Source: Pannonibacter carbonis
GTDB taxonomy: Bacteria > Pseudomonadota > Alphaproteobacteria > Rhizobiales > Stappiaceae
NCBI RefSeq assembly: GCF_003012935.1
Contig: NZ_PUDR01000011.1
Location: 62,001 to 126,000 of the forward strand
Direction of reading: 5' to 3'
Length of the DNA: 64,000 nt
Shown: positions 1 to 64,000 of the stretch, in pieces
Numbering within the stretch: position 1 is the first letter of the stretch
How the letters are laid out: every line of letters begins with the position of its first letter
Program-made: the position numbers and the translations under genes
Notes under the pieces: generated by a model
What the model was told of the DNA's origin: nothing
What the model saw: the letters and a program-made list of their open reading frames with translations, nothing else
The model's database searches: none

Positions 1-427
1 CCGGAGCTGAAACGCCTGCACGAGCACCCTCACTTCACCGCCACCGCCACACAACGGCCCGAACATGCCGGGCACGGCGGATTTCACACACGAGTGCCAA
101 TGCAATGCCCGCGCCAGTTTTCCTCAGGCTAAAATGCTGTTTTGAATCAAGAAAGTGGCAGAGGCCACCGCACAAGCCGCAGCAATCGCGCGCGGCCCAG
201 CGGCAGAAGTTGCAGGCGCACCCGGCAGAGATTGCCGCCCCGCACCGGGCTGATTTGGCTTTGGCCGCAAGTTTCTGTATAAGCGGCGTGTTTCTCGCAA
301 TCGGACCTGCCGGCCCTGACGTGCCTTGCCAAGGGCAAGCCACCCTGGCTGTGCGCCTGTTGCGGGGCGACATTTCATCCCCGACTGGCGGACCTTGACC
401 CCGCCAAGGCGCAAGGATCGACCTCAG
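1..427. other. Left-edge stretch before mnmA
   Basis: No convincing complete gene. Frame +1 is open from the window edge to a TAA at 130-132 (43 codons, His-rich at first), so it could be the tail of a rightward gene cut by the edge, but I recognise no family in it. The rest (133-427) looks like leader sequence for mnmA. An AAGGA at about 411-415 precedes the mnmA start. Confidence 0.3.
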
Positions 428-1636
428 ATGCTGAATTCCCTCGACCTGCCGCGTGCGCCCAAGGACACGCGTGTGGTTGTCGCCATGTCCGGCGGCGTGG
501 ACTCCTCCGTTGTTGCCGGCCTGATGCAGCGCGAAGGCTATGACGTCATCGGCGTCACGCTGCAGCTGTATGACCATGGCGCCGCCGTGCACCGCGCCGG
601 CTCCTGCTGCGCCGGCCAGGACATCCACGATGCCCGCCGCGTTGCCGAACGGCTCGGCATTCCCCATTACGTGCTGGACTACGAGCGCCGCTTCAAGGAA
701 GCCGTGATCGACCGCTTCGCCGACAGCTACATGAACGGCGAGACGCCGGTGCCTTGCGTTGCCTGCAACCAGACCGTCAAGTTCTCCGACCTCCTGGAGA
801 CCGCGCGCACGCTGGGTGCCGACGTGCTGGCCACCGGGCACTATGTGCGCTCGGAGCAGGAGGGCGCGCACCGGGCGCTGTACCGGCCGGTCGATCTCGA
901 CCGCGACCAGAGCTATTTCCTCTTCGCCACCACGCAGGCGCAGCTCGACTTCCTGCGCTTTCCGCTCGGCGGCATGGCAAAGCCGGCGGTGCGCGCGCTG
1001 GCACACGAATTCGGCCTCTCCGTCGCCGACAAGCAGGACAGCCAGGACATCTGCTTCGTGCCGAACGGCAAGTATTCCGACGTGATCCGCAAGCTGCGGC
1101 CGGAGGCAGCAGAGCCGGGCGAGATCGTGCATGTGGACGGGCGCGTGCTTGGCCGCCACGACGGCATCATCCATTACACCATCGGCCAGCGCCGCGGCAT
1201 TGGGGTGGCCACCGGCGAGCCGCTCTATGTGGTGCATCTCGACGCGCCGAACCGCCGCGTGCTCGTCGGCCCGCGCGAGGCGCTCGCCACCCGGACGCTG
1301 GAGCTGCGCGATGTCAACTGGCTGGGCGGCACACCGCTTGCCGAGACCATGAGCTGCGACGTCTTCGCCAAGGTGCGCTCGACCCGGCCGCCCACCCCGG
1401 CGCGGCTGACGCTGGACAACGGCCAGGCGCGGGTGGACCTCACCGACGGCGAGACCGGCGTCGCCCCCGGCCAGGCCTGCGTGTTCTTCGACAGCGACAG
1501 CCCCGGCGCGCGCGTGCTGGGCGGCGGCTGGATCGCCCGCGCCCGGTCGGTCGGCCTCACCGCCGCCCCGGACTTTTCCCGCGCGGAGGTGCGCACCCAT
1601 GCGGTGGCTGTCACCGCCACGCCCGTTCGCGGCTAA
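428..1636 (+). CDS. mnmA: tRNA-specific 2-thiouridylase MnmA
   Basis: MnmA activates the wobble uridine C2 of tRNA-Lys, -Glu and -Gln with ATP and transfers sulfur to it, giving 2-thiouridine; it acts in the cytoplasm. The 402-residue protein has the N-terminal PP-loop SGGVDSS (residues 21-27). Cys113 (in ACNQTVKF) and Cys209 (in DICF) sit where the family has its two catalytic cysteines. The C-terminal half fits the central and beta-barrel domains, including GQRRGIG. The frame is open further upstream, but ATG 428 is preferred because it has an upstream AAGGA and because the extra 34 residues are low-complexity and unlike MnmA. The gene stands alone; a tRNA gene follows about 390 bases later. 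Confidence 0.96.
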
Positions 1637-1904
1637 GACCAGCTCGTGATGAGCCTCACTCACCGGGAGTTGGGCCAAGCCCGGGCGGCGGTTGAGCCTT
1701 TTCAAGGCGTGCTTGCGTCAGCATCTCAGCGCCTTGGTACAAGCCCCGCCCCGGCACCCGGAACGCCGGGGCGTGGCCCCCTCCTCCTCCCCTGGAGCCG
1801 CCCCGGCCCGGCGCGGCGCGGCGACCGGCCAGGCCGGGTCTCGCTCCCCGGCACGTTCATCCACAGCCGGCAAAAAACTCTGATGCGGGAGGCCGCAAGT
1901 CCGC
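1637..1904. other. GC-rich gap between mnmA and the tRNA promoter
   Basis: No gene or RNA is evident. The stretch is GC-rich and proline/arginine-coding in every frame, which is typical of chance open frames in such DNA. It separates the mnmA stop from the tRNA promoter. No hairpin followed by a T-run was seen here. Confidence 0.4.
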
Positions 1905-1934
1905 TTGACAGGCCGCCCCGCTCCTTTCTATAAG
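1905..1934 (+). promoter_or_regulatory. Sigma-70-type promoter of the tRNA-Met gene
   Basis: TTGACA at 1905-1910 and TATAAG at 1929-1934 are separated by 18 bases. This is a very good match to a housekeeping promoter, pointing right and ending about 90 bases before the tRNA. No other gene lies between, so it most likely drives the tRNA. Confidence 0.7.
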
Positions 1935-2026
1935 CACGCCACATCCGGCGTCGCACAAGACGCCGGTCCATCCGACCCCGGCACATTGGCCATGCAAAGC
2001 CAACACGCCCGGACCTCGGACCGGAT

Positions 2027-2103
2027 GGCGGAGTAGCTCAGTTGGTTAGAGCAGCGGAATCATAATCCGCGTGTCGGGGGTTCGAGTCCCTCCTCCGCTA
2101 CCA
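2027..2103 (+). tRNA. tRNA-Met (CAT anticodon)
   Basis: The 77-base cloverleaf includes an encoded CCA. The acceptor arm GGCGGAG pairs with CTCCGCT (one G-U), the anticodon stem GCGGA/TCCGC encloses the loop ATCATAA with anticodon CAT, and the T loop is TTCGAGT. The acceptor stem is fully paired at position 1 (G-U), so it is not the initiator form. It resembles elongator tRNA-Met of alphaproteobacteria. CAT can also belong to the lysidine-modified tRNA-Ile2, which is less likely here. Confidence 0.92.
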
Positions 2104-2121
2104 TTTTGGAATATTTCTTGC

Positions 2122-2160
2122 GTTTCTTAAACTCAATATAGTAGTAGCTGATTAAGAAAC
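2122..2160. repeat. Inverted repeat just after the tRNA
   Basis: GTTTCTTAA at 2122-2130 and TTAAGAAAC at 2152-2160 form a perfect 9-base inverted repeat around a 21-base AT-rich loop. It lies 19 bases past the tRNA 3' end. It could end tRNA transcription or belong to the boundary of the AT-rich insert that follows; the sequence does not decide. Confidence 0.4.
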
Positions 2161-2189
2161 CGATGTTCACTTGAGCACCCGAATTCTCA

Positions 2190-2798
2190 CTATATAGACC
2201 AATCAAATTTGTCGAAGTTCGATGAGAATCGAAAGTTAGATTCCTCTATTAATGCAGTGTATTCAGATTTTTGTTGATCATCATTTGGTAAGTTAATTGA
2301 AAGCCTGCCGCACATTATTTTCAACGGCTCATCGAGATCAGAATCCAGACTAACAAGGAAATCTCTCAGTTGCTTTATATGGTATAATATATACCAACAC
2401 CCCTCATTGCTCAGAAATGAGGCGGCCTCCTCGCGGAAAAAATGATGTGCAAAATAGTCGCGCCGTTTTTTAGCTTCAAATAAACGATGGCGCATTGTCG
2501 AAAATTCCCCAATATCCGCAACACTTTTCACCATGTGTCCAAGTGTCATTTTTCTCGCGCGTTCAAAACCGAAATCGTGCGCTGCTTCCCATTCCTGCTG
2601 GGAAGCTATCTCACCCGCTTCCAATGCTGTGCCGACGTGATGGAAGGTCAGCACATTGATCAATGAATGCTCGACAAGCGAGAACTTAAAAAACAAAAGT
2701 CCGAAATGTGCGTATATTTCCTTCGATAGATTCACCTCTGGACCCGAAAGCTCTGGAAAATCCGAAATTAACTCAGTCATTTGCTCAGACGTTATCAT
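2190..2798 (-). CDS. Hypothetical protein, AT-rich orphan next to tRNA-Met
   Basis: The product has 202 residues and I do not recognise its family. It is soluble (no signal peptide or membrane segment), mostly helical in appearance, and contains an HHxxREE stretch (KRRDYFAHHFFREEAA) near the middle. Base composition is conspicuously AT-rich and codon use differs from every other gene in the window, which suggests recent acquisition. It lies between the tRNA 3' end and a toxin-antitoxin pair on the same strand, a usual place for island cargo. ATG 2798 opens the frame; no strong ribosome binding site distinguishes it. Confidence 0.7.
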   Translation of the reverse strand: MITSEQMTELISDFPELSGPEVNLSKEIYAHFGLLFFKFSLVEHSLINVLTFHHVGTALEAGEIASQQEWEAAHDFGFERARKMTLGHMVKSVADIGEFSTMRHRLFEAKKRRDYFAHHFFREEAASFLSNEGCWYILYHIKQLRDFLVSLDSDLDEPLKIMCGRLSINLPNDDQQKSEYTALIEESNFRFSSNFDKFDWSI

Positions 2799-2865
2799 AA
2801 GAATTGCCCTCAGATATCGCTCGAAGAAGCAGATAATACAGTACTAGTTTTTCACTACTATCCCC

Positions 2866-3411
2866 TCACAGATCAAGCAACATCCGCGCCGTCGCGACGG
2901 GCAGGAACATGCGCAGCGGATTTGATGGCAAGGGTTGGAAGCCGTAGCCGGCGTAGAGCTTGCTCCGCCGGGTGACAAGGTCGGCGTTGCCGTCGTCAAG
3001 GACATCAAGGATCACGACAGCAATGCCGATGTGATCGGCGGCAAGGACAATGCGGCGCAGCGCATCGGCCAAGAGGTCGCCGCCAAACCCTTGACCCGAG
3101 AAGCGTTGGTCCACCCCGATCATGGCCAGAAATGCTGCGGGGATGAAGCCATGCGCCGGACGGGTTCGGGCAAACCGGGGCGGCAGTTCGCCATAGTCAA
3201 TCGTGTGGGCATTGAGCGCATAGAAGCCGATCAGGTCGGCGTCGGGCGAGGTCATGACATAGACGCGCGTATTGTCCGCCTTCGCCAGCTTGTTGGCCTT
3301 CCGCCTGAAGAAATTGTCGACCTGCGCGACGCCGCAGCTAAAGCCTGCACGGTCGTGCTTCTCCGGATCGAACAGCTCGACAAGATAATGCCGGGACGCG
3401 CTGTCATTCAC
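2866..3411 (-). CDS. GNAT acetyltransferase, probable toxin of a TacAT-like pair
   Basis: The 181-residue GNAT-fold protein carries the acetyl-CoA loop SGQGFGGDLL at about residues 108-117 and the preceding GFYAL strand typical of this toxin group. Known members of the family (TacT, AtaT, ItaT) acetylate the amino group of charged tRNAs and block translation; that activity is inferred here from the architecture and partner. Its ATG overlaps the stop of the antitoxin gene by four bases (ATGA, 3408-3411), so the two are translationally coupled with the antitoxin first. It could in principle be a metabolic acetyltransferase, but the DUF1778 partner makes that unlikely. Confidence 0.85.
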   Translation of the reverse strand: MNDSASRHYLVELFDPEKHDRAGFSCGVAQVDNFFRRKANKLAKADNTRVYVMTSPDADLIGFYALNAHTIDYGELPPRFARTRPAHGFIPAAFLAMIGVDQRFSGQGFGGDLLADALRRIVLAADHIGIAVVILDVLDDGNADLVTRRSKLYAGYGFQPLPSNPLRMFLPVATARMLLDL

Positions 3412-3716
3412 TTCGACAGGACGCGCGACTTGTGGCGGGCAAAGGCGCGCTTGAGCTGTTCGGTGGGCTGTGCCGGATTGTCCAGGGCCTCGAAGAAGAC
3501 GGCATGATCGGCGGCGGCGAGGCTTGTGCGCTCATGCGCGGCAATGGTTGCCAGTGCGGACTGATAGGCCGCGTTCATCGTGAACACGCTGTCATCGACG
3601 CCACTGAGCGCGGCCGCCCGCTGGATCGTCTGCTTGATATGCGGCGTGACGTCGAGCGTCATTGGCTCGCTTGCGCGCGCGTCAATGTCCTTGGGCGTGT
3701 CGTCCGATGCGGACAT
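3408..3716 (-). CDS. DUF1778 antitoxin (TacA-like)
   Basis: The protein has 102 residues. Its N-terminal part fits a ribbon-helix-helix DNA-binding domain (TLDVTPHIKQTIQRAA, then a helix with an Ala-rich turn). The C-terminal tail has the family's FFEALDNPAQPTEQLKRAF segment, which in TacA-type antitoxins wraps the GNAT toxin and blocks its active site. Antitoxins of this kind also repress their own promoter together with the toxin. It is the first gene of the pair and overlaps the toxin start by four bases. Confidence 0.88.
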   Translation of the reverse strand: MSASDDTPKDIDARASEPMTLDVTPHIKQTIQRAAALSGVDDSVFTMNAAYQSALATIAAHERTSLAAADHAVFFEALDNPAQPTEQLKRAFARHKSRVLSK

Positions 3717-3726
3717 GGCCGTTGCC

Positions 3727-3756
3727 TAACTGTGAAACTGCCCAAATTGTACACCG
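3727..3756 (-). promoter_or_regulatory. Probable promoter/operator of the toxin-antitoxin pair
   Basis: Reading leftward, TACAAT (about 3747-3752 on the plus strand as ATTGTA) is a good -10 element some 30 bases before the antitoxin ATG. No clear -35 is visible. Just downstream the CAGTT motif occurs twice in direct orientation with a three-base gap, which is a reasonable place for the ribbon-helix-helix antitoxin to bind. Confidence 0.35.
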
Positions 3757-3824
3757 CGAAGCCGCAGAGGCGTACTCCTTCCGAGACACAAACAATATCC
3801 CACAGTTGAGCCACGGCTTTTCCC

Positions 3825-5153
3825 TCACACCCCGAACCGGTCACGCAAACGGTAGAGCAACACGGACGGGGTGAGGAACCAGGGGGTGCCGGTGTAGAGG
3901 GGGCGGGTGGGGAACGGAAGGCGTTCGAAGGCGGACGGGGTGGTTTCGCGGCCGGCGGCCTTGCGGCCCATGCGCATGCCGAGGTAGCTGGCCATGCCGA
4001 CGCCGGCCCCGCAATAGCCCATGGCGTGATAGAGGCCTTTGTCTTCCCCGCAATGGGCGAGCGTGTTGAACGTGTAGCCGACAAAGCCCATCCAGGCGTA
4101 GCTGATGCGGTAGGGCTCAAGCTCCGGGAACAGGGCGACAAGGTCGCGGTGCAGGGTGACGGCGCTGATGCGCGGGTCGGTCTCGCTGAGGGACACGCGG
4201 CCGCCGAAGAGAACGCGGCGGCGGTCCGGCGACAGGCGGTAGTAATAGACGAGCTTGCGCGTGTCGGAGAGGATGCGGTCGGTCGGGAACAGGCGGTCGA
4301 CGAGGGCCTGCGGCAATTCCTCGGTGGCGATGATGTAGGAGCCGATCGGGATGATGCGGCGCTGGTGATGCGGGGACAGCGGCCCGGAATAGCCGTTGGT
4401 GGCAAGGATGACCTTGCCGGCGCGGATGGTGCCGGCGGGCGTTGTCACGGCAAAGCCGCTGCCCTGCCGCTCCAGCCGCGTTGCCGGGCAATGGCTTTTG
4501 ACAAGGGCGCCGGCGGCCAGCACACGGGCAAGCAGGGCCGGATGGTACCGGCCGACATCGATGCTGCAATGGCGCGGAAAGATCATGCCGCCGTGATAGG
4601 CGGCGGTGCCCAGCTCCCGCGCCATCTCGGCCTTCGGCACCATATAGGCACCGGTTTTCCAGACCGGATGGCCCGCGGCACAGTCACGCGCGAGGCTGTC
4701 ATAGAGATGCGGCTTGTGCGCGCCGTGAAAGCGGCCGACCTCGGCAAAGCCGCAGTCGAGCGCCTCATCGCGTACCAGCGCATGCATGTAATCGAGAGAT
4801 GACTGGCCTTCCTCCAGAATGGCACGGGCGATGTCCGGGCCATGCTTGCGGGAGAGCGCGGCAAAGGACGGCTTGACGCTGGTCGAGACCTGTCCGCCGT
4901 TGCGCGTGCTGCAGCCCCAGCCGGCGGATTCCGCGTCCAGCACCAGCGTCGACAGCCCTTCCCGGCTGGTCTGCAGCGCGGCGTTGAGCCCGGTGTAGCC
5001 GGCGCCGATGATGACCACATCGGCTTCGGGCGGCAGCGGCGTCAGGCTGAGGTCGGGACCGGTGTCCTTGCCGGGACCAGAATGCCACCAATAGGGCTCT
5101 GGCTTGAAGTCGGGGGCGAACAGGGCATCGGTTGCAGCCATGGCTGGGGTCAT
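3825..5153 (-). CDS. FAD-dependent amine oxidoreductase (PuuB/OrdL-like)
   Basis: The 442-residue DAO-superfamily flavoprotein has a dinucleotide-binding GxGxxG (GAGYTG, residues 50-55) after an N-terminal tail with the YWWHSGPG segment common in gamma-glutamylputrescine oxidase relatives. The C-terminal region has the FAD-contacting GYCGAGVGMASYLG. Such enzymes oxidise secondary amines or N-substituted amino acids with oxygen, giving an aldehyde, ammonia or an amine, and hydrogen peroxide. It is the last gene of a leftward unit, 9 bases after the GMC oxidoreductase and downstream of the PotABC-like transporter. This suggests that it acts on imported amines. The exact substrate is not shown by the sequence. 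Confidence 0.85.
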   Translation of the reverse strand: MTPAMAATDALFAPDFKPEPYWWHSGPGKDTGPDLSLTPLPPEADVVIIGAGYTGLNAALQTSREGLSTLVLDAESAGWGCSTRNGGQVSTSVKPSFAALSRKHGPDIARAILEEGQSSLDYMHALVRDEALDCGFAEVGRFHGAHKPHLYDSLARDCAAGHPVWKTGAYMVPKAEMARELGTAAYHGGMIFPRHCSIDVGRYHPALLARVLAAGALVKSHCPATRLERQGSGFAVTTPAGTIRAGKVILATNGYSGPLSPHHQRRIIPIGSYIIATEELPQALVDRLFPTDRILSDTRKLVYYYRLSPDRRRVLFGGRVSLSETDPRISAVTLHRDLVALFPELEPYRISYAWMGFVGYTFNTLAHCGEDKGLYHAMGYCGAGVGMASYLGMRMGRKAAGRETTPSAFERLPFPTRPLYTGTPWFLTPSVLLYRLRDRFGV

Positions 5154-5162
5154 GGGTGGCCT

Positions 5163-6785
5163 TCAGCTTGCGCGGTGATCGAAGAGGACAAGGTCTGCCC
5201 CCTTCTCGCCAACCATGATGGTGGGCGCGTTGGTGTTGCCCGAGGTGACCGTCGGAAAGATCGAGGCATCGATGACGCGCAAGGCCTCGACCCCATAGAC
5301 CCGCAGCCGGTTGTCGACCACGTCCACGTCCGGATCGGGCCCCATGCGGCAGGTGCTGACCGGGTGGAACACGGTGGAGCAGCGGGCGCGCACATCGGCC
5401 AGCATGTCGAGATCGCTCTCGACCTTGGCCCCCGGCACGATTTCCGTCTCGATCACGGAATGCATGGCCGGTGAGGCAGCAATCTGGCGCATCAGGCGGC
5501 AGCCCTCGACCATCTCCACCTGATCCTGCACGGTGGCGAGAGAGTTGGGGTGGATTTCCGGCGCGTCCATCGGGTCGTTGGACCTGAGGCCAATAGACCC
5601 GCGGCTGGTTGGCCGCGTCGGCTGGAAGCCGAGCAGGAAACCGGAAAACGGATCCGGATTCATCAGCGGCCGCTTGCCCTTCGGCGCCTTGGTGTAGCTG
5701 ACCGGCGAGAAGTAGAGCTGCATGTTGGGCCGGGCGGCTTCCGGCGAGGACCGGACAAAGCCGCCAGCCTGGTTGACGCTGAGCGACAGCGGACCGCGCC
5801 GTGTCAGGACGTAGCGCAGGCCCTGCCACAGCTTGCCCCACCAGGGGTGGAGCTGGTCGTTGAGGGTCGGCACCCTGGAGCGGTAGAGATAGTCCAGCCC
5901 GAGATGGTCCTGCAGGTTGCGGCCAACGCCCTTGCGCTCGACCCGGACCTCGAGGCCCTTTGCCCGCAGGCTGTCGCCCGCGCCGATGCCGGAGAGCAGC
6001 AACAGCTGCGGCGAGTTCACCGCGCCGGCGCTGAGGATGACCTCGCGCCGGGCGTTGACGCGCAGTTCCTCCGCCCCCCGGCGGAAGGTCACGCCGACCG
6101 CACGCCGGCCCTCAAGCTCGACCCGCGTGGCATGGGCATGGGTGAGGACGGTGACATTGGACCGCCGGCGCGCCCGCGCCAGATAGGCCCTGGCCGTCGA
6201 CATGCGAAAGCCGCCCTTGGCCGTGATCTGATAGAGGCCAACGCCTTCCTGCGAGGCACCGTTGAAGTCCGGGTTGCGGCGGAAGCCGGCCTGTTCGCAG
6301 CCCGAAAGAAACACGTCGCAGAGCGGATGCAGATCGCGCGCGGGGGTCATGACATGCAAGGGGCCCTGGTCACCGCGATAGGCATCGCCTCCGGCGGCAT
6401 TGGTCTCGCTGCGCTTGAAATAGGGCAGCACATCGTCCCAGCCCCAGCCGGGGTTGCCCATGGCGGCCCAGTCGTTGAAGTCGTCATGCTGGCCGCGGAT
6501 ATACACCATGGCATTGATCGAGCTGGAGCCGCCGAGCACCTTGCCGCGCGGCCAGTAGCCGGTGCGGCCATCGAGGCCGGGATCGGGTTCGGTGCGGTAC
6601 ATCCAGTTGATCGCGGGATTGTAGAAGGCCTTGCCGTAGCCGATCGGCATCCAGATCCAGAAGTTGAGGTCCGAGCCGCCCGCCTCGAGCACGCAGACGG
6701 AAAAGCGGCCGCTTTCCGACAGCCGGTCGGCCAGCACGGCTCCGGCAGAGCCGGCCCCCACGATGATGAAGTCGAACTCTTGCAT
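5163..6785 (-). CDS. GMC oxidoreductase (choline dehydrogenase family)
   Basis: The 540-residue flavoprotein has the N-terminal FAD motif GAGSAGAVLA (residues 10-19), the GMC signature around GKVLGGSSSIN, and the C-terminal catalytic pair His474 (in HPVSTCRMG) and Asn519 (in GNTNAPT). The family oxidises alcohols such as choline to aldehydes. It starts 6 bases after the PotC-like permease stop and is followed at once by the PuuB-like oxidase. A plausible role is oxidation of an amino alcohol brought in by that transporter, with the aldehyde dehydrogenase at 13.7 kb finishing the job; this is inference. Confidence 0.88.
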   Translation of the reverse strand: MQEFDFIIVGAGSAGAVLADRLSESGRFSVCVLEAGGSDLNFWIWMPIGYGKAFYNPAINWMYRTEPDPGLDGRTGYWPRGKVLGGSSSINAMVYIRGQHDDFNDWAAMGNPGWGWDDVLPYFKRSETNAAGGDAYRGDQGPLHVMTPARDLHPLCDVFLSGCEQAGFRRNPDFNGASQEGVGLYQITAKGGFRMSTARAYLARARRRSNVTVLTHAHATRVELEGRRAVGVTFRRGAEELRVNARREVILSAGAVNSPQLLLLSGIGAGDSLRAKGLEVRVERKGVGRNLQDHLGLDYLYRSRVPTLNDQLHPWWGKLWQGLRYVLTRRGPLSLSVNQAGGFVRSSPEAARPNMQLYFSPVSYTKAPKGKRPLMNPDPFSGFLLGFQPTRPTSRGSIGLRSNDPMDAPEIHPNSLATVQDQVEMVEGCRLMRQIAASPAMHSVIETEIVPGAKVESDLDMLADVRARCSTVFHPVSTCRMGPDPDVDVVDNRLRVYGVEALRVIDASIFPTVTSGNTNAPTIMVGEKGADLVLFDHRAS

Positions 6786-6791
6786 GATGGC

Positions 6792-7652
6792 CTATCGCGC
6801 CGTCTTGTCGCGTTGAACGAGGATGGAAACCAGCGCCAGCAGTCCCGATCCGAGCATCAGGAAGACCGACACCGCATTGAGGACCGGCGTCGAGCCGACC
6901 TTGGCCATGCGGTCGTACATGGTGATCGTCAGCGGAGCGTCGGAACCCACCAGGAACAGGGTCGTGTTGAAATTCTCGAACGACACCAGGAAGGCGACGA
7001 TGCCGGAGGCGATCATGGCCGGCCGCAGGAACGGCAGCGTGATCGTGGCCAGCACCCGGAGCCGGCTTGCACCGAGGTTGAGCGCAGCCTCCTCCAGCGC
7101 ACCGTCGAATTTCTTCAGCCGCGCGGTGATCACCAGCGAGGTGATGGTGGTGATGAAGGAGAACTGGCCAAGCACCACCAGGAACAGCCCGGGCCTCAAA
7201 AAGCTCAACTCCATGCCCAGCGCGCCTTCGAGAGCATTGGCCGTGTCGCTGGCCAGAACGAGGATCGAGATGCCCAGGATGACGCCCGGAATGACCAGCG
7301 GAACGACCATGAGGATGTAGAAGAAGTTCTTCGCCGGAAAATCACCGCGCACGAACAGGAAAGCATTGGTCGTGCCGAAGGCCACCGACAGGACCGCCAC
7401 GCAGGAGGCGATGACGAACGAGTAATAGAGGCCGCTGAGCAGCCGCCGGTCATAGAACATGCCGCGCTTGGGCTCGGTCGGGTTGAAGAACCAGTCGAGG
7501 GTGAAGCCTTGCCAGGGCAAGGCCGGGAACAGGCTGTCGTTGAAGGCAAAGGCGGCAGCGGCCACCAGGGGCGCGGCGAGAAACAGGAAGAAGACCGCGA
7601 CATAGAGCCGGTAGCCGAGAAGGAAGGGCGTGAGCCGATTGGTGCGGAGCAT
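6792..7652 (-). CDS. ABC transporter permease, PotC-like
   Basis: The 286-residue inner-membrane permease has about six hydrophobic segments and the EAA-loop region (EEAALNLGASRLRVLATITLP split across about residues 190-210) that docks on the ATPase. It belongs to the spermidine/putrescine permease class II family. It is preceded by the PotB-like permease with a 12-base gap, so the two form the membrane heterodimer. The downstream oxidoreductases lie in the same unit. Confidence 0.88.
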   Translation of the reverse strand: MLRTNRLTPFLLGYRLYVAVFFLFLAAPLVAAAAFAFNDSLFPALPWQGFTLDWFFNPTEPKRGMFYDRRLLSGLYYSFVIASCVAVLSVAFGTTNAFLFVRGDFPAKNFFYILMVVPLVIPGVILGISILVLASDTANALEGALGMELSFLRPGLFLVVLGQFSFITTITSLVITARLKKFDGALEEAALNLGASRLRVLATITLPFLRPAMIASGIVAFLVSFENFNTTLFLVGSDAPLTITMYDRMAKVGSTPVLNAVSVFLMLGSGLLALVSILVQRDKTAR

Positions 7653-7664
7653 CCTGCCTCTCCC

Positions 7665-8534
7665 TCAGCTTCTGGCAACAGTGTTGGCCAGGGTCTGGCC
7701 GCTGAGCTTGAGACCCAGCCAGATGACGAGCGAGGTGAACAGCAGCAACAGTATGCCGAAGGCAGCCCCCGCCTCCCAGTTGAAGCGGGTGATGAACTGA
7801 TTGTAGATCTGTTCGGTGAACCAGCTGGAGTTCTTGCCACCGAGAAGGATCGGCGTGAGATAGGACCCGGCCGTCAGCATGAAGACGACGATGCAGCCCG
7901 AGACAATGCCGGGCATGGCATAGGGGATGATGATCCGCCGCAGCACCGTGAAGCCGTTGCCGCCCAGATTGTAGCCGGCCTCGATCATGGCGTTGTCCAT
8001 GCCATCGAGCGTCGAGACCAGCGGCACGATCATGAACAGCATGACGGTGTAGACGAGGCCGACGACGACGGTGACGTCGTTGTAGAGAAACTCGACCGGG
8101 CCGCTGACGACGCCGGTCCACTGCAGGAAAGAGGACAGCACCCCGGTTTCGCGCAGCAGCAGGATCCAGCCGAAGGCGCGAATGAGATCACTGACCCAGA
8201 GCGGCACCAGGCACAGGAGGAACAGCGCGCCGCGGGTGCGATTGCCGGCAAGCTTGGCGATGTAATAGGCAATCGGGAAGCCGATGAGCAGCGCCAGAGC
8301 CGTGACCAGCAGCGACATGGAGCCGGTGCGCAGCAGCGTGTTCCAGTAGATCGGCTCCTGCAGGAAGTCGATGTAATGGCCGAAGCCGAACTCATAGACG
8401 CGCGGAGCAACCTTCTCGCGCAGGGACAGGCGGATCATGCCGATATGCGGCAGAATGATCAGCAGGCTGATCCACAGCGCAAAGGGCGTGAACAGCAGGA
8501 TCAGCACCAGGCGCTTGAAATCCTTCTGCAGCAT
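7665..8534 (-). CDS. ABC transporter permease, PotB-like
   Basis: The 289-residue permease has multiple membrane segments and the ATPase-contact loop EAGYNLGGNGFTVLRRIIIP. I place the start at 8534 because its ATG overlaps the ATPase TGA (shared ATGA), the usual coupling in this operon. The frame stays open nine codons further upstream, within the ATPase gene. With the PotC-like partner it forms the channel for a polyamine- or amine-like solute. Confidence 0.87.
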   Translation of the reverse strand: MLQKDFKRLVLILLFTPFALWISLLIILPHIGMIRLSLREKVAPRVYEFGFGHYIDFLQEPIYWNTLLRTGSMSLLVTALALLIGFPIAYYIAKLAGNRTRGALFLLCLVPLWVSDLIRAFGWILLLRETGVLSSFLQWTGVVSGPVEFLYNDVTVVVGLVYTVMLFMIVPLVSTLDGMDNAMIEAGYNLGGNGFTVLRRIIIPYAMPGIVSGCIVVFMLTAGSYLTPILLGGKNSSWFTEQIYNQFITRFNWEAGAAFGILLLLFTSLVIWLGLKLSGQTLANTVARS

Positions 8535-9655
8535 CAGCCGGCCCCTCCGCCGGCAAAGCACATGGCGTGACGGGCCGACCAGAGCAGCGTGACAGCCTCG
8601 CCCGGACGGACATCATTGTCGCCGGTCAGCGTGATGTCGGCCTCGATCAGTTCGCCATGGTCGCTGCGCACCAGAACGCGGCTGTTGGCGCCGTTGAACA
8701 GAAGGCTTTCGACGCTCCCGTCCATCCGGTTTTCGTCCGGCGCGTTTGCTGCAGGTCCTGCGGACTTGCGGTGCGTGCGGATGAACTCGGGCCGGACGAA
8801 GATCTCGACCGCATCCCCATCGCGAACGCTCTGGCCACCGGCTGCGGTGAAGGCCATCTGCAATCCTTGCAGGGTCTCGACCTTCCCGCCGGTGCCGTCG
8901 CTCACCCGCACCTTGCCGGACCAGCGGTTGCTGTCGCCGACGAAGCCGGCAACGAAGGCCGTCTTCGGATGGTGGTACAGCTCCTGCGGCGCGCCGATCT
9001 GCTCGAAGCGGCCCTGGTTCATGATCGCGACCCGGTCGGACATGACGAGGGCTTCGGACTGGTCGTGGGTGATGTAGATGAAGGTGGTGTTGAACTGGTG
9101 CTGCAGCAGCTTCAGCTCGATCTTCATGGCCTCGCGCAGCTTCAGGTCGAGCGCGCCGAGGGGTTCATCGAGCAGCAGCACATCCGGATCCAGCACCATG
9201 CAGCGCGCAATGGCGATGCGCTGCTTCTGACCGCCGGAAAGCTGGTGGATTTCCCGCTCCGCCACGTCCGGCAGGGCGATGCGCTCCAGCACATCGTGGA
9301 CCTTGCGCCGGATTTCAGCATTGGCAACGCCCTTGCAGCGCAGGCCATAGGCGATGTTTTCGAAGACATTCATCATCGGGAACAGCGCCAGATGCTGGAA
9401 CACCATCTTGACGTTGCGCCGGTTCGGCGGCGTGCCCAGCACCGAATGGCCCTTGATGCGGATGTCGCCGCTGGTCGGCTCCTCGAACCCGGCAATCATG
9501 CGCATCAGGGTCGTCTTGCCGCAGCCGGACGGCCCGAGAATGGAAAAAAACGAGCCACTGGGAATTTCGAAGGAAATGTCCTTCACCGCGCGAAAGGCGC
9601 CGAAAGACTTGGCAATGTCAGTGCATTCGAGATCAGGAACCTGGGACATCGTCAT
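8534..9655 (-). CDS. ABC transporter ATPase, PotA-like
   Basis: The protein has about 373 residues. It carries Walker A GPSGCGKTT, signature LSGGQKQR, Walker B LLLDEPLGALD and the switch His in ITHDQSEA. A C-terminal TOBE-type beta domain follows (from about residue 260), which is the regulatory part of the PotA/MalK class. I chose the ATG at 9655 (MTMSQVPD); the frame extends 22 codons further upstream with no similarity to the family. A strong leftward terminator lies between this gene and the binding-protein gene, so it may be expressed at a lower level or from its own promoter. Confidence 0.87.
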   Translation of the reverse strand: MTMSQVPDLECTDIAKSFGAFRAVKDISFEIPSGSFFSILGPSGCGKTTLMRMIAGFEEPTSGDIRIKGHSVLGTPPNRRNVKMVFQHLALFPMMNVFENIAYGLRCKGVANAEIRRKVHDVLERIALPDVAEREIHQLSGGQKQRIAIARCMVLDPDVLLLDEPLGALDLKLREAMKIELKLLQHQFNTTFIYITHDQSEALVMSDRVAIMNQGRFEQIGAPQELYHHPKTAFVAGFVGDSNRWSGKVRVSDGTGGKVETLQGLQMAFTAAGGQSVRDGDAVEIFVRPEFIRTHRKSAGPAANAPDENRMDGSVESLLFNGANSRVLVRSDHGELIEADITLTGDNDVRPGEAVTLLWSARHAMCFAGGGAG

Positions 9656-9739
9656 ATGGCAAGCCGCGCGAGAAGGAACTGAAGGGACAGCAAGAAACAG
9701 GCTGCCGCGATCACGCGCCACGCGTCAGGGAGGCGGGGC

Positions 9740-9782
9740 GGAAAAAAGATGCAGCTGCGCACAGGGGACGCGCGCAGCTGCA
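9740..9782 (-). terminator. Rho-independent terminator between binding protein and ATPase
   Basis: A perfect 11-base stem (9750-9760 with 9772-9782, TGCAGCTGCGC/GCGCAGCTGCA) with an 11-base loop is followed, reading leftward, by a run of six T (9742-9747). It lies just after the stop of the PotD-like gene. It should end most transcripts there and leave only read-through into the ATPase and permeases, giving excess binding protein. Confidence 0.8.
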
Positions 9783-9796
9783 GACCATGCCCACGA

Positions 9797-10873
9797 TCAG
9801 CCGCCGGTGGCAGCCTTGATCTTTTCCAGGGTCTTGCCTTCCATGTCTTCCACGCCCGACGGGATGTTGGCGAAGAACTTCAGGTTGGCGATGTCGGCAT
9901 CGGTAAAGGACGCGTTGACGGCGGCCTTCTTGTCCTCAGGCAGCAGATCCTTGCCGCCCTTGACCGCTGCGATGGCGCCGGTGCTGGCGGACATGAGGGT
10001 CACGTTCTCAGGACGCAGGACGAAGTTGATCCACTTGTAAGCCACATCATCCGCCGCACCCTTTGCCGGAATGGCGAAGGTGTCGATCCAGGCCAGGGCG
10101 CCGGTGGCCGGCGGCACGAAGACGATGTTCTTGTTCTGGTCGTAGAGCTTGAACGCGGTGGAGTCCCAGGTCTCGGACGCGACGATTTCACCCGACAGCA
10201 TCATGGCGCTGAGGTCATCGCCCGAGTTCCAGTAGGCCTTGATGTTGTCCTTGCAGGCGATGAGCTTGTCGGCAACCTTGTCGAGAATGGTCTGGTACTT
10301 GGCCAAGTCCGCATAGGCCGCGAACGGATCCTCGCCCATGGCGAAGGCCGTGCCGAGCAGGATCGTGCGACGCAGGCGCATCGACGTCTTGCCCTTGTAC
10401 TGCGGGTCGCAGAGATCGCCCCAGCCCTTGATGTTCGGCGCCTTGGACGTGTCGGCCATCAGGCCAGAGGTGCCCCACTGGTGCGGCACGGCATAGACCT
10501 GGCCTTCGATCGTGGTGTTGGCCTTCACGCCATCAAGGAGCGAGGCTTCCATCACGCCGGTATCGATCTTCGACAGGTCGAGCGGCTTGTAGATGCCGTA
10601 TTCCAGCTGCGCGGCGTAGATGCGGTCGTGGCTGGGCTGGGCAAGGTCAAAGCCTGAGCCACCGGTGGCGCGCAGCTTGGCAATCATTTCCTCATTGTTC
10701 GAAAAGGTGACCTCGACCTTGACGCCCGGATTTTCGGCTTCGAACTTCTGGATCAGCTCATCGGGAGCATAGGAGCCCCAGGTGAGAATCCGCAGCGTTT
10801 CGGCATTGGCACCACTCACGCCGGCCAGCATCGTGGCCGCCAGCAAACCTGCAAGCATTGTTCTGGTATGCAT
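9797..10873 (-). CDS. Periplasmic polyamine-type binding protein, PotD-like
   Basis: The 358-residue solute-binding protein starts with a Sec signal peptide (MHTRTMLAGLLAAT..., cleaved after about SGANA) and continues ETLRILTWGSYAPDELIQKFE, the typical start of the PotD/PotF family. It delivers a cationic amine-like ligand to the PotBC-like permeases. Ligand identity is not settled by the sequence. A GGAGG lies about 5 bases upstream of the ATG. It is the first gene of the leftward transport unit, with its own promoter region after the MocR gene. Confidence 0.9.
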   Translation of the reverse strand: MHTRTMLAGLLAATMLAGVSGANAETLRILTWGSYAPDELIQKFEAENPGVKVEVTFSNNEEMIAKLRATGGSGFDLAQPSHDRIYAAQLEYGIYKPLDLSKIDTGVMEASLLDGVKANTTIEGQVYAVPHQWGTSGLMADTSKAPNIKGWGDLCDPQYKGKTSMRLRRTILLGTAFAMGEDPFAAYADLAKYQTILDKVADKLIACKDNIKAYWNSGDDLSAMMLSGEIVASETWDSTAFKLYDQNKNIVFVPPATGALAWIDTFAIPAKGAADDVAYKWINFVLRPENVTLMSASTGAIAAVKGGKDLLPEDKKAAVNASFTDADIANLKFFANIPSGVEDMEGKTLEKIKAATGG

Positions 10874-10934
10874 TGTTTCCTCCCTTCAATGCAACAGACG
10901 CACTCTCGGCTGTCTCGATCAAAAGCCTAAGGGT

Positions 10935-10982
10935 CGATTGGTCTGCAAAATATATCCATTGCAGATATTCTTGCAGTCCACT
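10935..10982 (-). promoter_or_regulatory. Promoter/operator region of the PotD-like gene
   Basis: Reading leftward, TATATT is a good -10 about 75 bases before the start. CTGCAA occurs twice as a direct repeat with 12-base periodicity upstream of it, and TTGCAG (the same word inverted) lies just past the -10. An ATTGGTCT word (plus strand 10937-10944) is shared with the MocR gene promoter. Two direct repeats plus an inverted one is a pattern reported for several MocR regulators, so this may be the MocR target. Confidence 0.45.
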
Positions 10983-10994
10983 TCTGGCACCGCA

Positions 10995-12467
10995 TCAGCG
11001 CAGCAGTCGGTCCAGTGTGTCCAGACCCTTGCGGATGTCATCGGGGGCGGCGCAGCCAAAGCCGAAGACCAGACCACGTTCGGCGATGGGGGCGACCGTG
11101 TAGCGGCCAAGGCCGGCAATCACGATCCCGGCCTGCCGCGCCTTCTCGACAATGTCTGCCTCTTCCAGCCCGGGCGCAAGCATGCCGACGGCGTGGAAGC
11201 CGCTCTGGGTCGGCTGCAGGTCGATGCGCCCGGACAGGCGCCGGGCCGCGGAAATCAGCAGATCATGCCGATCCTTGTAGATCTGCCGCATGGTGCGGAT
11301 ATGCGTGGCAAACATGCCCTCGTCCATGAATTCGGCAACGATGGCCTGCGTCACGGTCGGGACACCGCTGAGCCAGGTCTGACTGATGCGCTGAAAGCTC
11401 TCGACCAGCCCGTCCGGCACCAGGGCATAGCCAAGCCGGAGCGAGGGAAACAGCGACTTGGAGAAGGTGCCGACGTAGATGACCCGGCCGTGGGTATCGA
11501 TGCTCTTGAGGGTCGGTGGCGGCTGGTCACCGTAATAGAACTCACCATCGTAATCGTCCTCGACGATCATGGCATCGGCTTCACTGGCCGCCTTCAGGAG
11601 CGCCAGCCGGCGCGGCAGGCTCATCACATGGCCAAGTGGCTGCTGATGCGACGGGGTCACGAAGGCGAGCCGGAAATGCGGTGCCTTGGCAAGACCATCC
11701 TGGACGCAGAGCCCCTCCTGATCGACCGCCACCGGAATGGGGATGGCACCGATGGCAACGAAGGCATTGCGTGCGCCAATCGCACCGGGATTTTCGAACC
11801 ACATCGGCTCACCCGGATTGACCAGCATGCCGCCGATCAACGAGAAGGCCCGCTGCGCACCATTGGTGATGAAGATCTGCTCCGGTGCGCATTTGATCCC
11901 GCGCGAGGCGTTGAGCTGGCGCGCAATGGCAGCCCGCAAGGGGGCATAGCCGAAGGGCTCGCCATAGCCCATGATGTCGTCCCGGTCCTTGCGCCAGTGG
12001 CGGGCCGAGAGCTTGGCCCATTGCGCCATCGGAAAGGCATCGAGCGCTGGCAGCGCCGTTGTGAAGGCCTGGGACTTATGCGGCAGGCGCGTGCGCCGGA
12101 CGAATTCCGGGATGGCATGGCGCGTGGCGTGGGACAGGCGCGGAATGGCCTTGATCGCCGTGTCGCCGGCCGGCAGCGGTTTCGGCTCCAGACGCCCGGT
12201 CAGCGCCTCGCTGACATAGGTGCCGGACCCGACCCGCGCCTCCAGCAGCCCCTCCGACACCAGCCGCTCGACGGCATCGATCACCGTGGTGCGGGAGACG
12301 CCGATCTCCTCGGCGAGGGTTCGCGTTGCCGGCAGGCGCTCGCCCGGCGCAAGGCCACCGTTGAGCAGCAAATCACGCAGCGCCATGTAAAGCTGGATCG
12401 AGATCTTCTTCTCGGCCCCCTTGTCGATCTTGATCGACGACAGCACCGCCCCGGCATGACGCTTCAT
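10995..12467 (-). CDS. MocR/GabR-type regulator (GntR wing-helix plus aminotransferase-like domain)
   Basis: The 490-residue protein has a GntR winged helix-turn-helix at about residues 20-85 (LPATRTLAEEIGVSRTTV and the wing SGTYVSE), then a fold-type I aminotransferase-like domain with the PLP-lysine motif GTFSKSLFPSLRLGY. MocR proteins sense a metabolite through bound PLP, often an amine or amino acid, and activate or repress nearby genes. It sits between the PotD-like gene (same strand, downstream) and the divergent enolase-superfamily/aldehyde dehydrogenase pair, so it is the natural regulator of both. Confidence 0.92.
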   Translation of the reverse strand: MKRHAGAVLSSIKIDKGAEKKISIQLYMALRDLLLNGGLAPGERLPATRTLAEEIGVSRTTVIDAVERLVSEGLLEARVGSGTYVSEALTGRLEPKPLPAGDTAIKAIPRLSHATRHAIPEFVRRTRLPHKSQAFTTALPALDAFPMAQWAKLSARHWRKDRDDIMGYGEPFGYAPLRAAIARQLNASRGIKCAPEQIFITNGAQRAFSLIGGMLVNPGEPMWFENPGAIGARNAFVAIGAIPIPVAVDQEGLCVQDGLAKAPHFRLAFVTPSHQQPLGHVMSLPRRLALLKAASEADAMIVEDDYDGEFYYGDQPPPTLKSIDTHGRVIYVGTFSKSLFPSLRLGYALVPDGLVESFQRISQTWLSGVPTVTQAIVAEFMDEGMFATHIRTMRQIYKDRHDLLISAARRLSGRIDLQPTQSGFHAVGMLAPGLEEADIVEKARQAGIVIAGLGRYTVAPIAERGLVFGFGCAAPDDIRKGLDTLDRLLR

Positions 12468-12480
12468 GGCTCGCCTCCAA

Positions 12481-12526
12481 ATTGGTATGCGATTTTGCCC
12501 AAAGCGGACCTTATATCAAGACCAAT
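12481..12526. promoter_or_regulatory. Probable MocR operator in the divergent gap
   Basis: ATTGGTAT at 12481-12488 and ATTGGTCT on the opposite strand (12519-12526) face each other as an inverted pair in the 126-base gap between the MocR gene and the enolase-superfamily gene. The same ATTGGTCT word recurs in the PotD-like promoter. The position suits autoregulation and control of the divergent operon. Confidence 0.5.
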
Positions 12527-12593
12527 TCCGGATAGGCTCGTGATCGAAGCATCAAGGCCGCCCCCAGGCCAAAGCCCGTCGAGAGTTGACCCC

Positions 12594-13703
12594 ATGAAAA
12601 TCAAGGCGATCGAAACGTTCACCAACGAATTCGTCTGCTTCGTCCGCGTGACATCCGAGACCGGCGCCCAGGGATGGGGCCAGGTCGCGCCCTATTACGC
12701 CGATATCACGGCACAGGTGGTGCATCGGCAGGTCGCCCCTTACGCGCTGGGCCAGGACGCCTTCGACATCGCCCATCTGATGCAGATCATCCCGGAGCGG
12801 GAGCACAAGTTCCCCGGCTCTTACCTGCGCCGGGCAATGGGCGGGCTCGACACGGCGCTTTATGACCTGCGCGGCAAGCTGGAGGGCAAGCCGGTCTGCG
12901 AATTGCTTGGCGGCACGCCTGGCAAGATACGGGCCTATGCCTCGTCAATGAAGCGGGACATCACGCCTCAAGCTGAGGCCAAGCGCCTGAAGAAGCTGCA
13001 GGATCAGTTCGGCTTTGATGCCTTCAAGTTCCGCATCGGGTCGGAGTGCGGCCATGACCGCGACGAGTGGCCTGGCCGGACCGAGGAGATCGTGCCGCTC
13101 ATCCGCAAGACCTTCGCCGACGATACCAGCCTGCTGGTGGACGCCAACTCCTGCTACTCGCCCGCCAAGGCCATCGAGATCGGCCGGTTCCTGGAAGACA
13201 ATGGCATCTCGCATTACGAGGAGCCCTGCCCCTACTGGCATTATGACCAGACGCGGCAGGTCACCGAGGCGCTGGATATTGATGTCACCGGTGGCGAGCA
13301 GGACTGTTCTCTGGTCGACTGGCAGCGGATGATCGATGGCCGGGTGGTCGACATCATCCAGCCGGACGTGTGCTATCTTGGCGGCATGTGGCGGACCATG
13401 AAAGTGGCCGAGATGGCCCATGCCGCCGGCATCCCCTGCACGCCGCATGCGGCGAACTGGTCGCTGGTGACGCTGTTCACCATGCATCTGCTGCGCGCCA
13501 TCCCGAACCCCGGGAAGTATCTCGAATTCTCGATCGAGGAAGCGGACTATTACCCGTGGCAGTACGGCCTGTTCTCCAACTCGCCCTATGACATTGTCGA
13601 TGGCCATGCCACCGTGACGGACGCGCCCGGCTGGGGCATCGAGATCAATCCGGACTGGCTGGCGCGCTCCAGCTACCGGATCAGCGAACTGGGAGCGAAG
13701 TGA
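12594..13703 (+). CDS. Enolase-superfamily enzyme (mandelate racemase/muconate lactonizing type)
   Basis: The 369-residue protein has the family's N-terminal capping domain and a C-terminal barrel. Visible metal ligands are the Asp in LLVDANS, the Glu in YEEPCPY and the Glu in TGGEQD. The His in TPHAANW with the Asp in IQPDVCY forms the usual His-Asp catalytic dyad. On the second barrel strand it reads KFRIG rather than the KxK of classical racemases, so a dehydratase or one-base chemistry is possible. The frame is open far upstream across the MocR gene, but ATG 12594 gives a normal family start. It overlaps the aldehyde dehydrogenase start (TGATG), so they are one operon. Confidence 0.86.
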   Translation: MKIKAIETFTNEFVCFVRVTSETGAQGWGQVAPYYADITAQVVHRQVAPYALGQDAFDIAHLMQIIPEREHKFPGSYLRRAMGGLDTALYDLRGKLEGKPVCELLGGTPGKIRAYASSMKRDITPQAEAKRLKKLQDQFGFDAFKFRIGSECGHDRDEWPGRTEEIVPLIRKTFADDTSLLVDANSCYSPAKAIEIGRFLEDNGISHYEEPCPYWHYDQTRQVTEALDIDVTGGEQDCSLVDWQRMIDGRVVDIIQPDVCYLGGMWRTMKVAEMAHAAGIPCTPHAANWSLVTLFTMHLLRAIPNPGKYLEFSIEEADYYPWQYGLFSNSPYDIVDGHATVTDAPGWGIEINPDWLARSSYRISELGAK

Positions 13704-15193
13704 TGTCTGGCTTGGAGGCACTGGCCAACGAGGTCCTGCGCAGCGGAACGCTGGCCGGACTGCCGACGGGACATTTCATCGATGGCCACTTCACCGCGCC
13801 CTTCGCCGGGCGGATGATGGAAAGCTTCGACCCGGGCCGGGGCGAGGCTTTTGCCGAATTTGCAGCGGGCACCGAGGCGGACGCCAATCAGGCGGTGGCG
13901 ACCGCGGCCAGGGCCTTTCCGGGCTGGCGCGACACAGTGCCGGCTGCGCGCGGACGCATCCTGCAGCGGGCCTCGCAGCTGATCCTGCAACACCTCGACC
14001 GTCTCGCCGTGACCGAAAGCCTCGACAGCGGCAAGCCGCTGCAGGAGGCCATCGGCGATGTGCGCGGCGCCGCGCGCACCTTCGAGTACTACGCCGGCGC
14101 CTGCGACAAGCTGCAGGGCGACAGCTTTCCGCTCGGGCCTGACTATCTGGGCTATTCGGTCCACGAGCCGGTGGGTGTGACCGCGCATGTCATTCCCTGG
14201 AACTATCCGCTCTCGACAGCGGCCCGGGGCATCGCTCCAGCGCTGGCCGCCGGCTGCACCGTTGTCGCCAAGCCGGCAGAGCAGACGCCTTTCACTGCGC
14301 TGCTGCTGGCGGAGATCCTGCACGAGGCCGGAGTTCCCGCCGGCGTTTGCAATGTCATCACCGGAACGGGCGGCGAAATCGGGGCCGCACTGACGCGCCA
14401 CCCGGACATCAATCACATCACCTTCACCGGTTCGGTGCCCACGGGCCAGACGGTGATGCGGACGGCCGCCGAGCATGTGACGCGTGTGGTTCTGGAACTG
14501 GGCGGCAAGTCGCCAGTGATCGTGCTGGACGATGCCGACCGGGACCTGGCGCTGGCCAATGTCATGGGCGCGATCTTCGAAAATGCCGGGCAGATCTGTT
14601 CGGCAGGCTCACGGCTGGTGATCCAGCGCGGCATCCACGCCGGATTTGTCGAGGATCTGGTGCGACGGGCGAGGGCCCTGCGCCTTGGCCACGGCTTGCG
14701 ACGGCCAGACATGGGACCGGTGAATTCGGCCGCGCATCTTGGCAAGATCGCCGGGTTCGTTGACCGCGCCCGCGCTGCCGGGCTGGAGATTGCAACAGGC
14801 GGGGAAACGGCCACGGACCCGGAAACGGCCAAGGGCTGGTTCTACACGCCGACGATCATCGACCGGGCCAGGCCGCACGACGAAGTGGTGCGCGAGGAGA
14901 TCTTCGGCCCGGTGCTGACGGTACAGGTGGCCGAAGATGAGGAGCATGCCCTGGCGCTGGCCAATGACTGCCAGTATGGCCTCGTCGCCGGCGTGTTCAC
15001 GCGCGACTTTGCCAAGGCGAACCGGCTCGCGCGCCGGATCGATGCCGGGCAGATCTACATCAACGAGTATTTCGCCGGCGGCATAGAAGTGCCCTTCGGC
15101 GGCACAAAACGCTCCGGATTCGGCCGCGAAAAGGGCCTTGAAGGGCTCCTGTCCTACTGCCGCACCCGCAGCATCGCCGCGCGGATCGGGTGA
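13703..15193 (+). CDS. NAD(P)-dependent aldehyde dehydrogenase
   Basis: The 496-residue protein has all core motifs: PWNYPL, the Rossmann FTGSVPTG, the general base Glu in LELGGKSP and the catalytic Cys in NAGQICSAGS. Family members of this type oxidise betaine aldehyde, gamma-aminobutyraldehyde and similar amino aldehydes. The start ATG shares its A with the upstream stop. Together with the two GMC oxidoreductases and the amine oxidase nearby, it would turn the aldehyde they form into an acid. Its stop and that of the convergent GMC gene lie only 7 bases apart. Confidence 0.92.
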   Translation: MSGLEALANEVLRSGTLAGLPTGHFIDGHFTAPFAGRMMESFDPGRGEAFAEFAAGTEADANQAVATAARAFPGWRDTVPAARGRILQRASQLILQHLDRLAVTESLDSGKPLQEAIGDVRGAARTFEYYAGACDKLQGDSFPLGPDYLGYSVHEPVGVTAHVIPWNYPLSTAARGIAPALAAGCTVVAKPAEQTPFTALLLAEILHEAGVPAGVCNVITGTGGEIGAALTRHPDINHITFTGSVPTGQTVMRTAAEHVTRVVLELGGKSPVIVLDDADRDLALANVMGAIFENAGQICSAGSRLVIQRGIHAGFVEDLVRRARALRLGHGLRRPDMGPVNSAAHLGKIAGFVDRARAAGLEIATGGETATDPETAKGWFYTPTIIDRARPHDEVVREEIFGPVLTVQVAEDEEHALALANDCQYGLVAGVFTRDFAKANRLARRIDAGQIYINEYFAGGIEVPFGGTKRSGFGREKGLEGLLSYCRTRSIAARIG

Positions 15194-15207
15194 ACCAGCC
15201 TCACCCG
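15187..15207. terminator. Hairpin spanning two convergent stop codons
   Basis: CGGGTGA (15187-15193) pairs with TCACCCG (15201-15207) around a 7-base loop. The stem contains both the ALDH stop and the stop of the facing GMC gene. There is no T-run, so it is at best a weak bidirectional terminator. Confidence 0.4.
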
Positions 15208-16811
15208 GCCTTGATCAGGTCCGCAGCTTTTTCCGCGATCATGACGACCGGGGAGGCGGTGTTGCCGGAGACGATCTTCGGCATGATCGAGGCGTCGACG
15301 ATGCGCAGGCCGGAGAGGCCGTTGAAGTGCAGTTTCGGGTCGACGACGGCGGCCGGATCCGTGCCCATGCGGCAGGTGCCGACGGGATGGAAGATGGTGG
15401 TGGCGATGTTGCCGGCGGCGGAGAGGATCTCTTCGTCGGTGCCGACGGCTGGTCCCGGGAGCAGTTCTTCGGGTCGGTAAGGGGCAAGCGCCTTGGCCGA
15501 CATGATCTGCCGGGCCTGACGGATCGAGCGCACGGCCACGTCCCGGTCATTGGCGGTGGAGAGATAGTTGAGCCGGATGTCGGGCTGACGGGCCGGGTCG
15601 GCGGTTGCGATGTGGCAGGTGCCGACGCTGTCGGGCCTGAGGTTGCAGACCGACACCGTGATGGCCGGGAAGGGATGCAGCGGATCGCCGAGCTTGTCGG
15701 TGGAGAGCGGCTGCACGTGATACTCGAGATCCGGCGTTTCCAGCGACGGATCGGAGCGGGTGAACATGCCGAACTGGCTCGGCGCCATGCTCATCGGTCC
15801 GCTGCGCGCGGCAAGATACTGCAGCCCGATCCAGGCCTTGCCGGCAAGGCTGTTGGCCAGCGTGTTGAGCGTGCGCGCGCCATGGACCTTGAACACGGTG
15901 CGGATCTGCAGATGGTCCTGCAGGTTCTTGCCGACGCCGGGGGCGGCATGGCTGACGGGGATGCCGAGCGGGCGAAGCACGTCCGGATCGCCGATGCCGG
16001 AAAGTTCGAGCACCTTGGGCGTGTTGATGGCGCCAGCTGCAAGGATGACCTCGCGCCCGGCCTGCACGACATGCGCCCTGCCCTTGTGGCGGAAGCGAAG
16101 GCCGGTGACGCGGGTGCCGTCCAGAAGCAGGCGCTCGACCTCGGCGTGGGTGATGAGGGTGAGATTGCTGCGCTTCAGCGCCGGGCGCAGGAAGCCCTTG
16201 GCCGTGTTCCAGCGCACGCCCTTGGTCTGGTTGACCTCGAAAAAGCCGGTGCCCTCGTTGGAGCCGTCGTTGAAATCCTCGCGCGGATGGATGCCGAATT
16301 CGGCTGCGCCCTGCTGTACCGCCTTGAGGATGTCCCAGGTGAGCCGCTGGCGCGAGACCTTCCATTCGCCGCCGGACCCGTGCAGGTCGGTCCGGCCGGC
16401 GTGATGGTCCTCGGACTTGAGGAAATAGGGCAGCACGTCCTCCCAGGCCCAGCCGGGGTTTCCGAGCTGGCGCCAGTGGTCATAGTCGGCCGCCTGGCCG
16501 CGCATGTAGATCATGCCGTTGACGGAAGTGCAGCCGCCCAGAACCTTGCCGCGCGGATAGGCAAGGCTGCGGCCGTTGAGGCCCGGTTCCGACGCAGTGC
16601 GCATCATCCAGTCGGTGCGCGGGTTGCCGATGCAATAGAGGTATCCGACCGGGATGTGGATCCAGTGGTAATTGTCCGAGCCGCCGGCCTCGAGCAGGAG
16701 GACACGGCTCTTGCCGTCCTCGGTGAGGCGGTTGGCGAGCACGCAGCCCGCCGTGCCTGCACCGACGATGATGTAGTCAAAGGAGCCGCCAAGGGCCTCG
16801 GCCTGGGTCAT
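15201..16811 (-). CDS. GMC oxidoreductase, variant active site
   Basis: The 536-residue flavoprotein has the FAD motif GAGTAGCVLA near the N-terminus, the GMC signature GKVLGGCTSVNG and the catalytic His475 (HPVGTCRMG). The second active-site position, Asn in choline dehydrogenase and His in glucose oxidase, is Ala519 here (GNTASP). It is convergent with the aldehyde dehydrogenase and separated from the upstream kinase gene by two strong hairpins, so it is probably its own transcription unit. An alcohol dehydrogenase role is likely, with unknown substrate. Confidence 0.86.
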   Translation of the reverse strand: MTQAEALGGSFDYIIVGAGTAGCVLANRLTEDGKSRVLLLEAGGSDNYHWIHIPVGYLYCIGNPRTDWMMRTASEPGLNGRSLAYPRGKVLGGCTSVNGMIYMRGQAADYDHWRQLGNPGWAWEDVLPYFLKSEDHHAGRTDLHGSGGEWKVSRQRLTWDILKAVQQGAAEFGIHPREDFNDGSNEGTGFFEVNQTKGVRWNTAKGFLRPALKRSNLTLITHAEVERLLLDGTRVTGLRFRHKGRAHVVQAGREVILAAGAINTPKVLELSGIGDPDVLRPLGIPVSHAAPGVGKNLQDHLQIRTVFKVHGARTLNTLANSLAGKAWIGLQYLAARSGPMSMAPSQFGMFTRSDPSLETPDLEYHVQPLSTDKLGDPLHPFPAITVSVCNLRPDSVGTCHIATADPARQPDIRLNYLSTANDRDVAVRSIRQARQIMSAKALAPYRPEELLPGPAVGTDEEILSAAGNIATTIFHPVGTCRMGTDPAAVVDPKLHFNGLSGLRIVDASIMPKIVSGNTASPVVMIAEKAADLIKAG

Positions 16812-16859
16812 GATCGTCCATCCGGTCTGTTGCCGCCAAGGGAGCAGACGGCGGCCCTG

Positions 16860-16937
16860 CCCTGCCCGCAGGCGTGCGGGCAGGGGCCGGTCCGGCGCAA
16901 GGCTCCGGGGCGTTGGTCCCCGGGGAAAGCCCCGGGG
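16860..16937 (-). terminator. Two tandem GC hairpins ending the polyol operon
   Basis: A perfect 11-base stem with a 4-base loop (16860-16870/16875-16885) and an 8-base stem with an AAAG loop (16918-16925/16930-16937) fill the gap after the kinase stop. No T-run follows either. They probably stop or shield the 3' end of the long leftward polyol transcript before the GMC gene. Confidence 0.5.
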
Positions 16938-16950
16938 ATGTCTGTCTGGG

Positions 16951-18459
16951 TCAGGGTGCCGTCCAGAACGGTTTCAGGGCTGCGACCAGCGCCTGGAACC
17001 GCTGATAGCGGCGGTCGTAATGGGCCGACATGGCCGGATCCGGCGTGAAGCTGGCCTTCGGCCGGGTCATGGCTGCAACACCGTCCTCGTAGGTGGCAAA
17101 GACCCCTGCCCCGACGCCAGCGCCGATGGCCGCGCCAAGGGCGCCGGTCTCGCGGGCCTCGGCCACGGTCAGCGGCACGCCGAGCCCGTCGGCAAACATC
17201 TGCGGCCAGACGGGACTGCGCGAGCCACCGCCCGAGAGGACGGCGGACCCGAAGCTGACGCCGGCATCGCGCAGCACCTCGATGTGGCGGCGATGCTCGA
17301 ACATCACGCCCTCGAACAGGGCGCGGAGCACATGACCCTCGCCGTGCCAGCCGGCAAGGCCGAAGAAGCCGGCGCGGTACCCTGCCCCCTGGCCGGAGCC
17401 ATAAAGGAACGGCAGGAACATTGGATCGTCTTCCGCCGGCGTGACGGCGGCGATCAGGTCGTTGCAGTGGCCAAAGGGATCGTCATGGTGGTGGCCGCGT
17501 TCGACGAAGCTGCGCACGTACCATTCGAGATTGGCGGCCGAAGTAGCGCTGGACTCGATGTTGATGAAGCGGCCCGGACCGAAGGCGGTGACCATGAAGA
17601 CACTGTCATCGACCACGGGCGCGGCGGAAAAGACCTGGTTGATCGACCAGGTGCCGGCGATGATCGACGCCTCGCCGGCATCGACGACGCCGGAGCCGAG
17701 CGCGCTGGAGACCACGTCGAAGTACCCGCCCACCACAGGCGTGCCTTCGGCAAGGCCCGTGACAGCGGCAGCTTCTGCCGTCACCCGGCCGGCAACCGCA
17801 GCCGGATCGACCAGGCGCGGCAGCAGGCCCTCTGCGTCGTCCAGCCCGTAGAGGGCCAGGAGATCGCGGTCATAGACCGCCTCCGGCAGGCGCAGGAGAC
17901 CGCAGCCGGACATGTCCGAGATGTCGCTGGTGCGCTCCCCCGTGAGGCGGAAGTTGATGAAGTCCTTGCACAGCATCAGCGTGGCGGCGCGGGCGTAGAG
18001 CTCCGGCCGGTGCTGCCTGATCCAGGCCAGCAGGACCGGGGTCTGCGACGGCCACGGCTTCTGCAGGCAGAGCCGGTGCAGCGCATCGCCGTTGGCAGCA
18101 GACAGGCTCGCCGACAGGCCGGCCGCCCGGGTGTCGAGCGACTGGATGCCGACGACCGGCGCACCGGCTGCGTCGACCAGATAGAGCCCGTTGCCGTGAC
18201 CGGCGCAGCCGATGGCGGCGATGCGGCGGGGATCGATCCCCGCCGTCTCGATGGTCTTGCGGATCGCGACCTGGGCCGTGGCCCAGAGTTCGTTCAGGTC
18301 GCGCTCGGCATGGCCGGGCGCCGGGATCGACGAGGTGCCGTCGATCGCGTGCATGGCGATCTGGCGTCCTTCCAGATCGAACAGCACGGCCTTGATGACC
18401 GTGTTGCCGGCATCAAGGCCGAGAAGATAGGTCGCCGCCTCAGCCACGGTTGTAGACAT
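16951..18459 (-). CDS. FGGY-family carbohydrate kinase, substrate unassigned
   Basis: The 502-residue sugar kinase has the ATPase-fold start YLLGLDAGNTVIKAVLFD, the phosphate-2 region (GGYFDVVSSALGSG), and the C-terminal LSGGGSRSPVWPQMFAD of FGGY kinases. Its closest look is to the L-xylulose/erythritol/AI-2 kinase branch rather than glycerol kinase. It would phosphorylate a sugar or polyol taken in by the ribose-type transporter at 23-27 kb. It is the last gene of the leftward operon and its start overlaps the aldolase end by 20 bases. Confidence 0.88.
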   Translation of the reverse strand: MSTTVAEAATYLLGLDAGNTVIKAVLFDLEGRQIAMHAIDGTSSIPAPGHAERDLNELWATAQVAIRKTIETAGIDPRRIAAIGCAGHGNGLYLVDAAGAPVVGIQSLDTRAAGLSASLSAANGDALHRLCLQKPWPSQTPVLLAWIRQHRPELYARAATLMLCKDFINFRLTGERTSDISDMSGCGLLRLPEAVYDRDLLALYGLDDAEGLLPRLVDPAAVAGRVTAEAAAVTGLAEGTPVVGGYFDVVSSALGSGVVDAGEASIIAGTWSINQVFSAAPVVDDSVFMVTAFGPGRFINIESSATSAANLEWYVRSFVERGHHHDDPFGHCNDLIAAVTPAEDDPMFLPFLYGSGQGAGYRAGFFGLAGWHGEGHVLRALFEGVMFEHRRHIEVLRDAGVSFGSAVLSGGGSRSPVWPQMFADGLGVPLTVAEARETGALGAAIGAGVGAGVFATYEDGVAAMTRPKASFTPDPAMSAHYDRRYQRFQALVAALKPFWTAP

Positions 18460-19282
18460 CCCAGGCTTCCTCGCCGTCCGCGCCCTGATGGATGATCGCC
18501 ATCAGGGCCGAGACAACGGCTTTCGGGTTGGCATGCTGGTAGATGTTGCGGCCATAGACCATGCCCTGCGCGCCCTGGCGCATCAGCGCGGCCGACTTCG
18601 CCAGCACCACCTTCAGGTCTTCCTTGCCACCGCCGCGCACGAGCACCGGCACGCGGGCCGCCTCGATGACACGGTGGAAGTCTTCCGGATTGTCGGTCGG
18701 GTCCGCCTTGATGATGTCCGCTCCCAATTCGCTGGCCAGACGGACGAGCGGCACGATCTTCTCCACGTCGCCATCCACCTGATAGCCGCCGCGCACGTCA
18801 TTGGGCAGCATCACCAGCGGCTCGATCATGAGCGGCATGCCGTACTTCTGGCAATCGGCCCGGACACGGGAAATGTTCTCGACGCACTGGCGGAACAGCT
18901 CCGGCTCGTCCGGCAGCATGAACAGGTTCACCACGACGCAGGCCGCATCCATCTCGAGCGCGCCGATGATCGGCTCGTGCCGGTTCTGCAGCATCGACCA
19001 CATGACGCGGTGGCGCTGCGCATTGTACGGATTGCCCATGTCGATGCGCATGACGAGGGCCGGCTTGTCGCGTTCCGGACGGCGCTGCAGGAGGTCGGCC
19101 TGACCGTAGGCGCACTGGATGGCATCCGGGCCGGCCTTGATCAGGGTGTCCATGACGCCGGCCATGTCTTCAAGGCCGACGAGGAAGGACGGCTCGTTGC
19201 AGACGCCGTGATCAATGGCAACGTCCAGACAGCCACCGTTGCGGAACAGCCGGTTCATCCGGGCCTTGTTGCTCACACGCAT
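18440..19282 (-). CDS. Class I aldolase of the DhnA/LsrF/FbaB type
   Basis: The 280-residue TIM-barrel enzyme has CLDVAIDHGV near the N-terminus, the Schiff-base Lys192 (in GADIIKADP), the phosphate loop GGGKE and the final GRNIYQHANP found in LsrF-type aldolases. Such enzymes cleave or thiolyse phosphorylated ketoses, commonly releasing a three-carbon phosphate. It lies between kinase and dehydrogenase genes with overlaps on both sides (20 and 10 bases), which suggests that it cleaves the phosphorylated ketose they make. Confidence 0.88.
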   Translation of the reverse strand: MRVSNKARMNRLFRNGGCLDVAIDHGVCNEPSFLVGLEDMAGVMDTLIKAGPDAIQCAYGQADLLQRRPERDKPALVMRIDMGNPYNAQRHRVMWSMLQNRHEPIIGALEMDAACVVVNLFMLPDEPELFRQCVENISRVRADCQKYGMPLMIEPLVMLPNDVRGGYQVDGDVEKIVPLVRLASELGADIIKADPTDNPEDFHRVIEAARVPVLVRGGGKEDLKVVLAKSAALMRQGAQGMVYGRNIYQHANPKAVVSALMAIIHQGADGEEAWDVYNRG

Positions 19283-21015
19283 TCCTTGGTCCTCCTCAGG
19301 GATCTCTGGTCAAGTGTTTCGGCGCTGACGCCGTGATAGGTGGCAAGTTCATGCCGCAGGGCCTCGCATTCACGGCCGGTGCGGGCGGCAGACCAGCCGC
19401 GCTCGCGCGCCATGATCGCGCCGATGGCCTCGATCAAAGCGCCGGAAATCCCGCCCGTGATGGCTAGCGCAGTGCGGCGCAGGACGAGATCCGACAGATG
19501 CAGCACATGTTCACCCTGAAGCAGCCAGACGATCTCGGCACCGGTCACCGCGACGCCATCGGCCAGCGGCGTGTCATCGGACCGCCCGGCCGCAAAGCGC
19601 AGGAAGGTGCGGGCGCGGGTGCCATAGGTCCCGGCGAGATGGGCGGCACGGGCGGCATCGAGATTGAACTCGGCCTGAAGCGATCCGGCGAGCGTGCCGC
19701 CGGACGTGGGAAAGCCTGCGCCGCCGCCAATCGGCAGGTTGTGCGTACCGAGCCGCCGCGCATGGCCGAGTTCGGCCAGCACCTGATCGGCCGCCTGTTC
19801 GGCGAAGGCGCGGAAAGTCGTCCACTTGCCGCCCACCATGCAGAACTGCGGTGGCTGACCACTTTCAGTGCCAGCAAGGCGCTGGGTGAAGTGACCGCGT
19901 GAAATGCGGCCGGTGAAGTCCTGGTCGCTGACCGGCAGCGGCCGGATGCCGCTGTAGGAATAAAGGATGTCGGCCTCTGACAGGGGAATTCCGGGGAAGA
20001 TCAGGCCTAGCGAATTGAGGATGTAGTCCCGCTCGTCCGGCTCGCAGCGCGTCCGCTCCGGCTTGTCGACGCGCAGGTCCGTCGACCCGGCCAGCACATT
20101 GCCGAGATAGGGAAACACGATACAGACGCGGCCGTCGCTGTTCTCGAAGTAGATCATGTGGCCGCCGAGCGCATCACGCAGCGCCGCGTTGCCGAGGATC
20201 AGATGCGAGCCCTTGGTGCCGCCGACCAGCGGCTTGCGCTGGGGATCGGGAGCGGCGAGCTGGTTGATCGCTTCGTCGAGCCACGCACCGGTGGCGTTGA
20301 CGACCGCCTTTGCCTTGACGCTGAGTACAGCTCCGGTTTCGCGGTCGGTCACATGGAACCCCTGGGGGCCCGATGACAGTTCGGCATAGTTCAGCGCGAC
20401 AGACGCTAGCGATGCCGCTGTAGTGTCGAGAACGAGCTCAAGGCCGAGGCGCTCCGGGTGCGAGATCCAGGCGTCGTAGTAAGTGGCGGAGTATTTCAAG
20501 GACGGCAGCAGGGCCGGCCACTGGGCGAAGGTCGCGCGGGCCGAGCGGAAGCTGTGCCTGGGCAACAGGCGGCGGCGCCGCGTGACCAGATCATAAAGGG
20601 TGAGACCAATGCGGATCGGCAGCGCGCCGCGGGCCGATGGCTTGCTCTTGCCGCCGAGAAACGTCTTGGCGGCGTTGAACAGTCCGGAAAACAACGTCGT
20701 GATCGGGATCGTTGTCGGCAGTGGATGGACCATATGCGGCGCATTGCGCAGCAGGGCATCGCGCTCCTCAAGCGACTCCTTGACGAGATCGAACTCGCCG
20801 TTCTCCAGGTAGCGCAGACCGCCGTGGATCATCCGTGACGGTGCGGCGCTGCAGCCTGAGCAGAAGTCGTTGCGCTCGACCAGCAGGACCTTCAGCCCCT
20901 GGAGCGCCAGTTCCCGGTAGACACCGAGGCCGTTGATGCCGCCGCCGACGACAAGCACGTCGAAGGCACCATCCGCCCGGACCCGATCAATCAGTTCCTG
21001 CCGTTGCGCAGACAT
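19273..21015 (-). CDS. GlpD/EryB-like FAD-dependent polyol-phosphate dehydrogenase
   Basis: The 580-residue flavoprotein has the N-terminal FAD motif GGGINGLG, the GlpD signature SRMIHGGLRYLE and GIRPLP, plus the C-terminal DAO domain. GlpD oxidises glycerol 3-phosphate to dihydroxyacetone phosphate and feeds electrons to quinone at the inner membrane; EryB does the same for erythritol phosphate. Because the neighbours are an FGGY kinase, an aldolase and a SorC regulator, I favour a four- or five-carbon polyol phosphate over glycerol 3-phosphate. Confidence 0.87.
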   Translation of the reverse strand: MSAQRQELIDRVRADGAFDVLVVGGGINGLGVYRELALQGLKVLLVERNDFCSGCSAAPSRMIHGGLRYLENGEFDLVKESLEERDALLRNAPHMVHPLPTTIPITTLFSGLFNAAKTFLGGKSKPSARGALPIRIGLTLYDLVTRRRRLLPRHSFRSARATFAQWPALLPSLKYSATYYDAWISHPERLGLELVLDTTAASLASVALNYAELSSGPQGFHVTDRETGAVLSVKAKAVVNATGAWLDEAINQLAAPDPQRKPLVGGTKGSHLILGNAALRDALGGHMIYFENSDGRVCIVFPYLGNVLAGSTDLRVDKPERTRCEPDERDYILNSLGLIFPGIPLSEADILYSYSGIRPLPVSDQDFTGRISRGHFTQRLAGTESGQPPQFCMVGGKWTTFRAFAEQAADQVLAELGHARRLGTHNLPIGGGAGFPTSGGTLAGSLQAEFNLDAARAAHLAGTYGTRARTFLRFAAGRSDDTPLADGVAVTGAEIVWLLQGEHVLHLSDLVLRRTALAITGGISGALIEAIGAIMARERGWSAARTGRECEALRHELATYHGVSAETLDQRSLRRTKECV

Positions 21016-21027
21016 GACTTCACCCTT

Positions 21028-21049
21028 CGCCGGACCATCCGGTCCGGCG
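21028..21049 (-). other. Intra-operon hairpin upstream of the dehydrogenase
   Basis: CGCCGGACC (21028-21036) and GGTCCGGCG (21041-21049) form a perfect 9-base stem with a 4-base loop in the 63-base gap between the aldo/keto reductase and the GlpD-like gene. No T-run follows. It may protect mRNA ends or tune expression of the downstream genes. Confidence 0.5.
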
Positions 21050-21078
21050 TTCCCTGTGATTGACGTGGTGCCGTGCTG

Positions 21079-22074
21079 TCAGGCGTCGAGGCCGACCAGG
21101 TGGCGTTCGACAGCCTTGCTGATGGTTGCGACCTCATGCTCGCGCAGACGGATACGGCCGGCGGCGGCGTTCTCTTGCGCCTGGGCGGCGTTGCGCGCGC
21201 CGCAGAGCGAGAAGGTGATGCCGGGCTGGCTGAGCGTCCAGGCGATGACGACCTGGGCCTTGGTTGCCGCGTGCGCTTCGGCGATCGGTCCGACCTCTTC
21301 CATCAGTTCCGCAACCTTGACGCGGTTGGCCTGCGAGAAGCGCGGGTTGTCCTTGCGCTGATCGTCGCCGGTAAAGACGCGGTCAGGTCCGACGGTGCCG
21401 CTGAGCAACCCCAGGGCAAGCGACGAGTAGCTCAGCATGGCGACATTGCTGCGGATGCAGACAGGCAGCAGCGACGCCTCGATGTCGCGCTTGACCATGC
21501 TGTATTCTTCCTGCAGCGCATCGAGCTGTCCGGCCGCGACATAGGCCTCGGCCTCGGCAACCGATGTGTTGCTGGCACCGATTGCCCGGATCTTGCCCTG
21601 GCTCTTCAGGTCCTCCAGAGCCGCCATCGTCTCTGCGATGGGCGTGGTCGGGTCCTGCCAGTGGGTGATGTAGAGATCGATATAGTCGGTGCCGAGCCGC
21701 TTCAGGCTCTGCTCGACCTCGTAGACGATGGCGTCGCGGCCAAGGTAGCGGTGCACCGGCTTGCCGTCATAGTCGAAGAAGTGGTTGCCCTTCTGGGTGT
21801 GCCAGACGAGGCCGCATTTGGTGGCGATCACGGCCTTGTCGCGGCGGCCCTTCAGCGCCTTGCCGACGATTTCCTCGGCAAGACCCTTGCCATAGGCCGG
21901 GGCGGTGTCGATCAGGGTGACGCCCTCGTCGAGCGAGACGGTGATGGCTTCGATGGCCGCAGCCTCGTCCGTGCCACCCCACATCCAGCCGCCGATGGCC
22001 CAAGTGCCGAGACCGATGGCCGAGGCCTCGATGCCGGAGCGGCCGATCTGGCGCGTCAGCATTTCACGCGACAT
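21079..22074 (-). CDS. Aldo/keto reductase
   Basis: The 331-residue TIM-barrel oxidoreductase has the catalytic tetrad in place: Asp in LIDTAPAYG, Tyr of the same segment, Lys in VIATKCGL and His in YITHWQDP. It reduces an aldehyde or ketone with NADPH, or runs the reverse reaction on an alcohol. It overlaps the SorC regulator stop by about 11 bases, so it belongs to the polyol operon. It may interconvert the incoming sugar and polyol or reduce the aldehyde released by the aldolase. Confidence 0.88.
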   Translation of the reverse strand: MSREMLTRQIGRSGIEASAIGLGTWAIGGWMWGGTDEAAAIEAITVSLDEGVTLIDTAPAYGKGLAEEIVGKALKGRRDKAVIATKCGLVWHTQKGNHFFDYDGKPVHRYLGRDAIVYEVEQSLKRLGTDYIDLYITHWQDPTTPIAETMAALEDLKSQGKIRAIGASNTSVAEAEAYVAAGQLDALQEEYSMVKRDIEASLLPVCIRSNVAMLSYSSLALGLLSGTVGPDRVFTGDDQRKDNPRFSQANRVKVAELMEEVGPIAEAHAATKAQVVIAWTLSQPGITFSLCGARNAAQAQENAAAGRIRLREHEVATISKAVERHLVGLDA

Positions 22075-23044
22075 GCTTCATCCTTCCCATTTCCGCGAGA
22101 AGAGCGGACACCGCCTCCTCGTCCATGACCAATGAATTGATGAACTTGCCGTTCAGCACCGCCTGCACGGGACGCACTTTCTGCAGGCCCGCGGCAACGC
22201 CGATCACTTTCCGGCAGGAGCTGATTTCCGAGGGGGACAGGGCCACCAGGCGGGAGTTCAGCTCATAGTCCGCAATGACGCCCGTCTCGCCAACGAGATG
22301 GGCCATGAATTCAGCGGCAACCCCGAGGCCGACCAGCATCTTGCGATCCGACTCCGGGACCGGGTTGAGATCGTAATAGCTTGACCCGAGCGGTTCGATC
22401 GAACCGATGCCGGTAAGCGCGACGGTGGCACTGCGCGCAAGGTCGAAGACTTCCTTGATGGGAGCCATGTTCTTGACCATGTCGCACTGCGTCCGGCTTT
22501 CGGCAAACAGCGGGGCATGCACCAGCATGGCCTTGCCGCCGAGGCGTTCGGCCATCCGCGTCACCAGATGGTTGACGTCGGTGTAGTACTTGCCCTGCAC
22601 CCCGCCGGTCAGGGGCACGACAGTGATGTCGAGCTCCTGCTCGGGATTGAGGTTGTCCACCACGGCACTGACGGCCTTGCCGCCCGTGATGGCAAGCACG
22701 TCGCCATCACGCAGGCTTTCGAGCAGCAGATTGGCCGCAGCCAGGCCAACCTGCTTGAGCGTGGTCTCCGCATTGCCGGACACCGTGGGGGCGACGACGG
22801 CCGTGCCCAGCCCCGTCGCGCCGACCAGCTGGCTTTCCAGATCGGTCAGACGGGCAAACGGGCTTTCGATGCTGATCTTGACCATGCCGAGACGATGGCC
22901 CTGGGTGATCAGCCTGTTCACCTTGGAGGTGGACATGTTGAGTTTCTCAGCGATCTCGAACTGCTTCAGACCTTCCAGGAAGTGCAGCACGAGCACCGTG
23001 TGGATCTGCCGGGCCAGTTCAAAGTCGAGGTTGCGCTCAGCCAT
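22064..23044 (-). CDS. SorC-family transcriptional regulator
   Basis: The 326-residue protein has an N-terminal helix-turn-helix (LKQFEIAEKLNMSTSKVNRL, about residues 26-45), then the sugar-binding domain with GDVLAITGGKAVSAV, the phosphosugar-contacting loop of SorC/DeoR/LsrR proteins. These regulators are usually repressors released by a phosphorylated sugar. EryD and LsrR are the closest functional models. It lies inside the operon it presumably controls, between permease and reductase genes. Confidence 0.9.
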   Translation of the reverse strand: MAERNLDFELARQIHTVLVLHFLEGLKQFEIAEKLNMSTSKVNRLITQGHRLGMVKISIESPFARLTDLESQLVGATGLGTAVVAPTVSGNAETTLKQVGLAAANLLLESLRDGDVLAITGGKAVSAVVDNLNPEQELDITVVPLTGGVQGKYYTDVNHLVTRMAERLGGKAMLVHAPLFAESRTQCDMVKNMAPIKEVFDLARSATVALTGIGSIEPLGSSYYDLNPVPESDRKMLVGLGVAAEFMAHLVGETGVIADYELNSRLVALSPSEISSCRKVIGVAAGLQKVRPVQAVLNGKFINSLVMDEEAVSALLAEMGRMKHVA

Positions 23045-23065
23045 GGTCGTCGCTCCGCCTTGCCG

Positions 23066-24064
23066 TCACTTGCGGCTCTTGCCGAGATAGTGGTCGATCG
23101 TCACCGCAGTCAGCAAAATGGTGCCGCGGATGATGTCCTGCCAGTACACAGACACATCGAGCAGGGCCAGGGAGCTGGAGACAACCGAGAGGAGAACCGC
23201 ACCCAGGATCGCACCGAAGATGGTGCCGGACCCGCCCTTGAGGCTCGCCCCGCCGATGACGGCTGCGGCGATGACGTTCAGTTCCATGCCAAGGCCGAAG
23301 GTGGGCTGGGCAGAGCCGAAGCGGGCCATGTAGATGACACCGGCAACACCACAGAGGGCCGAGCACAGGGTGGTCGTCAGGAATACCACGCGCTTGGTGC
23401 GGATGCCCGAATAGGCAGCGGCCTTCTCGTTTGAGCCGGTGTAGAACACCTTGCGGAACATGACCGTGCGGCGGAGCATGAAATCGAACAGGAGGACAAC
23501 GGCCACGAAGATGATTATGACCAGCGGGATCGGACCAATGGTGCCTTGGCCGATGAACTTGAACTCGGGCGGGAGGGAGTAAAGTCCGAGCGGGCGGCCA
23601 CCGGTGAACAAGAGGCAGATGCCACGGGCAATCACCATCACGGCCAACGACACGATGAAGTGATGCAGACCGACACGGGTGACGAAGAAGCCCATGAAGG
23701 CACCGCAGGCCGTTGCCAGGCCTATGGCCATGGCAGAGGCCACCCAGGGATCAACCCCTTGCAGGAACAGCCAGCCGGCAACGACCATCGCCAGCGCCGT
23801 GACTGAGCCCACCGAGAGATCGATACCGCCAGAGATGAGCAGGATCGTCATGCCGACGACGACGATGCCCTCGACCGCGAAGGCCATCACCATGGCGCGG
23901 ATGTTGACCCAGGTCAGGAAGTAGGGCGAGGCAAAGGACATCACGACAAACATCGCGACGATGATGAGGATGAGGCCAGTCTCGCGCATGCGGAGAAGCT
24001 TCATCAGCGGGTGAACCGCCGGGGCGGCCGCGGCCGGAGTGGCCATTTCCAGGGTTTTCTGCAC
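23066..24064 (-). CDS. Ribose-type ABC transporter permease (RbsC family)
   Basis: The 332-residue inner-membrane protein has eight or more hydrophobic segments and the family motifs GGIDLSVGS and AAVIGGASLKGG. It would form a homodimeric channel, since only one permease gene is present. It lies 11 bases downstream of its ATPase gene. The import substrate is presumably a sugar or polyol, as judged by the catabolic genes that follow. Confidence 0.92.
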   Translation of the reverse strand: MQKTLEMATPAAAAPAVHPLMKLLRMRETGLILIIVAMFVVMSFASPYFLTWVNIRAMVMAFAVEGIVVVGMTILLISGGIDLSVGSVTALAMVVAGWLFLQGVDPWVASAMAIGLATACGAFMGFFVTRVGLHHFIVSLAVMVIARGICLLFTGGRPLGLYSLPPEFKFIGQGTIGPIPLVIIIFVAVVLLFDFMLRRTVMFRKVFYTGSNEKAAAYSGIRTKRVVFLTTTLCSALCGVAGVIYMARFGSAQPTFGLGMELNVIAAAVIGGASLKGGSGTIFGAILGAVLLSVVSSSLALLDVSVYWQDIIRGTILLTAVTIDHYLGKSRK

Positions 24065-24075
24065 CTTGCCCTCCC

Positions 24076-25596
24076 TCAGGCAGTGATTTCTTGCCGTTCA
24101 TGCACCGCAGCAAGGTGCATGATGTTTTCTTCTGTCATGTCCGCACCGGTGACCTCGCCGCTGATCTGTCCTTCGCGGATGACCAGGACACGATCACTGA
24201 CGCCAATCAGTTCCGGCAGTTCCGAGGAGATCACCAGAATGCCGACGCCGGAACGGGCGAGATCGCGCAGGATGCGGTGGATCTCGGCCTTTGCACCCAC
24301 GTCGACACCGCGGGTTGGCTCATCCAGGAAGATCAACCGCGGATTGACCGACAGCATCTTGGCGATCGCCACCTTCTGCTGATTGCCCCCCGACAGCGAG
24401 GACACCGGATCGGCGAGCCCGCCACATTTCAGGTTGAGGCGACGCCCGAGCGTGCCGGCCTGGGTCTCTTCCCTGCCCCGGTCAATGATGCCGAGGCGGC
24501 CAGCCACCTGGTCCACGGCGAGCGCGGACACGTTCGATGCGATCGACATGTCGAGGAACACGCCGTCGCCCTTGCGGTCTTCGGACAGGTAGACCATGCC
24601 GGCGGCGATGCTGTCCTGGTAATGGCGCAGTTTCAGTTGCTGGCCGCACAGGGTAACGGTTCCAGTGGCTTCGCCCTCCAGTCGGCAAATTCCCCGGACG
24701 ATCTCGCTGCGGCCAGAGCCGATGAGACCGGCGAAACCAAGAATCTCGCCGCGGCGCAGTTCAAACGACACATCAGCGAACGCGCCGGCATCCGACAGGT
24801 TGGTGACCTTGAGGACGACCTCGTCCGACTTTTCGGCCTCGGTCTGCTTGTCGGGATAGAGCGTGTCGAGCACACGCCCGACCATCGCGTTGACCACGTC
24901 ACGCGGGCCGACCTCGGCCACGTTGTAGGTGCAGATCGACTGGCCGTCGCGCAGCACGGAGACCCGGTCGCAATGGTCGAAGATCTCCACCATCCGGTGC
25001 GAGATATAGATGATGGCGATGCCGCGCTCGGCCAGGCGATGCATGATCGCGAAAAGGGACTGTGCTTCCTTTTCCGTCAGCGCCGCTGTCGGTTCATCCA
25101 GGATGAGGACGCGGCAGTCGAGCGTCAGCGCCTTGGCGATCTCGACGAGCTGCTGGTTGGAAATCGACAGCTGGCTCACCAGCGTGGCCGGATCGATGTC
25201 AGTCAGTTCGCTGAGAATCTCGCGCGCCTTGCGCTGCAGGGCACGGTAATCCATCAGGAAGCGGCGGCTGGTGTTGGTGGCCGCCATGAAAATGTTCTCG
25301 GCAACGGATACGTCCGGGCACAGGGCGATTTCCTGGTGCACGAAGCCGATACCCATCTCCTGGGCCTCGGTCGGCGAGGAAATGCGGACCGGCTTGCCGT
25401 CGAAGACGATCTCGCCGCTGTCGGGCTGAAGAATACCGTCGATGATGTTCATCAAGGTCGACTTGCCAGCGCCGTTCTCGCCGGCAAGGGCGTGGATCTC
25501 GCCGCGCCGCAGCTCAAAATCGACACCGCGAAGGGCCTTGATGGCACCGAAGGATTTTGCAACCCGGGAAATCCGCAGGATCACATCGTTGGTCAT
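24076..25596 (-). CDS. Ribose-type ABC transporter ATPase (RbsA/MglA family, two cassettes)
   Basis: The 506-residue protein has two fused nucleotide-binding domains. The first has [24 protein letters not shown] and [10 protein letters not shown]. The second has the degenerate Walker [10 protein letters not shown] with an intact signature LSGGNQQKV and [10 protein letters not shown], as is normal for this family. It energises uptake through the RbsC-like permease. The binding-protein gene lies upstream, separated by about 125 bases with a stable hairpin. Confidence 0.93.
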
Positions 25597-25645
25597 GGCT
25601 TCCTACCCTGACGCCGGTCTGCTGCCGGCTTTCGTCTGATTGAGC

Positions 25646-25680
25646 CACCGGCGGGCGCTAGTGGGACGCCCCCGCCGGTG
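25646..25680 (-). other. Hairpin between binding-protein and ATPase genes
   Basis: CACCGGCGGGCG (25646-25657) pairs with the segment ending CGCCGGTG at 25680, with a two-base bulge. It is a GC-rich stem of the kind often found after periplasmic binding-protein genes, where it raises their mRNA level relative to downstream genes. It has no T-run. Confidence 0.5.
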
Positions 25681-25705
25681 TCCAGGTCCGTGACGTGGAC
25701 CAGAC

Positions 25706-25726
25706 CTGATCAGGCTGCCTGATCAG
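25706..25726 (-). other. Hairpin that includes the binding-protein stop codon
   Basis: CTGATCAGG (25706-25714) and CCTGATCAG (25718-25726) form a perfect 9-base stem with a 3-base loop. The TGA stop of the binding-protein gene (25723-25725) is inside the stem. Together with the next hairpin it makes a tandem stem-loop at the 3' end of this gene. Confidence 0.55.
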
Positions 25727-26742
25727 TAAGGATCGCGATTGACCATGTAGGCTTCAAGATTGAAGCTGTCGGCGTTGTCCTTGGTGATGACAGCGAAGCC
25801 GTTGTCGACGAAGGGGATCTGGACCGGATTGTAGCCGGAGACCTTGTAGTCGTTGAACGGATCGAAGATTTCGTCATGCGCCGCCAGGAACACGGCCATG
25901 AAGCCCATGAAGCCTTGCATGCCCTGGTTCGGGTTCAGCGCCATGTGGATGTTGCCAGCCTTGATGTGGTCAAGGGTGGTCGGGGTGATGTCAGCGTGCA
26001 TCACCAGAACCTCGGCTTTGGCTTCGAGGATTGCGGCGACAGCGCCTTCGGCGGATCCGGCTTCCGGGATCCACATTGCCTTCAGGTTCGGGTTCGCCTG
26101 AAGGATGGCGGCCGTGGCGCGATAGGCCGCAGTACCATCCTGGTTGGTTGCCTGACGACCAACCAGCTTCATGTCCGGATACTTGGCGGTCATGTAGTCG
26201 ATGAAGGCAGTGACGCGCAGGTCATGGTTCGACTGGCCCGGGTTTTCCAGAACCGCGTACTCGCCCTTGCCGCCAACCTGCTTGACGATCTCGTCAGCTG
26301 CAAACTTGGCTTCGGCGACGTTGTCCGAGGTGATGTAGCCGGTGCGCTTGGACCTCGGAGAGTCTGCGGCGAAGGTCACGACGGCAGTGCCGGCCTCGAT
26401 GGCCGCGTTGATCGGCTCGATGAACGGATCAGCCTGCATCGGATGCAGCAGGATGCCGGCCGGCTTCGTCACGAGGTCCTGCTCGAAGGACGCAACCTGC
26501 TTGGTGATGTCGTACTCCGGCGTGCCGGAAAACGCGGTCTTGCAGCCGAAGGCCGCAGCAGCCTGCTTGAAGCCCTGGTAAACCGGCACCCAGTAGGGAT
26601 GCGAGGACACCATGACGTTCATCATGTAGGTCTCACCGTCCTTGCAGCGCAGCGTGTCGGCGGCAGATGCCGGAGCCTGAGCAGCCAGGATGGTGGAAAC
26701 GGCCAGCGACGCGACGGCCGCAGCAATCGAAACCCTCTTCAT
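25723..26742 (-). CDS. Periplasmic sugar/polyol-binding protein (RbsB family)
   Basis: The 339-residue protein has a Sec signal peptide (MKRVSIAAAVASLAVST..., cleaved after about APASA) and the type I periplasmic binding fold: MVSSHPYWVPVYQGFKQAA near the N-terminus and QDGTAAYRATAAILQANPNLKA in the second lobe. It binds the solute for the RbsA/RbsC-like importer. It is the first gene of the leftward polyol operon. Its 3' end is followed by two stem-loops, consistent with higher expression than the ATPase. Confidence 0.92.
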   Translation of the reverse strand: MKRVSIAAAVASLAVSTILAAQAPASAADTLRCKDGETYMMNVMVSSHPYWVPVYQGFKQAAAAFGCKTAFSGTPEYDITKQVASFEQDLVTKPAGILLHPMQADPFIEPINAAIEAGTAVVTFAADSPRSKRTGYITSDNVAEAKFAADEIVKQVGGKGEYAVLENPGQSNHDLRVTAFIDYMTAKYPDMKLVGRQATNQDGTAAYRATAAILQANPNLKAMWIPEAGSAEGAVAAILEAKAEVLVMHADITPTTLDHIKAGNIHMALNPNQGMQGFMGFMAVFLAAHDEIFDPFNDYKVSGYNPVQIPFVDNGFAVITKDNADSFNLEAYMVNRDPY

Positions 26743-27035
26743 ATGTTCCTCCCAAAGGCAAGCGGTCTCCTCACCGCCTGAAACCTGAAGCGAACCCTCC
26801 CCTCTCCGGGATATATTTCCAACCCCGCAAGAAAATTCGCAAGGCCAAACTAGGTCGAGGAAAAACTCGGATCAACAATATTCTGAAAAAATATCATGCG
26901 CTGAAATTTATTGCATGAACAGCCGAAAACTCGGTGAAACTCAGCAATTTCCGGGTGATTTGCCGGGAGCACGCGCAACCGGCGGGCGTCGGCAGCAGCC
27001 GGCGTGAAGGTGGAAGACGAATTTTCCATACGTCC
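26743..27035. other. AT-rich promoter region of the polyol operon
   Basis: No gene is seen. The part at 26820-26920 is much richer in A and T than its surroundings and lies directly upstream of the binding-protein gene. It holds CATGC (26895-26899) facing GCATG (26913-26917) across 13 bases, and ATATT/AATAT facing each other at about 26878-26894. These are candidate SorC operators and promoter sequence. The remaining bases up to the repeat at 27041 show nothing I can name. Confidence 0.4.
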
Positions 27036-27040
27036 CCACC

Positions 27041-27114
27041 GTCATCCTCGGCCTTGTGCCGAGGATCTACATCCATCGATGCGTGCAGATGGTCGGGACA
27101 AGCCCGACCATGAC
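27041..27114. repeat. REP-like palindromic element with two hairpins
   Basis: Hairpin one is ATCCTCGGC/GCCGAGGAT (27044-27066) with a CTTGT loop; hairpin two is ATGGTCGGG/CCCGACCAT (27089-27111) with an ACAAG loop. GTCAT and ATGAC flank the whole element in inverted orientation. This composite matches the intergenic palindromes widespread in alphaproteobacterial genomes. It lies between the polyol operon promoter and the end of the glutamine synthetase-like gene. Confidence 0.8.
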
Positions 27115-27200
27115 GAATGAGAGCTACGGAAGGCGTGTCATTGCCCTTCGAGCAGGCGGCAAACCCGCGACCCAGTCTGACAGCTCAGCAGTCGAGGCGA

Positions 27201-28643
27201 CTACACCCGTTCCAGATAGAGCTCGTAGTCGATGTCGGGGATTGTGCGGGCAACGCGCGCGTACTCGGCCGACTTGATGGCGGTGAAGGTGCGATGCAGA
27301 TCCTCACCCAGTGCCTCGCGCAGGAAAGGCGAGGCCCTGGCCGCCTCGATGGCCGAACGCCAGTCGCGCGGCATGGCGGCGGAGGAACTGTGCACCGTCG
27401 AGGACACGGTGTCATAGCCGTTGCCGGTGGTCTCCGGCCCCGGGTCGATCTGGTTGCGCAGGCCATGGCGGATGCCGGCCAGCACGACAGTAGCGACCAG
27501 ATACGGGTTGGCGTCGACGCCGGAGGGCCGGTGCTCGATTCGCCGGGCGGACGCCGCACCTGCCGGCACGCGCAGGGCGACCGAGCGGTTGTTGACGCCC
27601 CAGCTGGTGGAAACCGGCGCATAGGACTGGCTGGAGAAGCGGCGCCAGCTGTTGGCATGGGGCGCAAACACCAGCATCGCATCGGCCATGGTGGCGCGCA
27701 GGCCGCCGATGGCATGCAGCAGCCGCTCGCTCCATGCGCCTTCGGCTGTCTCGGCAAAGACATTGCGGCCCTGCCCGTCCGCCAGCGAGACATGGAAATG
27801 CATGCCCGATCCGGCCTTGTCGCCGAAGGGCTTGGCCATGAAACAGGCAATGATGCCGTGCCGCCGCGCTGCCAGGCGGACAATGCGCTTCAGCCGGATC
27901 AGGTCATCGGCCGCCTTCAGCACGTCGGTGCGGTAATGCAGGGTCAGCTCATACTGCCCCGGCGCATATTCGGAGATGACCGTCTCCGCCTTGATGCCGG
28001 CCTTGGCTGCGGCGGCATAGATCTCGGCAAACAGCGGCTCCATGCCGATCAGGGCGTCAACGGAATAGACCTCCGTGGCGCTGGCTGGCCGGCCATCCAG
28101 CACGGCCGCCGCCGGCTGGACCTTGCCGTCGGGCCCGCGCTCGCGCGCAAGCAGGAAAAATTCCAGCTCGAAGGCCCCGGCCGGATGCAGCCCTTCAGCC
28201 GCCAGCGCCTCGACCTGCGCCGCCAGCGCGTGGCGGGGATCGGAGGTCATCGGCTTGCCGTCGAGCGTGTAGAGCGACAGCAGCACCTCGCCGCGCGGCG
28301 GATTGGTGCCGGCAAGGGCGACCAGACTGCCGGGAACGGGCCAGGCCCGCATGTCGCCATCGCCCTGGTCCCAGACGAGGCCGGTCTCGTCCACGTCCTC
28401 GCCGCAGATGTCGAGACCGAGAATGGAGACCGGCAGGTGCCGGCCGGACTTGTAGATCGGCAGCAGCTCGTGCCGGCGGATGATCTTGCCCCGGCCGACG
28501 CCGTTGCAATCGGTCAGCACCAGATCGAAGGCCTCGATCTCCGGATGGGCAAAGAGGAAGGACTCGACCTCGGCCAGCGTCGCGCCGGACGGTGACGCGC
28601 CCTGAGAGGATGGGCCATGAGGGGAATGCGTGGGGGTGGTCAT
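27201..28643 (-). CDS. Glutamine synthetase-family ligase (PuuA/GlnA-like)
   Basis: The 480-residue protein has the GS beta-grasp N-terminus and catalytic domain: the metal-binding Glu in FELEFFL, the MAKPFGDKAGSGMHFHVSL segment with its conserved Gly-His and metal ligand, and the ATP-binding NNRSVALRVP and RRIEHRPSG. Within the superfamily it looks like gamma-glutamylpolyamine or gamma-glutamylamide synthetases, not the nitrogen-assimilating GlnA (no Tyr adenylylation region near the C-terminus). It overlaps the start region of nothing downstream but shares ATGA with the upstream aminotransferase stop, so both are one operon. Link to amine catabolism is inferred. Confidence 0.85.
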   Translation of the reverse strand: MTTPTHSPHGPSSQGASPSGATLAEVESFLFAHPEIEAFDLVLTDCNGVGRGKIIRRHELLPIYKSGRHLPVSILGLDICGEDVDETGLVWDQGDGDMRAWPVPGSLVALAGTNPPRGEVLLSLYTLDGKPMTSDPRHALAAQVEALAAEGLHPAGAFELEFFLLARERGPDGKVQPAAAVLDGRPASATEVYSVDALIGMEPLFAEIYAAAAKAGIKAETVISEYAPGQYELTLHYRTDVLKAADDLIRLKRIVRLAARRHGIIACFMAKPFGDKAGSGMHFHVSLADGQGRNVFAETAEGAWSERLLHAIGGLRATMADAMLVFAPHANSWRRFSSQSYAPVSTSWGVNNRSVALRVPAGAASARRIEHRPSGVDANPYLVATVVLAGIRHGLRNQIDPGPETTGNGYDTVSSTVHSSSAAMPRDWRSAIEAARASPFLREALGEDLHRTFTAIKSAEYARVARTIPDIDYELYLERV

Positions 28644-30013
28644 GCCATCATCTCTGCCGTGATCGCATCGAACGCGGCCACGAGCCGGTCGATCTGCGCG
28701 TCGGTGGTTGCCGGGCTGACCAGCATCATGTTGTGGAACGGCGCAATCAGGTAGCCGCGGTTGACGAGCGCCGAATGCAGCGCCTGTTCCAGCGCCGGCT
28801 TGTGCGCGGTGTAACTCTCGCTGCCATTGCGCAGCGGCGTTTCCTGGCAGATGAACTCCACCCGCGCGCCGACCCGCACCACATGCCAGGGCGCCCCGTG
28901 GCGCTGGATGGCATCGGCCAGACCGCTCGCCAGCCGCGCGGCACCAGCCTCCATGTGGGCATAGTTCGCGGCGGTCATCACCTCGGACAGCGTCGCCCGC
29001 ATGGCCGCGAACTGCAGCGGATTGGCCGAGAGCGTCGTGCCGATGCCCGAAAAGCCGGCCGGCCGCGCCGCGTCATAGGCGCGGTAGCGCGCGGCGACCG
29101 CCTCGCCCATGCCCCAGACGGCCGCCGGCAGGCCACCGGCAACCGGCTTGCCGAGGACGAAAAGATCGGGCTCCAGCCCGTGCGTGCGCGTGTAGCCGCC
29201 AAGGCCGGAGGAGACGGTGTGCGTCTCGTCGATGATGAGCAGCGCGCCATGCTTGCGCGTGAGCGCCCTGAGCCCCTCATGGAAACCCGGATCGGGCAGC
29301 ACCATGCAGGAATTGGTCATCACCGGCTCGGTGATGACGGCCGCCACATCCCCATGCGCCAGGGCGGCTTCCACCCCGGCGAGATCGTTGAACTCGGCAA
29401 CGCGGGACGTCACGCCGAGATCCACCACCTGGCCGACCAGCCCCGGGCGGGCGACGGTCTGGCCGTCCACCTCGCGCACCATCGCGTCATCGACGGCACC
29501 ATGGTAGCAGGCGGCGAAGAACAGGATCTTCGGCTTGCCGGTCACGGCGCGGGCCGCGCGCAGGGCAAAGCGGTTGGCATCCGAGGCAGTGGTGGCGATC
29601 TGCCAGACGAAGGGACCGAACATCTCGCGCAGGAGCCGGCCGACCTCCAGCGCATCCGGCGTCGGCAGCATGTAGGTGAGGCCCCGCGCCGCCTGCGCCG
29701 CGATGGCCTCGGCCACCGGCGCGGGCGAATGGCCAAACATCGAGCCGGTGTCGCCGAGGCAGAAGTCGTCGAGCGTGTTGCCGTCGATGTCGGTGATCAG
29801 CGCGCCTCGCGCCTCGGAAACCAGCATCGGGAAGGGCTGCGGCCAGTCACGCATCCACAGCATCGGCACGCCGCCAAGGAAGGCCTCGGCCCCCGAGGCA
29901 AGCGCTGCCATGGTCTTCGGCCGCCGGGCCGCAAACACCTCCGCCTCGCGCTGGCGGATTGCCTCGATACGCCCGGCGGGCACGCCGCCGATTACGTCTG
30001 CGGATGTCGTCAT
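28640..30013 (-). CDS. Class III aminotransferase (GSA-aminomutase-like)
   Basis: The 457-residue PLP enzyme has the fold-type I features of class III: the phosphate-binding GDTGSMFGHSP and SDANRFALRAAR, the Asp in LLIIDETHTV and the PLP Lys in LFVLGKPVAGG. It would transfer the amino group of an amine or omega-amino acid to a keto acid. It is the first gene of a two-gene operon with the PuuA-like ligase (4-base overlap). This pairing of ligase and transaminase suggests a route for amine nitrogen, but the substrate is unknown. Confidence 0.86.
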   Translation of the reverse strand: MTTSADVIGGVPAGRIEAIRQREAEVFAARRPKTMAALASGAEAFLGGVPMLWMRDWPQPFPMLVSEARGALITDIDGNTLDDFCLGDTGSMFGHSPAPVAEAIAAQAARGLTYMLPTPDALEVGRLLREMFGPFVWQIATTASDANRFALRAARAVTGKPKILFFAACYHGAVDDAMVREVDGQTVARPGLVGQVVDLGVTSRVAEFNDLAGVEAALAHGDVAAVITEPVMTNSCMVLPDPGFHEGLRALTRKHGALLIIDETHTVSSGLGGYTRTHGLEPDLFVLGKPVAGGLPAAVWGMGEAVAARYRAYDAARPAGFSGIGTTLSANPLQFAAMRATLSEVMTAANYAHMEAGAARLASGLADAIQRHGAPWHVVRVGARVEFICQETPLRNGSESYTAHKPALEQALHSALVNRGYLIAPFHNMMLVSPATTDAQIDRLVAAFDAITAEMMA

Positions 30014-30238
30014 GATGCCTCTGGCACTGGCACGGTGGCATATGCCAGCGCGCCGTCATTTTCCTTGCCGCAAGCGAACAGCTGTGCGGCTGCGGCATTC
30101 AACAGGCAAACAGGCGGAGAGAAAAGGGGGCGCTTGCAAGGCGCAGTTTGTGCGAGAGACAAACGCATCGAAACGTTGCCGAACCACAACGCCTGGCGCC
30201 AGATCCGACACGGCGTGCCGACGTAGCGGCAGCTTCGC

Positions 30239-30268
30239 TTGACAGGCATCCAGACGGATCCGTAAAAA
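30239..30268 (+). promoter_or_regulatory. Promoter of the FecR-TPR-barrel/cyclase unit
   Basis: TTGACA at 30239-30244 and TAAAAA at 30263-30268 are separated by 18 bases, about 35 bases before the start codon. The -35 is consensus, while the -10 is weaker and runs into an A-tract. An AAGGGA follows at about 30282. Confidence 0.55.
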
Positions 30269-30300
30269 AAAATTAACTCCAAGGGACGGGCGGCAGTCGG

Positions 30301-33300
30301 ATGGCGAATCGACCGACATATGTTGCACTTGCGACGGCAACAGTGCTGGCATCCGGCATGCTCGCCCTTGGTCTGGCGCAGGCGGATGTCTTGAAACGTC
30401 CGACACCGGTGGCCGGGACCGTGATCGCCCGCAAGACCGGTGAGGAGGCCCGTTTCATCGAGGTGCCGTCCTGGCGGTCTGTCGACGTTTCGCAGGATCT
30501 GCTGCCGGGCGATGTGCTTCGCACCAACGCGCAGGGCCAGCTGGCTGTTCTCTTCGCCGACCGGACCCAGATGCGCATCGGCCGGAACACCGTCCTGGAA
30601 GTGAAGGCTGTCGGAGCTGCGGCCGACACCAAACTGGACCTCAAGGCAGGGACGATCTGGACGCGCGCCGAGCGCGGCGGACAAGGGCTGACCGTGGACG
30701 CCCCGGCCGCATCCGCGGCAATCCGGGGCACCGACTGGACCATGAGCGTCGATGCGAGTGGCCGGACCTCGATCATCGTTCTTGAGGGGGAGATCAACTT
30801 CTTCAACGGACAGGGATCGGTACAGGTGCGTGCGGGCGAAGCGGCTGCGGCCTCCATCGGCTCTGCTCCGACCAAGATTGTCATTGTCTCTCCCGATGAC
30901 CGCGAACAGATGCTGTTCCATCTTTCACTGCGCAACGGGTTCAACCTGTTGCGGCCGACGCCGCTCGCGGGGCCGGAGCTGCGTGCGGCCCGCGGCAGGC
31001 TGGAGAAGACGCCGCCGTCGACGACCGATGACCGGTTGCTGGCGGCCGAGATCGCGCTCTCAACACGCGGGCGTGCGGCGGCAAGACATGAGCTCGCGAG
31101 CGTCGCCGGGCAGCGGCTGAGCCGACGCGACCAGGCGCGAAGGGATCTTGTCGAAGGGCTGATCCTTGCAGGTGAAGGCGACCACACGACAGCAGCAACG
31201 CTGCTGCAACGCGCAGCGCCACATCTCGACGCGGACCGGAGGTCTGCCGCAACCTTCGGTGCCTATTTCGCGAGGGCACTGGCCGATCGCAGCCGCGTTG
31301 AAGCTATTCCGCGCGGGACAGGTGGACCTCAGGCCGTGCTGGCAAGGGCCTGGGCGGCGGGCTTTCTGGAGGACGTCCCGGCCGCAATCGCAGTGCTGCG
31401 CGATGGCGAGGCACGGTATCCGCATTCACCCCTGCTGCCGGCAGCGCGCGCACATCTGGCCTTGCTGCTGAATGACCGGGGGCAGATCGAGGAAGCGATC
31501 AGCAAGGCATTGGCGCTCGATCCGGACGATGGTCTCGCTCTGGAGGCCCGCGCCAACTATCGGTTTGCCATCAAGAGCGACATAGACGGAGCCTTGGCGG
31601 ACCTTACGCGGGTCACCGAACTGACCCCCGGCTCGACCTCCGCATGGAACCTTCTGGGGCTGGTGGAAAGTGCGCGTGATGCAAACCAGCGGGCCGAGGC
31701 AGCCCTGCTGAAAGCCATCGCACTCGATCCCGCAGATCCGGTGTCGCGAGCCAATCTTGCCTTTCTCTATCTTGAGCAGGACCGGACAGCCGAGGCGAAG
31801 GCCGAGATCGATGCTGCCCTCAACGCGGACCCGTCGTTCGACGTCGCCCTCGTCGCGCGTGGCCGATACAAACTGCAGACCGGCGATCTTGAGGGTGGCA
31901 TCCAGGATCTGCTGGCCGGCACAACGGCCAACCCGGGCTATGCCCAAGGTCTGTTGTTGCTGGCTGGAAGCTATTACGAGGCGGGCCAGCGTGAGCCTGC
32001 GGCCCAGGCACTTGAAAACAGCGAGCGGCTCGACCCGAATGATCCGGTAACGGCTGTCGCCGCAGCAACCATTGCAATCGACGCGCATGACAGCGATGCC
32101 GCCATCCGGCACGCGCAGGAAGCCTTGCGGCGGTTCAAGGCGCGCGGCGGGCGTTTTGCGGCGCCCAGCGCCAGCCCCGAGGCCGGTTCGCTGCTCAACA
32201 GCGCCTTTCGCCTGCAAGGATTGAACGCCTGGGGTCGCTACTACGGCGATGTGGTCTTCGATCCGTTCTCCGGCGGGGCGATCGTCGATCAGGTGCTGTC
32301 CGCCAGCCCCAATCCGTTTGCGGCCGACATCGACTACGGCTCGGATCAGGTGGATCCGAGCACCAACCGCTCCGGGTTTCCAGCCTTGTTTCAGGGGCTT
32401 ATGTTCTCACCCGAGATGCTGTCCGGCCGGTCGCGCAGCGCCAACCTGTTCCGGCGGCCGTTCCTCGAAGGCTCGGTAACCGGCGGTCTGATGAGTGGCT
32501 CTGAAGGCTGGACGGGTACGGGGGAAGTGCAGGCCTATTCTGACACGCCCATTCCAGTCAGCCTTTTCACCCAGATCAAGGGCATGGAATCGGAGGAGCC
32601 GCGACGCTTCTCCGACCCGGGCGGCGCGATAACCTCGGCGACCTTCCAGCTCGACAACAGGTCCATCAACAGCCTGACCTACCTGACAGCCCGACCGACC
32701 CCGTCTGACAGGCTGGTGGCCTATGCCAGCACGAACCACTCGCGGGAGGCCTTCGCCAATGCGATCACCCGGTTCAGTGACCCGGCTCTTGGCTTCGACC
32801 TTGCGACGTACGACCGGACGCTGAAAGGACGCGGCGCAGTCGGTGGCCTCGGCTGGAGCCGCGATCTGGGATATCGCAACACACTGAACGTCGCCGGATT
32901 CGCTTCGGACCAGAACCTGAAGAGCTCGGAGGTCGCAGCGCTTTTCGCGACGCCGTTCCCGATCGGCGTGCGCACGCTGGATGCCAGCACGACCATGCGC
33001 TCCTACACGGCAGCGCTGAACCATACCTGGGGGATCGGTGCGGTAACCTTGCGCAGTGGCCTTGAGGCGGGGCAGCTCGACCAGAGCCGCCGCGAAGACT
33101 CGCAGTTCGCGACGATCTTCTCTCCGCTGACCCGTACCATCGAGACGCGTGATGTCGGCGTCCGGTTTGCGCGTGCCTATGCTGATGTCCTCTACGATGT
33201 CTCGCCGAACCTGAAGCTGGAGGCTGGCGCTTTCGCCAGTTTCATGACCGGTGACCTGCAATTCAGTCGCTTTGAACCCCGCGCCGGACTGGCTTGGGCT

Positions 33301-33984
33301 CCAGTCGAGGGACAGTGGCTGCGTGCCGGCTATCTGCGCGAGACCTTCCACGCCGATGCGGGCAGTCTTGCACCCATCGGCATCGTCGGCCTCCAGGCCA
33401 ACCAGACCCCGCTCGATATCGGCGGCTATTCCGATACGATTGCAGCGCGCTGGGATGCTGAATGGACGAGCTGGATGTTCACCTCGATCGACTATCAGCA
33501 CCAGAAGCTGCACGACCTGTCGATCCCGGTTCCTGGATCGATCGTGCCACTCGACGCCGCCGATGGGCTTGGGGATGGCGAAGTTGACCGGGTCAGTGCA
33601 ACGGCGAACCTGCATCTCGGACACGGCTTTGGCCTTTTCGCCACTGGCGCCCGAAGCTTCAGCCGGAACACGACAACGGGCGCAAGCGGGCAGCTGCCCT
33701 TCATTCCCGACTGGAGCGGGCGTGCCGGCCTGACCTTTGTGCATCCCACCAATGTTCAGGCGACCGTATCGGCAACCTATATCGGTGAGCGCACCGGAAA
33801 TGCTGCCGGGACCAGGCTAGATCCTTATTGGACGCTGGATGCCTCCCTGTCCTGGCAGCCTTTCGACAAGCGCATCGCCCTGGAGGCCAACGCCTACAAC
33901 CTGCTGGACGAAACCTTCGAGGTCGCCCCCAGCGTCGCGGGATGGGGACGATCCTTTGTCGGCACCGTGAAAGTCCGGTTCTGA
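30301..33984 (+). CDS. FecR-domain, TPR and outer-membrane beta-barrel fusion protein
   Basis: The 1227-residue secreted protein starts with a signal peptide (residues 1-28). It continues with a FecR domain at about 60-150 (LPGDVLRTNAQGQLAVLF..., AIRGTDW), several tetratricopeptide repeats at about 255-610 (for example ALDPADPVSRANLAFLYLEQ), and a beta-rich C-terminal half of about 600 residues. That half ends in alternating polar/hydrophobic strands with a terminal Phe (VKVRF), as outer-membrane barrels do. No TonB box or plug domain is evident, so it is not an ordinary TonB receptor. The FecR part probably faces the periplasm. The cyclase start overlaps its stop (TGATG), so the two are translationally coupled. 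Function is unknown; sensing or export across the outer membrane are both possible. Confidence 0.85.
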   Translation: MANRPTYVALATATVLASGMLALGLAQADVLKRPTPVAGTVIARKTGEEARFIEVPSWRSVDVSQDLLPGDVLRTNAQGQLAVLFADRTQMRIGRNTVLEVKAVGAAADTKLDLKAGTIWTRAERGGQGLTVDAPAASAAIRGTDWTMSVDASGRTSIIVLEGEINFFNGQGSVQVRAGEAAAASIGSAPTKIVIVSPDDREQMLFHLSLRNGFNLLRPTPLAGPELRAARGRLEKTPPSTTDDRLLAAEIALSTRGRAAARHELASVAGQRLSRRDQARRDLVEGLILAGEGDHTTAATLLQRAAPHLDADRRSAATFGAYFARALADRSRVEAIPRGTGGPQAVLARAWAAGFLEDVPAAIAVLRDGEARYPHSPLLPAARAHLALLLNDRGQIEEAISKALALDPDDGLALEARANYRFAIKSDIDGALADLTRVTELTPGSTSAWNLLGLVESARDANQRAEAALLKAIALDPADPVSRANLAFLYLEQDRTAEAKAEIDAALNADPSFDVALVARGRYKLQTGDLEGGIQDLLAGTTANPGYAQGLLLLAGSYYEAGQREPAAQALENSERLDPNDPVTAVAAATIAIDAHDSDAAIRHAQEALRRFKARGGRFAAPSASPEAGSLLNSAFRLQGLNAWGRYYGDVVFDPFSGGAIVDQVLSASPNPFAADIDYGSDQVDPSTNRSGFPALFQGLMFSPEMLSGRSRSANLFRRPFLEGSVTGGLMSGSEGWTGTGEVQAYSDTPIPVSLFTQIKGMESEEPRRFSDPGGAITSATFQLDNRSINSLTYLTARPTPSDRLVAYASTNHSREAFANAITRFSDPALGFDLATYDRTLKGRGAVGGLGWSRDLGYRNTLNVAGFASDQNLKSSEVAALFATPFPIGVRTLDASTTMRSYTAALNHTWGIGAVTLRSGLEAGQLDQSRREDSQFATIFSPLTRTIETRDVGVRFARAYADVLYDVSPNLKLEAGAFASFMTGDLQFSRFEPRAGLAWAPVEGQWLRAGYLRETFHADAGSLAPIGIVGLQANQTPLDIGGYSDTIAARWDAEWTSWMFTSIDYQHQKLHDLSIPVPGSIVPLDAADGLGDGEVDRVSATANLHLGHGFGLFATGARSFSRNTTTGASGQLPFIPDWSGRAGLTFVHPTNVQATVSATYIGERTGNAAGTRLDPYWTLDASLSWQPFDKRIALEANAYNLLDETFEVAPSVAGWGRSFVGTVKVRF

Positions 33985-35954
33985 TGGCGGGCTCAGCCAA
34001 GCCGTTGCTGCGACCACAGGACCGCAACCGCCAGACTGGCGTCATTGTCGTCGCTCTGCTGTCAGTCCTGGCGGCGGCAATGATTGCCCAGAGTTCGGCC
34101 TGGCGACTGCTTGATGCGCGCCTGTTCGACTACCTGTCAACGCTGCAGCCACCGCAACAGCCAGACACTTCCATTGTCATCGTCGCAATCGACGAACCGT
34201 CCTTTGCAGAAATCGGTCAACGCTGGCCCTGGCCGCGTGACCTACATGCTGCGCTAGTCACATCGTTGCGCAAGGCAGGCGCGCGGGTGATCGGCCTCGA
34301 CATCATCATGGCAGAGCCCTCGGATCCGGACGCGGATGCGGCACTGGCAGCCACGATGGGCCCGGATGTCGTGTTGGCAGCGGACGAAACCCTGATCGAA
34401 ACGCCGCAGGCAACGTCGCTTGTCCGTGTGGAACCCTTGCCGGAGTTGCTGCAAAACGGCGCGCGTATCGGCCTGTCCTCCGTTGTTCTTGATGGTGATG
34501 GCACGCTTCGTCGCATTCCGCCCTATGACGACAGCTTTGCCCGGCAGCTTCTGGCGGCTGCCGGCACGCCGCAGCCATCGCTTCAACCCGGTTTGATGCA
34601 GGTGTTCGGCCCTGCGAGGACCTACCCAACAATTTCCTACTATCAGGCCCTCGATCCGGCCCGTTTCCTGCCAGAGGGCTTTCTGGCCGGCAAAACCGTG
34701 CTGGTCGGGTTGTCGATGCAGTCGGCCCCGACCGTAGACGCCGGCGGAGCGGATGCCTATTCGACGTCGTGGACGCCCGCAACCGGCCGGCTGGTGCCGG
34801 GCGTTGAAATCCAGGCGACACTTGCGGACAACCTTGCACATGGGCTGACCATCCGCCCTGCGACACCTGCGACCGGCCTCATTCTTTGCGCTGTCGCCGG
34901 ATTGCTGGCTGCGGCGCTCGTCTGGCACGGCACCAGCTGGCGCACCCTGATCGCCGGGACCGCAAGCCTTGCGTTCGGGGGGATTGCGGCCTATTTCGCC
35001 CTTCGATTTGGCCGCGTTTCCGTGTCGCCGCTGGCACCAAGCCTTGTGATCCTGAGCACGGGACTGATCCAGTTCACGCGCGACTTCATTGCAGAACGCA
35101 GGCTTCGTCAGGAGGTCACGCGAGCCTTCTCCCGCTATTTGTCGCCAGTGCTGGTGGAGCGGCTGGCGCGAGACCCGGCGCAGCTGCGACTTGGCGGCGA
35201 GCGGCGCATGATCACCGTGCTCTTCTCCGACGTCCGGGGCTTTACCTCGATTGCTGAGACCATGCAGGACGAGCCCGAACGGCTGACCCTGCTCATCAAC
35301 CGCATCCTCGATCCGCTGACACAGATTATCCTGGCGCGCGGCGGCACGATCGACAAGTACATGGGCGATGCGGTGATGGCCTTCTGGAATGCTCCGCTCG
35401 ATGATCCGGATCATGTGGCCAATGCGGTGACCGCCGGGCTGGAGATGGTCGCAGCGATCGCCCGGCTGAACACGGAACTCGCGGCCGAAACGGGAGCAGG
35501 ATCCGATCCGCTGGAAATCCGTATCGGGGTCGGCATCGAAACCGGCATGTGCTTTGTCGGCAATTTCGGGTCGAGCCACCGCTACGATTACTCCGTGCTC
35601 GGTGACACGGTGAACCTCGCATCGCGGCTCGAAGGGCTGACAAAAAGCTATGACGTACCGTTGCTGATCGGCCCCCAGGCAGCCGCACGGCTGCCGGAGG
35701 GCCTAGATGCGCTCGACATCGATCTGGCAGAGGTCAAGGGCAAGAGCCAGCGTGTCCCGGTCGCAACGGTGGTGCGGAACGAAGATCCTGCCATCCTGGC
35801 AGCGCACAGCCGGCTCATGCGGGCCTTATTTGCCGGGCTTCGGGATGACGTCGAACGGGAGGCCGCCAGCTTGTCCGACGCCCGCCCTGCCCTCTCCGGG
35901 TTCTATGACACCCTGCCTGGCCGCCTTACCCCTGAAGGTAGAGACCCGGACTAG
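33984..35954 (+). CDS. CHASE2-domain class III adenylate/guanylate cyclase
   Basis: The 656-residue inner-membrane protein has one N-terminal membrane segment (about 20-40), a periplasmic CHASE2 domain (about 40-300, with VIVAIDEPSFAEIGQRWPWPR), three more membrane segments (about 305-375) and a C-terminal class III cyclase domain (about 400-600). Metal-binding Asp residues are seen in LFSDVRGFT and DKYMGDAV, and SVLGDTVNLASRLE is the transition-state region. It makes a cyclic nucleotide (cAMP more likely than cGMP) in response to an unknown periplasmic signal. I use ATG 33984, which overlaps the previous stop, rather than an earlier in-frame start within the barrel gene. Confidence 0.9.
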   Translation: MAGSAKPLLRPQDRNRQTGVIVVALLSVLAAAMIAQSSAWRLLDARLFDYLSTLQPPQQPDTSIVIVAIDEPSFAEIGQRWPWPRDLHAALVTSLRKAGARVIGLDIIMAEPSDPDADAALAATMGPDVVLAADETLIETPQATSLVRVEPLPELLQNGARIGLSSVVLDGDGTLRRIPPYDDSFARQLLAAAGTPQPSLQPGLMQVFGPARTYPTISYYQALDPARFLPEGFLAGKTVLVGLSMQSAPTVDAGGADAYSTSWTPATGRLVPGVEIQATLADNLAHGLTIRPATPATGLILCAVAGLLAAALVWHGTSWRTLIAGTASLAFGGIAAYFALRFGRVSVSPLAPSLVILSTGLIQFTRDFIAERRLRQEVTRAFSRYLSPVLVERLARDPAQLRLGGERRMITVLFSDVRGFTSIAETMQDEPERLTLLINRILDPLTQIILARGGTIDKYMGDAVMAFWNAPLDDPDHVANAVTAGLEMVAAIARLNTELAAETGAGSDPLEIRIGVGIETGMCFVGNFGSSHRYDYSVLGDTVNLASRLEGLTKSYDVPLLIGPQAAARLPEGLDALDIDLAEVKGKSQRVPVATVVRNEDPAILAAHSRLMRALFAGLRDDVEREAASLSDARPALSGFYDTLPGRLTPEGRDPD

Positions 35955-37390
35955 CGCACCAGCGCCGAGCGGTCGCGGGCGAGGTACTGGCCTTGGGCCT
36001 GTCCAACGAGCTGACCGTTGGAGACGACGCGCTTGCCCCGGACCATGACCTCGACCGGCCAGCCGGTGACCTTGATGCCGGCGAAGGGCGTGTAGTCGGC
36101 GCCGTGGTGCAGGATGTCATTGTCGATGACCACCTCGCGGGCCGGATCCCAGATGGCGATGTCGGCATCAGCCCCGATCGCGATGGTGCCCTTGCGCGGA
36201 TAGAGCCCGTACAGCTTGGCGTGATTGGTGGAGGTGAGCGCCACGAAGCGGTTGATGTCAATGCGGCCCTTGCCGACGCCTTCGGAGAAGAGCAGCGGCA
36301 GGCGGGTCTCGACGCCGGGAATGCCGTTCGGGATCCAGCGAAAGCTGCGCTTGCCCTTTTCGTTGAGCTTGCCCTGGTCGTCCTCGAAGCGGAACGGGCA
36401 ATGGTCGGAGGAGAAGAGGTCGAAGACGCCGCGCTCCAGCCCGTCCCAGCAGGCATCCTGGCTTGCCTTGTCGCGCGGCGGCGGCGAGCAGACGTATTTG
36501 GCGCCGTCCATGCCGGCAAGATCAAGGTCATCGGCGGTCAGGAACAGATACTGCGGGCAGGTCTCGCCGGCGACTTTGCTGCCGCGCTGGCGTGCCCGCT
36601 CGATCTCCTCCATCGCCTCGCGGTTGGAGACATGGACGATGACGATCGGCACGTCGACGATCTCGGCCAGCGACAGGGCACGGTGGGTGGCTTCCCGTTC
36701 GGCGGCGACCGGGCGGCTGGAGGCATGGAACTTCGGCGCGGTCTCGCCGGCGGCCTCGTGCCGGCCGATGAGATAGCGGATCGCGTCCTCGTTCTCGCAG
36801 TGGACCATGACCAGCGCACCGCAACCGCGCGCGGCGTCCAGCGTTGCCAGGATCTCGTCATCGCGCAAGCGCAGGCCCTCGTAGGTCATGAAGACCTTGA
36901 TCGAGGTGTAGCCGTCCTCGACCAGCGCCGGCATTTCCTGACCCAGCACGTCGGCGGTGGGCTCGGTGACGACGAGATGGAAGCCGACGTCGATGTGGCA
37001 CTTGCCTTCGGCCTTGGCGTGATAGTCCTTCAGCGACTGGCGCAGGCCCTTGCCCTTTTCCTGCATGCAGAAGGTGAGCACGGTGGTGTTTCCGCCAAAG
37101 GCCGCGGAGCGGGTGCCACTCTCGAAGTCATCGGCCATGACGATGCCCTCGCCGGAGGGCTGGTCGAGGTGGACATGACTGTCGATGCCGCCCGGCAGCA
37201 CCAGCCGTCCGGTGGCGTCGATGATCTCGACCGCGCTGCCGGCACCTGCGGAAAGCCCTTCAGCCAGCCCCTCAGCAAGAGCAACGATGCGGCCGCCGCG
37301 AATGCCGACATCGCAGCGCATGGTGTCGCTGGCGGTGACGACGGTGCCGTTGACGATGATGGTGTCGAAGGTCTGGGCGCCAAGGCTCAT
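35951..37390 (-). CDS. Dihydropyrimidinase/hydantoinase-family cyclic amidohydrolase
   Basis: The 479-residue TIM-barrel amidohydrolase has zinc ligands His72 and His74 (DSHVHLD), the Lys165 that is carbamylated in this family (TSIKVFMTY), and further ligands in MVHCEN, VHVSN and SSDHCP. It opens cyclic amide rings such as dihydrouracil or hydantoins. ATG 37390 has GGAG upstream and gives the normal family length; the frame extends 32 codons further without similarity. Its stop overlaps the stop of the convergent cyclase gene in the four bases CTAG. Substrate class (pyrimidine or hydantoin) is open. Confidence 0.9.
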   Translation of the reverse strand: MSLGAQTFDTIIVNGTVVTASDTMRCDVGIRGGRIVALAEGLAEGLSAGAGSAVEIIDATGRLVLPGGIDSHVHLDQPSGEGIVMADDFESGTRSAAFGGNTTVLTFCMQEKGKGLRQSLKDYHAKAEGKCHIDVGFHLVVTEPTADVLGQEMPALVEDGYTSIKVFMTYEGLRLRDDEILATLDAARGCGALVMVHCENEDAIRYLIGRHEAAGETAPKFHASSRPVAAEREATHRALSLAEIVDVPIVIVHVSNREAMEEIERARQRGSKVAGETCPQYLFLTADDLDLAGMDGAKYVCSPPPRDKASQDACWDGLERGVFDLFSSDHCPFRFEDDQGKLNEKGKRSFRWIPNGIPGVETRLPLLFSEGVGKGRIDINRFVALTSTNHAKLYGLYPRKGTIAIGADADIAIWDPAREVVIDNDILHHGADYTPFAGIKVTGWPVEVMVRGKRVVSNGQLVGQAQGQYLARDRSALVR

Positions 37391-37464
37391 GCGGGGTCTC
37401 CGGCGAAAAGGGCAAGGATCAGGACCGGCAGCGGCGCCGCCGGTCTGTTTGCTCGAACAGCTCT

Positions 37465-37505
37465 CCGTCATCCCGGCCAAGCGCAAGCGCGAGCCGGGAG
37501 GACGG
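37465..37505. repeat. Palindromic REP-like hairpin
   Basis: CCGTC-TCCCGGC (37465-37477) pairs with GCCGGGA-GACGG (37493-37505) around a 15-base loop, with one unpaired base in each arm. It lies between the class V enzyme stop and the hydrolase start, both leftward. The CGTCATCC start is like the element at 27041. It may work as a terminator for the upstream gene. Confidence 0.6.
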
Positions 37506-37535
37506 CAAGGGTGCAGGCGAACAGAACCCGGACCG

Positions 37536-38798
37536 TCAGGCCGCCGTGGAGGCGGTGGCGGCGCCGAGGAGGCGCTCGAAGGCGGCGGTCAGGTGATCGA
37601 CCTCCTCGAGCCTGTTGTAATGGACCATGGAGACACGGACCATGCCGCCCTCCCCGGTCTCGCCAAGATATTCGGCAAGGCGGCGGGAGTGGAAGTCGCC
37701 GTGGCGGATGGCGACTTTCTCGTGGTCCATGGCGCGGCAGACCTCGCCGGAGTCGCGGCCGTCGAAGCGGAAGGCAATGGTCGGGATGCGGGTGCCGTCG
37801 GCATTGGAGCGCTTGCCGATGATGCGGCAGTCGTTGCGCGCGCCGAGCCAGGCAAGAAGCCGGTCGGTGAGCGCATTCTCCTGGGCCGTGATGGCGGCAA
37901 AGGCGGCTGTGATCAGGCTGCGCGTGTCGCCGCTTGCCCCGGCGCGGCGGCCAACCTCGCTGAGGTAATCAACTATGCCGCAGACCGAATAGGCGAGTTC
38001 ATAGCAGGCGTTGCCCGGCTCCAGCTTCGCCGGCACTTTGTCCTTGGCGTAGAAGTAGTGATAGAGCGTGTCGAGCCCTTCGAGCAGCTCGTAGCGGCCA
38101 TACATCATGGCGTAATGCGGGCCGTAGGTCTTGTAGAGGCTGAAGACATAGTAGTCGGCATCGAGGGCCTGCACGTCGACCAGCCGGTGCGGCGCATAGG
38201 CAACCGCGTCGACGCAGAGCAGCGCGCCGCGCGCGTGGACGAAATCAGCGATCTCGCGCACCGGATTGATGTGGCCAAGGATGTTGGACACGTGGGTGAC
38301 GCAGACCAGCTTCGTACGTGCGCTCACCAAGGGCGCGAGATCGGCGAGATCCAGCGTGAACGTATCCTTGTTGAGCGGCCAGAACCGCACGACGACGCCG
38401 GCAGCCTGCAGCCGGTCCCAGGGGCCGATGTTGGATTCGTGGTCGCTGACGGTGACGATGATCTCGTCGCCAGGCTGCAGCTGGCTCTGCATCGCCTTGG
38501 CAAGGTTCTGCAGCAATTGCGTGGTGGAGGCACCAAAGACGATCTCTTCCGGCCGGCGGGCGTTGACCAGATGCATGGCCGCGGTGCGGGCTTCCAGCAT
38601 GGCGGAAGCCGCGGCGAGCGAAACCTCGTAAGTGCCGCCGATCTGGACGTTCTTCTCGGTCAGGAAGGTGTTGATCCGCGCCAGCGCCGGGGCGCAGATC
38701 TGCGAACCACCAGCATTGTCGAAGAAGGTCCAGCCGCGCGACAGGCCGGGGAACTGGCTGCGGACATGATCCACGTCCAGGGCGATGGGAGAGGGCAT
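37536..38798 (-). CDS. Class V PLP-dependent enzyme (cysteine desulfurase-like)
   Basis: The 420-residue protein has the fold and motifs of the class V aminotransferase superfamily: FFDNAGGSQ near the N-terminus, the stacking His120 (SDHESN), Asp197 (LCVDAVAYAP) and the PLP-binding Lys223 (SLYKTYGPH). I start it at ATG 38798, which has GGAG 8 bases upstream; the longer frame adds 60 residues unlike the family. It may be a cysteine desulfurase-like lyase or an epimerase. No Isc/Suf partner is near, so a role in iron-sulfur assembly is unlikely, and the neighbouring cyclic amidohydrolase hints at amino-acid or pyrimidine catabolism. Confidence 0.85.
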   Translation of the reverse strand: MPSPIALDVDHVRSQFPGLSRGWTFFDNAGGSQICAPALARINTFLTEKNVQIGGTYEVSLAAASAMLEARTAAMHLVNARRPEEIVFGASTTQLLQNLAKAMQSQLQPGDEIIVTVSDHESNIGPWDRLQAAGVVVRFWPLNKDTFTLDLADLAPLVSARTKLVCVTHVSNILGHINPVREIADFVHARGALLCVDAVAYAPHRLVDVQALDADYYVFSLYKTYGPHYAMMYGRYELLEGLDTLYHYFYAKDKVPAKLEPGNACYELAYSVCGIVDYLSEVGRRAGASGDTRSLITAAFAAITAQENALTDRLLAWLGARNDCRIIGKRSNADGTRIPTIAFRFDGRDSGEVCRAMDHEKVAIRHGDFHSRRLAEYLGETGEGGMVRVSMVHYNRLEEVDHLTAAFERLLGAATASTAA

Positions 38799-39184
38799 GC
38801 AAAAGTCTCCAGAAACGGCCGATCCGCACCGTCGGTCTTGCAATCCGGTGCTGACCGCATCAGGCGGGCGGATAAACCCATGCAGGCAGACAAACATGGG
38901 AGCCATCGACATGCAAGCGCCAGAGCATGTCCTCCAAGGGGGCCTCTCGGGACCCGTGATCTGATGCTCCGGAATCACGCAACCCGACTTCCCGCCTGGC
39001 GTGAAAACCGCGTCGTACCAAGGGGTTCAGATGGCATCGGTCGACGTCCGACGGGTGTAAGGCGACGGAGAACCGCAGGTTTCCGGCCCCCGCCGGCCTT
39101 CATCGTTCCGCAACAATCGCGATGCACGCCCGTCATTGAAGCCCCGTATGAAGACCCCGCGTCTGAAGGCGGGGAAGCGGGGCC
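38799..39184. other. Divergent gap between class V enzyme and Ugp-like operon
   Basis: No gene is supported in these 386 bases. It must contain leftward and rightward promoters, but I see no strong match. Just before the rightward ATPase start, CCCCGC (39155-39160) and GCGGGG (39169-39174) form a hairpin 10 bases from the ATG, which could mask the ribosome binding site. Confidence 0.4.
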
Positions 39185-40345
39185 ATGGCCGGGATCGTTG
39201 TCGAGAATGTTACGAAGTCCTTCGGGGACACGAAGGTCCTGCGCGGGGTGTCGCTGAGCGTCGCGGACGGGGAATTCGTGTCGCTGGTCGGCCCGTCGGG
39301 CTGCGGCAAGACCACCTTGATGCGGATCATCGCCGGGCTGGAGACCGTCACATCCGGCGAGGTGTCGATCAGCGCGCGGCAGGTGACCCGTCTGCGCGCC
39401 GCCGACCGCGACGTGGCGATGGTGTTCCAGAATTACGCGCTCTATCCGCATCTGACCGTGCGCCAGAACATGGCCGTGCCGCTGGTGATGCGCCGCCTGA
39501 CGACGGCTGAACGCCTGCCCTTTGCCGGCAAGGTTCTGCCTTCCGCCCGGGCCAAGCTCGCCCAGATCCGGACAGACGTGACGCACGCAGCCGAACTTCT
39601 GGCCATCGACGGGCTGATGGAGCGCAAGCCGGCGCAGCTCTCCGGCGGCCAGCGCCAGCGCGTCGCCCTCGGCCGCGCCATCGTGCGCAAGCCCAGCGCC
39701 TTCCTGATGGACGAGCCGCTGTCGAACCTGGACGCGGCGCTGCGCGTGACCACAAGGACCGAGATCGTCGCGCTGCATCGCCGTGTCGGCGCTTCGACGG
39801 TCTATGTCACCCATGACCAGTCCGAAGCCATGACCATGTCGGACCGCATTGCGGTGATGATGCAGGGCGAGCTGCTGCAGGTGGCCACCCCGGAAGAAAT
39901 TTACGCCAATCCGGTTGATCTGCGCGTTGCGCGTTTCATCGGCTCGCCGGCGATCAATCAGATTTCGGCTAACGTAACCTCATCCGGCGTCGTCGAGGTA
40001 CAGGGCCAGCCGGTCGGGCTGGTGTCGCCGGCACGCGGGCCCGTCGTCCTCACCATCCGTCCGGAAGACCTGACACTGGGTTCGCAGGGCCTTGCCGGAA
40101 CGGTCGAACACGTTGAATTCCTGGGTGAAAGCGTGCTGCTGCATGCAAGGCTTGGCGGCGGCGAGCTGGTGATTGCCCGCGTCGCACCCTCGGACCGGGC
40201 ACATCTCGGCATCGGCCGGCCGGTGGCGCTTGCACTGCGGCTGGACCGCGCGATGCTGTTTGCCACAAGCAACGAGCGCCTCGCCTGCGCGCCGACGGAT
40301 GACGTGGCAGCCGCACCTGTTAACCGGGAGGCGGTGAATGGCTGA
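39185..40345 (+). CDS. ABC transporter ATPase, UgpC/MalK-like
   Basis: The 386-residue ATPase has GPSGCGKTT, LSGGQRQRVALGRA, FLMDEPLSNLD and VTHDQSEA, followed by a C-terminal OB/TOBE region from about residue 260. It powers the two permeases that follow. Its 3' end overlaps the first permease start by 8 bases. In this operon the ATPase gene comes first and the binding-protein gene last, which is less usual than the reverse order. Confidence 0.93.
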   Translation: MAGIVVENVTKSFGDTKVLRGVSLSVADGEFVSLVGPSGCGKTTLMRIIAGLETVTSGEVSISARQVTRLRAADRDVAMVFQNYALYPHLTVRQNMAVPLVMRRLTTAERLPFAGKVLPSARAKLAQIRTDVTHAAELLAIDGLMERKPAQLSGGQRQRVALGRAIVRKPSAFLMDEPLSNLDAALRVTTRTEIVALHRRVGASTVYVTHDQSEAMTMSDRIAVMMQGELLQVATPEEIYANPVDLRVARFIGSPAINQISANVTSSGVVEVQGQPVGLVSPARGPVVLTIRPEDLTLGSQGLAGTVEHVEFLGESVLLHARLGGGELVIARVAPSDRAHLGIGRPVALALRLDRAMLFATSNERLACAPTDDVAAAPVNREAVNG

Positions 40346-41279
40346 CCTTGCGCTGACCTCCGGCACAGCCATGCCGCGCGAGGGTGTTGCCGCGCGGCAG
40401 ACGCGCGGCTTCGGCACCATCCTCGTCGCCTGGATGCTGATGCTGCCGGCCATCGTCACCTATGTCCTGATGATCCTCTTGCCGCTTGTCGTCGTTTTGG
40501 CGCTGGCCTTCACCGACTATGAATTCGGCGCTCCTGGCTTCCGCTTCATCGGTCTCGACAACTTCGCCGAGATGCTGGGCGACCGGACCTTCGGCGCCTC
40601 GATCCGCAACACGCTCGTCTATTCGCTGTTCGTGGTGCCGCTGTCGATCGGCATCGCGCTGCTGCTGGCCGTGCTGATCGAGGCCGGCGCGCGCGGACGG
40701 GCCTTCTTCCGGGCCGTGTTCTTCCTGCCGGTCGTGTCGCTGACGGTGGCCATGGCCACGGCCTGGCAGTATCTGCTGCATCCCTCCATCGGGCCGCTGA
40801 ACGCGGTGCTGCGCGATCTCGGCCTCGGCACGCCCAACTGGCTGGGTGCCTCCGAGTGGGTACTGGTGTCGCTGGGCTTCATCGGCGTCTGGGAAAACGT
40901 CGGCTTCAACCTGGTGCTGTTCCTGGCCGGACTGACGGCGATCCCGCGCGATCTCTATGCCGCCGCCGAGATCGACGGAGTGCGCAGCGGCTGGTCGAAG
41001 TTCTGGCTGGTGACCTGGCCAATGCTGGGGCCGACGCTTCTCTTCGTGCTCATCATCACCATGACCCGGGCGATCCGCGTGTTCGACACGGTGCAGACCC
41101 TGACCCAGGGCGGACCGAACAACGCGTCCGAGGTGCTGCTGCGCACGATCTATCAGGAAGCCTTCCACTATTTCCGCTTCGGCTATTCGGCCGCCGTGAC
41201 GCTGGTGTTCCTCGCCATCGTGCTGGCGCTGATGCTGGTCCAGACGCGGCTCATCGACCGGCGGGTGCATTATGGCTGA
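40338..41279 (+). CDS. ABC transporter permease, UgpA/MalF-like
   Basis: The 313-residue inner-membrane permease has about six hydrophobic segments and the EAA-type loop AAEIDGVRSGWSKFWLVTWP. It is the first of two permeases in a CUT1-type (carbohydrate or glycerol-phosphate) importer. It overlaps the ATPase end and the next permease start by 8 bases each, so translation is coupled. Confidence 0.92.
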   Translation: MADLALTSGTAMPREGVAARQTRGFGTILVAWMLMLPAIVTYVLMILLPLVVVLALAFTDYEFGAPGFRFIGLDNFAEMLGDRTFGASIRNTLVYSLFVVPLSIGIALLLAVLIEAGARGRAFFRAVFFLPVVSLTVAMATAWQYLLHPSIGPLNAVLRDLGLGTPNWLGASEWVLVSLGFIGVWENVGFNLVLFLAGLTAIPRDLYAAAEIDGVRSGWSKFWLVTWPMLGPTLLFVLIITMTRAIRVFDTVQTLTQGGPNNASEVLLRTIYQEAFHYFRFGYSAAVTLVFLAIVLALMLVQTRLIDRRVHYG

Positions 41280-42117
41280 ACCGAACGCAACGCGGTCCCT
41301 GACCGCCGACCTGCCGCGCCTGGCGCTGCTGGGGCTGGCCGCCTTCATCGCGCTCGCGCCCTATCTCTGGATGATCTCGGTATCGATGAAGCCGCAGAGC
41401 GAGGTCTTTGCCGCCTCGCTGGATCTCATCCCGAACGAGCTGGCCCTGATCGAGAACTACGGCAAGGTGCTGGAGCGGGTGCCGGTCGGCACCTACATCC
41501 TCAACGGCCTGATCGTCTGCTTCGGCATCCTGGTGTTCCAGATCCTCTTTGCCGTGCCGGCCGCCTATGCGCTCGCCAAGCTGAATTTCCCCGGCCGCGA
41601 CATCGTCTTCGGCTTCGTCATGCTGGGCCTGCTGGTGCCCTACCAGACGACGGCGCTGCCGCTCTACATCGGCTTTGCCACCACGGGCCTGCTCGACACC
41701 TACACCGCGCTGATTGCCCCGTTTGTCTGTTCGGTGTTTGCGATCTTCCTGTTCCGCCAGTTCTTCCGCGCGCTGCCCGATGACCTCATCAACGCGGCGC
41801 GGATCGACGGCATGGGCGAGTTCTCCATCGTCTGGCGCGTGATCCTGCCCAACGCCTGGCCAGCTGCCACCGCCTTCGCGATCTTCTCCGTGGTGGCGCA
41901 CTGGAACGACCTGTTCTGGCCGCTGGTGGTGGTGCAGAAGGGCGACCTCTACACCCCGGCCATGGGCATCCTCGCCTTCCGCAGTGTCGAGGCCGGCGAG
42001 GACTACGGCGCGCTGATGGCCGCCGCCCTGCTCGTCACCGCCCCGCTCGTCATCGCCTTCCTGTTTGCCCAGCGACGCTTCATCGAGGGCATCACCATGA
42101 CCGGTCTGAAAGGCTAG
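41272..42117 (+). CDS. ABC transporter permease, UgpE/MalG-like
   Basis: The 281-residue permease has the EAA loop NAARIDGMGEFSIVWRVILP and about six membrane segments. It forms the channel with the UgpA-like subunit. The protein ends shortly after FIEGITMTGLKG, the typical end of the CUT1 second permease, so it is complete. Confidence 0.92.
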   Translation: MAEPNATRSLTADLPRLALLGLAAFIALAPYLWMISVSMKPQSEVFAASLDLIPNELALIENYGKVLERVPVGTYILNGLIVCFGILVFQILFAVPAAYALAKLNFPGRDIVFGFVMLGLLVPYQTTALPLYIGFATTGLLDTYTALIAPFVCSVFAIFLFRQFFRALPDDLINAARIDGMGEFSIVWRVILPNAWPAATAFAIFSVVAHWNDLFWPLVVVQKGDLYTPAMGILAFRSVEAGEDYGALMAAALLVTAPLVIAFLFAQRRFIEGITMTGLKG

Positions 42118-42145
42118 GCCGGTCCTTTTCCCAAGGACGTGAACC

Positions 42146-43438
42146 ATGAGCATCGAGATGAACATCACGCGCCGTCACACGCTCGCCCTCCTGGGCGGTG
42201 CGTCCGCAGGCCTCTTCATGCCGGCCATCGCCCGTGCCAATGTCACGGAAATCTCCGCGCATTACTCCATGCCGGCGATCTTCCAGCCGGCCCAGGAAGC
42301 CGTGCTCGCCGCCTTCTCGGCCAAGCACCCGGAAGTGAAGGTCACCTACGTCAACCCGACGCCGACCTATGAAGACGGCGCCCAGCTGCTGCTGCGCAAC
42401 GCCACCACCGGCAACATGCCTGACGTGTCGTTCCAGGGCCTGAACCGCCTGCGCATGTTCGCCGAGCGCGGCATTGCCGTCGACCTGACGCCGATGCTGG
42501 CACAGCTGGGTGACCCGGTGGAGTTTGGCTATTCCAAGCCGATCCTCGGCCTCGGCTTCCACGGCGGCATGCAGGCTGGCCTCGCCTTCGCCACCTCGAA
42601 CCCGATCAGCTATTACAACGTCGACCTGTTCAAGAAGGCCGGCCTCAACCCGGACGCCTTCCCGACCACCTGGGATGGCGTGATCGAGAACGCCCAGAAG
42701 ATCCGCGCCCTTGGCAATGGCGTCGACGGCATGTTCTTCCGCTGGCCGGGCGATGACTGGATGTTCTCCGCCCTGCTCTATGGCCATGGCGGCCGCATGC
42801 TGAACGAAGCCGAGACCGAAGTCGCCTTCAACGGTGCCGAAGGCCTTGCCGCCCTGACCCTGCTGGACCGCTTCGTCAAGGAAGGCGGCATGCCGAACTA
42901 CGCCGGCACCGCTGACCTGCAGGCCTTTGCAGCTGGCCAGCTCGGCATGATGTTCCGCACCACTGCCCAGGTCCGCTCGATCGCCAACTCGGTCGGCACC
43001 AACTTCGAGCTGCGCACCACCACCCTGCCGGTCATCGACCCGGTCAAGGGCCGCCTGCCGACCGGTGGCGCCGGTGCCATGATCACCACCAAGGATGCCG
43101 CAAGACAAGAAGCCGCGTTCAAGTTCATCAAGTTCGCGACCTCCGCCGAGGGCACCGCTCTGATGGCCCAGAACACCGGCTACGTGCCCTGCAACCAGAT
43201 CGCCATCGACGACCCGCAGTATCTGGGTGAGTTCTATGCCCAGAACCCGCTGTTCCAGGCCGCGACCAAGCAGGTCCACCTGATGCAGCCGTGGTACGCC
43301 TTCCCGGGCCAGAACTCGGTGCGCGTGACCCAGGTGATGGTCGACAACCTTGCCCGCATCATCGAGCAGAAGGCAACGCCGGAAGTCGTGCTCGCCGACA
43401 TGGCAACGGAAGTCAGCAAGCTGATCCCGCGCAAGTAA
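42146..43438 (+). CDS. Extracellular solute-binding protein, UgpB-like, Tat-type signal
   Basis: The 430-residue binding protein belongs to the family 1 group. Its N-terminus carries a twin-arginine stretch (TRRHTLALLGG) followed by a hydrophobic core and a probable cleavage after IARA, so export by the Tat pathway is likely. In family terms it may bind glycerol 3-phosphate, its diesters or an oligosaccharide. An AAGGACG precedes the start. A strong hairpin terminator follows the stop. Confidence 0.9.
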   Translation: MSIEMNITRRHTLALLGGASAGLFMPAIARANVTEISAHYSMPAIFQPAQEAVLAAFSAKHPEVKVTYVNPTPTYEDGAQLLLRNATTGNMPDVSFQGLNRLRMFAERGIAVDLTPMLAQLGDPVEFGYSKPILGLGFHGGMQAGLAFATSNPISYYNVDLFKKAGLNPDAFPTTWDGVIENAQKIRALGNGVDGMFFRWPGDDWMFSALLYGHGGRMLNEAETEVAFNGAEGLAALTLLDRFVKEGGMPNYAGTADLQAFAAGQLGMMFRTTAQVRSIANSVGTNFELRTTTLPVIDPVKGRLPTGGAGAMITTKDAARQEAAFKFIKFATSAEGTALMAQNTGYVPCNQIAIDDPQYLGEFYAQNPLFQAATKQVHLMQPWYAFPGQNSVRVTQVMVDNLARIIEQKATPEVVLADMATEVSKLIPRK

Positions 43439-43448
43439 TCAGGACAAG

Positions 43449-43484
43449 AAAGCTGCGCGGCGCCCTCGCCGCGCAGCTTTCGCG
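43449..43484 (+). terminator. Intrinsic terminator after the UgpB-like gene
   Basis: A perfect 14-base stem (43449-43462 with 43467-43480) closes on a CCCT loop and ends in TTT. It lies 10 bases after the stop. The T-run is short, so some read-through into the phosphodiesterase gene is expected. Confidence 0.75.
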
Positions 43485-43558
43485 CCTCATGTGCAGGCCG
43501 CCTCTTGAACCCCATCGCCTTCACCTCTAACACCAAAAAGACCACGCAAGAGGATCCC

Positions 43559-44404
43559 ATGACCATTCGCATCGCCCAGATTTCCGACACGCATCTGTCG
43601 CCGGAAAAGCCGTTCTTCCGGGAGAATTTCGACAAGATCGCGGAAAGCCTGCGCGACAATCGCCCTGACCTCGTCCTCAACACCGGCGATCTGGCACTCG
43701 ATGGCGCCGACCATGAGGCAGACCTTCTGGACGCCCGCGCCGCCCATGACAGCCTCGGACTGGAATGGCATGCCCTGCCCGGCAATCATGACGTGGGCGA
43801 TCACCTCGACGTCGCCCGCCGCCAGCCGGTCAACGCCGAGCGCCTCGAGCGCTACCGCTCGGTGTTCGGTCCCGACTGCTGGAGCCTCGATGTTCCGGGC
43901 TGGCGCCTGCTCGGCCTCAATGCCCTGACGCTCGGGCTGGATCTTGCCGGTGCGGCCGACCAGGAAATGCTGGTGCGCGATGCGGTGGCGGATCTCGGCG
44001 GCCGGTCGCTGGCGATCTTCCTGCACAAGCCGCTGATGGACGAGACCTACGAGGAAGACCTCATCAGCAACCGTTTCACCACGAAGGGACCGCGCCAGAA
44101 GCTGCTGGCCGCGCTCGGCGGTGTAAATCCGGCAATGATCGCCTGCGGTCACGTGCACCAGTACCGCGACACGATGGTCGCCGGCACGCGGCACATCTGG
44201 GCTCCGGCCACCTCCTTCATGATTGGTGATCCGTGGCAGCCGGGCTATGGCGTCAAGGCGGTCGGCTATGTCGAACATGCCTTCGAAGCCGATGGCCGCT
44301 TCTCGCATCGCCTCGTCGGCGTGCGCGGTCTGGTGCACCACGACCTCGCCAGCTACCCGGAAGCCTATGGCGACGTCCGCGCCTGGGGTCCGGGCAACGC
44401 CTGA
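43559..44404 (+). CDS. Metallophosphoesterase (GpdQ/CpdA-type phosphodiesterase)
   Basis: The 281-residue protein has all binuclear-metal motifs of class III phosphodiesterases: ISDTHLS, NTGDLAL, GNHDVGD and ACGHVHQ. Members cleave cAMP (CpdA) or glycerophosphodiesters (GpdQ). Placement directly after a Ugp-like importer favours a glycerophosphodiesterase that frees glycerol 3-phosphate, the job UgpQ does in E. coli with an unrelated fold. ATG 43559 has an AGAGG 6 bases upstream. A cAMP phosphodiesterase remains possible, since a class III cyclase is encoded 8 kb away. Confidence 0.88.
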   Translation: MTIRIAQISDTHLSPEKPFFRENFDKIAESLRDNRPDLVLNTGDLALDGADHEADLLDARAAHDSLGLEWHALPGNHDVGDHLDVARRQPVNAERLERYRSVFGPDCWSLDVPGWRLLGLNALTLGLDLAGAADQEMLVRDAVADLGGRSLAIFLHKPLMDETYEEDLISNRFTTKGPRQKLLAALGGVNPAMIACGHVHQYRDTMVAGTRHIWAPATSFMIGDPWQPGYGVKAVGYVEHAFEADGRFSHRLVGVRGLVHHDLASYPEAYGDVRAWGPGNA

Positions 44405-44491
44405 GGGCGTGAGACGCGCAGACTGCTGTGTGCGGATGTGGCCTTCTGATCGGGGGGCCGGGGGATCACATTCGGGCGCGATGGATCTAGA

Positions 44492-44668
44492 GCCTCTCCG
44501 CTCCCCTCCCCCTCGTGGGGAGGGGTAAGGGGTGGGGGGATCCACGGCAGGGCGCCAGACCATACCCCTATGAAGTTCCACGGATAAATGCAGTAAATTT
44601 TCCCGGGTGCTAAGTCTGCGCCCCCCACCCCCGCCCCCTCCCCACGAGGGGGAGGGGAGCGGAGAGGC
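44492..44668. repeat. Near-perfect 48-base inverted repeat pair
   Basis: The left arm (44492-44539) and right arm (44621-44668) are inverted copies that differ at only a few positions, separated by 81 bases. Each arm also holds its own smaller palindrome (CTCCCC...GGGGAG). The arms are very rich in runs of C or G. This looks like a mobile or REP-type intergenic element in two facing copies. It fills most of the gap between the phosphodiesterase and prmB, where no gene is supported. Confidence 0.8.
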
Positions 44669-44822
44669 CCTGCCCCATTAACCCGGGAGAGAGGATGGAC
44701 GTTGATCCCGGCCCGGACCAGTTGCGGGCAACGAGCCTCGCCCTTGCATTCTCCCGCGACTTGCACAACAACTCGCGCCGGTTCCGGGTGGCTGTCTCAA
44801 GGCGCGTCCGGGCACTGAGAGG

Positions 44823-45791
44823 ATGACCGAGATGCCGACCGCCGCCCATACACCGATCCCTGATCTTGCCATCGACCTGCGCCGTGACGTGGCTGACATG
44901 GTGACCCTCAAGGACGTGCTGCGGCTGGCCGTCAGCGCCTTCGAGAGCGCCGACCTCTATTTCGGCCATGGCTCGTCGACGGCGCTGGACGAGGCCATCT
45001 TCATTATCCTGGAAACGCTGCGACTGCCGGTCGACGACTTCAATACCTGGGCCGATGCCCGGCTCAGCGCGCATGAGAAGGCGCTGCTCGGCGAGCGGCT
45101 GGCGCTGCGCCTCGAGACGCGGATGCCGGCCGCCTATATTACGGGCCGCAGCTACCTGCTCGGCGTACCGTTCAAGTCGGATGCGCGGGCGCTGGTGCCG
45201 CGCTCCTACATCGCCGAATTGCTGCGCTCGTCGCTGTTTGACGGGTCGGACCCGGACGTGAACCTGATCCGTAATCCGGAAGACGTCACTTCCGTGCTGG
45301 ACCTTTGCACCGGCGGTGGCTCGCTGGCGATCTTCGCCGCCTATGCCTTCCCCAATGCCAAGGTGGATGCGGTCGACCTGTCGCCGGAGGCCTTGAGCCT
45401 TGCGGCGGAGAATGTCGCCGAGCACGGACTGCAAGACCGCATCGAGCTGTTGCAGGGTAACCTGTTCGAGCCGGTGAAGGGCCGCACCTACGACCTGATC
45501 ATCACCAACCCGCCCTATGTCCATCCGGACGTGATGGACGTGCTGCCGGACGAATTCCGCCACGAGCCGGAAATGGCGCTGCACGGCGGCCATGACGGGC
45601 TGGATCTGGTACGCGAGATCCTGAACAGCTACCGCGACCACATGAACGAAGGCGGCGGCATCCTCTGCGAAATCGGCGAGGACCACGAAATCCTCGACGC
45701 CGATTACCCTGACCTGCCGTTCCTGTGGCTGGCGACGGAAGAATCGGATTCCGAGGTGTTCTGGCTGCCGGCCAGGCCGCAGTGGGGTTGA
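44823..45791 (+). CDS. prmB: Ribosomal protein uL3 glutamine methyltransferase PrmB
   Basis: The 322-residue SAM-dependent methyltransferase has an N-terminal helical domain, the SAM-binding DLCTGGGS (about 160-167) and the catalytic NPPY (229-232) that methylates glutamine side-chain nitrogen. The ERLALRLETRMPAAY segment and ALVPRS mark it as PrmB (N5-methylation of Gln in ribosomal protein L3) and not PrmC, which acts on release factors. It stands alone between two intergenic repeats. Confidence 0.92.
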   Translation: MTEMPTAAHTPIPDLAIDLRRDVADMVTLKDVLRLAVSAFESADLYFGHGSSTALDEAIFIILETLRLPVDDFNTWADARLSAHEKALLGERLALRLETRMPAAYITGRSYLLGVPFKSDARALVPRSYIAELLRSSLFDGSDPDVNLIRNPEDVTSVLDLCTGGGSLAIFAAYAFPNAKVDAVDLSPEALSLAAENVAEHGLQDRIELLQGNLFEPVKGRTYDLIITNPPYVHPDVMDVLPDEFRHEPEMALHGGHDGLDLVREILNSYRDHMNEGGGILCEIGEDHEILDADYPDLPFLWLATEESDSEVFWLPARPQWG

Positions 45792-45828
45792 GGCAAGGTT
45801 GGCGATCAAGCTGTGCCAATTACACCGC

Positions 45829-45933
45829 GCTGTCCCGGCCTTGTGCCGGGACCTGTGGGGTACGCGCTCCCTAATATGGTCGATTTTCTCTCTTTCGGCA
45901 TCACGACAGGTCCCGGCACAAGGCCGGGACAGC
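45829..45933. repeat. Perfect 28-base inverted repeat with REP core
   Basis: The left arm (45829-45856) and right arm (45906-45933) are exact inverted copies, 49 bases apart. Each arm contains the hairpin core CCCGGCCTTGTGCCGGG, which is like the CTCGGCCTTGTGCCGAG of the element at 27044. It lies between prmB and the convergent P-type ATPase and may also act as a bidirectional terminator. Confidence 0.85.
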
Positions 45934-45970
45934 TCAGAGAGAATGTACGAACCCGTTCGTGGATCCGCCC

Positions 45971-48322
45971 CTACCCCTCCTTGCCCGGGTCATAGGCCAG
46001 GAGGCGGAGGGCGTTGAGGGTGACGAGGACGGTGGCGCCCGTGTCGGCCATGATGGCAATCCACAGCCCGGTGAGGCCAAGGATGCTGGTCACGAGGAAC
46101 ACCGCCTTCAGTCCAAGCGCGATAGCGATGTTCTGATGGATGTTGCCCATGGCCTGACGTGCAAGGCGGATGAGACCGGCGACATCGCTGACCCGGTCGC
46201 GCAGCACGGCGGCATCGGCGGTTTCCAGCGCAACATCCGTGCCTGAACCCATGGCGACACCGACCGACGCCTGTGCCAGTGCGGGCGCATCGTTGATGCC
46301 ATCACCGACCATCATCACGCCGCCGGTTGCGGCCAGATCGCGGATCGCACGCACCTTGTCTTCCGGCATCAGTTCGGCGCGGGCATTCAGCCCGAGCGTG
46401 CCGGCGATGGCCTTGGCGGTGCGGGCGTTGTCGCCGGTCAGCATGATGGCGCTGACGCCGAGCCGGGACAGCTGGCGAATACCTCCACAGGCGTCCTCAC
46501 GCGGCTCGTCGCGCAGGGCAATGAGGCCAAGAAGCTGACCATCCCGCAGGACGCAGACCACCGTCTTGCCTTCCGCTTCGAGCCGGGTTGCCTCAGCCTC
46601 TGATGCTGCGGCCAGGACCTTCAGCTCCGCCGCATGGCGCGGCGAAACCACTTGAACCAATCGGCGTTCAACGGTCGCCTCGACACCCTTGCCGGCCATG
46701 GCGCGGCCACCTTCAGCAGCCGGAATGGCGAGGGACAGGGCTTGCGTGCGGGCGACGATGGCCTTTGCCAGCGGATGGGACGACCCGGCCTCGACGGCTG
46801 CGGCGGCCTGCAGCAGCGCGGCATCATCGGCACCGGCCACTGGCACAAGATCGACCACCTGCGGCCGGCCTTCCGTGAGCGTGCCGGTCTTGTCAAAGGT
46901 GACGGCCTTGACGCGGGCAATGGCTTCAATGACGGCACCACCCTTCATCAGCAACCCGCGCCTTGCGCCAGCCGACAGGGCCGAGGCGATGGAGGCGGGC
47001 ACCGAGATGACCAGCGCACACGGGCAGCCGATCAGCAGCAGCGACAGGGCGCGGTAGATCCAGGTGTCCCAGTCCGCGCCAAAGCCCAGCGGCGGCACGA
47101 CGGCAACCAGAGCGGCGAGGCCGACGATGAAGGGCATGTAGTAACGGCTGAAGCGGTCGATGAAGCGTTCGGTCGGCGCGCGGGCGCTTTCGGCCTCCTC
47201 GACCAGCTTGATGATGCGGGCGATGGTGTTGTCCGCTGCGGCGCGGGTGACCTCGACCTTGAGCAGGGCCTCGGTGTTGATCGAGCCGGCGAAGACCTCG
47301 TCATCCACGCCCTTCGTGCGCGGCACGCTTTCGCCGGTCACCGGGCTTTCATCGACACCGGAGAGACCGGAGCGGATGACGCCATCGGCGGGAACGCGGT
47401 CGCCGGGGCGGACCAGCACGATCTGGCCGGGGGCAAGGCTGTCTGCCGCCACCTCGCGGGTGCCGGTGGGCGTTTCCAGCAGGGCGGTTTTCGGGACGAG
47501 ACGCGCCAGCGCCCGGATGCCTTCACGGGCCCGGTCGGCGGCAACGCCTTCCAGCACCTCGCCGACGGCAAAGAGGAAGACCACGAGCGCAGCCTCTTCC
47601 GCCGCACCGATCAGCAGCGCGCCAGCTGCAGCGATGGTCATCAGCATCTCGATGGTGAAGGGCATGCCGGCCGAAAGCGCGGCAAAGGCTCTCCGGGCAA
47701 CCGGCAGCACGCCTATGATGCAGGCCACAACAAAGACCCAGGAGGCGAGATTGGGCGCGAGCACGTAATGCGAGGCCCAGGCGACCCCGAGCAGCGCAGC
47801 AGTCACCACAACCAGTCTGCCCTTGGCCGTCTGGTACCAGCTGCGGCGCTGGCCGTCGCCAGCCACGGGCTCGTCATCGCCATGGGAGTGGGAATGGGCG
47901 GCGGGGGCAGCGTTTGCCATGCCAGAGGCAGGCGCTGCATGACCTCCGCAGCTTCCATCTGCGTGATCGTGGGCGTGGCCGTGCTTGTGCGCTTCGCCTG
48001 ATGATGCACCGTGTTCATGGCTGTGATCATGGCCGCAACCACAGGCATCTGGTGCAGATGCTGTGGTTAGGGCCGACGCCGCCACGCCCCTTGGCTTGAT
48101 GCCATAGCCAAGGGCCGATACGGCCTTCTCGATCTTTTCGCGCGATGTCACGGCTTCATCCAGCGTGAGACGCAGGCGCTCGCTCATCAAGGCGACTTCG
48201 ACAGCATCGACACCCGGAAGCCGTTCGACGGCCCCCTTCACCTTGCCGGCGCAAGAGCCGCAATCCATGCCGGAAATGGTCCATTCACACACATTGGACC
48301 GGGACGCTGGAGCATTCATCAT
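45971..48322 (-). CDS. Heavy-metal-exporting P1B-type ATPase (ZntA/CadA-like), His-rich
   Basis: The 783-residue pump has an N-terminal heavy-metal domain with GMDCGSC (Cys21 and Cys24), then a long linker rich in His and Asp (about 95-150), membrane segments with the metal-transport CPC (GCPCALV), the phosphorylated Asp in DKTGTLTEG, the hinge GDGINDAPAL and the SPC-related HP-type SSHPLA. CPC together with a GMDCGSC domain fits zinc, cadmium or lead export. The His-rich linker may buffer zinc. It has a MerR-type promoter but no merR-family gene beside it. Confidence 0.92.
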   Translation of the reverse strand: MMNAPASRSNVCEWTISGMDCGSCAGKVKGAVERLPGVDAVEVALMSERLRLTLDEAVTSREKIEKAVSALGYGIKPRGVAASALTTASAPDACGCGHDHSHEHGASSGEAHKHGHAHDHADGSCGGHAAPASGMANAAPAAHSHSHGDDEPVAGDGQRRSWYQTAKGRLVVVTAALLGVAWASHYVLAPNLASWVFVVACIIGVLPVARRAFAALSAGMPFTIEMLMTIAAAGALLIGAAEEAALVVFLFAVGEVLEGVAADRAREGIRALARLVPKTALLETPTGTREVAADSLAPGQIVLVRPGDRVPADGVIRSGLSGVDESPVTGESVPRTKGVDDEVFAGSINTEALLKVEVTRAAADNTIARIIKLVEEAESARAPTERFIDRFSRYYMPFIVGLAALVAVVPPLGFGADWDTWIYRALSLLLIGCPCALVISVPASIASALSAGARRGLLMKGGAVIEAIARVKAVTFDKTGTLTEGRPQVVDLVPVAGADDAALLQAAAAVEAGSSHPLAKAIVARTQALSLAIPAAEGGRAMAGKGVEATVERRLVQVVSPRHAAELKVLAAASEAEATRLEAEGKTVVCVLRDGQLLGLIALRDEPREDACGGIRQLSRLGVSAIMLTGDNARTAKAIAGTLGLNARAELMPEDKVRAIRDLAATGGVMMVGDGINDAPALAQASVGVAMGSGTDVALETADAAVLRDRVSDVAGLIRLARQAMGNIHQNIAIALGLKAVFLVTSILGLTGLWIAIMADTGATVLVTLNALRLLAYDPGKEG

Positions 48323-48368
48323 TTACCTCACTGCCCGGATTCCGGGCGAAACTCTCCCTGTGAGGTCT

Positions 48369-48399
48369 GGCGTAGCACCTCTAGTCACCAGAGCTTCAA
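48369..48399 (-). promoter_or_regulatory. MerR-family (ZntR/CadR-like) promoter of the metal ATPase
   Basis: Reading leftward, TTGAAG (48394-48399) is followed by a 19-base spacer and TACGCC (48369-48374). The spacer carries the dyad CTCT-7-AGAG. An over-long spacer with a dyad between -35 and -10 is the hallmark of MerR-activated metal promoters. The -10 is weak, which fits an activated promoter. Confidence 0.6.
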
Positions 48400-48721
48400 G
48401 CGGTAATTTTCACCTGCGCATTTTCCCTGATGAACGCGGTAAACTGTCAAAAAGCACAATCCGGATCTGGGCCGAGCCGGGCAATCATGCGACAGAAGCG
48501 CCATTGCGGACCCACCGGCGTGTCTTGCGACCAGCCTGGCCGGACGGCGCTCTCACGACCGGTCCGGGTTGATGCACCACTGACAAGCAGCGCCGGCCGC
48601 GATGTGGCAAGAGACGGATGATGCCAAAAGCGGCATGCCTCGTTATTGGCCTTGCCCGCTCCTGCGGGAAAGTTCTACCATCTGGTCAAAAAGCTTGGGA
48701 GCCAACAGTTAGGGGACAGAA
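48400..48721. other. Gap upstream of the BMP transporter operon
   Basis: No gene is supported. The stretch must hold the rightward promoter of the BMP binding-protein gene. I did not find a clear -35/-10 pair. AGGGGACAG precedes the ATG at 48722 and gives a ribosome binding site. Confidence 0.35.
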
Positions 48722-49741
48722 ATGACGCAGAAATTCAGTCTTGATGTCAGCCGCCGCAGCCTGCTTCTGGGTGCCGGCGCAACCTTGGCCGGCAGTGCGC
48801 TGCTGCCACGAATCGCATTCGGCCAGACCCCGATCAAAACCGCCGGCATCTATACCGTCCCGGTGGAACAGCAGTGGGTCAGCCGCATTCACATTGCCGC
48901 TGAAGCTGCCAAGGCTGCCGGCCAGATCGACTACAGTTTCTCCGAAAACACCACCAACACCGACTATCCGCGCGTCATGCGTGAATACGCGGAAAGCGGC
49001 GTGAAGCTGATCGTCGGCGAGATCTTCGGCGTCGAGCAGGAAGCCCGCGAAGTGGCCGCCGAGTATCCGGAAGTCGCCTTCCTGATGGGCTCGTCCTTCA
49101 TGCCGGATGCCGCCGTGCCGAACCTTTCCGTGTTCGACAACTACATCCAGGACGCGTCGTATCTCTCCGGCATCATCGCCGGCGCCATGACCAAGTCCGG
49201 CAAGATCGGCATGGTCGGCGGCTTCCCGATCCCGGAAGTGAACCGCCTGATGCATGCCTTCATGGCCGGCGTGAAGGAGACCCGCAAGGATGCGACCTTC
49301 CAGGTCAGCTTCATCGGCTCCTGGTTCGATCCCCCGAAGGCCAAGGAAACCGCCTTCGCCATGATCGATGGCGGCGCGGACATGCTCTATGCCGAGCGCT
49401 TCGGCGTGTCGGACGCGGCCAAGGAACGCGGCGTGCTGGCCATCGGCAACGTCATCGACACGCAGGCAGACTATCCGGAGACGGTGGTTGCCTCAGCGCT
49501 GTGGCACTTCGAACCGACGCTGCAGAAGGCGATCGCCAACATCAATGCCGGCAGCTTCAAGGCCGACAATTACGGCGTCTATTCCTTCATGAAGGAAGGC
49601 GGCTGCTCGCTGGCGCCGCTCGGCACGTTTGATGGCAAGGTTCCGGCCGCAGCCATGGACCTCGTCAAGACGCGTGAAGCCGCGATCAAGGATGGTTCTT
49701 TCACCGTCGAGATCAACGACAACGAGCCGAAGTCCTCGTGA
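48722..49741 (+). CDS. BMP-family ABC substrate-binding protein, Tat-type signal
   Basis: The 339-residue protein has a twin-arginine motif (SRRSLLLGAGATLAG) and hydrophobic stretch, then a basic-membrane-protein fold (IYTVPVEQQWVSRIHIAAEAAK at the start, GKIGMVGGFPIPEVNRL in the middle). BMP-type proteins such as TmpC/PnrA bind purine or pyrimidine nucleosides. No lipobox Cys is seen. It is the first gene of a coupled nucleoside-type transport operon. Confidence 0.9.
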   Translation: MTQKFSLDVSRRSLLLGAGATLAGSALLPRIAFGQTPIKTAGIYTVPVEQQWVSRIHIAAEAAKAAGQIDYSFSENTTNTDYPRVMREYAESGVKLIVGEIFGVEQEAREVAAEYPEVAFLMGSSFMPDAAVPNLSVFDNYIQDASYLSGIIAGAMTKSGKIGMVGGFPIPEVNRLMHAFMAGVKETRKDATFQVSFIGSWFDPPKAKETAFAMIDGGADMLYAERFGVSDAAKERGVLAIGNVIDTQADYPETVVASALWHFEPTLQKAIANINAGSFKADNYGVYSFMKEGGCSLAPLGTFDGKVPAAAMDLVKTREAAIKDGSFTVEINDNEPKSS

Positions 49742-51279
49742 CCGGCACGACCCAGGAGGCGCGGGACATCGTCCTGCGCCTCGACGGCATCACCAAACGC
49801 TTTGGCCCGCTCGTCGCCAATGACGCCATCAGCCTGACTCTCAACCGCGGCGAGATCATCGCGCTGCTCGGCGAAAACGGCGCGGGCAAGACGACGCTGA
49901 TGAACATCCTCTTCGGCCATTACACGGCCGATGCGGGACAGGTAGAGGTTTTTGGCAAGCTGCTGCCCCCCGGCCAGCCGCGTGCGGCGCTGGCGGCTGG
50001 CGTCGGCATGGTGCACCAGCACTTCACCCTCGCCGACCATCTGACCGTGACCGAGAACATCCTGCTCGGCACGCAGCCGCTGTGGCAGCTGGGCCTTGGG
50101 CTCGGCGTGGCCCGGGACAAGATTGCGAGGCTTTCCGCCGATTTCGGCCTTGCCGTCCATCCGGATGCCAAGGTGTCCGCCCTGTCGGTCGGCGAGCGGC
50201 AGCGGGTGGAGATCCTCAAGGCGCTTTACCGCGATGCGCGCATCCTGATCCTCGACGAGCCGACCGCCGTGCTGACGCCGCAGGAAACGGATGCGCTGTT
50301 CGAGACCCTGAAGAAGGCCGTGGCGCGCGGGCTCTCCATCGTCTTCATCAGCCACAAGCTGCATGAGGTGATGGCGGTGGCCGACCGATGCCTGGTACTT
50401 CGGCATGGCAAGCTGGTCGCCGAACGCGACACGCACCAGACCTCGGGCGCCGAACTGGCGGCCTTGATGGTCGGCGGTGCAGTCCCGGAGCTTAGCCCCT
50501 CGACGGCCAAGCCCGGCGCGCCGCTGCTGATGCTGAGCCGGGTGACGACCCCGGATGCGGAAGCCGCGCCCGGCCTGAAGGACGTGACGCTGACCCTCCG
50601 CGCAGGCGAGATCACGGGACTGGCCGGCGTCTCCGGCAACGGCCAGGCCGCCCTGTCGGATCTCATCGGCGGGCTGATCCGGCCTGAGAGCGGCACGCTG
50701 GAGCTGGCGGGAGCAACCGTGGCCGCGTGGTCGGCGCATGACGCCATCCTCGCCGGCATCGCCCGCATTCCGGAAGACCGGCACAAGACCGGCACCATCG
50801 CCGATTTCAGCCTGACCGAGAACGCCATCCTCGAGCGCTACCGCGAGGCGCCGTTCAGCCGCAAGGGCTGGATGAACTGGGGTGCGGCCGAGGGCTTTGC
50901 CCGCGACATCATCCAGACCTATGACGTGCGTTGCCCCGGCCCGGACGCGCGCATCCGGCTGCTGTCAGGCGGCAACATGCAGAAGCTGATCCTCGGCCGG
51001 GTGCTGGAGCCGGGGCCGAAGGTCATCCTCGCCAACCAGCCGGTGCGCGGCCTCGACATCGGCGCGATCACCTTCATCCATTCCCGCCTGATCGCCGCCC
51101 GCGATGCCGGCGCGGCCGTCCTGCTCATCTCGGAGGATCTCGACGAGGTGCTGAAACTCTCCGACGTGGTGCATGTCATCTACGAAGGCCGCCTGTCGCC
51201 GGGGTTCGCCCGCGGCAGCATGGGGCCGGCCGATCTCGGCCTGTGGATGGCCGGACAAGGATTTGACCATGCGGCTTGA
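49738..51279 (+). CDS. Nucleoside-type ABC transporter ATPase, two cassettes
   Basis: The 513-residue protein holds two ATPase domains. The first has GENGAGKTT, LSVGERQRVEILKAL and ILDEPTAVLTP. The second has a degenerate Walker A (GVSGNGQ), an LSGGNMQK signature and a Walker-B-like ILANQPVRGLD, as is usual in this YufO/NupO-like group. I read a GTG start at 49738 because it overlaps the stop of the binding-protein gene (GTGA). It energises the two permeases after it. Confidence 0.92.
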   Translation: MTGTTQEARDIVLRLDGITKRFGPLVANDAISLTLNRGEIIALLGENGAGKTTLMNILFGHYTADAGQVEVFGKLLPPGQPRAALAAGVGMVHQHFTLADHLTVTENILLGTQPLWQLGLGLGVARDKIARLSADFGLAVHPDAKVSALSVGERQRVEILKALYRDARILILDEPTAVLTPQETDALFETLKKAVARGLSIVFISHKLHEVMAVADRCLVLRHGKLVAERDTHQTSGAELAALMVGGAVPELSPSTAKPGAPLLMLSRVTTPDAEAAPGLKDVTLTLRAGEITGLAGVSGNGQAALSDLIGGLIRPESGTLELAGATVAAWSAHDAILAGIARIPEDRHKTGTIADFSLTENAILERYREAPFSRKGWMNWGAAEGFARDIIQTYDVRCPGPDARIRLLSGGNMQKLILGRVLEPGPKVILANQPVRGLDIGAITFIHSRLIAARDAGAAVLLISEDLDEVLKLSDVVHVIYEGRLSPGFARGSMGPADLGLWMAGQGFDHAA

Positions 51280-52318
51280 GCCGATTGCCAACCCGAGCCT
51301 TGCCCGCCGCATCGGCCTGCCCGTGCTGGCGCTGGCAATGACCGTGGTCTGCGGCTCCCTGCTGGCGCTGACAGCCGGGGCCGATCCCTTCGACACGCTG
51401 CGGCTGATCGTGGTCGGCGCGGTTGGCAGCAAGTTCGCCCTGCTTGAAACGTTGAACCGGGCGACGCCGCTGATCTTCACCGGTCTTGCCGTCGCCGTCG
51501 CCTTCCGCGCCAGGCTCTGGAACATCGGCGCGGAAGCCCAGCTTTATGCCGGGGCCATTGTCACCGTGCTGATCGGCACCGGGGCCACCGGTCTGCCGGC
51601 GCTGCCCCTGCTGCTGGTAGCCGGCATTGCCGCCATGTTTGCCGGCGCCGCTGTCCTGATCCCGCCCGTGCTCCTGAAGACACGGCTCGGCGTCGATGAG
51701 GTGGTGACGACACTGCTGATCAACTTCATCATGCTGCTGTTCGTCTCCTATCTGCTGGAAGGGCCGATGAAGGACCCGGCCGGCATGGGCTGGCCGAAGT
51801 CCACGGCGCTGGCGAAGGAGGCAAGGCTGCCGCGCATCGTCGACGGGCTCCGGCTGCACTGGGGCTTTGCCCTGGCGATCCTGTCGGCCATTGCCGTCTG
51901 GGTGATCCAGACACGCACGACGCTCGGCTACGAGATCCGCGCCGTTGGCCTCAACGCGAAAGCCGCGAAATTCGCCGGCATTCCGGTGAATGGCGTGCTC
52001 GTCAAGACCGCGCTCCTCTCCGGCGGGCTGGCGGCACTGGCCGGCTACAGCGAAGTGGCGGGGCTCAAGGGCCACCTCAGCCTCGATCTGTCGCCGGGCT
52101 TCGGCTACACCGGCATCATCGTCGCCATGCTGGCGCTGCTGAACCCTCTCGGCGTCATCCCCTCGGCCATTTTCGTCGCCGGCATCTTCGTCGGGGCCAA
52201 CAGCATGAGCCGGGCGGCGAGCGTACCGACCTACATCGCCGACATGCTGCTCGCCATCGCCCTCCTGTTCATGGTGCTGGCGATCCTCCTCACACGTTAC
52301 CGGGTGAAACGCGGATGA
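51269..52318 (+). CDS. Nucleoside-type ABC transporter permease 1
   Basis: The 349-residue inner-membrane protein has about nine hydrophobic segments and the family motif RAVGLNAKAAKFAG. It is the larger of the two permeases. ATG 51269 is chosen because it precedes MRLEPIANPSL, a typical start for this family; the frame is open upstream within the ATPase gene. It overlaps the ATPase by 11 bases and the second permease by 4. Confidence 0.9.
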   Translation: MRLEPIANPSLARRIGLPVLALAMTVVCGSLLALTAGADPFDTLRLIVVGAVGSKFALLETLNRATPLIFTGLAVAVAFRARLWNIGAEAQLYAGAIVTVLIGTGATGLPALPLLLVAGIAAMFAGAAVLIPPVLLKTRLGVDEVVTTLLINFIMLLFVSYLLEGPMKDPAGMGWPKSTALAKEARLPRIVDGLRLHWGFALAILSAIAVWVIQTRTTLGYEIRAVGLNAKAAKFAGIPVNGVLVKTALLSGGLAALAGYSEVAGLKGHLSLDLSPGFGYTGIIVAMLALLNPLGVIPSAIFVAGIFVGANSMSRAASVPTYIADMLLAIALLFMVLAILLTRYRVKRG

Positions 52319-53262
52319 GCGAGATCTTCGACATCCTCCTCACGGCCTCGTTCTGGGCCGCCACGATCCGCATCGCCTCGCCGCTGATCTTTGCGACGCT
52401 CGGCGAGCTGATCTGCGAGCGCGCCGGCGTGCTCAATCTTGGCATCGAGGGCATCATGGTCATCGGCGCCTTCACCGGCTGGGTGGCGGTCTACATGGGC
52501 GCGCCGCTGTGGTGGGGCGTGATGGCGGCGATGGTGGCGGGCATGGCCTTCGGCCTGCTGCACGCGACGCTGACCGTCCCCTTCGGCCTGTCGCAGCATG
52601 TGGTGGGGCTTGGCGTGACGCTGCTGGCCACCTCGACCAGCTATTTCACCTACCGCCTGATGCTGCCGCAGGTGACCAGCCCGCCGAAGATCGAGCCGTT
52701 CCAGCCGCTGCCGATCCCGGGCCTGTCCGACATTCCGCTCCTGGGCGAGGCGCTGTTCAGCCAGACGGCGCTGACCTATGCCGCCTTCGTCCTGGCGCTG
52801 GTGGTGGCGCTGGTGCTCTACCGCACGCCGCTTGGCCTCGCGCTGCGCGCGGTCGGCGAGAACCCGGCCGCCGCCGCCGCGCAAGGCCTGTCCGTGACGG
52901 GCCTGCGCATGGGCGCGGTCATCGTCGGCTCCGGCCTCATGGCGGTGGGCGGATCGTTCCTGACCCTATCCGCCTTCTCGTCGTTCTTCTTCGAGATGGT
53001 CAACGGGCGTGGCTGGATCTGCATCGCGCTCGTGGTCTTCGGCGCCTGGCGTCCGGGCAAGGCGGTGCTGGGCGCGATCCTCTTTGCCGCCTTCGACGCG
53101 CTGCAGGTGCGCCTGCAGCAGACCGGCATCGGCGCCATCGTGCCGTATCAGGTGTTCCTGATGCTGCCTTTCATCCTCTCCATCCTCGCCCTCGTCATCA
53201 TGTCGCGCCGCGCCGAAGTGCCGGCCGCCCTGATGCAGCCCTTCAACAAGGGAGAACGCTGA
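52315..53262 (+). CDS. Nucleoside-type ABC transporter permease 2
   Basis: The 315-residue permease has the family motif GVLNLGIEGIMVIGAF at about residues 39-54 and AVGENPAAAAAQG. It forms the channel with permease 1. Its start shares ATGA with the previous stop, and the deaminase gene begins only 1 base after its stop, with a GGAGAA binding site inside the permease end. Confidence 0.92.
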   Translation: MSEIFDILLTASFWAATIRIASPLIFATLGELICERAGVLNLGIEGIMVIGAFTGWVAVYMGAPLWWGVMAAMVAGMAFGLLHATLTVPFGLSQHVVGLGVTLLATSTSYFTYRLMLPQVTSPPKIEPFQPLPIPGLSDIPLLGEALFSQTALTYAAFVLALVVALVLYRTPLGLALRAVGENPAAAAAQGLSVTGLRMGAVIVGSGLMAVGGSFLTLSAFSSFFFEMVNGRGWICIALVVFGAWRPGKAVLGAILFAAFDALQVRLQQTGIGAIVPYQVFLMLPFILSILALVIMSRRAEVPAALMQPFNKGER

Positions 53263-53263
53263 C

Positions 53264-54541
53264 ATGTTCGATCTCGTCATCGCCGGCGGCACGCTGCCCG
53301 ACGGCACCGTCGCCGACATCGGCATCCGCGGCGACCGCATCGCCGAGGTCGGCCGGATCGAGGCTGCCGCGCAGGCCAGCGCCGGCCGGGTCATCGACGC
53401 CAGCGGCGACCTTGTTTCGCCCCCCTTTGTCGACCCGCATTTCCACATGGACGCGACGCTGTCCTACGGCCTGCCCCGCGTGAATGCCTCGGGCACGCTG
53501 CTGGAGGGCATTTCGCTCTGGGGGGAACTGCGCGAGATCGCCAGCACCGGCGACATGGTGACCCGGGCGCTGACCTATTGCGACTGGGCCGTGTCGATGG
53601 GCCTGCTCGCCATCCGCACCCATGTCGACACCACGCCGGACCATCTGCGCGGCGTCGAGGCAATGCTGGAGGTGAAGCGGAAGGTCGCGCCCTATCTCGA
53701 CTTGCAGCTCGTCGCCTTCCCGCAGGACGGGCTCTACCGCACGAAGACGGGACGGGAGAATGTCCTGCGCGCGCTCGACATGGGCGTCGATGTCGTCGGC
53801 GGCATCCCGCATTTCGAGCGCACGATGGACGACGGCGCGGCCTCGGTGAAGGATCTCGCCCGCATCGCCGCCGAGCGCGGGCTGATGCTGGACCTTCACT
53901 GCGACGAGACCGACGATCCGATGAGCCGCCACGTCGAGACGCTGGCCGCCGAGGTGACCCGGCACGGGCTTGGCGGACGCGCCGCCGGCAGCCACCTCAC
54001 GTCCATGCATTCCATGGACAATTACTATGTCTCCAAGCTGCTGCCGCTGATCGCCGAAAGCGGCATGACGGCGATCCCGAACCCGTTGATCAACATCACC
54101 CTGCAGGGACGGCACGACACGTTCCCGAAGCGGCGCGGCCTGACGCGGGTGAAGGAGATGCAGGCGCTTGGCATCACGGTCGGCTGGGGCCAGGACTGCG
54201 TGCTGGACCCGTGGTACTCGCTCGGCACCGCCGACATGCTGGACGTGGCCTTCATGGGCCTGCATGTGGCGCAGATGACGCACCCTGAGGAGATGGCGCG
54301 CTGCTTCCGCATGGTGACGGAGGACAACGCCAAGATCATGAACCTTGAGGGCTACGGCCTGAAGCCGGGTTGCATGGCCTCGCTGGTGGTGCTGGATGCC
54401 GGCACGCCGACCGAAGCGCTGCGCCTCAGGCCCGACCGGCTCGCCGTGGTCTCCAAGGGCAAGGTGGTGGCCGAGCGCGCGCGCAACGATGCCCGCCTCA
54501 GCCTTGCTGGCCGCCCGGCAAGCGTCCGCCGGCGGCATTGA
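53264..54541 (+). CDS. CodA-like nucleobase deaminase (amidohydrolase), altered substrate residue
   Basis: The 425-residue amidohydrolase is clearly related to cytosine deaminase CodA along its whole length. His59 and His61 (PHFHMD), His212 and Glu215 (HCDETDD), His244 (SHLTSMHS) and Asp311 match the zinc ligands and acid/base residues. The next residue, Asp314 in E. coli CodA, which contacts the pyrimidine, is Cys312 here (GQDCVLDPW), and the preceding His is Gln. So it probably deaminates or hydrolyses a different heterocycle. It is the last gene of the BMP transporter operon, which fits salvage or use of an imported nucleobase or nucleoside. Confidence 0.88.
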   Translation: MFDLVIAGGTLPDGTVADIGIRGDRIAEVGRIEAAAQASAGRVIDASGDLVSPPFVDPHFHMDATLSYGLPRVNASGTLLEGISLWGELREIASTGDMVTRALTYCDWAVSMGLLAIRTHVDTTPDHLRGVEAMLEVKRKVAPYLDLQLVAFPQDGLYRTKTGRENVLRALDMGVDVVGGIPHFERTMDDGAASVKDLARIAAERGLMLDLHCDETDDPMSRHVETLAAEVTRHGLGGRAAGSHLTSMHSMDNYYVSKLLPLIAESGMTAIPNPLINITLQGRHDTFPKRRGLTRVKEMQALGITVGWGQDCVLDPWYSLGTADMLDVAFMGLHVAQMTHPEEMARCFRMVTEDNAKIMNLEGYGLKPGCMASLVVLDAGTPTEALRLRPDRLAVVSKGKVVAERARNDARLSLAGRPASVRRRH

Positions 54542-54546
54542 GCGGA

Positions 54547-54594
54547 ACGGTCTGCGTTGGACGATCCAGCCAGACCGTCCTGATTAGACTTTTT
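54547..54594. terminator. Bidirectional terminator between CodA-like gene and chemoreceptor
   Basis: ACGGTCTG (54547-54554) pairs with CAGACCGT (54571-54578), with an inner TTGGA/TCCAG stem. A T-run (CTTTTT) follows some 10 bases later on the plus strand. It sits between the convergent genes, close to the stop of each. Confidence 0.55.
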
Positions 54595-56425
54595 CGGCGA
54601 CGAACTTCAGCCCGCCAGCAGTGCCATTCGACCAGACGGCAACGCCCTCGCAGCCGCAGCCGTCATGTTCGAGCCTCAGCTTCGCGCCGACATCCGTCGG
54701 ACGAATGCCGTCAACCTTGGCCCCGCCCTTGGACATGTCTTCGATGACCGCATTGCGCGTACCTTCGGGACCAGTCAGGCGTGCGTGGCGGGCCATCTTT
54801 TCCCGCTCATGCTTGCGCCGTTCGTCAGCACCACGGTCCTGCTGAAGACTCTGCGACAACTCGTCGAGCAGCTGCAGCACCTGATGGCTGGCATCGTTCA
54901 GATCGTTCAGGGCTGCCAGTGCATCGCCCGGGCGGTTGGCCGCATGATGCTGAAGTGCTCGCTTGGCCGCTTCATGCACCCGCTTGTGCGGATCAACCAG
55001 CCGCGCGTAGGCGGACGCCGTCTTGACTGCGGGTATGTCGACCGTGTCATACCACTTGCCAAGGCGGCAGGCGTGATGGTCAGGTACCTGATCCGACTTC
55101 CAGTCCGTCCTGCCCATGAGAACATCCACCACCCGCTTCTTGAACAGGGTGTGATCAATCTTGGCCATTTCGCAAAGGGCGCGCGGCGAGGCAGCGGAGA
55201 ACCACCCGGTTGCGGCCTCCGAGAAGCGGTCGTTGCTGTCCTGCAGGCGTGCAGCCATCTTCAGCAACAGTTTCTCATTGTCGCGCGCCAGGTCCGCACC
55301 AACGGTGACCAGATTGCCGATCTCCTCGGTCGCCTGTTTCTGCTGCCCGAGAACCGAGGCAATTTCGTCCATGCGGTTGGACACCGTTCCGACGGCATGA
55401 GAGATTTCCGTGACCGACGCCGCAACATCCTCGATTGCCGAGATGCCGCTTTCGACGGCAAGCTCGGAGCGGGTCATCGCTTCGCCCATGCCGATGATCA
55501 CGCTGCGCATTTCGGCGATCCGCCTGCCGATGCCTTCGGTCGCCGACCCCGTCTGATTGGCCAGCGCCTTCACCTCGCTGGCAACGACGGCAAAGCCCTT
55601 TCCCGCCTCTCCGGCCCGCGCTGCTTCGATTGTCGCGTTCAGCGCCAGCAGATTGGTCTGTTTCGAGATCGCGTCAATGACATTGAGTACTTCCGCGATC
55701 TGATCGAAGGCGGACGCCAGTTCCGACGACCGCAGCTTGGTTTCAGTCGTGGCCTCCGTCACAGCAATGTTGGTCTTGCGCAGGTTGCTGACAGCTTTCA
55801 GCGCCTGATCCGACGAGCGCCGCGTGTTGTTGGCATCCGCAAGTGCCTCGTTGCTCGAACGGGCGATTTCTTCAACACTGGCTACGAGTTCGGCCACGGC
55901 GGAGGCGATCGTCTGGGCCCCCTCGGTTGAGACATGCGTGTTGCGCGCAAGATACGCAATCTCGATTGCGACTTCGTTCACGTCTGCGACAGTCCGGGCC
56001 ATGTTGCGCAAGTTCGAAATGTCGGACTCCGCCGCAAGTTCGGCGGCCTGTTCCTTCAACGAGCGCGCCGCAAGCGCACGGTGAACGGTCGCAATAGCGG
56101 CGGCATAGCGATGTGCGAAGTCGACATAATGGCTGCTGCCTCGACCCAGCACAGACTTGCGGCTGAGCCGGGCAAAGCCCTGGCTCATCTCGGCGTCCAG
56201 CGCATCAAGCAGGACGCTGGCCGGGATGCCGTTGTCCAGGGCCGTCGCTACGCAGTCGTCCGTGGCGCTGTTGAACAGCTTTTCGACACACGTGGCGAGT
56301 TGCTGCTTCTGCTGCTGCGTGAGCACATTGGCCGCGCTGCCGCCGGATCGCTCCGCCGTGGTTGTCACCGGTGAGGGCGCGGCACCTTGCCTGGACGCAT
56401 TGAGTACTGACACCGACATCTCCAA
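54584..56425 (-). CDS. Soluble chemoreceptor with CZB zinc-binding and PilZ domains
   Basis: The 613-residue cytoplasmic methyl-accepting protein has no membrane segment. It has an N-terminal helical region (40-120), an MCP signalling coiled coil (about 150-400) with the conserved tip [16 protein letters not shown], a CZB domain (about 420-525) with the zinc ligands His425, Cys453 ([10 protein letters not shown]), His480 and His484, and a C-terminal PilZ domain (about 535-613; RRKHER and DMSKGG). CZB domains sense zinc or hypochlorous acid; PilZ binds cyclic di-GMP. The protein therefore could join zinc/redox and c-di-GMP signals to CheA. No che genes are nearby. Confidence 0.9.
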
Positions 56426-56549
56426 CGCCGCAAAACATAGATTGCGCCAAGATTACGTCGGAGAAGTGAGCAACCTGTAAACGACTTTCGCGCTCTCGAA
56501 AGTTGACAGCTACGTCAGACGCCATCCGTTCAGTGTACCACCCCAGTTG

Positions 56550-58082
56550 TCATCCACGCTTTGCCCATCGCAGCAGGATGGTTCCTGCAGCAAAGACAAG
56601 GAAATAGGCTCCGAACGAAAGGATCGCGGCACTCAGCAGCCAGACCAGCCCCTGCGCCAACACCGGCAGAAGCGAGAGGAAGGCAAGCATCGGGGCAACA
56701 AGCAGATCGATATTCCAAAGCACCAGCACCATGGAGCCGGCCGCCAGCGGCACGAAAACCATGTCGGCAACCGCGAAGGGGCTGACGTAACCCCGCTTCC
56801 GGCACAGCACGTAGAGCGTGACCGCGTAGATCCAGACACCGGCCGAGGTGCCCATGGCAAGGCCGGCTGCGCCGTGGTCGGCGCTGAACAGCGCCTTCAG
56901 TGCCACGTTGACGACGGTTGCCCCGGCCAGCGCCTTCAAGGGAGTCGTCATGTCGCCGCGCCCGTTGAAGGCCGCGACCAGCGTACGGATGGCAAGGGCC
57001 GCCGGCAGGGCCACGGCATAGGCGGACAGAACAGCAGCAGAGCCAGCTGTCGCAGCCGCATCAAAGGCCCCGCGCTGGAACAGGACGCGGATCGCTTCCT
57101 CGCCAAGGAACGCCATGGCAAGGGCGATGGGCAGACCGATGATCAGGCAGATCCGCAAGCCCCGGTCCATCACCCGGCGCGCCTTGTCTTCAGCGCCAAC
57201 ACCGGCATCCCGACCAATTTCGGGCAGGATTGCCGTGCCGAGCGCTATGCCGATGACGCCGAGCGGCAGCTGATACAGCCGGTCGGCATAGGCCAGATGC
57301 GCCAGCGCGCCGGTCGGCAGGAAGCTGGCAAGGATCGTGTCGGCAAAGACGGCAACCTGGACCACTCCGGCTGTCAGCAATGCGGGTCCGAGCCGCTTGA
57401 AGAACAGCGCCACCTCGCCGTCGCGGCGCGGCAGCGGCAGGGAAAAGCCGAGGCCGGCGCGGGCGACAGCCGCGGTCAGCAGGATCACCTGCAGAACCCC
57501 GCCCACCAGCGTGCCCCAGGCCGCTGCATGTGCCGCATCGGGGAACCACTGCACCGAGAAGAAGGCCGCAATCATCGCGACGTTCAGAAGAACGGGCGCG
57601 GCGGCAGCGGCGGCAAACTTGCGCTCGGCATTGAGCACGCCGGACATCAGCGTGACGACGGACATGCACAGGAGATAGGGAAAGGTGATGCGGGTGAGGT
57701 CGATGGCGAGGTCACGCACCCCCTCGGCGCCCGTGCCGAGCCCTGGCGCCAGCAGGAACACCAGCCAGCCGGTGGCGATCAGCGCCAGCGCCAGCAGGAC
57801 TAGGTTCACCAGCATCAGCCAGGACAGCATCTGCGAGCGGAAGCGCGCTGCCCGCTCCGGCCCGTCCCGCTCCAGCGTCGCGGCATAGGTGGGCACGAAG
57901 GCGGCGTTGAAGGCGCCTTCCGCGACGATGGCGCGGAAATGGTTGGGCAGACGGAAGGCGATCAGGAACGCATCGGCGAGCAGCCCGGCACCGAGCACGC
58001 TGGCCATGACCAGATCGCGCAAGAAGCCGAACAGCCGGCTGACCAGCGTCCAGCCCCCGATGACACTCAGCCGCCGCAACAT
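56550..58082 (-). CDS. murJ: Lipid II flippase MurJ
   Basis: The 510-residue inner-membrane protein has about 14 hydrophobic segments of the MOP/MVF fold. The N-terminal SRLFGFLRDLVMASVLGAG and the central GTAILPEIGRDA are family signatures; conserved Arg residues of the central cavity are visible in this first stretch. MurJ flips lipid-linked peptidoglycan precursor. I place the start at ATG 58082; the frame extends upstream with a non-hydrophobic, low-complexity leader unlike MurJ. Confidence 0.94.
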   Translation of the reverse strand: MLRRLSVIGGWTLVSRLFGFLRDLVMASVLGAGLLADAFLIAFRLPNHFRAIVAEGAFNAAFVPTYAATLERDGPERAARFRSQMLSWLMLVNLVLLALALIATGWLVFLLAPGLGTGAEGVRDLAIDLTRITFPYLLCMSVVTLMSGVLNAERKFAAAAAAPVLLNVAMIAAFFSVQWFPDAAHAAAWGTLVGGVLQVILLTAAVARAGLGFSLPLPRRDGEVALFFKRLGPALLTAGVVQVAVFADTILASFLPTGALAHLAYADRLYQLPLGVIGIALGTAILPEIGRDAGVGAEDKARRVMDRGLRICLIIGLPIALAMAFLGEEAIRVLFQRGAFDAAATAGSAAVLSAYAVALPAALAIRTLVAAFNGRGDMTTPLKALAGATVVNVALKALFSADHGAAGLAMGTSAGVWIYAVTLYVLCRKRGYVSPFAVADMVFVPLAAGSMVLVLWNIDLLVAPMLAFLSLLPVLAQGLVWLLSAAILSFGAYFLVFAAGTILLRWAKRG

Positions 58083-58197
58083 GACCCGGTCCCCAATCAA
58101 CGCATTTGCAATGGCCGTGAGGCTTAGGCCCGGGCACGGCAAATGGCCAGAGGATTCTGCTGGCCTGCGGGCCGGGCCCCGGCGGCCAAGAAGGGAC

Positions 58198-58710
58198 TCA
58201 GACCAGCCTGGCCTCGTAGATCTCGGTGGCGGCAAGTGCCAGAAGGCGAGTGGCCATCTCCTGTTTCAGCTCGGTCAGTCGTGTTTCCTGTTCCGGTGTC
58301 CGGTCAGGAGTGGCACCCAGCCGAACGAACTCTTCGCGCACATGTCCGGGCCGGATTGTGACCTCAACTGTGCGGCCGCGGTAAGTGAAGCGCCAGAGAT
58401 AGGGGCCGGGCGGTTCGCTGAGCACGTCACGCCCGCCGAGCGAGCGGTCAACGCTCATGCGGCCATCGGTCAGCGCCCTTGTCACCATTTCCACCGCATC
58501 GCGTCCACCGAGGCCGGCGAAGGCCGTCAACACGGTGATCTCGCGGCGTTGCAGGGGAGCTTCATCAAGCAGCGGGAAAGCGGCCTGCATCGCCTTGAAT
58601 GCGTGAGCAACGCCACCAGGAAATCCGGTGCCATGGTAGAGCAGCAGATCGGCAAAGCGGAACGCCAGCGTCTCCTGACCCTCGGCGACAGTCAAAACAT
58701 CCTTATCCAT
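58198..58710 (-). CDS. Uncharacterised protein, FmdE-like
   Basis: The 170-residue soluble protein ends the six-gene FecBCD operon. Residues 20-75 (LLLYHGTGFPGGVAHAFKAMQ..., ITVLTAFAGLGGRDAVEMVTRALTDGRM) recall the FmdE domain, where a HG-C-PG motif binds metal, but the Cys is missing here (HGTGFPGG). The rest, with a Tyr/Arg-rich beta part (WRFTYRGRTVEVTI), is charged and helical toward the end. It overlaps the previous gene by 8 bases. A role in handling the metal or cofactor imported by the transporter is only a guess. Confidence 0.65.
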   Translation of the reverse strand: MDKDVLTVAEGQETLAFRFADLLLYHGTGFPGGVAHAFKAMQAAFPLLDEAPLQRREITVLTAFAGLGGRDAVEMVTRALTDGRMSVDRSLGGRDVLSEPPGPYLWRFTYRGRTVEVTIRPGHVREEFVRLGATPDRTPEQETRLTELKQEMATRLLALAATEIYEARLV

Positions 58711-59314
58711 TCATCCAGGCTTTCAGGTTGGGCAGGAACTTGTCGAGGAAACGGGTGGTCGCCGGCATGAAATGCGATCCGTGGTGATACATCGGATCGA
58801 GCGAGGTCACCACGAGACGGCCCGGGGTGGAGACGTCATCAACATAGGCGATTGCCTGGCCGGCCAGGTCCTCGGCAAGGACCGTTGCGCCATCCGGCAC
58901 ATCGAAATGGCCGTGCAGATGCCAGGTGACATCGTCCTTGCCAATGCCGTGCATCAGCGGATGGGATGGTGCGGTGACGCGGTTCCCGAGATCGGCATCC
59001 GGCTCCAGCCACCACCACCAGTTTGTCGGCCGTTCATGGAACACGATAGCGGGCGCCCAGAGATCGCTGCGGCTTTCACCCATGGCAATGACGGTGCCGC
59101 CGGCGTCCAGGTGAGCTGCGACAACAGAGCTCTGTCCGATCATCCGCTGCGGCGGTGTGCGGCAGGGGACGAAAAGACAGTCGGAAGGCTTCAGCGCGCC
59201 GACAAGTTGCTCGGGGGCGATCACGTCGTCAAAGAGACAGGCGTAGCGCTCCGCCTCCAGGCTCTCGATGTGATAATAGGTGCCGGCGGAGATGGCGATC
59301 AGGCGCACAGGCAT
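58703..59314 (-). CDS. Uncharacterised ThuA/GATase1-like protein 1
   Basis: The 203-residue protein seems to have a flavodoxin-like GATase1/ThuA fold: an opening beta strand (RLIAISAGTYYH), a Gly-rich turn (HLDAGGTVIAMGE) and the HPLMHGI motif that ThuA relatives show. No Cys-His-Glu amidotransferase triad is evident in the right context, so it may be a non-catalytic or sugar-type relative. A striking WWWWLE stretch lies in the middle. It overlaps both neighbours (16 and 8 bases) in the transporter operon. Confidence 0.65.
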   Translation of the reverse strand: MPVRLIAISAGTYYHIESLEAERYACLFDDVIAPEQLVGALKPSDCLFVPCRTPPQRMIGQSSVVAAHLDAGGTVIAMGESRSDLWAPAIVFHERPTNWWWWLEPDADLGNRVTAPSHPLMHGIGKDDVTWHLHGHFDVPDGATVLAEDLAGQAIAYVDDVSTPGRLVVTSLDPMYHHGSHFMPATTRFLDKFLPNLKAWMNG

Positions 59315-59901
59315 GGCCCTCCTGCGGCCCAGTCAAGGATTCGGGCCTGCAGCAGCGGAGCTAGATCCCACTCAAGCCCCATCTGGCCCAGATCGTTGCC
59401 GGCATGGGAAAACATCCGGCCGCCGCGAACGCGCAGCCAGACCCAGTCCACCGGAACTGTCCCGCCAGCCAGCCCCGTGACAGCGACAGCACCTGCCGGA
59501 AGGGGATTTGCGCCGCGGCCATAGAACCCGGCAACGCCCTTGTTGGTTTCCAGCTTCTCCAGTGCAATGCCGTCGAAGATCGGGTGCATCGCCAGTTGGT
59601 GCAGCGTGAAATCTGCCCGTTTTGGCGCGGCCATCGGCTGATAGATGCCGAGCCCGTCCAAGAGCGGACGAACGATGTGCCCGTTGAAGAACCAGCGCCC
59701 GCCCCGATCCAGAAAGGCCTCCAGATCGGGCTTGAACGCAAGGAGCGCATTCTGGTCAAGGAGATTGCCGGTCACGAAACCTGTAGCCGCAGCAAGGTCT
59801 TGGCCACAGAGCGACGCCTGAGACACGATACGGGCGGCGGGATGCGAGCGGACCGTGGCAGAGGGCTCGGCGAAGCCGGAATTGAGCACCAACACGGTCA
59901 T
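59299..59901 (-). CDS. Uncharacterised ThuA/GATase1-like protein 2
   Basis: The 200-residue protein has a similar layout to its neighbour: an N-terminal beta strand (VLVLNSGFAEP), a Gly-rich turn after a helix (FLDRGGRWFFNG) and a HPIFDGI motif matching HPLMHGI in the downstream protein. The two probably arose by duplication. No signal peptide or membrane segment is seen. It shares ATGA with the ATPase stop, so it is translated with the transporter. Function is unknown. Confidence 0.65.
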   Translation of the reverse strand: MTVLVLNSGFAEPSATVRSHPAARIVSQASLCGQDLAAATGFVTGNLLDQNALLAFKPDLEAFLDRGGRWFFNGHIVRPLLDGLGIYQPMAAPKRADFTLHQLAMHPIFDGIALEKLETNKGVAGFYGRGANPLPAGAVAVTGLAGGTVPVDWVWLRVRGGRMFSHAGNDLGQMGLEWDLAPLLQARILDWAAGGPCLCA

Positions 59902-60644
59902 GCAGCAGCACTCCCGGCAAAGGCCGGCACGATTGCCTTGCGACCCGTTGGCAGCGTCACCCAGTGCATCTCGACACCGTAGAGCCGCTGCATCAAATCG
60001 GGCGTGATCATCTCGGCGAGAGGCCCATGCTGTTCCTCGCCGCCCGGCAGCATCAGGAGCACATCATCAGCCGCTGCGAGCGCATGATTGGGATCATGCG
60101 TGGTGAAGAGAATGGCACGGTCGCGGCGGTCACGAAGACGCGCCAGCAGATCCAGCGTGCGGGACTGGTTGCCAAGGTCCAATGCCGAGGTCGGTTCATC
60201 AAGAACCAGAGCCGGCGAACCGGTGGCAAGCGCACGCGCGATCAGCACAAGCTGGCGCTGTCCGCCCGACAGGCGATCATAGCGCAGACCCGCCAATTCG
60301 CTTGCACCGACCTCGCGCAGCGCGTCTTCAGCCGCAGCAATATCGCCGCGGCCGGGTTGGCCGAACAGGCCGATGCGGGCAGCGCGGCCCATAACCACGA
60401 CATCGAGACCTGTCAGCCGCGACTGGCTGGCACCGTGCTGCGGGACGTAGCCCGTGACATCGGGAGCGGAGCGGCGTCCCTCAGCAAGCACCTGGAGCCC
60501 CAGCAGCGCCCGGATCAATGTGGTCTTGCCCCGCCCGTTGGGTCCGAGAACGGCCAGCGTGCGGCCGGTTTCGACCGTGAAGGATATGCGTTGGAAGAGC
60601 CTTCGCCCCTGGAAAGCGACGGCGGCATTGTCCAGTCCGATCAT
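59898..60644 (-). CDS. FecE/BtuD-type ABC transporter ATPase
   Basis: The 248-residue ATPase has GPNGRGKTT, LSGGQRQLVLIARAL, LVLDEPTSALD and FTTHDPNHAL. Length and motifs fit the ATPases of iron-chelate, heme and vitamin B12 importers. It overlaps the permease stop and the next gene start by four bases each. Note the Arg (GRGKTT) in place of the usual Ala or Ser in Walker A, which is tolerated in the family. Confidence 0.9.
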   Translation of the reverse strand: MIGLDNAAVAFQGRRLFQRISFTVETGRTLAVLGPNGRGKTTLIRALLGLQVLAEGRRSAPDVTGYVPQHGASQSRLTGLDVVVMGRAARIGLFGQPGRGDIAAAEDALREVGASELAGLRYDRLSGGQRQLVLIARALATGSPALVLDEPTSALDLGNQSRTLDLLARLRDRRDRAILFTTHDPNHALAAADDVLLMLPGGEEQHGPLAEMITPDLMQRLYGVEMHWVTLPTGRKAIVPAFAGSAAA

Positions 60645-61687
60645 GGCCGGTTCACCTGTCTGAAGTGGCGGCGGAGAAGCAAGGCAAACACAGGCGCACC
60701 GATCAGCGCCGTCAGCACACCAAGCGGAATCTCGGCACTGGTGAGCGAGCGGGCGAGCGTGTCGACGAAGACAAGGTAGGCGGCACCCAGAAGGGCCGAT
60801 GCTGGAATGAGCACGCGGTGATCCTCGCCGACGATGATGCGCGCGGCATGCGGCACGACCAGCCCGATCCAGCCGACAATCCCTGCGACGGCGACAGACG
60901 TGCCGGTCATCAGCGCGATGGCGATGAAGACGAGCCAGCGTTCCTTGTCCGGACGAACGCCGAGACTGCGCGCTTCCTGCTCTTCAAGCGCCAGAAGGTT
61001 GATGCGATAGCGCAACAGCCAGACGGCGAAGAGACCGAGCGTCAAGCCAGGAACTGCAAGGCTGAGCCGGGCCCAGGTGGCGGTGGAGAAGGAGCCCATC
61101 AGCCAGTAGACGATTGCCGGCAGGGAGGTATTCGGATCGGCGACGAACTGGACAATGGATACCAGGGCCGCAAACAGGGCACCGATCACCATGCCCGACA
61201 GGATCACAGTGATGACCTCGGTGCGGCCATCAATACGCGCCAGCAAGCCGACCATGATCAGCGCAGCCAATCCACCGACAAAGGCCATACCGAGCAGCAG
61301 CACGCCGGAGATTCCGGTCAGGATCGCCAGCGCCCCGCCGAAGGCTGCACCCTGGCTGATGCCCAGAACCTGCGGGCTGACGAGGGGATTGCGGAACACG
61401 CCCTGCAACGCCGCGCCGCCAACAGCCAGCGCAGCCCCGCTTAAAGCCGCCAGCAGAACACGGGGCAGCCGCACCAGCGCCACGATGCGGTCAGCCATCT
61501 CGGTGCCGACACCGTCAACAGCAGCACGCATCAGGATCGTCAGGACTTCCATTGGCGCCACAGAGAAGCGCCCGGCGGAGATGGCATGAACAATTGCCGC
61601 CAGAAGCAGCAGCACCAGCGCCGCAAAGACCCCTGCCCGCCGCATGGAAGCGGCAGGCAGCGCCTTGTGATCAAGGGCGATGGTCAT
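60641..61687 (-). CDS. FecCD/BtuC-type ABC transporter permease
   Basis: The 348-residue inner-membrane permease has about ten hydrophobic segments and the family motifs RLPRVLLAALSGAALAVGGAALQ, split as RLPRVL and GAALQGVFRNPL, plus GWIGLVVPHAAR for ATPase contact. I begin it at ATG 61687, whose codon overlaps the binding-protein TGA (ATGA); the frame stays open 18 codons upstream. It moves the metal chelate or cobalamin-like cargo inward. Confidence 0.9.
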   Translation of the reverse strand: MTIALDHKALPAASMRRAGVFAALVLLLLAAIVHAISAGRFSVAPMEVLTILMRAAVDGVGTEMADRIVALVRLPRVLLAALSGAALAVGGAALQGVFRNPLVSPQVLGISQGAAFGGALAILTGISGVLLLGMAFVGGLAALIMVGLLARIDGRTEVITVILSGMVIGALFAALVSIVQFVADPNTSLPAIVYWLMGSFSTATWARLSLAVPGLTLGLFAVWLLRYRINLLALEEQEARSLGVRPDKERWLVFIAIALMTGTSVAVAGIVGWIGLVVPHAARIIVGEDHRVLIPASALLGAAYLVFVDTLARSLTSAEIPLGVLTALIGAPVFALLLRRHFRQVNRP

Positions 61688-62754
61688 CCCTTGCGCGCGA
61701 AGGCGGCATAGTTGGTCTGGCCACCCTGCATGTCCATCCACAGGATGCTGTCGATCTCGTCATCGGTAAGATCATGGCCGTAGAGCAGCTTGTAGGCCGT
61801 CTTCATCTCGGCGCGCAGGTCATAGGAGAAGACGTCCGGGTGCAGCAGGTTGGCGAGCCACATCCAGGTCAGCGGGCTCTCCTGGCTCGGCGGATCCCAG
61901 CGGTAGCCGCCGAGCGGCAGCTTGTAGACACTGCCCGACTGGGCGGCCTTGGTCAGTGACAGGATCGGGTCATTGGCGATACGCTCGAGCCCGAGCTTGG
62001 CCTCGAAGCTGTTGAGCAGGATCACGTCCGGGTTCCACTCCGCGATCTGCTCGGGGCTGATGGTGACGCCATTGCCCTCGACGGTCGCCGAGGCGTTCTG
62101 GCCGCCGGCAAGCTCAATGTACCAGGCATTATAGTTGCCCTTGGTGCCCGAGGCAGTCAGTCCGTCCTGCGCGCGCAGCAGGTAAAGCACCTTGGGCTTC
62201 TTGTCGTCCGCGATGGTCTTGGACTTTGCAGCAAGGTCCGCCTCGACGCTGGAGCGCCACTCGTTCAGTTCGGCGACCCGCTCCGACTTGCCCATGGCGG
62301 TTGCCGCCATCGACATGTACTCGCGCGTCTTGGCTTCGGTGCCATAGGAGATCAGCATCGCGGTGAGGCCCGCATTGGTGATCGGATCGACGTAGTCCTT
62401 GCCACGGCCCGCCCACTGGATGACGAGATCAGGCCGTGTCGCGGCAAGCTCTTCGACATTCGGAATGAAGTTCGGCGCGGTGATGTCGGACGGGATGTCC
62501 TTGGCCTCGGGGAAAATCGTGCCGAGGATCCCTTCGACAATCGCCGACTTGGCCGTCGGGTTCATGCCGACCAGCTTCGAGGTCGCGCCATCGATGGCGA
62601 TCAGGGTCGAGGCCATGGGGATTGGGATGGAGGCAATGCGGCCAGCCGGCGCAGCAAGCTCCACCGTGCGGCCTTCGTGATCGGTGATGACAATCGGTTC
62701 AGCCTGGGCCGCCGTGGCCAGGAGGCCAAGCAGCAGAACGCCTGCAATGCGCAT
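61684..62754 (-). CDS. FecB/BtuF-type periplasmic binding protein
   Basis: The 356-residue protein has a signal peptide (residues 1-18, cleaved after TAAQA) and a type III helical-backbone binding fold: ITDHEGRTVELAAPAGRIASIP at the start and RPDLVIQW in the first lobe. The family binds iron chelates, heme, cobalamin or molybdate-like ligands. It is first in a tightly overlapped six-gene operon and faces a BtuB-like receptor gene. Cobalamin or a siderophore are the main candidates; the iron-box-like site upstream favours iron. Confidence 0.87.
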   Translation of the reverse strand: MRIAGVLLLGLLATAAQAEPIVITDHEGRTVELAAPAGRIASIPIPMASTLIAIDGATSKLVGMNPTAKSAIVEGILGTIFPEAKDIPSDITAPNFIPNVEELAATRPDLVIQWAGRGKDYVDPITNAGLTAMLISYGTEAKTREYMSMAATAMGKSERVAELNEWRSSVEADLAAKSKTIADDKKPKVLYLLRAQDGLTASGTKGNYNAWYIELAGGQNASATVEGNGVTISPEQIAEWNPDVILLNSFEAKLGLERIANDPILSLTKAAQSGSVYKLPLGGYRWDPPSQESPLTWMWLANLLHPDVFSYDLRAEMKTAYKLLYGHDLTDDEIDSILWMDMQGGQTNYAAFARKG

Positions 62755-62764
62755 GATTTTGCTC

Positions 62765-62774
62765 TTTCATGAAA
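62765..62774. promoter_or_regulatory. Small TCATGA palindrome before the binding-protein gene
   Basis: TTTCATGAAA is a perfect 10-base palindrome about 10 bases upstream of the binding-protein start. Its TCATGA core recurs in the dyad at 62821-62836. It may be part of the same operator. Confidence 0.3.
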
Positions 62775-62820
62775 CTGCGGGCCTGGCGATTGGCTAACGC
62801 CCCTTTTCAGGATCTTGTCT

Positions 62821-62843
62821 AAAATTCATGAGTTTTAAAATCA
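62821..62843. promoter_or_regulatory. Dyad with RirA-type iron box (TGA-N9-TCA)
   Basis: TGA at 62829-62831 and TCA at 62841-62843 are separated by nine A/T-rich bases, matching the iron-responsive operator bound by RirA in rhizobia. An overlapping dyad, AAAATTCATGAGTTTT (62821-62836), is palindromic in 7 of 8 pairs. On the leftward strand a TTGATT -35-like word overlaps the box, so binding would block transcription of the FecBCD operon. Confidence 0.5.
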
Positions 62844-62925
62844 AGTATTAATTGGCCACATACCCCCTCCTTTCGGGGGACCCGCCGCGTGCAACCTTGA
62901 CAGGCGGCGCGTTGGACACGCATGC
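62844..62925. other. Short divergent spacer before the riboswitch
   Basis: This stretch holds the rightward promoter of the cobalamin riboswitch. TTGACA-like CTTGACAGG is at about 62895-62903. No clear -10 of normal spacing is evident (18 bases later the sequence is GC-rich). No gene is present. Confidence 0.3.
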
Positions 62926-63124
62926 TGCACCGCGAACGTGGTTCCGTCGGAGGACGGATGAAAAGGGAACACGGTGAGGCGTACCCATCAGGGACCGAAA
63001 CCGTGGCTGCCCCCGCAACTGTGAACGGAGAGTGTGCGTCCACTCATGCCACTGGGAGGCCCAAGGCCAGATCCCGGGAAGGCGGACACACACGGCGACC
63101 CGTGAGCCAGGAGACCTGCCGCGC
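62926..63124 (+). promoter_or_regulatory. Cobalamin riboswitch
   Basis: The sequence runs through all the conserved parts in order: the GGTTCC-to-GGGAAC arm, ACGGTGAGGCGTACCC, the core GCCCCCGCAACTGTGAACG at about 63008-63026, GCCACTGGGAGG, and the B12 box AGCCAGGAGACCTGCC at 63105-63120. Binding of adenosylcobalamin or a relative would fold the RNA and reduce expression of the receptor gene that starts at 63294. A stable hairpin (63205-63228, GGCGGACGC/GCGTCCGCC) in the leader is the likely expression platform. Confidence 0.95.
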
Positions 63125-63204
63125 TCAGTCACCCGGCCTTCGATACGGGGTGTGTCGAGGCGCGGTTTCCCGTTGAGGTGACACCCAAACCTTGCCGTCC
63201 TTTG

Positions 63205-63228
63205 GGCGGACGCTGAGCCGCGTCCGCC
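63205..63228 (+). other. Leader hairpin, probable riboswitch expression platform
   Basis: A perfect 9-base stem with a 6-base loop lies between the riboswitch and the start codon. No T-run follows, so it does not look like a simple terminator. It may form the alternative pairing that controls translation of the receptor. Confidence 0.5.
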
Positions 63229-63293
63229 TGTCAGGCGGTGCGTCGTCCTATGCTGGCGCGGGCACGGCCCGCCGCCAAACGCGGGTGTTTGTC

Positions 63294-64000
63294 ATGAAGA
63301 ACCGGTTCACCACCGGCATTGCCTTGCCGTGCCTTCTGGCCGGCGGGCTCGTCCCTGCCCTTTCCCTTACCGCCGTCACGCCTGCGGCCGCAGAGCCGGA
63401 ACAGCTTGAAGCCATCGTCATCAGCGCCGGCCGCACGCCTCTGGAAGCGGAGAAAGTCGGACGCGCCACAACCGTGATCACGGGCGCGAGCCTCGAAAAA
63501 TCGCAGGTTCGCTATGTTGCCGATGCGCTGCGGCAGGTGCCTGGCGTTGCTGTCTCGCGCACGGGTTCATTCGGCGGCCTTACGCAGATCCGCCTGCGCG
63601 GATCGGAAGCCAACCATGTGCTGGTCCTGATCGACGGCGTCGAGGTGGCCTCATCGTCGTCGGGGGAATATGACTTCGGCGGCATGCAGGCGTCCGACAT
63701 CGAGCGGATCGAGGTACTGCGCGGGCCGCAGGGCGCGCTCTATGGTTCGAATGCCGCCTCCGGCGTGATTCACATCTTCACCAAGGGTGGCCTGCGCAAC
63801 GGCTACCGGGTCACCGGACGCAGCGAGGTGGGCACCGACAAGACGGTCCTCACCGACCTTCTGGTCCAGGGCGGCAATGACCGCATCGACGGGGCCTTCT
63901 CGGCGGCGCTCCGCCGGACCGACGGCTTCAACATCTCCGACTACGGCAACGAGAAGGACGGCGACCGCAACGTGACCTTGAATGGCAAGGTGCGTGCCGA
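63294..64000 (+). CDS. btuB: TonB-dependent receptor, BtuB-like (cut by window end)
   Basis: The gene is open from ATG 63294 to the window edge (235 codons read; the rest lies outside). It has a signal peptide (MKNRFTTGIALPCLLAGG..., cleaved after about PAAA), a TonB-box-like EAIVISAG just after, and a plug domain with LRQVPGVAVSRTGSFGGL, IRLRGSEANHVLVLIDGVE and LRGPQGALYGSNAASGVIHIFTK. The cobalamin riboswitch in its leader is the strongest sign that it imports a corrinoid across the outer membrane. It is divergent from the FecBCD-type operon. Confidence 0.9.
   Translation, partial: MKNRFTTGIALPCLLAGGLVPALSLTAVTPAAAEPEQLEAIVISAGRTPLEAEKVGRATTVITGASLEKSQVRYVADALRQVPGVAVSRTGSFGGLTQIRLRGSEANHVLVLIDGVEVASSSSGEYDFGGMQASDIERIEVLRGPQGALYGSNAASGVIHIFTKGGLRNGYRVTGRSEVGTDKTVLTDLLVQGGNDRIDGAFSAALRRTDGFNISDYGNEKDGDRNVTLNGKVRA

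Follow-up and report, generated by a model that had tools for sequence, protein, structure and literature searches.

A six-gene operon in the window, the 64,000-nucleotide stretch of DNA analyzed here, seems likely to encode a RirA-repressed ferric-chelate importer together with cytosolic proteins, a GatA·GatB pair and an FmdE-like protein, that would receive the imported chelate and free its iron. The three soluble proteins, two of which were named GatA and GatB in this analysis, probably make up a new intracellular toolkit that deals with iron after its import. This reading draws on the content of the operon, on the homology and frequent fusion of GatA and GatB, on their association with several classes of ABC importer in relatives, and on iron-type operators predicted upstream of many of those relatives.

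An importer operon with three additional genes

All six open reading frames lie on the minus strand, begin with ATG, and end in a single stop codon, which confirmed a leftward operon (Table 1). From the SBP gene to the FmdE-like gene the junctions overlap by 4, 4, 4, 16, and 8 bases, in full agreement with the initial annotation. The first three products scored above the Pfam cut-offs for SBP (66.9 bits; cut-off, 27.5), permease (284.4 bits; cut-off, 26.5), and ATPase (79.5 bits; cut-off, 25), and these overlapping genes encode an ordinary FecBCD-type importer. The solved structures nearest to the SBP were 4ovk (1.1e-52), 4hn9 (5e-22), and the "nickel" binding protein 4ino/4ls3 (approximately 8e-11). 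The operon has in common with importers of the FecBCD/BtuCDF type, which take up ferric siderophores, heme, or B12, an SBP, a single FecCD permease, an ATPase, and an iron-type operator upstream, but it adds three conserved soluble partners downstream. No reductase or esterase gene was recognized among the six.

Table 1. Operon genes, predicted operator, and upstream neighbors, in window positions
Feature	Position	Strand	Remarks
RirA-type iron-responsive operator, predicted, TGA-N9-TCA	62829..62843		minus-strand sequence TGATTTTAAAACTCA; 89 bases before SBP start
Periplasmic substrate-binding protein (SBP), FecB/BtuF-like, 356 aa	61684..62754	-	PF01497
FecCD-type permease, 348 aa	60641..61687	-	PF01032
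ABC ATPase, 248 aa	59898..60644	-	PF00005
GatA, GATase-like-fold protein A (predicted), 200 aa	59299..59901	-	fold from relative's GatA-GatB fusion; alignments A2, A7
GatB, GATase-like-fold protein B (predicted), 203 aa	58703..59314	-	homologous to GatA; alignments A1, A6; fused to GatA in relatives
FmdE-like protein (core domain alone), 170 aa	58198..58710	-	AlphaFold2, Foldseek, alignment A3
Cobalamin riboswitch of divergent btuB, outside operon	62922..63137	+	Rfam RF00174, 119.2 bits
btuB-like TonB receptor ORF, outside operon	63192..64000	+	ORF; likely start 63294

Predicted folds of the three soluble proteins

GatA and GatB had no Pfam match at E ≤ 1, none of the three soluble proteins had an accepted Pfam or NCBIfam match, and PDB sequence searches with their profiles returned nothing useful. 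The motif that the initial annotation had seen in two of the proteins is present: GatA has HPIFDGI at residue 106, and GatB has HPLMHGI at residue 118. Its impression that these two are duplicates was borne out by profile-profile comparison with hhalign, which gave a likeness beyond chance (probability, 98.8%; E = 7.5e-17). The invariant residues of GatB are W100-W102, H118, W131-H132, D173-P174, and H177, counted with Met as residue 1 (the numbering of alignments A1 and A6 leaves out Met). No N-terminal signal segment was seen in GatA when the sequence was judged by eye.

A structural model of a relative's GatA-GatB fusion (pLDDT, 83.8) was compared with solved structures by Foldseek and matched 3fij (E = 1.5e-5), 5fmr (1.8e-5), and 2a9v (6.6e-4), which we take to be GATase-like domains, with target TM-scores of approximately 0.5. 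The model of this fusion indicates that GatA and GatB adopt the class I GATase-like fold. They would thereby have a fold in common with the superfamily that includes ThuA (PF06283), DUF4159, DUF4350, lin1909, and the IFT52 N-domain, some members of which are weak sequence matches. Unlike that superfamily, GatA and GatB have no conserved Cys nucleophile, are often fused as an A/B pair, and are tied to importers. The catalytic Cys-His-Glu triad of class I glutamine amidotransferase enzymes was not found, with no Cys in the invariant or nearly invariant columns of alignments A1, A2, A6, and A7. The earlier label "ThuA/GATase-like" was right about the broad fold but not about the ThuA family, since the PF06283 model matched neither protein of the window. 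Among relatives, 5 of 35 GatB and 2 of 33 GatA sequences matched it at E ≤ 0.1 (best E, 0.0019 and 0.00063, respectively).

The AlphaFold2 model of the FmdE-like protein (mean pLDDT, 94.5) matched 2glz in Foldseek (E = 1.9e-6; probability, 1.00; TM-scores, 0.61/0.68), as well as 2gvi and 3d00, all of the FmdE family (PF02663), indicating by model comparison an FmdE core-domain fold. This match, and the absence of Cys from the conserved columns of alignment A3, agree with the earlier remark that the protein recalls FmdE but lacks the Cys. Its sole invariant His is H26. With position equivalence judged by motif, the ligands of the FmdE metal site, a pair each of His and Cys (His15, His17, Cys19, and Cys55 in 2glz), are not kept as a set. 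The PF02663 model did not match the window protein, whose only Pfam match was a subthreshold one to an unrelated family (E = 0.083); 4 of 10 relatives matched PF02663 at E ≤ 0.1 (best E, 0.006). The FmdE-like protein thus shares with the FmdE family its core fold and a gene position beside a chelate importer, but it falls below the Pfam threshold and has no zinc finger. According to PMC2954224, genes of the FmdE family mostly adjoin metal-ion transporter genes.

Relatives of the module and their iron-type operators

Relatives were gathered by a GatB search alone, which yielded 55 nonidentical loci from Alphaproteobacteria, Betaproteobacteria, Actinobacteria, Paenibacillus, Aliivibrio, and one haloarchaeon. 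GatA accompanied GatB in all 55 (in one as a remnant only), and the FmdE-like protein was present in 21. Fusions of GatA and GatB, such as that of Chelativorans, made up 15 of 57 modules, with A first in 7 and B first in 8, and imply a 1:1 pair. The initial annotation had called all three small proteins stoichiometric partners of the importer on the strength of the gene overlaps; overlap alone suggests coexpression rather than stoichiometry, and only the GatA/GatB pairing survives from that claim. In the plasmid records examined, the proteins of the module are annotated as "hypothetical."

Same-strand ABC importer genes adjoined GatB in 50 of the 55 loci; for rough comparison, an ABC gene is adjacent to 6 of the 38 other called genes of the window. 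The proposed partnership with an importer therefore held, and the proteins did not occur mostly away from transporters. The tie to FecBCD was not specific, however: the 50 importers comprised 27 of the FecBCD type, 19 of the Opp/Nik type, 3 of the Ssu type, and 1 of the Fbp type. On the GatB tree, importer labels (five states, including "none") required nine changes against a possible minimum of four, and the well-supported branches alone forced two changes for FecBCD and three for Opp. GatA and GatB are conserved importer partners that are not restricted to FecBCD.

The operator predicted upstream of the operon fits the RirA consensus TGA-N9-TCA, as given in PMC8822346. It was spotted in raw sequences; a MAFFT alignment of the upstream regions was uninformative. 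Because the bare pattern is loose (19 occurrences in the window versus 11.3 expected from shuffles, and a per-locus background reaching 49 of 302 sequence windows, in L073, among the alphaproteobacterial matches), the evidence for an operator comes from its repeated presence upstream of related loci. An exact match no more than 300 bp upstream of the leading gene was found in 28 of 43 alphaproteobacterial loci, compared with 8 of 63 control regions upstream of other genes in the same loci (Fisher P = 2.6e-8), the 28 loci being related and 10 of them being Opp-type operons of the window's family. The genome of the window encodes a RirA homologue scoring 191.3 bits, 1.7 below the equivalog cut-off of 193 (Rrf2 superfamily, 114.4 bits; NsrR, 104.3 bits). 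Within this genome the pattern does not discriminate cleanly among PF01497 genes: two others have AT-rich matches (at -123 and -57) and the BtuF-like gene, L006, a GC-rich one at -160, and neither L003 nor L001 has any (for L001, subject to some uncertainty about its start).

In other lineages, each box was compared with the remaining sequence windows of its own locus, counting those that matched as well. By this measure, Fur-type boxes stood out in Paenibacillus (L077, zero mismatches, 0/262), L019 and L008 (0/329 each), and L052 and L057 (0/302 each), and DtxR-type boxes stood out in L095 (0/302), L022 (0/231), and the haloarchaeon (L079, 0/260). No strong box was found in 17 of the 53 loci scanned. 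Five loci had a weak Fur-like box (L016, L020, L053, L078, and L080), and in 12 of the 53 no iron box was found (L014, L015, L018, L055, L056, L074, L076, L083, L085, L086, L094, and L096). A DtxR-like match in L016 (five mismatches, 0/329) was rejected and must be due to chance. The Methylosinus and Methylocystis copies, in which no iron-type box was found, have flanking genes for TonB siderophore receptors and for PepSY proteins, and one of them also has HemP as a neighbor.

Given these RirA-, Fur-, and DtxR-type boxes upstream of relatives, the "chelate" of the initial annotation can be read as an iron chelate, and iron control of the module is well supported by the predicted operators. We do not claim one common substrate for all copies, as C-P lyase genes adjoin some of the plasmid copies and a nickel transporter gene is found close to one copy in Actinobacteria.

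Alternative ligands and a proposed role

The initial annotation had also allowed for a corrinoid, in which case the operon would be a second Btu system whose three soluble proteins remodel corrinoids. The cobalamin riboswitch and the btuB ORF lie only 168 and 438 bases, respectively, from the SBP start, and BtuC was the best NCBIfam model of the permease. However, the permease scored below the cut-off of every NCBIfam model it matched (BtuC, 238.6 bits against 461), as did the SBP with BtuF (19.4 against 234). The riboswitch precedes btuB on the opposite strand, btuB in turn is followed, beyond the window, by a separate BtuF/C/D-like set (permease and ATPase by BLAST, BtuF by PF01497), and none of 15 relatives' loci scanned had a cobalamin riboswitch above the Rfam threshold. 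Because of the riboswitch strand and this lack of recurrence, and with relatives using Opp-, Ssu-, and Fbp-type importers, many behind iron boxes, corrinoid uptake is highly improbable. Uptake of a nickel or cobalt chelate would fit HupE/UreJ proteins in L069, L070, and L086, a NiCoT gene approximately 2.6 kb from GatA in the actinobacterial locus L021, and the scores of two of three Opp-type binding proteins examined, which were best with NikA models although below cut-off (L015, 264.4/600 and 188.9/393; L077, 174.4/393; the third, L069, was closest to Opp4A). Urease occurred in all 18 GatB genomes of the window's family but also in 62 of 69 others (P = 0.34), the sister actinobacterial locus L022 had a DtxR-type box and no NiCoT detected within 7.5 kb, and most Opp-type operons had iron boxes; for these reasons, nickel was given up as very unlikely. 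The module shares importer classes with NikABCDE and Helicobacter pylori CeuE-NiuBDE, and its SBP weakly resembles 4ino/4ls3, but it differs in its iron-type boxes, and no nickel model was among the eight NCBIfam models matched by the SBP of the window.

It is also unlikely, if slightly less so, that the module takes up phosphonates or sulfonates, with GatA, GatB, and the FmdE-like protein serving catabolism of the ligand rather than iron supply. On Labrenzia and Martelella plasmids, phn C-P lyase genes and a pair of ATPase genes come after GatAB-FecBCD-FmdE-like genes, and A. vitis has FecBCD-FmdE-like-phnGHIJ next to its GatAB operon. The model that best fitted the haloarchaeal binding protein was one for 2-aminoethylphosphonate (60.3 bits; cut-off, 392.75), and the three loci with Ssu-type importers had no strong iron box. 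Against this, a PhnJ probe of the 55 loci found phn genes within 7.5 kb in L088 only (annotation adds L075 and, farther away, L081), the phn-linked L075 and L088 carry an iron-type box, and PhnJ is present in 83 of 87 family genomes and so is uninformative about GatB. The second PhnJ in the genome of the window is encoded on a different contig (L097), in a phn operon of ordinary appearance. A different kind of alternative, which we regard as rather unlikely, is that GatA·GatB and the FmdE-like protein have no contact with the ligand and instead help to assemble or gate the importer, or act as sensors of ligand or iron. Noncatalytic roles of GATase-like domains in other assemblies are known, and among the fold matches were the N-terminal domain of IFT52 and the GH42 enzymes, whose trimerization domain has this fold; a fixed docking role is less probable when a single module serves importers of four classes.

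For ferric-chelate import, we propose the following sequence. When iron is plentiful, RirA would occupy its operator and the operon would be off. When iron is short, the SBP would capture a ferric chelate, most likely the siderophore of another organism, and the permease and ATPase would move it across the inner membrane. A cytosolic GatA·GatB heterodimer, with the FmdE-like protein helping, would then take the incoming complex, acting on it through the conserved Trp and His residues of GatB, and either free the iron or ready the ligand for release. Cytosolic iron release is carried out by SIP/FhuF reductases and Fes/IroD esterases, and to our knowledge, few such reductases and esterases have been shown to strip iron from imported siderophores there. 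GatA, GatB, and the FmdE-like protein would share with them only the position in the pathway, as they match no such family in Pfam or NCBIfam. Our literature search found neither a description of the module nor biochemical evidence on its three soluble proteins.

More tentatively, GatA·GatB, whether accompanied by the FmdE-like protein or not, may constitute a transporter-independent, iron-regulated cytosolic module of an unnamed ferric-chelate processing class, carried between bacteria and haloarchaea and reattached to at least four classes of ABC importer. A pair that is conserved while its importer is swapped, often behind iron-type operators, points to a general postimport step whose proteins are nameless in Pfam and NCBIfam. 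The FmdE fold, tied to metal transporters by gene order, gains a defined operon for study, and proteins now annotated as hypothetical gain a testable prediction.

Composition of the operon and its unassigned products

The six genes of the operon overlap at every junction, by 4, 4, 4, 16 and 8 bases, and the initial annotation, which had described this layout, was correct in all details checked. The first three genes encode a FecBCD-type importer (PF01497, PF01032 and PF00005, all over the Pfam cut-offs). Since no importer gene reached an NCBIfam equivalog cut-off among the matches listed, the substrate cannot be read from names. GatA, GatB (names coined in this analysis and unrelated to the tRNA amidotransferase) and the FmdE-like protein gave no accepted hit to either Pfam or NCBIfam models. 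Divergent from the operon, at 62922-64000, a cobalamin riboswitch is followed by a btuB-like receptor gene, with a BtuF/C/D-like set beyond the window.

Profile comparison indicated that GatA and GatB are homologous (98.8%, E 7.5e-17). Their fold was read from the predicted structure of a relative's pair, not the window's own, namely a Chelativorans GatA-GatB fusion (L009, 434 aa; mean pLDDT 83.8, pTM 0.84). In a structure search this fusion came closest to lin1909, the N-terminal domain of IFT52, GH42 enzymes and a GMP synthase A subunit, with E from 1.5e-5 to roughly 7e-4 and, for the top ones, a target TM near 0.5; a GATase-like fold is common to these proteins. Some relatives gave weak matches to DUF4159, ThuA or DUF4350 (best E 0.0002). 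No Cys is conserved in our alignments of GatB (A1, A6) and GatA (A2, A7), which makes a Cys-dependent amidotransferase activity unlikely. The residues W100-W102, H118, W131-H132, D173-P174 and H177 of GatB (Met = 1) are invariant among the 35 sequences of A6, which span more than one phylum, and this suggests a putative binding site. Both proteins are likely cytosolic, as inspection by eye revealed no N-terminal signal segment in either and the fusion model starts with a strand.

The predicted structure of the FmdE-like protein (pLDDT 94.5) matched the FmdE fold in a structure search, with 2glz first (E 1.9e-6) and 2gvi and 3d00 next. Whereas the metal in 2glz is held by two His and two Cys, alignment of relatives of the FmdE-like protein left H26 as the sole invariant His and no conserved Cys. 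The gene was present at 21 of the 55 GatB loci analyzed. A family scan found it in 8 of 87 genomes, adjoining GatAB in 4; in the other 4 the neighbors, judged by eye, were an Ssu-type importer (3 genomes) or, for one tandem pair, YeeE/YedE-like and sox-like genes. The nearest published statement found was that of PMC2954224, which reports that the majority of FmdE-family genes adjoin metal-ion transporter genes and suggests that they function in metal transport.

Features of the operon and of related loci (positions without a locus name are those of the window)
Feature	Position	Strand	Remarks
Six-gene operon	62754-58198	minus	each ORF with ATG start and single terminal stop
GatA	59901-59299	minus	GATase-like protein
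GatB	59314-58703	minus	GATase-like protein
RirA-type operator TGATTTTAAAACTCA	62829-62843		TGA-N9-TCA; between SBP gene and divergent riboswitch
Cobalamin riboswitch	62922-63137	plus	leads rightward into btuB and BtuFCD-like set
FmdE-like, single, without adjoining GatAB	L100 9271-9828; L101 9501-10046; L102 9132-9764		directly 3' of Ssu-type importer (by eye)
FmdE-like tandem pair, without adjoining GatAB	L099 9286-10403		near YeeE/YedE-like and sox-like genes (by eye)
GatAB-FecBCD-FmdE-like set, then C-P lyase; Labrenzia and Martelella plasmids	L075 8299-14260 with L089; L088 7300-16514 with L091		phnG, phnH, phnI, phnJ and two ATPase genes; phnI absent from Labrenzia listing
Second FecBCD-FmdE-like set, then C-P lyase genes; Agrobacterium vitis plasmid	L081 10242-16603 with L090		beside GatAB; phnG, phnH, phnI, phnJ and two ATPase genes
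HupE/UreJ_2 membrane protein	L069 10391-11614; L070 10297-11520; L086 6188-7399		between fused permease-ATPase and GatA; L069: PF13795, 120.8 bits
GatA and GatB of haloarchaeon Natribaculum	L079 6173-11445		binding protein (Fbp/PhnS-like) on one side, its permease (605 aa) on the other; DtxR-type palindrome ahead
Divergent Crp/Fnr-type regulator gene, betaproteobacterial copies	L014 5703-6611; L018 268-978; L019 3524-4315; L020 3313-4026		adjoins receptor or importer genes; L014 by Pfam, others by eye

Exchange of importers around GatA and GatB

Relatives were gathered with GatB as the only query, so that importers did not bias the choice. A search of genome contigs gave 16 GatB loci. GatB was found in 18 of 87 genomes of the family and at least 7 of 385 of the class (the window's included in both), in at least 3 of 346 of an actinobacterial phylum (center included) and at least 3 of 349 of one betaproteobacterial order (two already known), the last three counts being lower bounds with part of the first-look candidates scored per genome. 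Plasmids contributed 32 of 72,556 records, 16 of which were inspected. Once short duplicates, and L010, L011, L012 and L023 as repeats of L059, L060, L062 and L063, had been dropped, the final table held 55 loci, near-copies among them.

GatA accompanied GatB at all 55 loci, as a remnant in L071, where transposase-like genes precede the end of a cut contig. The pair had same-strand ABC importer genes as neighbors, within 7.5 kb, at 50 of the 55; as a rough yardstick, an ABC gene is the neighbor of 6 of the 38 remaining genes called in the window. These importers were of the FecBCD (27), Opp/Nik (19), Ssu (3) and Fbp (1) types. The importer was divergent from the pair in L084 and L095, and none was found in L021 and L022 with the probes used; L071, with its cut contig, is the fifth exception. 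Mapped onto a GatB tree of 57 modules, importer type (with "none" as a state of its own) requires 9 changes against a minimum of 4. Fifteen of these modules carry a GatA-GatB fusion, in the order A-B (L009, L022, L053, L075, L081, L082 and L092) or B-A (L057, L072, L073, L074, L078, L087 and the second modules of L082 and L084); that the fusion occurs either way round strongly supports a physical pair. In Thalassospira and in the window's family (L013, L015-L017, L058-L066), the Opp-type operon runs permease-permease-SBP-GatA-GatB. ATPase probes detected no same-strand ABC ATPase gene within 7.5 kb of it, and so this importer seems to borrow its ATPase.

Since importers swap around a constant pair, the comparison argues that GatA and GatB would meet the cargo or its iron and not one particular transporter; alternatively, the pair would regulate or assemble importers. 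The initial interpretation holds in part: the soluble proteins do partner importers, but several classes of them, and most likely serve iron uptake.

Iron-type operators and the substrate

According to PMC8822346, the RirA motif is a conserved palindrome that lies 5' of putative iron-uptake genes and occurred in 5 of 10 RirA ChIP peaks; PMC6748827 describes IRO boxes. The pattern alone is weak, with 19 TGA-N9-TCA matches in the window against 11.3 expected. Across relatives it carries more weight: 28 of 43 alphaproteobacterial loci have such a box no more than 300 bp ahead of the first gene (10 of the 28 being Opp-type operons of the window's family), whereas other genes at the same loci have one in 8 of 63 upstream regions (Fisher 2.6e-8); among shuffled versions of 11 of the test regions the figure was 358 of 5,500. 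Boxes preceded FecBCD-type, Opp-type and GatAB-first operons alike, and chance may explain single matches, L013 and L084 for example. The loci were also scanned with the Fur and DtxR consensus sequences. Paenibacillus L077 has a Fur box without mismatch, L008, L019, L052, L054 (counted also among the RirA-type loci) and L057 have Fur-like boxes, and L022, L095 and the haloarchaeal L079 have DtxR-type boxes, with no equally good match elsewhere in those loci; the L016 DtxR match is chance, and single matches are no proof. If exact RirA-type boxes are counted in alphaproteobacteria, and zero-background Fur or DtxR matches elsewhere, 36 of 55 loci bear an iron-type box; of the 53 scanned (L021 and L071 being the other two), 5 have a weak one and 12 have none. 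A strong box was absent from all three Ssu-type loci. Within the window's genome the pattern does not set the operon clearly apart: of its five other PF01497 genes, two have AT-rich TGA-N9-TCA matches, the BtuF-like gene has a GC-rich one at -160, and two show no match, so far as their starts can be told. A RirA homologue in this genome scored 191.3 bits, 1.7 under the equivalog cut-off. The operators point to iron as the substrate class, a case that rests on their recurrence across species.

Also weighed (ALTERNATIVES) were the cobalamin, nickel and C-P lyase clues. A corrinoid, offered as a possible cargo by the initial annotation, is unlikely, as the riboswitch serves the rightward, plus-strand btuB and none reached the gathering threshold in 15 other loci scanned. 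NikA-like scores (under cut-off), the HupE/UreJ proteins and a single NiCoT gene suggest nickel. Urease, however, does not separate GatB genomes (18 of 18) from the others (62 of 69; p 0.34), and the operators indicate iron; the covered part of a survey of nickel and cobalt transporters (PMC2667541) makes no mention of the module. C-P lyase genes lie 3' of the module on the Labrenzia and Martelella plasmids and beside it in A. vitis. The linked L075 and L088 have an iron-type operator, which may mean that the cargo there is an iron-regulated phosphonate chelate and makes iron control of C-P lyase possible, yet the combination with GatAB is local. PhnJ is encoded twice in the window's genome (L097, G000:C10:46000-65000; and G000:C32:194256-195071), the more divergent copy in an apparent GntR-phnGHIJKLM operon (by eye), and 3 of 4 other genomes of the genus have a comparable second PhnJ.

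Proposed role of the module

The importer most likely carries a ferric chelate that other organisms produce: a casual look around the inspected loci turned up no genes for siderophore biosynthesis, the module is patchy and plasmid-borne at a number of loci, and several Gram-negative loci also have TonB receptors. Our literature search, with most subscription papers beyond reach, found no published description of a GATase-like pair with iron importers. We propose that the importer would carry the ferric chelate inward and that the GatA·GatB pair and the FmdE-like protein would take the complex at the cytosolic side and then free the iron or alter the ligand. As a family assignment the module is new, while the kind of pathway is known.
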